From: a virus
IMG/VR virus record: IMGVR_UViG_3300031227_000350
Span: 1 to 26,504 of that record
Strand: one strand, 5' to 3'
DNA length: 26,504 nt
Part shown: piece by piece, positions 1 to 26,504 of the stretch
Layout: every line of letters begins with the position of its first letter
Position numbering within the stretch: the first letter of the stretch is position 1
Position numbers and translations under genes: made by a program
The notes under the pieces: model-generated
Databases searched by the model: none
The model's input: only the letters and a program-made list of their open reading frames with translations
What the model was told of the DNA's origin: nothing

Positions 1-1
1 C

Positions 2-379
2 GAGCTTCAGCAAGCACACAACGCCGGCACTGTTCACCGGCTGTACGAGACACACGGAGCGGACTCGCTGGTAGCCAGGGTGCCGAACCCGGGCGCTTGC
101 CCCGACTGCCTGCGATTGTTCCTGGACCCGGAGGGGAAGCCCCGGATCTGGGTGCTGTCCGAACTTCTAGCAAAGGGCGACAACGTCGGGCGCAAGCGGC
201 GCGACTGGATAGCGACGTGGAGCACGGTCCACCCCAACTGTCACTGCCGCACGCGATGGGTGCCCGCCGGATTCGCCTTCAACGATGAATGGAGCCTGCT
301 ACCCGCCGAGATGGTTTCGCAGTCCGAAGAGACCGCGGACGAAGCCTCCCTGGAACAGCCGCCCGGTGATCAGTCCTGA
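2..379 (+). CDS. Phage head morphogenesis protein, Mu gpF-like (C-terminal fragment)
   Basis: The frame is open from base 2, so this is the last 125 residues of a gene that begins upstream; the internal GTG at 80 is unlikely to be the true start. A CPDC motif (fragment residues 33-36) is followed about 40 residues later by HPNCHCR (77-83). This Cys/His arrangement is typical of the C-terminal region of Mu gpF-like minor head proteins, which sit near the portal and help prohead assembly. The metal-binding role is inferred from spacing. The tail end (from about residue 88) is acidic and low in complexity. It lies immediately upstream of the protease/scaffold gene, the usual portal - gpF - protease - capsid order. 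The portal would be expected just outside the window. It could instead be the C-terminus of a portal-gpF fusion. Confidence 0.7.
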   Translation, partial: ELQQAHNAGTVHRLYETHGADSLVARVPNPGACPDCLRLFLDPEGKPRIWVLSELLAKGDNVGRKRRDWIATWSTVHPNCHCRTRWVPAGFAFNDEWSLLPAEMVSQSEETADEASLEQPPGDQS

Positions 380-497
380 TCGGGCGCGATCAACCATCAC
401 CATAGGTGCCCGAAACTGCTAAGGAAAGGTTGTGGCGTAACCTTGCGTTCGGTGGGATCCATCCCGTAGCCTGCGACCATACGTCCCCGGAGGATCT
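380..497 (+). other. Intergenic gap before the protease gene
   Basis: This is the longest stretch in the window without a gene (118 bases). It holds a short inverted repeat, AAGGTT at 426-431 and AACCTT at 439-444, and a second small one around GGGATCCATCCC. It ends in the GGAGG ribosome binding site (489-493) of the next gene. No convincing sigma-70-type promoter could be read. It may hold a late promoter or simply be a leader. Confidence 0.3.
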
Positions 498-1934
498 ATG
501 GCCGAAACGCCCTTCGCCCTCACGCTCCCATTCGAGCTGCTCGCAGTCGAGGCGGACGAACTCGTCAAAGCCGGCGAAAAGCCCAAGCGGCGCATGCTCC
601 GCGGCTTCGCTTCGACCGAGATGAGGGACCAAGAGGGGCAAGTCGTCAAGCAATCCGGGCTCGACTTCTCGTGGTTCAAAGATAACGGCCTGTTCCGTTG
701 GAAGCACACCCCGAAGCCCGATGAGGGCAGGGACGAGCCCCTCGACTACGTCGCCAAGCCTACCCTGGTACAGACCGGCAAGAAGACTCCCCGCGGCAAC
801 AAAGCCACCTACGTCGAGGGCGAGTGGCTTGAACAGCCGGTCGCCTATGAAGTAGAGGCGCTCGCGAAGGCGCTCCAGGAAGCCGATCGGTCGATGGGGA
901 TGAGCGTCGAGGGCTACATTTTCGCCTACAAAGACCCCGAAACCAAGCGAGACATTGCCCGCGCCATCGTCCGAAACATCGCATTCGACCCCGCGCCCAT
1001 GAACCTCGAGGCGACGGCGGAGGTGTTCCAAAAGGCGATGGGCAGCGTCCAGGCGGACCTCGACAAGTGCGCCACCGCTGCGAAAGCCAAGCTAAAGAAG
1101 GGCATAGACGACTACCCGGACGCTGACGACGACGAAGACCTCGAAGACGGGACCGATGCGGACGAAGAAGAAGGATCAATCATTGAGGGCGAATCCGACA
1201 TGGAGGACAAAGACGAACTCCAAGCCGGCGCCTCGAAAACGGAGGGAACGATGAGTTTCGCAGACTTGGTCACGCAGGGTAAGGCCCTGACCGACGCTCA
1301 GAAGGCCGAGCTTATCGGTGAGCTGGGCGGGTCCACGACCTCCAACGAGGCGGTCGGTGATATGCGCAAGGCGCTGGGCGTCATGGAGGGCTCGGTTGAC
1401 GTGCTCGCCAAGTCGGTTGGCTCTGCGCCCGAGCGCCTCCCCGGCGATCTCGAAGGCATGCGCCGCGGCATCGCGGAGTCCAACGCATCGCTTCGCGAGC
1501 TGGCGGCCAACGATGAGGCCAAGGCCGACGTGTTCGTGGCGCTCACCGAACTCGTCAAGGCCATGGACACGCGCATGGAGCGCATCGAAGGGTCCATCGC
1601 GACCCCGGTCGCCGCGGTCTCCCCGGAGCTTGAGGCGAACGTCGCCACGCTCCTGAAGGCCATGGGGCGCCCCGTGGCCCCTCGCGGCGTGACCGGCTCC
1701 GACGCCGCGGCCGTGCTCGAGCACCCCGCAGAGGGGACCGGCGACGTCCTGTCGAAGAGCGCCGCGGTTGCCTCCCTGACTCGTTCGATGCAGTCGGCCC
1801 GCCATGCCGGCGACGATATGGCCTGCAACCGGATCGGTGAAAGCCTCCAGCGAATCGACACGATGCAGGCCGGGCAGCAGGTCAAGGCTTCCGAAATCAC
1901 CGCCATCGTCGGCAGCTACGCCAACGGGCAGTAG
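498..1934 (+). CDS. Prohead protease fused to capsid scaffold
   Basis: A 478-residue protein starting at an ATG preceded by GGAGG at 489-493. The N-terminal ~175 residues resemble HK97-type prohead proteases: RGFAST (35-40), then a DxEGQVV strand, a candidate catalytic His70 in FRWKH, a candidate catalytic Ser136 in GMSVEG, and a closing IAFDPAPMN segment like the conserved end of that fold. Residues about 205-240 are a very acidic linker. Residues 252-478 are Ala/Glu/Met-rich, predicted helical, and look like a scaffold. Such proteases cleave scaffold and capsid delta-domain inside the prohead before packaging. The protein directly precedes the capsid gene. It also contains an in-frame internal start at codon 252, giving the fused and nested arrangement seen in lambda C/Nu3. 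Catalytic residues are assigned by motif, not by alignment. Confidence 0.85.
   Translation: MAETPFALTLPFELLAVEADELVKAGEKPKRRMLRGFASTEMRDQEGQVVKQSGLDFSWFKDNGLFRWKHTPKPDEGRDEPLDYVAKPTLVQTGKKTPRGNKATYVEGEWLEQPVAYEVEALAKALQEADRSMGMSVEGYIFAYKDPETKRDIARAIVRNIAFDPAPMNLEATAEVFQKAMGSVQADLDKCATAAKAKLKKGIDDYPDADDDEDLEDGTDADEEEGSIIEGESDMEDKDELQAGASKTEGTMSFADLVTQGKALTDAQKAELIGELGGSTTSNEAVGDMRKALGVMEGSVDVLAKSVGSAPERLPGDLEGMRRGIAESNASLRELAANDEAKADVFVALTELVKAMDTRMERIEGSIATPVAAVSPELEANVATLLKAMGRPVAPRGVTGSDAAAVLEHPAEGTGDVLSKSAAVASLTRSMQSARHAGDDMACNRIGESLQRIDTMQAGQQVKASEITAIVGSYANGQ
1241..1246 (+). promoter_or_regulatory. Internal ribosome binding site for nested scaffold
   Basis: GGAGGG lies four bases upstream of an in-frame ATG at 1251, inside the protease-scaffold gene. 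It is as strong as the site before the full-length start (GGAGG, 489-493). A second in-frame ATG at 1200 has a weaker GAGGG upstream and is a less likely alternative. Confidence 0.55.
1251..1934 (+). CDS. Nested scaffold protein (internal start in protease gene)
   Basis: In-frame translation from the ATG at 1251 would give 227 residues identical to residues 252-478 of the protease-scaffold, beginning MSFADLVTQG. It starts just after the acidic linker, so it would deliver the helical scaffold without the protease. Lambda Nu3 inside C is the precedent: free scaffold is made in excess over protease from an internal start. Here the evidence is the frame, the strong ribosome binding site and the domain boundary. 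The sequence alone does not show that it is translated. Confidence 0.5.
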   Translation: MSFADLVTQGKALTDAQKAELIGELGGSTTSNEAVGDMRKALGVMEGSVDVLAKSVGSAPERLPGDLEGMRRGIAESNASLRELAANDEAKADVFVALTELVKAMDTRMERIEGSIATPVAAVSPELEANVATLLKAMGRPVAPRGVTGSDAAAVLEHPAEGTGDVLSKSAAVASLTRSMQSARHAGDDMACNRIGESLQRIDTMQAGQQVKASEITAIVGSYANGQ

Positions 1935-1970
1935 CGAGCGCGCGGCCTAGCCGCGAGGAGAGAAGGCACT

Positions 1971-3389
1971 ATGAGTCTGTTTCAGCTTAGCGCACAGCAG
2001 GCCGGCGGGCAGCCCGAAGCCGCCGGACTTGACCCCAGCATCCTGGGGATCGACAACCCGGAAGAGTTGGCGAAGTCCCTGACCGCCGGCCAGCCGTATC
2101 CGGCCGCCGCTCCGGGCAATCTGGCTCCGGTCATGCCGGAGTCCCTCGACGGGACGATCACGTCCCTGTTGTTCAAGCGCAACCATATCCGATTCCAGGA
2201 GAAGCTGGCGGAGATGGGCGTGGACAACACCGTCCACCAGTACGTCCGTCAGTCCAGCTACGGTACTCCGACGCTCGCGTGGGTCGCTGAAGGCGCCATC
2301 CCGAGCGTGGAGTCGGCCCCGTCGTGGAGCCGCGAGTACGCGAAGCTCAAGATCGCCGTGGAGCTGTATCAGGTGACCGACGTCGCGCGGATCGTCAAGA
2401 TTCTCCCGGGCGCCGGCGCGAACGCGCTTGCAGCGAACACCACGGCCGCGTCCCTGAACCTTCTCTCGAAGATCGAAGAGGATCTCTTCTTCGGCTCCGA
2501 GGCTCTGTGCCCGCTCGCCATCGACGGCCTCGCGACGCAGATGATCGCCGCCGCTCCGACGCAGATCACCGATATGCGCGGGGAGTCGCTGACGCAGGAC
2601 AGCCTCGACGAAGGCGTTGCGAACGTCATGGACCGCGCCGGAATGCTCGACGCCGTCTGGATGAGCAACAAGTCCAAGCGCATCCTCGGTCAGCTCGAGA
2701 TCCCGAAGCGCCGGTACGGGCCGAACGAAGTCGGCAACCAGCGCGGCAAGTCCGGCATGCCGATGGCCGGACAGATCAGTCAGGTGAACGACGAGTTCGT
2801 TCCCTACGAGCCCAGCTACTTCCTCCAGTCCGACCGCGGCGGCCCCGTGGGCGCCGTGGGCGCGTCGGCCCCGGCGGCTCCGTTGCTCACCAGCGACACG
2901 GTCGCAGCCGGCGGCGCGGACAACCTCTTCCAGGCCGCGGACGCGGGCAAGTACTACTACGTCGTCGAGGCGTGGGGCCCCAACGGGATCTCCGCTTCCT
3001 TTACCAGCGCGCAGCAGACGATCGCGGCCGGCGAGAAATGCACCCTGGTGATGAACGACGCGGCCATCGCGGACGTGTGGTTCTACAAGGTCTACCGCAG
3101 CTCCAACAATGGCGCCGCGAGCACCGCGCGCTTCATGGTCTCGGTCCCCTTCGGCGGCGTGACCACGATCGTCGATGAGAACGCCGACATTCCCGGTACC
3201 TGCTGGGCGTTCGGCGTGTCCTACGACCCCGAGATCCTTCAGACCGTGCGACTCGGCGTGAAGGCCGCGCGCATCGAACTGGCGCGTCTCGGTACCGCCC
3301 AGCGGTTCATGGTGGTTTCGGTGCTCGGCCTCATGCTGAAGGCTCCGAGCAAGCTGTGGGCCTGGAAGAACTGCGGGCAGTCCCTCTAG
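1971..3389 (+). CDS. Major capsid protein (HK97 fold) with inserted beta domain
   Basis: A 472-residue protein with a purine-rich GAGGAGAGAAGG just before the ATG. Its place after the protease-scaffold and its size fit a major capsid protein. The segment around residues 57-140 (LDGTITSLLFKRNH, then YVRQSSYGTPTLAWVAEG) looks like the E-loop and P-domain region of HK97-fold capsid proteins. Residues 414-455 (FGVSYDPEILQTVRLGVKA onward) read as the returning core strand and helix. Between them, roughly residues 295-412, lies a stretch with a different character (KYYYVVEAWGPNGIS ... VWFYKVYRSSNNG) that looks like an Ig/FN3-type beta-sandwich, probably exposed on the capsid surface. The N-terminal ~50 residues are flexible and may be a cleaved delta-domain. 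The fold assignments are inference from sequence character and context. Confidence 0.85.
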   Translation: MSLFQLSAQQAGGQPEAAGLDPSILGIDNPEELAKSLTAGQPYPAAAPGNLAPVMPESLDGTITSLLFKRNHIRFQEKLAEMGVDNTVHQYVRQSSYGTPTLAWVAEGAIPSVESAPSWSREYAKLKIAVELYQVTDVARIVKILPGAGANALAANTTAASLNLLSKIEEDLFFGSEALCPLAIDGLATQMIAAAPTQITDMRGESLTQDSLDEGVANVMDRAGMLDAVWMSNKSKRILGQLEIPKRRYGPNEVGNQRGKSGMPMAGQISQVNDEFVPYEPSYFLQSDRGGPVGAVGASAPAAPLLTSDTVAAGGADNLFQAADAGKYYYVVEAWGPNGISASFTSAQQTIAAGEKCTLVMNDAAIADVWFYKVYRSSNNGAASTARFMVSVPFGGVTTIVDENADIPGTCWAFGVSYDPEILQTVRLGVKAARIELARLGTAQRFMVVSVLGLMLKAPSKLWAWKNCGQSL

Positions 3390-3398
3390 GCTGGTCAA

Positions 3399-3422
3399 GG
3401 CGGGCGCCGTAGGGCGCCCGCC
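3399..3422 (+). terminator. GC-rich hairpin after the capsid gene
   Basis: A perfect 10-bp inverted repeat, GGCGGGCGCC at 3399-3408 and its complement at 3413-3422, closes a GTAG tetraloop ten bases after the capsid stop codon. There is no T-tract, so it is not a classical intrinsic terminator. It may attenuate readthrough into the next gene or protect the 3' end of the abundant capsid message. Confidence 0.55.
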
Positions 3423-3471
3423 GGTGGCCGCATGATTCGCGTCGGGGCCAGGCGCCCCCAGGGAGATACCA

Positions 3472-6303
3472 ATGAGCGATATCCCGATGACCGACCGCGT
3501 CTTCCTTTCCGACGCGGAACTCACTCATGCCGAAGCGTCCGATCCGCTTCAGAGCAAGTACAAGCTGATGCGGCGGCGTCAGTCCACCATGGCCGGCAAC
3601 ATCTTCGCGGACCCGTTCGAGATGTTCTCTTGCGACGTGCGCGATCTGGCTGAAGGCCGGACGTACCGCTGCAAGAGCCGCATCGGCCGCGCAGCGCTGC
3701 GGGATGCCATCGAGAACCTCACGGAAAAGTACGAGGACCACCGCGTCTACGTGGTCGGCACCGTTCACGGCGCAGCAGACGTGACGAATACGATCGCGGC
3801 GAGCGGCGGTGACGGAACCTGGACGGCCGCAGCCGGGACCGTAGACGAGTGGACGCAGCTCAATGCGATCCGCGCGGCGGTCATTCTGCACTTCGCGATG
3901 GGGGCGGTAACGCACCTCACTGCCGACGTGATCAACCTGCTCACCTACCCGGCGGCCGGCGCTCAGGACATTTTCGGGCTCCTCAAGCTCGTGAACGACC
4001 TGATCTCCACCCTCCAAGCTCACTGCGCCGACGTCGTCTCGCACACCGTCGCGGACACGGTCAATCCGCCCGACCATGCGCTCCTGTCGAATGGCAACCT
4101 GCTATCGACCGACGACTGGTACGGGGAGTTCGTCTGGGACGCGACGAGCACGGACGACACCTACAGCTTCGACAACGTCTTCACGCAGACGTGGCGACAC
4201 TCTTCCGTGGCCGACTCCGGCGCGGGCCGCTTCGTTCTCACGAACGTGTTGCCCTCCCTCATCTTGATCGAGACCGAAGAGATCGTACACGCCCCGGTGG
4301 CAGACCTTGCCGCCCTGAAGGCGCTGCCCCTCGACGAACTCGACAACAACATGATGATCCTGTGCGCGACGCTGGGCCAGTACCGCTATTCCGCCGCCTC
4401 GACGGCCACCGCCGACGACGTCGGAGTGATCACGCCCACGGCCGCCCCGGCCGGTGTCGGGCGCTTCCTGCGGACTACCCCGTTGCTCATGCCGATCATG
4501 GAGACCGGCAAGGTCTACGTGGACGGTACCCTCGGTTCGGACACCACGGGCAACGGTGCGATCAACAAGCCGCTGGCGACGATCTCCGCGGCGATCACCC
4601 TGGCAGCGGCGGGAAACTCGCTGTTCATCGCCGCCGGCACCTACACCGAAGCGGTGGCGTTCTCGAAGACGCTCAATGTGTTCGCTCGAGGCGTGACCAT
4701 CGTGGGCGCTATCACGATCACGGACGTTCTCTACATGGAAGGCGCGGCAATCACCGGCAACGTGGACTCGGGCCACAATGCCATGCTTCGCGACGTGACG
4801 ATCAACGGCACACTGGACGTCACCGCGGCGCGCGACCTTCTCTATGACAACCTGAGCGTTGTCGGCGCAATCACCCTGTCGAGCACGGGCGCCATGAGCG
4901 GATTCATGCTCACCGCCAGTTCGACGCTCACCAGCACGGGCGGCGCGGGCGTGCATAACCATATCGGCAGTATCGCTGGCGCTCTCATCCTGTCGGGCGG
5001 AGCCAACATCACCCGTCTCGCGGGTACCTCCGTCACAGGCGCGGCGACCTACAGCGGCACCGCCCAGTGCGACCTGGAGGGTTGCAACTTCCTTTCCACG
5101 CTCGACGTGGACGGAAACGGCGCCCAGGTGCGACTCGTAAATACCGACGTCGCCGGCCTCGTCACGGTGGACGGTGCGGCGGGAGCGAACACCCTGACCG
5201 CTCAGGGCGGGGATCTCGAAGGCGGGCTCGTCGCAGACAATGGCGCTGTCGTCTCCTACACGGCCGCCTACGCCGGAAACGTCACGTCGGACAATGCCGC
5301 CTACGTCACCCTCTTGGACGTCTTCTGGAATACCGCCCCGGTCTTCCAGGCCGACACAAACGGCGGGGTCAACATCGCGTACACCGGTCTCTCCAGGATG
5401 CTGGCTACGGGCGGCGCGCTCACGGGAACCCCGTTCCTGCTCGCGGGCGGGAGTATCACCATCGACAACGTCGAGTTCGAGCACACGGGCAACACCGACA
5501 TCATCACGATGTCGGCCGGCGCGTTCTCGATTCGCGGCGGCAGTCTTTCGGGCAACCGGGCCGCAGCAATGTTCGTCCCGGGCGGCGGTGACTTCTCGGC
5601 CGAAAACTGCGAACTGGAGAACGGAAACGCCGACGACGCCATCATCGCGGAACTCGCGCTGTGCCCCAACGTGGGTCTCACCGACGTGACGCTCGACGGC
5701 GTGCTCGACTGCACCGGCGTTGCGGTCGATGCGACCGGCGTGCGTCTCCAGCACCCTGGCCTCTCCGCTCTCATCGCGGCTTCGGTAACGGAGATGAAGC
5801 GTTCGCAGCGCTTCGTCGGCTTCCTAAACGCGGGCGACGAACTGCACGCGCAGTGGACTGCCCCCGGTGGCGCCATTGACGAGAATGCCGGGTTCGGTCT
5901 CGTCGGCGGTGTGGCCGCTGGTATGCCGTGGCCCGCAAGAACGGTCGGAGTCATCGCCACCGATGTGGGACTTGCCTTCACCGTCACCGGCACCGATGCG
6001 GCGGGCAACGTCATTGCCGAAGTAGGCGCGACGATCAACGGCACGGTCTACACCGACGCGGCGTTTGCCAGCATCACTCGATTCGAGTGTGCTTCCCCGG
6101 GCGGCAATAACATCGACCTCATCACCGGCGATGGGGTGTTCCTGGGATGGGACGTCCTGGGCGTGACCCATGCCGCTATCGACGCCGGAGTCTTGGGCCC
6201 GGAGGTTGACGCCGGTCTCGGCGCCTTCGACGTCGAGACCCGGGTGTGGGTGCCTACCACGCTCCCGGCCGGCGGAAGCTACAACGTCGAAGTCGCCGTA
6301 TAG
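3472..6303 (+). CDS. Large beta-helix virion protein, putative head fibre/decoration
   Basis: A 943-residue protein with GGGAG at 3461-3465 before its ATG. It has four parts. Residues 1-94 are basic and include a CSRD-like start that may contact the capsid. Residues 95-200 are a helical module with three HxxxDxxN motifs (His99, His148, His191). Residues about 347-760 are a right-handed beta-helix: VYVDGTLGSDTTGNG, then KPLATISAAI and IAAGTYTE, which is the classic entry to pectin-lyase-like or DUF1565 folds, followed by many short Gly/Thr/Asn/Val rungs. Residues about 790-943 end in TVTGTDAAGNVIAE and GDGVFLGWD, a beta domain often seen in phage structural proteins. Its place right after the capsid gene and before the neck genes points to a capsid-displayed fibre or spike. 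Enzyme activity on a glycan is possible but no catalytic residues were identified. Confidence 0.65.
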   Translation: MSDIPMTDRVFLSDAELTHAEASDPLQSKYKLMRRRQSTMAGNIFADPFEMFSCDVRDLAEGRTYRCKSRIGRAALRDAIENLTEKYEDHRVYVVGTVHGAADVTNTIAASGGDGTWTAAAGTVDEWTQLNAIRAAVILHFAMGAVTHLTADVINLLTYPAAGAQDIFGLLKLVNDLISTLQAHCADVVSHTVADTVNPPDHALLSNGNLLSTDDWYGEFVWDATSTDDTYSFDNVFTQTWRHSSVADSGAGRFVLTNVLPSLILIETEEIVHAPVADLAALKALPLDELDNNMMILCATLGQYRYSAASTATADDVGVITPTAAPAGVGRFLRTTPLLMPIMETGKVYVDGTLGSDTTGNGAINKPLATISAAITLAAAGNSLFIAAGTYTEAVAFSKTLNVFARGVTIVGAITITDVLYMEGAAITGNVDSGHNAMLRDVTINGTLDVTAARDLLYDNLSVVGAITLSSTGAMSGFMLTASSTLTSTGGAGVHNHIGSIAGALILSGGANITRLAGTSVTGAATYSGTAQCDLEGCNFLSTLDVDGNGAQVRLVNTDVAGLVTVDGAAGANTLTAQGGDLEGGLVADNGAVVSYTAAYAGNVTSDNAAYVTLLDVFWNTAPVFQADTNGGVNIAYTGLSRMLATGGALTGTPFLLAGGSITIDNVEFEHTGNTDIITMSAGAFSIRGGSLSGNRAAAMFVPGGGDFSAENCELENGNADDAIIAELALCPNVGLTDVTLDGVLDCTGVAVDATGVRLQHPGLSALIAASVTEMKRSQRFVGFLNAGDELHAQWTAPGGAIDENAGFGLVGGVAAGMPWPARTVGVIATDVGLAFTVTGTDAAGNVIAEVGATINGTVYTDAAFASITRFECASPGGNNIDLITGDGVFLGWDVLGVTHAAIDAGVLGPEVDAGLGAFDVETRVWVPTTLPAGGSYNVEVAV
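6220..6245 (+). repeat. 26-base exact repeat, copy 1 (in head beta-helix gene)
   Basis: These 26 bases are identical to 10736-10761 in the tail-terminator candidate, and both are read in the same codon phase, giving GAFDVETRV (the last codon differs at its third base, just outside the identity). The match stops sharply on both sides and the flanking proteins are unrelated. Confidence 0.85.
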
Positions 6304-6308
6304 GACAG

Positions 6309-6342
6309 GCGCCGCAGGGGCCTCACGGGGCCTCTGCGGCGC
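6309..6342 (+). terminator. Long GC-rich hairpin after the beta-helix gene
   Basis: GCGCCGCAGGGGCC at 6309-6322 pairs with 6329-6342 over 14 positions with one G-U wobble, around a six-base loop. It begins six bases after the stop codon. No T-tract follows, so it is probably an attenuator or mRNA-stabilising structure. It mirrors the hairpin at 3399-3422, and the two bracket the beta-helix gene. Confidence 0.55.
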
Positions 6343-6360
6343 TCTGCGGAAGGGGTACGC

Positions 6361-6861
6361 ATGGACAACGCCCGACTTCAGCACAAGCGTGACAGGCAGT
6401 CAGCCTCGCTCGGCGTGGCCCATGGCCGTTCGTTCGACCCTGACGCTGCGGCGCTCGCCGTAGTCGAGGGCGAGCCGCGGGCGTCCTATACCGTCAAGGA
6501 CAAGAACCCGGAGATTGCGGATCGGCAAATGCACCTTCGCGTTGCCACCGCGACCGAGGCGGACCCCAACACGGCGGCTCCCGCGAGCGCGGGCATCTTC
6601 GGGGAGGCGTCCCTGATCTCGGACGTGCTGTGGCACGTAGACCGGCCTGCGGCGGCGACGGCGGACATTTACGTCTGGGCGCTCACCGAAGTCGAGCCCG
6701 GTCTGCACAAGTGGATCCTCGTGGATACGGTTCTGGCTGTCGTCAACCTGAGCGAACGCCGGAGCCCCACTCGCATGCGTCCTGTCTTCTTCCAGTTCGG
6801 AAACACCACGGGTATCACGGCCGGAACCCCGGCAAGCGTGAGGGCGTCGCTCGGCGTGTAG
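6361..6861 (+). CDS. Unknown structural protein, first of a tandem pair
   Basis: A 166-residue protein that I do not recognise, with an AAGGGG site before its ATG. It opens MDNARLQHKRDR, a basic tip, followed by a probable beta-rich body containing ASYTVKDK, VLWHVDR, IYVWALTEVEPG and HKWILVDT, and ends SVRASLGV. It shares this whole layout with the next gene, so the two arose by duplication. It lies between the large beta-helix head protein and the head-tail connector, so a head decoration, capsid-vertex or neck accessory role is a reasonable inference. No signal peptide or membrane segment is visible. Confidence 0.8.
   Translation: MDNARLQHKRDRQSASLGVAHGRSFDPDAAALAVVEGEPRASYTVKDKNPEIADRQMHLRVATATEADPNTAAPASAGIFGEASLISDVLWHVDRPAAATADIYVWALTEVEPGLHKWILVDTVLAVVNLSERRSPTRMRPVFFQFGNTTGITAGTPASVRASLGV
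6472..6504 (+). repeat. 33-base exact match between duplicated genes, copy 1
   Basis: Identical to 6982-7014 in the neighbouring paralog, at an offset of exactly 510 bases, which equals the distance between the two start codons. It encodes EPRASYTVKDK and marks the duplication at DNA level. Confidence 0.85.
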
Positions 6862-6870
6862 GAGCGACCC

Positions 6871-7383
6871 ATGGACAACCCGCGGCTTCAGCACAAACGC
6901 GACAGACGGTCAGCCTCAATAGGCGTAGCCGGCGGTCATTCCTTCGATGCCGACGCGAGCGCTCTCGCCGTAGCTGAAGGTGAGCCGCGGGCGTCCTATA
7001 CCGTCAAGGACAAGCACCCCGCCACGGTCCCGGATCGGATGATGTTCGCGCGCATCGTCGCGGGCGCCGAGCTTGATCCGAACACCGCGCCACCAGCAAA
7101 CGCGGACGTCTTCTGGGAAGCCGCCTTGATCTCGAACGTGCTGTGGCATGTAGAGCTTGGCGCGGGCGTCACCGCAGAGGTGTACGTCTGGGTGCTCACC
7201 GAAGTCGAGCCCGGCCTGGAGAAGTGGATCCTCGTGGATACGCGCTTGGCGATCGAAAGCCTGGAAGAATTCGCGAGCCCCACCCGCATGCGGCCGGTGT
7301 TTTTTCAGTTTGTGTACACAGGGAAACTTCCACCCTTGCCGGGCCCGCCCCCCTCAATCGTGAGGGCCTCGCTAGGCGTTTAG
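6871..7383 (+). CDS. Unknown structural protein, second of a tandem pair
   Basis: A 170-residue paralog of the upstream gene, starting ten bases after it with GGAG in the gap. The opening MDNPRLQHKRDR, the central EPRASYTVKDK, VYVWVLTEVEPG, EKWILVDT, SPTRMRPVFFQF and the final VRASLGV are all shared. By eye about 60% of aligned residues are identical. Differences cluster in the region after VKDK and near the C-terminus, where this copy has a Pro-rich loop (LPPLPGPPPS). Function is unknown. The pair may form a heteromer, or the second copy may occupy a different symmetry position on the head. Confidence 0.8.
   Translation: MDNPRLQHKRDRRSASIGVAGGHSFDADASALAVAEGEPRASYTVKDKHPATVPDRMMFARIVAGAELDPNTAPPANADVFWEAALISNVLWHVELGAGVTAEVYVWVLTEVEPGLEKWILVDTRLAIESLEEFASPTRMRPVFFQFVYTGKLPPLPGPPPSIVRASLGV
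6982..7014 (+). repeat. 33-base exact match between duplicated genes, copy 2
   Basis: Identical to 6472-6504 and in the same codon phase. A second long near-identity lies further on, covering the LTEVEPG to KWILVDT codons in both genes. Confidence 0.85.
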
Positions 7384-7391
7384 GAGCGGCC

Positions 7392-8615
7392 ATGGCGACA
7401 TTCCCGATCAGCGCCGAATGGCTCCTGAAGGTCTACCTCGAGGGCGTCACCGTCACGAACGACGAGGGCAAGCAATTCTCGCGCGCCCTGTACGATCACG
7501 GGATCCGCTCGGCCGTCGAGCGGATTGAGGCGCAGTGCTCCATTCGCCTCGCACCCCGAGTGGTGAGTGAGCGCCATGACCGTTTCGACGCCATGGGGCG
7601 GGAATTCAGCCACCTCAAAGCCATGGAACGGCCCATGTACCTCGACGGGTCGCAGCCGCTAGAGATGGCCTTCATGCTGGGGCACCGTCCCCTTTTCCTT
7701 GTTCCGGAGGACTGGATAAATTGCAATGACGAGAAGGCGGGCATCGTCGAGCTGATCCCTGTGAGCACGAATCTAGCGACCCTGCCGGCGACGCAGGGCG
7801 GGAACTGGCTGGGGGTGTTCAACGAGGGCGTGGGCGGGCGCTTCCCGGGGTGGTTCCGGCTCAAGTATACAGCCGGCTTCCCTGTCGGGGATCTCCGCCT
7901 GCTGCACTACGCCGTCCTGGATCTAACCGAGACCTACGAGCGGCGCATGGACGTCATGCAGGCACCGGACGGGTCGCGCACGCGGATCGGACACCGGGCG
8001 GACACCCGGGGTGTACCGGCGATCCATCTTGCGGCCGACACCGCCAACAGCCTGACGCTGCACGGCGGAACCCTCTGGTACGACGTCTCCACGGCGACCG
8101 AGGCGGACCTCTACAGGCAGATCAACGCCTACAAGGCCGCGTTCAATCTGCACATTCTGAGCCTGACGGCCCACGGCGTGACGGATGCGGTGAACGAACT
8201 GATATCGCCGGATGCCACCGACGTGACCACGGCGGCGAACCTCATCAATGAAGCGCTGGCGAACACGCAGGAGCACCTCGACACGGCCGGGAGCGTCCAC
8301 GGGCAGTCCGACACGCAGCGCGCGATCTCGTGGGGCTTCGTCCGGGACGACTACATTCAGCTCCCGGAGATGATTCGAGCGGCCATCGCCATGACCGCAG
8401 GCATCTTGGCGCTTGACCCGGCTGGCGATATCATCGCCGGGGCCGGTATCGCCACGAAGTCGCTATCCATCGATCAGATTTCGCAGAGCGTCGGGACAAC
8501 TGCCAGTGCCACGAACGCAGGGCTAGGAGCCCGCATTCTGAGTTGGGGCAAGCAATTGAAGCCGATCATGCAAGCCATTCGCGGGGAGTACCGCGGAATG
8601 ATGTTCCGGGCGTAG
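7392..8615 (+). CDS. Head-tail connector protein with inserted HxxxDxxN module
   Basis: A 407-residue protein. The ATG at 7392 is chosen because TAGGAGCGG precedes it and the protein then starts cleanly after the previous gene; longer in-frame versions would overlap that gene by about 240 bases. Residues 1-190 resemble head-tail connector/adaptor proteins: ALYDHGIRSAVERIEAQ (32-48), LAPR plus ERHDRFD (53-66), PEDWIN, GIVELIPVS, then PGWFRLKYTAGFP (152-164). The C-terminus (355-407) has TKSLSIDQISQSVGTTAS and GARILSWGKQLK, like the membrane-free C-terminal helical motif of connector proteins. Between them, residues 208-310 form a module with three HxxxDxxN-type motifs (His212, His261, His303; the last is degenerate) shared with the upstream beta-helix head protein. 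It would dock below the portal. Confidence 0.75.
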   Translation: MATFPISAEWLLKVYLEGVTVTNDEGKQFSRALYDHGIRSAVERIEAQCSIRLAPRVVSERHDRFDAMGREFSHLKAMERPMYLDGSQPLEMAFMLGHRPLFLVPEDWINCNDEKAGIVELIPVSTNLATLPATQGGNWLGVFNEGVGGRFPGWFRLKYTAGFPVGDLRLLHYAVLDLTETYERRMDVMQAPDGSRTRIGHRADTRGVPAIHLAADTANSLTLHGGTLWYDVSTATEADLYRQINAYKAAFNLHILSLTAHGVTDAVNELISPDATDVTTAANLINEALANTQEHLDTAGSVHGQSDTQRAISWGFVRDDYIQLPEMIRAAIAMTAGILALDPAGDIIAGAGIATKSLSIDQISQSVGTTASATNAGLGARILSWGKQLKPIMQAIRGEYRGMMFRA

Positions 8616-8631
8616 GGGAGAGTAGGTAGCG

Positions 8632-9462
8632 GTGGCAGGGCCGGGAATCACATATCCAATACAGCGCCCCGCGCGCATGACTCCCCGGACGGACTTCCGG
8701 CCGCAGGAGTTCGAGGTTGCGATTGAGGGCTTCGGCTCGCGGTTGCTCTGGGAGCACCACGAAATGTGCCCCTGTACCATCGGGGACGACACGCACAACA
8801 CCGACTGCACGATCTGCGACGGGCGCGGGTACTACTGGACTACCGGGCAGGAGATCCGGGGCATCGTGAACCGCATGAGCGACGCTCCGCGGCTCTACGA
8901 AGACTTCGGGCGCTTCGGTTTCGGCATGGCGTCGATCTCGCTTCACTGGGAGCACGCCCCCGGACACGGCGATCGATACACGGTGCTCGACGGGACGATG
9001 CTGTGGCAAGAACGGGTGACCCGTTCCTCCGCGGACTACGACCGGCTCACGTTCCGCATCGGCCTTATGACCATGGACGTGCTGCGCGGCGGGCTCCCTG
9101 CGTCCGTGACGTTCGGAGTCCGCAAGCTCATCGCGGCAACCGCCGCCGGGGTCGGAGGGGCAGCGCTCAAGGAAGGGACCGACTTCGACATATACGACGG
9201 TTGCATCGACTGGGCGAAGGGTGACGTGCTTGGCACGGCCCCGCCGGCTGGCCGTCGCTATGCGGTGTCCTACTACGCCAGACCGCGCTGGACGGTCTCT
9301 GAGCACGCGCACGCGCTGCGGCAGACCGACACGCAGCTAAAGAGCACGCAGCAGACCCACGGGCCCCTGCCGGTGTCCGTGCTGTGCAAGCTCGACTGGG
9401 GTACGCAGCCCACCGACAGAGGCGGCTGGACGCCGGTGGAGATTCCGGCGGTGGAGCCATGA
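8632..9462 (+). CDS. Zinc-knuckle neck/head-closure protein
   Basis: A 276-residue protein starting at GTG, with GGGAGAG upstream. Cysteines 46, 48, 59 and 62 form CPC-x10-CxxC followed by GRGYYW, a compact zinc-knuckle pattern found in a family of phage structural proteins encoded between connector and tail genes. It continues with GDRYTVLDGT (a beta segment like those in neck proteins), DFDIYDGCIDW, and a final RYAVSYYARPRW plus SEHAHALRQ. A role in head closure or as a tail-completion adaptor is inferred from position and the knuckle. Its last four bases overlap the next start (ATGA). Confidence 0.6.
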   Translation: MAGPGITYPIQRPARMTPRTDFRPQEFEVAIEGFGSRLLWEHHEMCPCTIGDDTHNTDCTICDGRGYYWTTGQEIRGIVNRMSDAPRLYEDFGRFGFGMASISLHWEHAPGHGDRYTVLDGTMLWQERVTRSSADYDRLTFRIGLMTMDVLRGGLPASVTFGVRKLIAATAAGVGGAALKEGTDFDIYDGCIDWAKGDVLGTAPPAGRRYAVSYYARPRWTVSEHAHALRQTDTQLKSTQQTHGPLPVSVLCKLDWGTQPTDRGGWTPVEIPAVEP

Positions 9463-10247
9463 CCGACGTGCTTATGACTCGGCTCCACACGGACTTGCTT
9501 CCGGCGCTCGGCCTGGGGAAAGAGAACCTCATGGTCGCGCTGGCCCGTCTTGCGGAGATCACTCTGGACGAATGGGGGGAGATTGCCTCGCGGGAGCTGA
9601 AGTCTTCCCGCGAGGCGTACCTGAAGGCGCTCACCGCGATCCCGATGGAAGTCGGGGCCGGCGTCGTGACGATCTTCCTCGCACGGTATCCGAAGCTGGC
9701 GGACAGCGTAGAGCACGGACTGGCCCGCTTCGATATGCGCGACACGATGCTGAAGCCGGGCCAGCGCGGCGTGAAAACGTCCAAGTCCGGGTATCGGTTC
9801 CGGTCCGTCCCCTTCCGACACCTAACTCCGGGCGGGGAGTCGAGCGGGTTTGCGCGCACCATGGGCGCCGAAGACCCCAGCGGCAAGATTGGCCTCGGAA
9901 TCCACAAGCGGGCCAAGGGACTGCGCTTGCACGGAGGGACGGCGCAGACCGGAAACACTCGCCTATCGGAGAGGCAGACATGGAACGCCGGGGCGGTGAA
10001 GCTAAAAGCGCACCACGTCACGAATCCCTACGTCGGCATGATCAAAAAGGGCGCGGCAAAGGGGAGCGGCGGCGGCCATACATTCTGGACGTTTAGGACG
10101 ATCTCGACGAACCCCGCGTCGAGCCCTTTGAGTTGGATGCACCCCGGAATCCGGGCGCACAACATAGCCCAGAAGGCCGCCAAATACGCGGCCCTGGTGT
10201 GGCCCGGGATACTGCGCAACGCGGTATCGAACACGGAGGGCGCATGA
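9459..10247 (+). CDS. HK97 gp10-like neck/tail completion protein
   Basis: A 262-residue protein beginning at the ATG at 9459, which overlaps the previous stop as ATGA; upstream in-frame codons fall inside the previous gene. The first ~80 residues are helical (ALARLAEITLDEWGEIASRE). A basic, Gly-rich middle follows, and the C-terminal FWTFRTISTN then SSPLSWMHPGIRAHNIAQKA closely resembles the conserved end of HK97 gp10-like morphogenesis proteins, which act at the head-tail interface. Its position between a neck protein and a terminator candidate agrees. It ends in another ATGA overlap. Confidence 0.6.
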   Translation: MTDVLMTRLHTDLLPALGLGKENLMVALARLAEITLDEWGEIASRELKSSREAYLKALTAIPMEVGAGVVTIFLARYPKLADSVEHGLARFDMRDTMLKPGQRGVKTSKSGYRFRSVPFRHLTPGGESSGFARTMGAEDPSGKIGLGIHKRAKGLRLHGGTAQTGNTRLSERQTWNAGAVKLKAHHVTNPYVGMIKKGAAKGSGGGHTFWTFRTISTNPASSPLSWMHPGIRAHNIAQKAAKYAALVWPGILRNAVSNTEGA

Positions 10248-10906
10248 GCCTTGCCATCGACAGAGTCGTCCGGGACCGCCTCGAGGCAATGATCCTGTCC
10301 ATCGTCAACGTGACACCGCCGGCTGACGACGTGAACGCAGACATTCTGCGCTCCATGCTCGGCGGGTACTCGACGACAGACCAGACCCGCATCATCGCGC
10401 AGTTCCGCGAGCAACCTCCGACCGTGGTTCTTGGCTACGGGTCGGACGACCCGCCGCCGGCCCCGTTCTGGCTCGTGTTGCTTCAGTCGGCATCGGGCCG
10501 CTCGGTCGCCGGACTCAAGATCGGGAAGGGGGCGGCCGTCGTCGAGATGGGCGCCACCGCCGTGAAGTATCGCCGCGTAGGCGGCATGTGGTCGCAGCGC
10601 GTGCAGATTCAGGTGAGGGCGGACAACCCGGAAACGGTCAACGGGCATTTCCATATCCTCCAGTCGATGATGTACGCTGTGGCTTCGGATGCGATGCGTG
10701 CGAACGTCGTCTCCGAGGCGAAGGCTATGACTGCGGGCGCCTTCGACGTCGAGACCCGGGTCGCGTCATCCCGCCCCGATACCGGGGCCTACGGACTGCG
10801 GCTTGTCGAGTGGGAGTTCGCGTATCAGATCAACGGGTATGTGCCGGCCGACTCGTGGCACAGCGACATTGCAATAGCTTCAACGCCTGTAGAGGCAAGC
10901 TCGTAG
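10244..10906 (+). CDS. Putative tail terminator / tail completion protein
   Basis: A 220-residue protein, start chosen at the ATGA overlap (10244). It lies directly before the sheath gene, where tail terminators usually sit. An N-terminal helix (MSLAIDRVVRDRLEAMILSI) precedes a probable beta-rich body: PTVVLGYGSDDPPPAPFWLVLL, RVQIQVRADNPETVNG, then LRLVEWEFAYQINGY. The pattern of paired helix and sheet with an xxQIQV(R)A strand resembles gpU/gp17-type terminators, which form a hexameric ring that ends tube growth. This is by position and character only. It contains the second copy of a 26-base repeat (GAFDVETRV). Confidence 0.5.
   Translation: MSLAIDRVVRDRLEAMILSIVNVTPPADDVNADILRSMLGGYSTTDQTRIIAQFREQPPTVVLGYGSDDPPPAPFWLVLLQSASGRSVAGLKIGKGAAVVEMGATAVKYRRVGGMWSQRVQIQVRADNPETVNGHFHILQSMMYAVASDAMRANVVSEAKAMTAGAFDVETRVASSRPDTGAYGLRLVEWEFAYQINGYVPADSWHSDIAIASTPVEASS
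10736..10761 (+). repeat. 26-base exact repeat, copy 2 (in tail terminator candidate)
   Basis: Exact match of 6220-6245 in the head beta-helix gene, in the same reading phase (GAFDVETRV). Bases on either side differ. Confidence 0.85.
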
Positions 10907-10915
10907 GAGGACACC

Positions 10916-12937
10916 GTGGCAAGCGTTATCGTATGGAAGGGGCAGACGACAAACCGCCCCGGGGTCTACTCGCAGACCACCGCGGACCGCTCCGCCAGCG
11001 TCGGCGCATTCCCTCGCGGCGCTGTGGCGGTCGTAGGAATCGGGCGCTCCCTGAAGCCGGGCGTTGTCCACGAAGTCGGCTCCGACGCGACCGCGCGCGG
11101 CATCATGGCGGACTGCGAACTGCGCCGCATGATCGGACTCGCGTTCAACCCGACGAACGATGACAAGGTCGTCGGCGGCGGGGCGTCGAAGGTCTACGTC
11201 GTGTGCGTCAATCCGATGACGCTGGCGACCAAGACGTTCCTGACGGCCGCAGGTACCTCCGGGGTCGTAGTCTCATCGGCGCGCTACGGGCAGGAAGGCA
11301 ATCGCATCGGGGCCCGTATCCGTGCCGCCACGAACCACCTTGTCGGCAAGCGCTTCACGTTCTCTCTGGCCGGTCGCAGTTATGACTACGACGATCTCGG
11401 CGGGAACGCGGACCTTGCGCTCGAGTACACCGGCGGCGGCTTGGTCGTTTCGGCCATGACCGCAGAGGTGGTCCGCGGCTCCGCTGGATATGTGGACGTG
11501 GCCTACGACGCTCAAATGGCGCTGAATGCGGTGCCGCTCGCCCTCCAGGTGTGGAGCCCGGACGCGACGAAGATGGCCTTCGACGGGAAGCTCACCTTTG
11601 AAAGCGACACGGCGGAGGGTCCGTTCGGCATCATCATCGTCGGAACGGTCGCTGGCGTAGCAGGCGGAGAGACCCTGGGCTACACCCCGGACGGAGCTGG
11701 CGGCACGGTTACGTCGGTCAACGCCTACGATTCGATCACCTCTATCGACTTCTCCGCATTCGCCGCGGGCGCGGTGTTTAACGTGACGGGCTCGGCGGCC
11801 AAGGCGGTGTTCGCCTCGCATCCGACCATTCAGGACGTGACCGACTACCTGACCGGCAAGTTGGTCGGGCACGGGTACACCGTCGCGAGCACGCTCCCGG
11901 ACCGCTCGACGCATCTGGGCGCCTACATGGATCAGATCGTCGCGACGGACATCACCGCGGCGGAGCTTACCTTGTGGTCGATCATGTACCGCATGGTGGC
12001 GGAGTTGAACGTGAAGGGCGCCGGGCTTATCTCGGCGGCCGAGAATGGAACCGTGGGCGGAATCGTCGCCAACACGGCGGGTACCGACCCGGTCTATCTC
12101 GTCGGCGGTGACGATATGGACACAGACGGCGTGGACGTGACCGCTACGGAGTGGACCGCCGCCCTGGCACTTCTCCGCAAGCTCCCGGTCACGGCCGGCG
12201 CGTACCTCACGAACAGCGCCACCTATCAGGCGCTACTCGTGGCGCACGTCGAATACTGCGACGATCGCAACGAACAGCAGTGGTGGACCGGCATCGCGAA
12301 GGATTCCACGAAGGCGCAGATCAACACGCGGGCGCTCGCGCTTTCCAATCCGTACCTGCAATTCGCCTACCAGGACATCGTTGTCGATGAGGTTGTCTAC
12401 GATGAGCCCTACGTGCTGTCCGTCGAACTGGCGGGCATGCACGCAGGAATGCCCATCGGAACGCCCCTGACGTGGAAGCGACCGCGCCTTGATAGCGTCA
12501 GTCAGGCAGCTACGATCAATCCGGACGAAGACGCCCAGACCCTTACGGACTACGGCGTCTACAACATCGTAGAGGACGCCGACGAAGATGGTATCCTGAA
12601 GATCGAACGGGACATGACGACGTACCGCGCGTCCGCCGTCCCGCAGTTCCAGTCCACTGCGGCGGTCTGCTCATGGTCGGAGTCGAAGCGCGACGCCCGG
12701 CGGTACCTCAAAGACATCGTGGGAAACCCCAACTTCGACGGGTCCGACGAACAGCTCAAGACGATGCTGGTCTCTCGGTTGCGCCGTCAGGCCAATCCGA
12801 AGGACGACCTCTACATGATCAAGGGCTTCCGATCGGTCACGTCGGAGGATCTCGGGGAGCAGGTGAAACTCTCCTACGAGTGCGTCCCGATTGAGGGGAT
12901 TCAGTTCGTAACCATTTCGCAGTTCGTAACGCGCTAG
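10916..12937 (+). CDS. Contractile tail sheath protein
   Basis: A 673-residue protein starting at GTG with GGAGG just upstream. Residues 14-35 (RPGVYSQTTADRSASVGAFPRG) are like the typical sheath N-terminus, where the chain begins with a PGVY strand. The C-terminal third carries conserved-looking sheath segments: YEC-like and PFQSTA region around 580, then RRYLKDIVGN, LKTMLVSRLRRQ, DDLYMIKGFRS and VKLSYECVPIEG near the end, which match the helix-plus-strand core of sheath domain IV. The middle (about residues 140-500) is the variable outer part. Six-fold stacked rings of this protein surround the tube and contract on infection. The tube gene follows 24 bases later. Confidence 0.9.
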   Translation: MASVIVWKGQTTNRPGVYSQTTADRSASVGAFPRGAVAVVGIGRSLKPGVVHEVGSDATARGIMADCELRRMIGLAFNPTNDDKVVGGGASKVYVVCVNPMTLATKTFLTAAGTSGVVVSSARYGQEGNRIGARIRAATNHLVGKRFTFSLAGRSYDYDDLGGNADLALEYTGGGLVVSAMTAEVVRGSAGYVDVAYDAQMALNAVPLALQVWSPDATKMAFDGKLTFESDTAEGPFGIIIVGTVAGVAGGETLGYTPDGAGGTVTSVNAYDSITSIDFSAFAAGAVFNVTGSAAKAVFASHPTIQDVTDYLTGKLVGHGYTVASTLPDRSTHLGAYMDQIVATDITAAELTLWSIMYRMVAELNVKGAGLISAAENGTVGGIVANTAGTDPVYLVGGDDMDTDGVDVTATEWTAALALLRKLPVTAGAYLTNSATYQALLVAHVEYCDDRNEQQWWTGIAKDSTKAQINTRALALSNPYLQFAYQDIVVDEVVYDEPYVLSVELAGMHAGMPIGTPLTWKRPRLDSVSQAATINPDEDAQTLTDYGVYNIVEDADEDGILKIERDMTTYRASAVPQFQSTAAVCSWSESKRDARRYLKDIVGNPNFDGSDEQLKTMLVSRLRRQANPKDDLYMIKGFRSVTSEDLGEQVKLSYECVPIEGIQFVTISQFVTR

Positions 12938-12961
12938 ACGCGCTGACGGGGAGGCAGGATC

Positions 12962-13408
12962 ATGGCCGATAGCACCACTGAAACCATCTTTTCCGGCGCT
13001 CGAGCGCTGGCCTACTTCGGCGCGACGCCCTTGGCGGATCTCCAGGGTTGCCGCGTCCAGGTCCGGTACGATCGCCGGCCACACAAGCCGTGCAACTCGC
13101 TCACGGTCAAGGAACACACGACGCTCGGCAAGTACGTGTCGCTGTCGGCCGACTGGGCGTGGCGCGTCGATACCGACGAAGCCGACGATCTCGGCCTGCA
13201 CGACTACACCTTGCAGGATGCCATCGAGAACCGCGTCATGGACGTGGTGATCATGGATACGACCGGCAAGGTGCTCGGAGTCGTCAACGGCGTGCGCCTC
13301 GGGGAGCACGGATTCGGGTTCACGAGTGACGCACAGGCGGCCCATGGGTTGCAGTTCGTCGCTCAGGATTGCATGACCATGGCGGCCATCGCTCGGGCCG
13401 CTGCGTAG
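12962..13408 (+). CDS. Tail tube protein
   Basis: A 148-residue protein after a GGGGAGG site. The order sheath then tube, the size and the predicted beta-rich body (CRVQVRYDRRPHK, then LTVKEHTTLGKYVSLSADWAWRVD, then TLQDAIENRVMDVVIMDTTGK) fit contractile-tail tube proteins, which form the inner channel as stacked hexamers. The N-terminal METHIONINE-ADSTTETIFSG segment is flexible, as is common. I rely on the context with the sheath gene as much as on the sequence. Confidence 0.8.
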   Translation: MADSTTETIFSGARALAYFGATPLADLQGCRVQVRYDRRPHKPCNSLTVKEHTTLGKYVSLSADWAWRVDTDEADDLGLHDYTLQDAIENRVMDVVIMDTTGKVLGVVNGVRLGEHGFGFTSDAQAAHGLQFVAQDCMTMAAIARAAA

Positions 13409-13437
13409 TCCGACAACAGCACGAAGGGAGCATCATC

Positions 13438-14193
13438 ATGGCAGGGTGGAGAGACACTACCGGGGCCGGATTCCAGGGCGGACGTACCGAAGACGAACGG
13501 ACGGGGCCGCCGGCCCCGTCCCCGGTGGACGTGTCATGGGATCTCGTCTATCGCGACGGACGCGAAGTTGTGCTCAATACGCAGGTCCATATCCCTGCCA
13601 CGGATGAGCGGCTGAGTATGGCCGTCGAGCAGGCACAGCTCGCGGGCGTCCCCTGGGATCACTTGTCGCCGGTGTCGCGCGGATTCCTCGACTGTCTCGT
13701 GCGCGTTCGCCATATGCTCCCGGATATGCCCGAAGCGTTGGCCGAAGCGCTCGACGATGACTACCCGCTCCTGACGGATCTCGCCTTGCGCTGCCGCGAC
13801 GCGGAGAACGACTACTACAGTCGCCCCGCTTCCAAGTCGAGCATTGAGGCGCCGCAGGAGGCGCCGCAGGAGGCGCCGCAGGGTGCCTCCGTGACTCGTC
13901 ACCCGGACGTGCCGCCCACGTCGCAGACCGTCGCTGCGGGCTACCTGCGCGGCGCTGTGACGCCGGAGATCATCGAAGAGGGGCGGGCGGCCCTGGCAGC
14001 GGCCAAAAAGCGACCACAGCGAAAGGCGCCGGGCGCCAGCCCGAAGTCTGCCCCTGCTGTGAAGTACGAAAGCCCCATCGCGGAGCGCGAGGCCCTCGAG
14101 AAGACTCCGGCCCCGGACCCGCCGCTGGCCCCGGAAGAGGACGAACACGAAGATGACAACGCCCTGAAGGGCGCTGGCGCTCTCCCGGGCTAA
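13438..14193 (+). CDS. Putative tail assembly chaperone (positional)
   Basis: A 251-residue protein starting at the ATG at 13438, with AAGGGAG upstream. It sits exactly where tail assembly chaperones occur, between tube and tape measure. Residues 30-118 look folded (VSWDLVYRDGREVVLNTQ, then the helix LSMAVEQAQLAGVPWDHLSP, and a helical ALAEALDDDYPLLTDLALRC). The remainder is disordered and charged, with an EAPQ repeat around 137-148 and an Ala/Lys/Pro tail. Chaperones of this type coat the tape measure during tail assembly. No convincing programmed frameshift was found, although GCC AAA AAG at about 14001-14009 is slippery-like. The function is an inference from position. Confidence 0.45.
   Translation: MAGWRDTTGAGFQGGRTEDERTGPPAPSPVDVSWDLVYRDGREVVLNTQVHIPATDERLSMAVEQAQLAGVPWDHLSPVSRGFLDCLVRVRHMLPDMPEALAEALDDDYPLLTDLALRCRDAENDYYSRPASKSSIEAPQEAPQEAPQGASVTRHPDVPPTSQTVAAGYLRGAVTPEIIEEGRAALAAAKKRPQRKAPGASPKSAPAVKYESPIAEREALEKTPAPDPPLAPEEDEHEDDNALKGAGALPG
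13846..13881 (+). repeat. Three tandem 12-base repeats (EAPQ)
   Basis: GAGGCGCCGCAG occurs three times back to back at 13846-13857, 13858-13869 and 13870-13881. It encodes EAPQ three times in the disordered tail of the chaperone candidate. Copy-number change would stay in frame. Confidence 0.9.
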
Positions 14194-14220
14194 GTCTGCC
14201 GGGCGCCTTCGGAGGTATCT

Positions 14221-16125
14221 GTGCCCGGTCAGGACGTATCAGTCCGGCTCCCACTGTCGATTGACGACGGACCGCTCGCGGCGGCTGAAGCTAGACTCGC
14301 CTCCATGGCGGATCACGCCAGCAATATACAGAACTCGCTCGCCAACGCAGGCGCCGGGATGGGCGGAGGAGGAGGCCCCGGCCCCGGCCCCGGCCCCGGC
14401 CCCGGCGGTGGCGGTGGCGGTGGCGGTGGCGGTGGCGGTGGCGGTGGCGGTGGCGGGGTGGGGCCCGGAAGCGGCGGGCGCGGCGGACAGAGCGTAGGCC
14501 GGCGCGTGCCTGGAAGAATGCCACAGGCTCCGATGCCAAGCATGGGCGGGGTGAATAGGCTTCTGGCGGCGGTCCCGTTCGGAGGCGCGGTCCTGGCCGG
14601 TGCCTTCGCGAGCATGAGCGTGAACTACGGGGCGTGGTCTCAATTCCAGGGCGCCCAAGCCTCCGTAGCGCCGTTCGCGACGCCGTTTGGGAACATCCAA
14701 GAGCCCGTTCACGGGTTCGGGGCAGAGCAAGCCCTTTCCGCCCAACTGGAGATGAGTCGCGCCGCGGGCACCGGAAGGGATCGCGCGAGCGTCAAGTCCG
14801 CGCTGGGGTACATGCGCGGACGCGGATTGAGCGCGGGCGACATCGGCTCATTCGAGCGCCCGTTCGGGCCGGATATGGGGCTCGGAGGCGTAACCCAGGC
14901 CCCGGGTACGCTTCTGGCGCGCGGTCTCGGCGCTGGGAAGGCGCTGGGATTCGACACGGCCCGCTTCCCGGAGTTGCTTCAGGCTCTATCCGGGGCCGTT
15001 ACTACGGCAGGCGGAGTCGGACTCCAGACGTCCGACACGGACCTATTCGGAACGGCCGCGAAGCTGGGGAGCATCGGGTTCAAGGGCTCGCGTGGCATCG
15101 CCGGCCTGCAATCGGCGCAGGGTGTTCGCGCGCAAATGGCAGGGCAGGGCGGGGATGATCTTGTCCGCGGGATTCTTCTGCGAAGCATCGGTGGCCTCGG
15201 AGAAGAGGGGGTCGATGTTTGGGAAGCCAACAAGCGGGTAGACGCCGCCGGCCCTGGCGCGGTCACTTCCGCCCTCGTGAAAGCGTCGCTGGGGATGGGG
15301 GACTACGGGCGCCAGTTCTTGAAGCGCGCGACGGGACTCAGCCGCGACGAAGTGGACCGGCTGCGCGAAGGATGGGACGGGGCCTCTGGCGACGTCGAAG
15401 AAGTGGGGACCGGCATGGAATCGGTCAAGGGGTTCCTGTCAACGTCCGACTGGGCCGCCAAGAAACGGGGCATGCGGATCGGCATCGGGAAGGATAACGC
15501 CGAGACGACAGAGCGGATAGAGATGATGCTACTGGCGGCGGAAAAGCACCTCGTAGAACTGGTTGCGCCGCTGTTCTCGGCCGGAATAAATGCGCTTGAG
15601 GCATCCATCGACAAGCTGCAAGAGCTATGGAGCGGCATGTTCGATCCGCCACAGAGCAAGCACGACGACGCCGCCGCAGCGGCAAGATGGGCAGGGCAGA
15701 CACGCGAGAGCGACATTGTCAACATGGTCGACGAAATGGAGGCAGCGGCAACGCGCCGCGGGTGGACTGGAGATGCACGGGCCGGGTTCGAGCAGTATCT
15801 CCGCCAGCGAGAGGGCTTCGAGGACCGCCCCCCGGAGTTCGAGATCATTCCGGGGATTGAGGTTTTGGTCAGAGCCGCCCGGAAGGCGCTGCCGGGGCAG
15901 GCTGCAGTTGGAGCCGATCCGTGGGTTGCTCCGGACCCAGTCGGAGTCGGGCAGCCGGGGTCATCGTTTCATATTATGGATCCGAAGGTGCAAAAAAAAC
16001 TGGACGAACTTCGCGACGGGCCCCAGACCAGCATTGATCTGAGAATCAGAATCATTCGCGACGTGACCTTGCCCGGCGCCCACGTGGACGCAGACGGGGC
16101 TCTCGTCATAAACATGATCGGATAG
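14221..16125 (+). CDS. Tape measure protein
   Basis: A 634-residue protein starting at GTG with GGAGG upstream. It follows the chaperone candidate and precedes the hub, the standard tape measure slot, and is the longest tail-internal gene here. N-terminal residues 1-45 are predicted helical. Residues 48-79 are a Gly/Pro then poly-Gly tract from a hexanucleotide microsatellite. Residues about 112-136 (VNRLLAAVPFGGAVLAGAFASM) form a hydrophobic stretch like those that contact the membrane in tape measures. The rest is Ala/Gly-rich and helical. On the rough rule of 0.15 nm per residue, a tail near 95 nm would be expected, less if the Gly tract is not extended. The C-terminus has a beta-like end (SIDLRIRIIRDVTLPGAHVD). 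Confidence 0.7.
   Translation: MPGQDVSVRLPLSIDDGPLAAAEARLASMADHASNIQNSLANAGAGMGGGGGPGPGPGPGPGGGGGGGGGGGGGGGGGGVGPGSGGRGGQSVGRRVPGRMPQAPMPSMGGVNRLLAAVPFGGAVLAGAFASMSVNYGAWSQFQGAQASVAPFATPFGNIQEPVHGFGAEQALSAQLEMSRAAGTGRDRASVKSALGYMRGRGLSAGDIGSFERPFGPDMGLGGVTQAPGTLLARGLGAGKALGFDTARFPELLQALSGAVTTAGGVGLQTSDTDLFGTAAKLGSIGFKGSRGIAGLQSAQGVRAQMAGQGGDDLVRGILLRSIGGLGEEGVDVWEANKRVDAAGPGAVTSALVKASLGMGDYGRQFLKRATGLSRDEVDRLREGWDGASGDVEEVGTGMESVKGFLSTSDWAAKKRGMRIGIGKDNAETTERIEMMLLAAEKHLVELVAPLFSAGINALEASIDKLQELWSGMFDPPQSKHDDAAAAARWAGQTRESDIVNMVDEMEAAATRRGWTGDARAGFEQYLRQREGFEDRPPEFEIIPGIEVLVRAARKALPGQAAVGADPWVAPDPVGVGQPGSSFHIMDPKVQKKLDELRDGPQTSIDLRIRIIRDVTLPGAHVDADGALVINMIG
14374..14403 (+). repeat. GGCCCC hexanucleotide repeat, five units
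   Basis: Five perfect GGCCCC units encode five Gly-Pro pairs in the tape measure N-terminal region. A second hexanucleotide array follows without a gap. Confidence 0.9.
14404..14451 (+). repeat. GGCGGT hexanucleotide repeat, eight units
   Basis: Eight perfect GGCGGT units encode 16 consecutive glycines in the tape measure. As the unit is six bases, unit gain or loss keeps the frame, so this tract can vary in length without breaking the gene. Confidence 0.9.
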
Positions 16126-16128
16126 GCC

Positions 16129-17640
16129 ATGGCGCCAGGATACGAAGACGGAATCTTAGCATACGCCACGCAGGGCACGCTCGGGGTTTCGTGGTGCCCG
16201 ACAATCGAGTCTCGCTTTCGGCCCTACCCCAGCTTCCGCGTCACCGTCTACACTCACGACTTCGGCCGGTGCGACCTGACTCCGTTTGTGGACCACGTCA
16301 ACTGGACGGTGGGGATGGACGCTCTCTCGCCGCCGTTCACGGTGTCGCTCATCGACACCCGGTCGATAGTCAAAGGCCCCCGCTTGCGCGATCAAGTCAC
16401 GGCCGACGAAGGCACGCGGGCGCTGTGGGCGAAGCTCGACTTGTCGAAACTCATCGCGGCCGGCGACTGGATTCGGATTGAGATCGACCGGGCGCGCGGA
16501 CTCACCACCAGCTACCTTGGCATCGTCCAGACCTGCGCGCCCAGCATGCAAGTGGGCCAGCGATCGGAAGCCCACGCAGGAACCAAGATCACGGGGATCT
16601 CCGCGGCTTCCATATTCGACCGGGAGATCATATTCGACCATCGCTTCCGCGGTGTTCCAGCCTACTTCGACATTAACTCAGACGCTATTTCGGCGGCCAT
16701 CGCGGGCGGCGGCGTCGGGGATCTTATGTTCGCCATCGCGAACCAAGCATTCGGGGGCGGGCGCTTGGTCGCCTACCCGCCGGGCTTGGTGCAGGACGAA
16801 CTTTCGTCGCAGCCGTGGGCGATGCTCGACTTCCCTGTTGACGGCGCGTTGCACGGTCACCCGGTTCAAATGATCGCCTCCAATGAGCGTCGCACGGTGC
16901 GCTCCGTGTTCGCCGCCTACCTTGGCATGCCGGAACTGACAGAACTGTTCGTCGAGTATGAAGACGACCGCATGCTCGTTGTCTACCAGCAACACCCGTG
17001 GGACGCTGGGCCCTGGAGGGATCTCAGCGCCTTGCGAGTCGAAAACCCCCTGGGAGTCTCAGCGTCTACCAGCGTTGGCAACATGGCGACGTTCTTTTCG
17101 TTCCAGCCTCAGTACGATATGGGGACCGCCGGAGTCGAGTGGAGCTTGTACGCCGCGCACCCAAGCATTCCCATATGGGACATCGCCATGACGCGGCGAT
17201 ACGGTACCTTGCGAATGCAACCCTCTCCGCTGTGGTGGGTTCCTGCAGGCGAGAATCTTGCTGCATGGGTTGTGCGGTGGAACGAACGCCTATGGGACTG
17301 GCACGCACTGGGGCGGTTCTACCTCACCGGAGGCGTGCGCTTGGACTGGACGCCGGAGGTTCGGCTGGCAACGCGGCTGGAGTGCCCGCTGAATGACGGC
17401 GGGGACTTCCACAGCTTCTTTGTCGAGGGGTACACGCATTCCATCGACGCGGACCCTGCGTCGGGAGCGGTGCAGGGCACTACCAACGTTGCGTGCGTCC
17501 GCGGCCAGCCCGGGGAGTACGTGACCCCGCCGGCAGTCCCGCAGTATGCTCTACGCGGGTTTGAAGAATCACTGACGGATTCGGGTACCATCGGGGGAAT
17601 CATCAAGGCCGGTGGCCTGGGCGGGCGTGGGACGGCATGA
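16129..17640 (+). CDS. Baseplate hub protein (gp27/Mu gp44/P2 gpD-like)
   Basis: A 503-residue protein starting three bases after the tape measure stop. It directly follows the tape measure and precedes the spike, the slot of the hub. Residues 35-80 (FRVTVYTHDFGRCDLTPFVD, then VGMDALSPPFTVSLIDTR) and 112-135 (GDWIRIEIDRARG, SYLGIVQT), then KITGISAASIFDREIIF (about 154-170), read as the beta strands of the first hub domain and its characteristic GxSAAxxxDxE segment. The middle contains a helix-rich part and the C-terminus a Gly-rich tail. The hub forms a trimer below the tube and holds the spike. It ends in an ATGA overlap with the spike gene. Confidence 0.65.
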   Translation: MAPGYEDGILAYATQGTLGVSWCPTIESRFRPYPSFRVTVYTHDFGRCDLTPFVDHVNWTVGMDALSPPFTVSLIDTRSIVKGPRLRDQVTADEGTRALWAKLDLSKLIAAGDWIRIEIDRARGLTTSYLGIVQTCAPSMQVGQRSEAHAGTKITGISAASIFDREIIFDHRFRGVPAYFDINSDAISAAIAGGGVGDLMFAIANQAFGGGRLVAYPPGLVQDELSSQPWAMLDFPVDGALHGHPVQMIASNERRTVRSVFAAYLGMPELTELFVEYEDDRMLVVYQQHPWDAGPWRDLSALRVENPLGVSASTSVGNMATFFSFQPQYDMGTAGVEWSLYAAHPSIPIWDIAMTRRYGTLRMQPSPLWWVPAGENLAAWVVRWNERLWDWHALGRFYLTGGVRLDWTPEVRLATRLECPLNDGGDFHSFFVEGYTHSIDADPASGAVQGTTNVACVRGQPGEYVTPPAVPQYALRGFEESLTDSGTIGGIIKAGGLGGRGTA

Positions 17641-18587
17641 GACGCAGTGTAGACGGTAGGATGCTAGTCTCGTCCGCATTTAGCGGCGCGGCTTCTGGCG
17701 AGGCGTCCAGGGGCACCGGGGCGGTGGGCGCCTACGTCCTGGTCACGAACGACCCAGAAACAAGCGAGCGCCCCGACCGACTCGTGACCTGCACCGTGGT
17801 TCTCGAGGACGGGATCCGCACCGTGCTTCGGGACGTGCCCGTTCTCTGGGGGGCGGGCTCGGGCGTGGTTCATGCGCGCGCCCCATGGCGCCCCACTCCG
17901 ACAACGCGCAGCTTGGACACTGGCGCAGAGCTGGCCTTCGGCCCCGATAGCACTGACCTTCCCGAGATGTTGCCGGAGCGGCTCGATAGCTTGGACGGAG
18001 ACCGCGTACTCGTGGAAGTCCGCGGTCCGGGCTCGCAGCGTGTTGGGTACGGGCATTGGATTGCAGCGCCCTTGCCCCACCCGCGGGCCCCTGCGCGTGC
18101 AGGGGAAGCGTGGGCGTCGGTCGATGACCCGCACCCGGTTTCCCCGAACGGGAACGTCGAGTGGTTCACCAGGGCCGGCGCGATTGCAACCGTGGACGAA
18201 GCCGGGAACGTCGCAATCGACACGACTGCGACGCCGCTCAAATCGGACGGGACCGACACCGGGGTCACGCCGGCCGGCTGCGTCGCATTGAACCTGAAGG
18301 CCGGTGCAGCGGTCGTTCTGAGGTGGAACGGCGGCGCTACCGCCCTGCGCGTGACCCCGGCTGCGACGGGCACGAAGATCGAAGCCGCCGGGGATAGCCA
18401 GCTACTCATCGGCGCCGCAACACAGAAGGTACCGCGCGGAGAGACGCTTCAAGCACTCCTGACGGACATTCTGAAAGCGCTCGCGCTTCATACCCATCCG
18501 AACAATCCGAACCCTGTGGTAGTTTCGGCGCAAGCGTGGCCGACGATCCCGGCGGACCTGCTGACGGATAAGGTGAAGGTGCCATGA
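17637..18587 (+). CDS. Baseplate central spike / puncturing protein (gpV/gp45-like)
   Basis: A 316-residue protein beginning at the ATGA overlap with the hub gene. After a short basic N-terminus comes a beta-rich region with TCTVVLEDGIRTVLRDVPVLW (about 51-71) that fits the OB-fold of spike proteins, and GDRVLVEVRG (about 120-128). Repetitive beta segments follow (VALNLKAGAAVVLRWNGGATALRVT). The C-terminal end has GAATQKVPRGETLQALLTDIL and ALHTHP, an HxH near the end like many gpV-type spikes, where histidines can hold iron at the tip. The iron role is speculative here. Trimeric spikes pierce the host envelope. It ends in ATGA with the next gene. Confidence 0.6.
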   Translation: MRRSVDGRMLVSSAFSGAASGEASRGTGAVGAYVLVTNDPETSERPDRLVTCTVVLEDGIRTVLRDVPVLWGAGSGVVHARAPWRPTPTTRSLDTGAELAFGPDSTDLPEMLPERLDSLDGDRVLVEVRGPGSQRVGYGHWIAAPLPHPRAPARAGEAWASVDDPHPVSPNGNVEWFTRAGAIATVDEAGNVAIDTTATPLKSDGTDTGVTPAGCVALNLKAGAAVVLRWNGGATALRVTPAATGTKIEAAGDSQLLIGAATQKVPRGETLQALLTDILKALALHTHPNNPNPVVVSAQAWPTIPADLLTDKVKVP

Positions 18588-20227
18588 TCCTGAAAAACAG
18601 GGCCACAAGTGGCGCGTCCAGCTACTCCGTGGGGCTCCCTGCGTGGATGCTCGGGCTCATCGGCATGCCTTCGGACTTCATTCTGGAAGTCGAGAAACGA
18701 TCCCGGACCGCGGCCGGTAGCGGCTGGGAGCGCAAGGCCCTCGTGACGCTCCCGGACAACCCGGACGCGCATTCCGTGCAGATCGTGTCTTCGGCGTCGG
18801 TAGTCCGCGGCGTGGACTCTACGAGCGTCAGGGGCAGCGGGGTCCGCGGCGGCAACATTTACCTGCGCGGCAAAACCGGACTGCGATACGAACTGGGGTT
18901 CGACTCGAACGCTAAGACTTTCTGGGCAGACGGAATCGCCCGGACCATGGCGCTTAAAGACTTCCTGATTCGCTTTGAATCGTGGAAGAAAGATGAGCGC
19001 GACCCCGGGGAGCCGGTGGTTAGACTCATCTTCCGCAACGTGAACGAAGGCGTGAACTACATCGTATCGCTCGCGTCGTTCACCTTTCAGCAACCGGACG
19101 GGGCGCTCGACTGGAACTATCAGGTATCGCTACAGATTCTCGGAATAAAGGAAGTGTCACCGGAAGCCCCGGGCGTCCTGGAGGTGATCGACAATCTCGT
19201 CACGAAGTACCAAGAGGCGACCCTGCTAGTGGTTGGGCTCGCGAACGCAGTCGCGCAGACCATGGACCACCTCGGAGACATTGGCGCCTCGCTTGTGTAC
19301 GAGCTGATCAGGCGGCCCATATCGCAGAGCGTCGAGGCCATGAACGCGCTGGCCGATGGTAGCTTGAATCTGTGGAACGCCCCGCGGACGCAGTTCGTCC
19401 TTGCCATCGAGGCCCTGGAGACCTTCTCCGATGACGCGCGGGAAGCCTGGGCAAAGGCATCGGGCCGATACGACGCCGGCCTAGACCCGCTCGACGACCC
19501 GGACCGAGAGGGGCTCACGCTTCCGGCGCTTGAGTCCGAGATCGAAATGCTCGAGCTGTCGCAAGGGCTCGCGCTCACGACGATCATGATCGACCGCGCC
19601 CGTTCGCCGTCCGTTGTGCGGCTCGAGCGCATGACCGCGAACGACACCGAGGACTCCCTGGAGTCTCGTACCAACGTCACCGCCGATGTTCTGGCGCAGG
19701 CGTTCGGCACGCAGGGCGGCCCGGCTGCGGATTGGTTCGGGATGATCCCGGGGGCAGCGTGGCCCGGTGACCCGCTCCCCGTGGACCCGCTCGGAGACCC
19801 TATGTTTGCAACGTCCGGCCCTTCGGCCGCCATGCTCGGGGCGGCCCTGACGGACGACGCGCTGTACGGGATCGGACTCGCGCTAGACGATGAGACCGGA
19901 GACCTAATCCCGGAGGCCGGAGACAGCCCGGAGGGCGTCAGGCTCATCCGTGGCTGGGATAACCTGCTGCAAGGAATTCGCGTGCGCTTGAACACGATTC
20001 AGGGCAGCAACCGGACGTTCCCCCGGATCGGAGTACGAGCGGCAGTCGGAGAAAGAAACACGGATTCTACAACGGTGATACCTTCTGCGATAGACTCCCT
20101 GCTAGGCGACGACCGGATTCGTACTGTCATTCCGCACTACGAGGGAATCGACGGGGACCGAATCGACGCCACGCTGGAGATCAAGGCGTGGGGATCGCGC
20201 CTGAAGATCGAAACGGAGGTTCCATGA
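18584..20227 (+). CDS. Baseplate protein: hub-adaptor-like N-terminus fused to gp25-like wedge domain
   Basis: A 547-residue protein, start fixed by the ATGA overlap. The N-terminal ~195 residues include LIRFESWKKDERDPG, VRLIFRNVNEGVNYIVSL and DWNYQVSLQILGIKE, the pattern of tail proteins that join the hub or spike to the wedges. Residues about 195-430 are helical and variable. Residues 450-547 (RGWDNLLQGIRVRLNTIQGS, PRIGVRAAVG, AIDSLLGDDRIRTVIPHYEG, ATLEIKAWGS) match the gp25/DUF2634 type: a strand and helix that position an LxTxxG loop, then the D-R-I motif. gp25-like subunits normally are separate small proteins in P2, Mu and T4. The domain is assigned by motif. It ends in ATGA with the gpJ-like gene. 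Confidence 0.6.
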   Translation: MILKNRATSGASSYSVGLPAWMLGLIGMPSDFILEVEKRSRTAAGSGWERKALVTLPDNPDAHSVQIVSSASVVRGVDSTSVRGSGVRGGNIYLRGKTGLRYELGFDSNAKTFWADGIARTMALKDFLIRFESWKKDERDPGEPVVRLIFRNVNEGVNYIVSLASFTFQQPDGALDWNYQVSLQILGIKEVSPEAPGVLEVIDNLVTKYQEATLLVVGLANAVAQTMDHLGDIGASLVYELIRRPISQSVEAMNALADGSLNLWNAPRTQFVLAIEALETFSDDAREAWAKASGRYDAGLDPLDDPDREGLTLPALESEIEMLELSQGLALTTIMIDRARSPSVVRLERMTANDTEDSLESRTNVTADVLAQAFGTQGGPAADWFGMIPGAAWPGDPLPVDPLGDPMFATSGPSAAMLGAALTDDALYGIGLALDDETGDLIPEAGDSPEGVRLIRGWDNLLQGIRVRLNTIQGSNRTFPRIGVRAAVGERNTDSTTVIPSAIDSLLGDDRIRTVIPHYEGIDGDRIDATLEIKAWGSRLKIETEVP

Positions 20228-21627
20228 GCCGGTTCACGCCGAGGCGCTCCCGGGACGTCGCGCTTGGAATAATGGCGGGGGTGCGGGCTCGCACAACCCT
20301 GACGGACATTCGAGATACCGATCCGCTGGCGCAGATTTCGACGCAGCACGGGAATCAGCTTGGCTACAGCGATCTCCAGATCGCGCGGCTTGAACTGCTC
20401 TACTCCCTGGACGACTTGAGCGGGGAAGAGTTGGACCTTCGGGCGGCGCAGATCCTTCCAGACGGCCTGCTACGCGGCGGCCCGAAGCGGGCGCAGGGCC
20501 AGCTCGAATTCGTGCGGGAATCCATCGTCGGCGCTCTCGTAGTGTCGAAGGGCGCCCGCGGATCGACGACTGTCGCCGGGCGAGTCGTGTACTTCGCGAG
20601 CCTTGCGGACGTGACGATCCTGGCGGGCAACCTAGCCTCCCCCGCGGTCGCAGCCGCCTGTACCGAAACAGGAACCATCGGCAACCTCGAATCGGTCGGC
20701 ATGATCGATCGCCTCGGAAGCTCATCGCCGGGTCTGGTATCGGTCACGAATGTGACGCGGTTCACGAACGGATCAGACTCCGCCGGAGACCCGGAGTTCC
20801 GTGACGTCATCCGGCGCCACATTCTCGGGCTCGGGCGCCACCATGACGACGGGATCCTTGGCCGGGTGATCGGAACCGTGATCGATGACAAGACGATCCG
20901 GCACGCGAAGATGGCAGAACTCCCGACCTACGCGGTAGGCGGGACCATGGTGCATATGCCGCTCTACGTGGACGACGGGGCCGGCACGCTCGGTACGCTG
21001 TCGGCCGTAGAGGCGGGTGCGAACCTTGTGGCCGCGGCGGTGGGCGGTGAGCGCGTCTTGCAGCTCCCGGCCTTCCCTCTGAAGACGGCGCCTGCGATCA
21101 CGCAGATTCCGGCACCCGCGAACCCGGCGGTTATCTTCCCCACGACAGGCAAGGTGCTACTCGACGCCCCGCTGGGCGTGGGTGACTCCGTGGCCTTCGC
21201 CGCCTACGAAGCCTACACCGGCGTGCTCGCAGAGGCGCAAAAGCGCATCGACGGCGACCCGTCCGACCGCGAGACCTACCCGCAGTACCGCGCGGCTTCT
21301 GCGGCCTTCCTGGCTATCGTCCCGGCGACGGTGCAGTGGGTTGGAACCCCGGCGGTCCCGCTCGAAATCACCGTCGTGGTGTCGGACTACGGGATCCGCA
21401 ATGTCGGCGTCGCAGTTGTGCAGGCGAACGTCAAGGCCGCTATCCTGGCGGTCATCAATGGGCTCGGAATCGGTGACGCCCTTCTGGTCTCCGATCTCAT
21501 CGCGGCGGCGAAGCCGGTCCCGGGCGTCAGGGACGTGGATATGGGGAGCCTGAGCAATACATACGTCCTAGAGACCGTCGTGCTGCGCACGACTCTTGAC
21601 CGATTGGGCGTGGCCTACGGTACCTGA
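20224..21627 (+). CDS. Baseplate wedge protein, gpJ / Mu gp47 / T4 gp6-like
   Basis: A 467-residue protein with its start at the ATGA overlap (an earlier in-frame GTG lies inside the previous gene). The signature region is VTNVTRFTNGSDSAGDPEFRDVIRRHI, residues 174-200, which matches the core of gpJ-like wedge proteins (a GSD-x-x-xD-PEFR element followed by a helix). The N-terminal helical part (about 30-80: DPLAQISTQHGNQLGYSDLQ, YSLDDLSGEE) and C-terminal beta-alpha part (about 370-460) also fit. gpJ-like proteins form the ring of wedges around the hub and carry tail fibres. The order gp25-like then gpJ-like is typical of contractile-tail phages. Confidence 0.8.
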   Translation: MSRFTPRRSRDVALGIMAGVRARTTLTDIRDTDPLAQISTQHGNQLGYSDLQIARLELLYSLDDLSGEELDLRAAQILPDGLLRGGPKRAQGQLEFVRESIVGALVVSKGARGSTTVAGRVVYFASLADVTILAGNLASPAVAAACTETGTIGNLESVGMIDRLGSSSPGLVSVTNVTRFTNGSDSAGDPEFRDVIRRHILGLGRHHDDGILGRVIGTVIDDKTIRHAKMAELPTYAVGGTMVHMPLYVDDGAGTLGTLSAVEAGANLVAAAVGGERVLQLPAFPLKTAPAITQIPAPANPAVIFPTTGKVLLDAPLGVGDSVAFAAYEAYTGVLAEAQKRIDGDPSDRETYPQYRAASAAFLAIVPATVQWVGTPAVPLEITVVVSDYGIRNVGVAVVQANVKAAILAVINGLGIGDALLVSDLIAAAKPVPGVRDVDMGSLSNTYVLETVVLRTTLDRLGVAYGT

Positions 21628-21639
21628 TAGGAGTGGACG

Positions 21640-22785
21640 ATGATCAAGATCGTAAATTGGGTTCAAGGGCTCCGCGCCGACCTCCCCGATATGCTGTCTG
21701 GGATTCCGCGAACAAACTACGAGCGCTTGGCCTCGCGAACCATCGACAACGAGGACAACCCCATTGTGGACGGGCCCCATGGCGGGCACGTCATAAAGGG
21801 CTTCGGGGTCGATATGTTCACCGGCACGATCGCTGCGGTGAGCTTCGCGGCCGGCGTTTTCACTGACAAGTATGGGCTCCCGATCTCGCTCGGCGCGTTC
21901 TCTCTGGACTTGACCGCGCTCGGCGGAACCACGGAGGCCGCGATCTGGGCGCGATGGAGTCTGGTCGGAGCCGATGCGGCTAATCGCAAGCGGCTTGTCG
22001 CCGGGGTCAAAACCACCATCGTACACAACACGCGGCAGGACGTGACGGTAATCACGGACGCTACAGGCGCCTACGGGACGCCGCCGGACGCAGTCAACGC
22101 CTGGACGCTCATCGGGCGCCTGCTGTCGAGCGGCGGAACGCTGAGTCAGTACGCAGGCCCCGCCACTATCGTGTGGCGCCCGAATGCGGCTTGGGAGTCG
22201 GCCATGCTGGCGGCCGACTTCGACCGAGAGGTAAAGGTCTCGGCCATCACGGCCGCCGAAGATGCAGAGGGTGACGCGCTGTACCCGCTTGTCGAGAAGC
22301 TCCGCAAGGTCATCGGCGTGCTGCGTGGCGGAGTCGCGTCGGCATGGGACACGGCGCCCGCTCGCAATGTCGAGTTGCTCTCTGTGAACTACGACGCCCA
22401 GCAACTCGTCATCGGCGTGAACATGGCCTCGATTACATCGCTATCGCGTGAACGTCGCTGGGCTCGCGCCCTTGTGGCGCTCGCCGCTGGACCGGTCCCG
22501 GCTCTCGTCGCATCGTCAGGCTTTGCTGCCCCGACCGTCATTGCGGCCGGGTGCATTCGCTGGGACTTCACGATCCCCACGGGAAACATGATCGCGGGGA
22601 TCCCGAACGTGACGCTGACGATTCGCAATGACCCGCTAAACCCCGCGGCGAACCACTGCACGGTTCTGGTTAGCGCGCACTACTACAACGGAGCCGGGGA
22701 TTGCACGGGCCTGGAGATATTGACAGTGGACCACGTCGCAGCCGGGCTCGCGCACGCTGCGTACATCATCGACGTGCGGCCGTAA
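21640..22785 (+). CDS. Unknown baseplate or fibre-associated protein
   Basis: A 381-residue protein I cannot assign, 12 bases after the gpJ-like gene with TAGGAG upstream of its ATG. Residues 1-60 start with a helix (MIKIVNWVQGLRADLPDMLS) and include DGPHGGHVIKGFGVD. The middle (about 155-240) is mixed helix and strand. The C-terminal part (about 290-381) is beta-rich: CIRWDFTIPTGN, NVTLTIRNDP, TVLVSAHYYNGAGD. A place after gpJ and before a putative fibre suggests a wedge-tip or fibre-adaptor role (as for P2 gpI or T4 gp7/gp8), but this is only position. No signal peptide or membrane segment is seen. Confidence 0.7.
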   Translation: MIKIVNWVQGLRADLPDMLSGIPRTNYERLASRTIDNEDNPIVDGPHGGHVIKGFGVDMFTGTIAAVSFAAGVFTDKYGLPISLGAFSLDLTALGGTTEAAIWARWSLVGADAANRKRLVAGVKTTIVHNTRQDVTVITDATGAYGTPPDAVNAWTLIGRLLSSGGTLSQYAGPATIVWRPNAAWESAMLAADFDREVKVSAITAAEDAEGDALYPLVEKLRKVIGVLRGGVASAWDTAPARNVELLSVNYDAQQLVIGVNMASITSLSRERRWARALVALAAGPVPALVASSGFAAPTVIAAGCIRWDFTIPTGNMIAGIPNVTLTIRNDPLNPAANHCTVLVSAHYYNGAGDCTGLEILTVDHVAAGLAHAAYIIDVRP

Positions 22786-22797
22786 CGGAGGGCTCCC

Positions 22798-24255
22798 ATG
22801 GCAATCGGAACCATCACAATCGACGGCGGCGCGCAGCCCATCCTCGACGGCGCGGTCAACAAGCCCATCGTGCTCGACGTCACGGGTGGCTGGGCCCTGG
22901 TAGCGAACGCGCAGTGGTACCTACTCCAGTTCCAAACGTCGGCCGCTGTGCTGACGCTCCCGGGCCTCATCGCGGCTCCCGGTCCGTTCGCCAACGGATT
23001 CACCGCCGACATTTCCGGTAGCTACGAGATCATCCTGCACGTCGAGTACAATGACGGGTCCGAGGACTGGGATCGGGCCGTTTTCCAGATTGAAGATCCG
23101 TTCATGCGAGACCCCTACCAGCGCTCGACGGCCCTGGCAGCGGCCCCCGCGGTGTACGAGACCGGGCGCGACCCGCAGTTCGAGGGGGCGACCCCGCCGG
23201 CCACCCGCGATACCACCTATGGGTGGGGGCACGTATCGCAACAGATCGCACGCATCCAGGCGGCCAGCTTCGGGCAAGCTCGATTCGTCGGGGTCTACAA
23301 TGGTTCCGGCGCCAACCGAGTGACCGGCGAAGTGGTCTGCCCGCGAGCGGGCAACGAGTTCATGGTTTTCATCGGCGGCGCAGGCGGCGCGGCCCCCGCC
23401 CTCGCGGACCGCCGGCATGCCATCGACGTGGAGCTTGCGGACGGAACCGACTACACGCAATCGAATCTGCCCTACTTCTACCTACTGGGCGACCTCGACG
23501 CCGGGGAGTACGGGCTTGCGGTTGTGGACGGGTGGGTACCGGCGATCACCGTGTTGGCCGCTTCGAGCCCCGGCGAGCCCGTATGGGTGAACGGCGTTGG
23601 CATCCTGGTCTACCGCCAGGACTGCTCGCCAGCGATCGCGGGCGGCGTGGACGACGTCATCGCTCGACAAGTGGGCGTCGTCCTGAATAACGCGGCGGCA
23701 GCGGCGTCTCCGCCCGGCGGGATCTGGTTCAAGGGCGTCCCGAATTCCTTTACTCGCGCGACCGGACTGTCCGGTCCGTACAGCGAGCTTCTAGCGGCGA
23801 CCGGCTTGACGCCGCCGAGCTTCGACCTCGACAGCGGTGGCGTTACCCACGAATGGGAGATTATTTCTCGGGGCGGCGGAGCGGCTGGCAATTTCACCTG
23901 GCGCGCGGGCTACATGGCAAACATTCCGGCATCGCAGTGGAATGAAGAGACCGCCAGAAGTTTTGAATTCTGGATCTACACGGACAGAGCGGGCGTCATC
24001 GCCACCGTGACGATCTACCGAACGGACGGGACGGTTGCGTACACGGGGATCCCTGCCACCTGGAATCCGACGATCACGCCCGGGTCCTGGCAGTACGCCT
24101 ATATCCCGTTCGCCTCTCTGGACTTCACGAACGGCGTCGAGCCCTTCGCGCCGGGCAAACAGTTTGTCATCGAAATTGGCGTGCAGTGGTCCGGCGCCGC
24201 CGTCCTGGGCGACCTGTGCAACATTCGCAACCCGGGCTTGCGGGATTGGTTCTAA
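22798..24255 (+). CDS. Putative tail fibre / receptor-binding protein
   Basis: A 485-residue protein after a GGAGGG site. The N-terminal ~100 residues form a beta-rich domain with TITIDGGAQPILDGAVNKP and YEIILHVEYNDGSEDWDRAVF, resembling an Ig/PKD-like fold. Residues about 165-285 contain another beta region with ARFVGVYNGSGANRVTGEV and YGLAVVDGWV. The C-terminal ~130 residues (EWEIISRGG, RSFEFWIYTDRAG, WQYAYIPFASLDF, GKQFVIEIGVQWSGAAVLGD) look like a jelly-roll carbohydrate-binding (CBM/galactose-binding-like) domain. Such fibres bind host surface sugars. Its place after the wedge proteins supports a receptor-binding role. Domain calls are by pattern only. The stop and the next start overlap (TAATG). 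Confidence 0.5.
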   Translation: MAIGTITIDGGAQPILDGAVNKPIVLDVTGGWALVANAQWYLLQFQTSAAVLTLPGLIAAPGPFANGFTADISGSYEIILHVEYNDGSEDWDRAVFQIEDPFMRDPYQRSTALAAAPAVYETGRDPQFEGATPPATRDTTYGWGHVSQQIARIQAASFGQARFVGVYNGSGANRVTGEVVCPRAGNEFMVFIGGAGGAAPALADRRHAIDVELADGTDYTQSNLPYFYLLGDLDAGEYGLAVVDGWVPAITVLAASSPGEPVWVNGVGILVYRQDCSPAIAGGVDDVIARQVGVVLNNAAAAASPPGGIWFKGVPNSFTRATGLSGPYSELLAATGLTPPSFDLDSGGVTHEWEIISRGGGAAGNFTWRAGYMANIPASQWNEETARSFEFWIYTDRAGVIATVTIYRTDGTVAYTGIPATWNPTITPGSWQYAYIPFASLDFTNGVEPFAPGKQFVIEIGVQWSGAAVLGDLCNIRNPGLRDWF

Positions 24256-24638
24256 TGGCCGTAGGGATACCAGCCTGGGAGGCAGGGCAGCGCGGCGGAT
24301 ACCGCTGCGAGCACGAGTACGGTTCATGGCCGGTCGCCACGGCGATCGCTGTGCTGTTTCGCCAGCTCGGGACCACGGTGGACGCCCTGGGCGAGCCCGG
24401 TACTTCGGGATCAACGGACTGCTACCCGCGCCACGCCCGCTGGCTTCGCTTCTACACGCCCACCATGACCGAGGGCCTGTGGCGGGTCGAGGCATCCTGG
24501 GGAGCGACCACGCTCATCCTGGGGTGGCTGAGTGTCATGCCCGAAGATTTCGTGTGGCACACCTACGATTCGCGGCGGCGTGCTGATCGGCGCGTCTACA
24601 AAGGCATGGGGCCCGTGAGACCGGAGGCGCAGCGATGA
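24255..24638 (+). CDS. Small unknown Trp-rich protein
   Basis: A 127-residue protein, start taken at the ATG that overlaps the previous stop as TAATG; an earlier in-frame start would overlap the fibre gene by 70 bases. It contains several tryptophans (GIPAWEAG, YGSWPVATAIAVLF, RWLRFYTPTMTEG, LWRVEASWGATTLILGWLS) and a basic C-terminus (YDSRRRADRRVYKGM). I do not recognise it. Its place between a fibre and a large baseplate gene, with an ATGA overlap to the latter, suggests co-translation and a baseplate accessory or fibre assembly role. Confidence 0.6.
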   Translation: MAVGIPAWEAGQRGGYRCEHEYGSWPVATAIAVLFRQLGTTVDALGEPGTSGSTDCYPRHARWLRFYTPTMTEGLWRVEASWGATTLILGWLSVMPEDFVWHTYDSRRRADRRVYKGMGPVRPEAQR

Positions 24639-26170
24639 CGTTCGGCGGCGGAGCCAGCGGCGGCCCTCTCGGCGCTATCCCCTTTGGCGGGCACGTCCTG
24701 GTGGCGGGCCTCGACTTCAGCGTTGACTCCGTTCGGCAGATTGCGCCCAACGGGGTCGCCGTGACGTTCACGAAATCCGTCTCTGCCGTCCCCGCGGCCA
24801 TCGCCGCAAACTACGCCCTGTATCTGAACGCGGACCCCGCGCAGACGTGGACGGTCGTGGCGGCGCACCTGTACCCCGACGATACCGACACCGTGTACCT
24901 CGAACTCGCGGAGCCCCTCACGTTCGGTGAGACCTTCCGCGTTGACATAGACCCGGCCGTCGTCTCCGCAAGTGGCGACGTGTTGCTCATCGCCTTCGGC
25001 GTATTCGAGGCTTGGGAATGCCTGGAAGACGCCTACCCCAGCGACGCCGGCCAAGAACCGATCCTGCAAGCCCTGACGGACTCCTACGGTCGGGCCATGG
25101 CAGAGGCCGCGGGGTTCCACTTCACCCGCCTACACTGGCGCTACGACCACGGCGACACGCAGGCCGTGTTGTGGACGGCCTTCATGTTCCCGGACGCGGG
25201 CACGTTCATTGTGGACGGCCGGCGCTACGACTACACAAGCCGCGAGCCCCATCGCTTCCTCGGAGTGACCCCGCAAGATGAGAACGATCTGCTCTTGCCG
25301 GCTCCGCAGCACGTCAACCTCGACACACCGCTCGTGGGGCACCACAAGGCCGGAGCGTTGACGCTCGACTGGGGACGCGACTACAGCTTTCACGAGCGGG
25401 CGCGGCAATCGGCGTTCGTCTCGCAGGCGCAGGGGCGCATGCTTGACCGGGCCGGCGTGTACGCACGGCCTGCTGGTCACGGTGACGACGCCTACCGCCG
25501 CCTCGAGCTGGCGCTGGTCTACAAGGACCGCGGCCCGTGGCGGACCCTCTACAACGTGCTGAAGGGCCTCTTCTGGAACTACAGGATGGAACTGCCCGGC
25601 CGCGTGCTCTCCGGGTACTACGCCGAGACCATCCCGAGCGTGGCGCAAGCACTCGCCGGCTGCTACGTCGAGATGGGGCTGGCGAGCGAAGCGGCTTCGC
25701 TTGTGCCAGACTCCAACGTGTACCACTCGCAGGGCTTCGACATTGCGACGCAACGCCTCTACATGGAGCCTGCGCCGGGTTCCGAAACGATGGGGTGGTT
25801 GTTCCGGTGGGGGTCTGAAGTCAAGGACGTAACGGTGTGGCCGTTCGAGATCATCGAGCGGCTCCCGGCAACCGACTTTGAGGGGGACGGGGCGAGCCCG
25901 ATCCTTGTCGAGATCCGGTTCGTTCCGTGGGCCATCGGTTCCGCCGATCACGGCTGGTACTTGAACATGCCGGACGCGACCGAGGACTTGCTAATCCCGG
26001 AGCACGGGTACCTCTACCCTGACGCGACCGAGGATGACCCGGATGGCGACTTTGAGGGACCGTACATCGGAGCCCCCGGGCTCACGCAGTACGTCGGTAT
26101 TGCGACACTGAAACTGATCCGCGCTGCGCTTCCCGCGGGCTCGCGCGTCGTTATCACCGTGGAGGAATAG
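24635..26170 (+). CDS. Large baseplate/tail protein with Ig-like N-terminus
   Basis: A 511-residue protein starting at an ATGA overlap. After a Gly-rich leader (1-20), residues about 29-115 resemble a SwmB/Big-type Ig-like domain: VRQIAPNGVAVTFTKSV, AANYALYLN, DTDTVYLELAEPLTFGETF, then VVSASGD. Residues about 130-300 contain PILQALTDSYGRAMAEAAGF, LHWRYDHGD and LTLDWGRDYSFHERAR. Residues about 285-330 (AYRRLELALVYKDRGPWRTLYNVLKGLFWNYR) look helical and conserved. The rest is beta-rich (VWPFEIIERLP, ILVEIRFVPWA). A baseplate wedge or fibre-attachment role is inferred by position; I do not recognise the full family. It starts four bases before the previous stop is complete. Confidence 0.6.
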   Translation: MTFGGGASGGPLGAIPFGGHVLVAGLDFSVDSVRQIAPNGVAVTFTKSVSAVPAAIAANYALYLNADPAQTWTVVAAHLYPDDTDTVYLELAEPLTFGETFRVDIDPAVVSASGDVLLIAFGVFEAWECLEDAYPSDAGQEPILQALTDSYGRAMAEAAGFHFTRLHWRYDHGDTQAVLWTAFMFPDAGTFIVDGRRYDYTSREPHRFLGVTPQDENDLLLPAPQHVNLDTPLVGHHKAGALTLDWGRDYSFHERARQSAFVSQAQGRMLDRAGVYARPAGHGDDAYRRLELALVYKDRGPWRTLYNVLKGLFWNYRMELPGRVLSGYYAETIPSVAQALAGCYVEMGLASEAASLVPDSNVYHSQGFDIATQRLYMEPAPGSETMGWLFRWGSEVKDVTVWPFEIIERLPATDFEGDGASPILVEIRFVPWAIGSADHGWYLNMPDATEDLLIPEHGYLYPDATEDDPDGDFEGPYIGAPGLTQYVGIATLKLIRAALPAGSRVVITVEE

Positions 26171-26172
26171 CC

Positions 26173-26504
26173 ATGCCAGTCGCAGACCGAATGCCAATCC
26201 CGAACGAACAGTTGCGGCGTGTGGACCAACGGGCGCGGATCTTTGAGCACAACGTCGATTCCGTGCTCGGCGTTGCAAAGGCCGCCGGGTCTACCTATCT
26301 GATCGGGAACGAAGTGCAGATTCTCGCGGCACAGTTGGCGACATACGCAGGGGCGGCGATCAACTGCCAGGGTGCCTACATCGAGCTGGTGGTCAACTCC
26401 ATGACGGGCACGGACATCATGACGTTCGCCGGGGACTTTGTTCTGCGCGAAGCCGATGGGGTTCCCGAAACCGCCTCGTCGAAGGCGATGACGATACCTT
26501 CAGC
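26173..26504 (+). CDS. Unknown tail-region protein, 5' part (cut by window end)
   Basis: An open frame of 110 codons from the ATG at 26173 to the end of the window. GGAGG at 26161-26165, inside the end of the previous gene, serves as its ribosome binding site. The first residues are MPVADRMPIPNEQLRRVDQR, then ARIFEHNVDSVLGVAKAAG and probable strands (INCQGAYIELVVN, MTFAGDFVLRE). Too little is visible to name it; position suggests another tail fibre or baseplate component. Confidence 0.7.
   Translation, partial: MPVADRMPIPNEQLRRVDQRARIFEHNVDSVLGVAKAAGSTYLIGNEVQILAAQLATYAGAAINCQGAYIELVVNSMTGTDIMTFAGDFVLREADGVPETASSKAMTIPS

Follow-up and report, generated by a model that had tools for sequence, protein, structure and literature searches.

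A repeat module in two genes of the window

Why would two genes of different function in one phage carry the same stretch of protein, and what might this stretch do on the particle? The question is raised by the window analyzed here, i.e., a whole stretch of viral DNA of 26,504 nucleotides (IMGVR_UViG_3300031227_000350), in which the genes for the capsid protein, a beta-helix protein, two paralogues, an adaptor, and a phrog_1004 protein follow each other (Table 1). A first-pass annotation had noticed three H-x3-D motifs in a connector, here the adaptor (HLAADTAN at residue 212, HGVTDAVN at 261, and HGQSDTQR at 303), three more in a head protein, here the beta-helix protein (HGAADVTN at 99, HLTADVIN at 148, and HTVADTVN at 191), and a common QxNAxxAAxxLH segment (adaptor residues 243-254, beta-helix protein residues 129-140); all of them lie where it had placed them. 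Its main proposal, that two different genes share a homologous helical module, is also borne out. The module is the only part that aligns significantly between the two complete proteins (BLASTP, E = 5e-7), and its Smith-Waterman score of 109 is far from that of shuffled sequences (mean 32.6, SD 5.8, maximum 70 in 5000 shuffles; z = 13). In addition, a single-repeat HMM built from 12 single repeats of other phages only, with no window sequences in it, finds the beta-helix protein (E = 2.2e-6) and the adaptor (E = 3.3e-5) among 697 ORFs. The window adaptor and the beta-helix protein share a homologous repeat. Behind its module the latter probably forms a beta-helix, as the DUF1565 match suggests.

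Table 1. Features of the window that bear on the repeat module
Feature	Position	Strand	Basis or remark
Major capsid protein	1971..3389	+	phrog_752, E = 3.6e-45; Pfam SU10_MCP
Probable beta-helix protein, P0002, 943 aa, module near N-terminus	3472..6303	+	DUF1565, E = 8.6e-5, residues 355-482; directly behind major capsid gene
P0002 repeat module as modelled, residues 66-208	3667..4095	+	AF2 pTM 0.83; repeat HMM, E = 2.2e-6
Tandem paralogues, 166 and 170 aa, 65% identical	6361-6861 and 6871-7383		Between beta-helix protein and adaptor; no PHROG or Pfam match
Neck adaptor (head-tail connector), P0001, 407 aa, with inserted repeat module	7392..8615	+	phmmer to PDB 8q01_b; phrog_772; alignment
Inserted stretch, residues 163-323, first helix and three His-His-Asp sites	7878..8360	+	Adaptor alignment gap; AF2 pTM 0.81
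Site 1: His201, His212, Asp216, Asn219	7992..8048	+	Conserved in 60/60, 60/60, 59/60, and 53/60 aligned modules
Site 2 and helix 2: Asn245, His254, His261, Asp265, Asn268	8124..8195	+	Conserved in 59/60, 60/60, 60/60, 60/60, and 48/60
Site 3 and helix 3: Asn286, His295, His303, Asp307	8247..8312	+	Conserved in 47/60, 60/60, 60/60, and 60/60; Arg310 replaces Asn
Next neck gene, probable stopper	8632..9462	+	phrog_1004 virion structural protein, E = 2e-14; stopper by gene order only

The neck adaptor and its insertion

The connector matches the phage 812 adaptor (8q01_b) by phmmer (E = 4.7e-14) over residues 12-126 and 344-400, i.e., on either side of the module, and it matches phrog_772 (E = 2.8e-29). 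With its N-terminal and C-terminal parts both homologous to that protein and its gene lying behind the capsid gene and ahead of the next neck gene, it is, by homology and gene order, a neck adaptor of the Staphylococcus phage 812 type. Please note that PHROGs and RefSeq/GenBank call phrog_772, Listeria phage P100 gp19, and their relatives "tail fiber protein"; the label is misleading because the solved homologue is the phage 812 adaptor. This protein (gp96, PDB 8q01) and its Herelleviridae homologues resemble the window adaptor in the homologous adaptor part and in the order capsid gene, adaptor, next neck gene, whereas they carry no His repeat, and a short linker occupies the place of the insertion.

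That the module is inserted in the connector, as had been proposed, is evident from the alignment gap against adaptors without the repeat. Counted against those of SPO1-like, Exiguobacterium, and Listeria P100 phages, the insert is about 160 residues long (roughly residues 163-323) and lies between YTAG and the helix LPEMIRAAI. About 60 non-redundant adaptor homologues in IMG/VR mostly have 2-19 residues at this point, and in around 18 the place is taken by an unrelated beta-rich domain 66-120 residues long; the His repeat is found here only in the window phage and two near-identical contigs. The insertion point is thus, as far as these alignments go, a tolerant one, holding a linker, a beta-rich domain, or the repeat. 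Carriers of the beta-rich insert, which has no significant match in Pfam or PDB, include L150, L161, L164, L171, L174-L176, L178, L190, L194, L195, L197, L213, and L216. No repeat was found in the next neck gene of the window.

The repeat unit and its predicted fold

The first-pass annotation had described one domain of about 105 residues with three HxxxDxxN motifs. Its shared and helical character stands; the single three-motif domain does not, since the module is a tandem array of a unit of about 41 residues, i.e., a helix with N...Y..H followed by H-x3-D-x2-N. The interval between neighboring sites is exactly 41 residues in 165 of 295 cases, and the IMG/VR carriers found by a scan with the window pair show a 41-45 residue repeat. 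The motifs are real as well, but one further invariant His per site had been overlooked, which closes the preceding helix (adaptor His201, 254, and 295; beta-helix protein His90, 140, and 184), so that the site reads His-x(6-11)-His-x3-Asp in 60 aligned modules. Eight residues are invariant in these modules (His201, 212, 254, 261, 295, and 303, Asp265 and 307 in adaptor numbering). Over about 230 repeats both His are conserved in 100% and the Asp in 99%, and the remainder is variable; the aromatic positions and the Asn of the repeat are conserved too, the motif Asn at only about 85-89%.

AF2 models were obtained from alignments of 72 modules (P0002) and 60 modules (adaptor). Three long helices lie at corresponding places in both (residues 73-91, 119-141, and 167-185 in P0002; 169-183, 237-255, and 278-297 in the adaptor), so the predicted structures agree, and apart from isolated bridges both models are all helical, i.e., they are not the beta-sandwich of an Ig-like accessory domain. 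Foldseek gave no match in PDB for either model (best E 4.1, TM below 0.25) and none in BFVD for the one model searched (best E 3.8, TM 0.34). The module is confidently predicted as a three-helix fold unlike the solved ones.

Nothing in Pfam matches the repeat significantly, and PHROG profiles match it only weakly. Pfam matches to RunxI and diacylglycerol kinase were rejected as below the cut-off, and matches of the module profiles to triosephosphate isomerase and other PDB sequences were judged to be chance (E >= 0.06). Although no account of such a repeat came up in a literature search, one may exist; the phage repeat of about 41 residues is apparently unnamed.

A family of carrier proteins

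The first-pass annotation had placed similar repeats in other phage structural proteins, and rightly so: the repeat HMM and wider scans give a family of 94 non-redundant proteins, in each of which 1-27 copies are detected, from small proteins of 69-290 residues to sheath-like proteins of 1500-1900 residues. A tail sheath is split by the module in L008, where the sequence matches sheath proteins before and after it (phrog_165, E = 2.7e-65). In L052 the module comes after a domain of a minor tail protein, and it also lies in large sheath-like proteins of long phage contigs, e.g., P0014, which match tail sheath proteins in their C-terminal part. The homologous sheaths of phage LR745208 and Tunturi_5 have no repeat. 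Among the genes upstream of 24 small or medium repeat genes, six are homologous to the window capsid protein and five to that of a Polyangium prophage, so that a capsid gene precedes at least 11 of the 24, and a few more match other capsid families. Some carriers have no known virion location, i.e., 2000-residue and 800-residue proteins of long contigs. Separate carrier reading frames number two or more in 13 of the 16 phage records searched, the two contigs nearest the window being among the 13, and a single carrier is present in the other three.

In annotated phage records, the only carrier found by tblastn is MW202476.1. Searches with each window module alone against annotated phages, and with a four-repeat consensus against phages and plasmids, gave nothing significant. 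The repeat is common in environmental phages but was found in only one annotated record of the phage collection, which may explain its seemingly undescribed status.

History of the module

Four relatives of the window phage by capsid gene, L060-L063, have a repeat gene behind the capsid gene and an adaptor in which the repeat was not found. On this evidence the repeat probably resided in the capsid-side gene first, and the adaptor copy looks like a later transfer. The first interval is 49 residues long in both window modules and in only 2 of 295 cases elsewhere, which hints at copying between the two window genes; trees cannot confirm it. A sister relation of the two modules was dropped, as the tree join (support 94) vanishes when each module is placed alone. 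Instead of an insertion inside the protein, the L060-L063 adaptors are extended at the N-terminus by about 110 residues.

A possible role on the virion surface

We propose that the array would be exposed on the exterior of the virion, on neck and capsid in the window phage and on the tail sheath in other phages. There it would be an exchangeable decoration outside the core, which may help the particle stick to cells or matrix, or may stiffen it. A surface-exposed accessory role is probable because the repeat lies behind capsid genes, in sheaths, and at a tolerant adaptor point, varies in copy number, and is missing from close homologues; the virion location of the carriers is read here from their genes, and the 2000-residue and 800-residue carriers with no assigned place weigh against this reading. 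The extra domains of sheath proteins are reportedly located at a distance from the tube and not needed for assembly; adhesion or stabilization has been proposed for them (PMC9230969).

Within each repeat, the two His and the Asp would pin the helix end to the following loop, most likely through a divalent metal, and such pinning would let a small repeat fold without a large core. We read the unit as a pinned repeat, with a metal ion or a buried polar network as the pin, because the fixed residues are polar and ligand-like, nearly all the rest is free, and the helices are short and the loops long. That the module holds a metal or oligomer site, as the first-pass annotation suggested, remains a fair idea; for its other suggestion, the anchoring of fibres, the analysis yielded no evidence. 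We regard metal at the His-His-Asp sites as a tentative assignment, somewhat short of an even call; the same residues could also be held in place by a buried network of hydrogen bonds. Taken together, the reading of an exchangeable exterior decoration array pinned by His-His-Asp, most likely with a divalent metal, seems to us evenly balanced between right and wrong. A bolder version, in which phages have spread an undescribed metal-binding repeat fold over capsid, neck, and sheath, with hundreds to thousands of His-His-Asp sites per large virion serving adhesion, stability, or metal delivery, is rather doubtful.

The strongest competitor does without metal: His, Asp, and Asn would form a buried polar or helix-capping network, and the array would be a purely structural, rigid spacer. 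The fixed 41-residue period, the long arrays, and the conserved Asn and aromatic positions all fit it, but the retention of two His and one Asp at 99-100% across very divergent sequences would be more typical of ligands, and we consider the spacer unlikely, if somewhat less so than the next possibility. This would be homotypic docking, in which the repeats of the adaptor and of the capsid-side beta-helix protein bind to one another or to a third protein in common, so that the decorations of neck and capsid are tied together. In most of the records searched, the module would be carried by several proteins of one particle, both window copies share the rare first interval, and an unresolved whisker density surrounds the adaptor in the phage 812 neck (PMC12886913). 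Single-carrier records exist, however; relatives of the window phage combine a repeat gene behind the capsid gene with a repeat-free adaptor, and some proteins are nearly all repeat with 15-21 copies, leaving docking improbable. That alanine-rich helices carrying a short His-Asp motif resemble each other by chance is, for all the alanine-rich composition and an overall identity of only about 30%, already refuted by the shuffles, BLASTP, the independent HMM, and the eight invariant columns across 60 modules, and the probability of this reading is negligible.

Comparison with known virion modules

The exposed decoration favored above resembles Ig-like and carbohydrate-binding accessory domains, which are likewise mobile, occur in several virion proteins, and are absent from close homologues, e.g., the extra sheath domains (PMC9230969) and the carbohydrate-binding modules of 936 lactococcal phages (PMC6669499). 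Exchangeable accessory domains of the virion are thus already known, but those described are mostly beta-sandwiches, whereas the family here is predicted to be all helical, has fixed His and Asp, and is without a significant Pfam match or a PDB fold match. Its repeat turns up in virion proteins of several classes, namely capsid-side proteins, adaptor, sheath, and minor tail protein, among them very large sheath-like proteins on long phage contigs; a role for it, if established, would cover large unexplained parts of jumbo-phage sheath proteins. The sheaths of AR9 and PBS1 are reported to have helical extra domains (PMC9230969); these two phages do not carry the repeat.

The head fibre family phrog_6994 is weakly matched by 24 of 72 modules (best E = 3.3e-5), the window member not among them, and the matches whose positions are given are confined to the helix part of the profile, which has 67 positions; a head decoration role fits. 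On account of these PHROG labels phi29 gp8.5 was examined, a head fibre with helix-turn-helix repeats. Homology was rejected: the module profile finds nothing in the phi29 genome, the resemblance is limited to a short helix, and the inspected gp8.5 stretch lacks the His-x3-Asp motif. The HxH iron sites of T4-type tail fibres (PMC11705849 and references there) are also repeated His-based sites in a virion protein; they belong to trimeric beta fibres, whereas the present site has the different pattern His-x(6-11)-His-x3-Asp in a helical repeat, with a metal that is only putative.

Further carriers

Three proteins of 685-914 residues (L030:4927-7668, L027:5257-7311, and L029:4555-6612) consist of repeat for 83-89% of their length, with 15-21 copies, and are possibly long fibres. 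The Polyangium prophage has the order terminase, portal, major head protein, repeat protein, further genes, and sheath; its 172-aa repeat protein (L071:5854-6381) is encoded directly behind the capsid gene and has relatives in three further genomes from the kin of this prophage (G021, G028, and G070). A 112-aa repeat protein (L073:5878-6213) lies behind a 299-aa reading frame on a contig binned as an Archaeoglobus genome, and a near-identical version of it is found in the viral contig L065.
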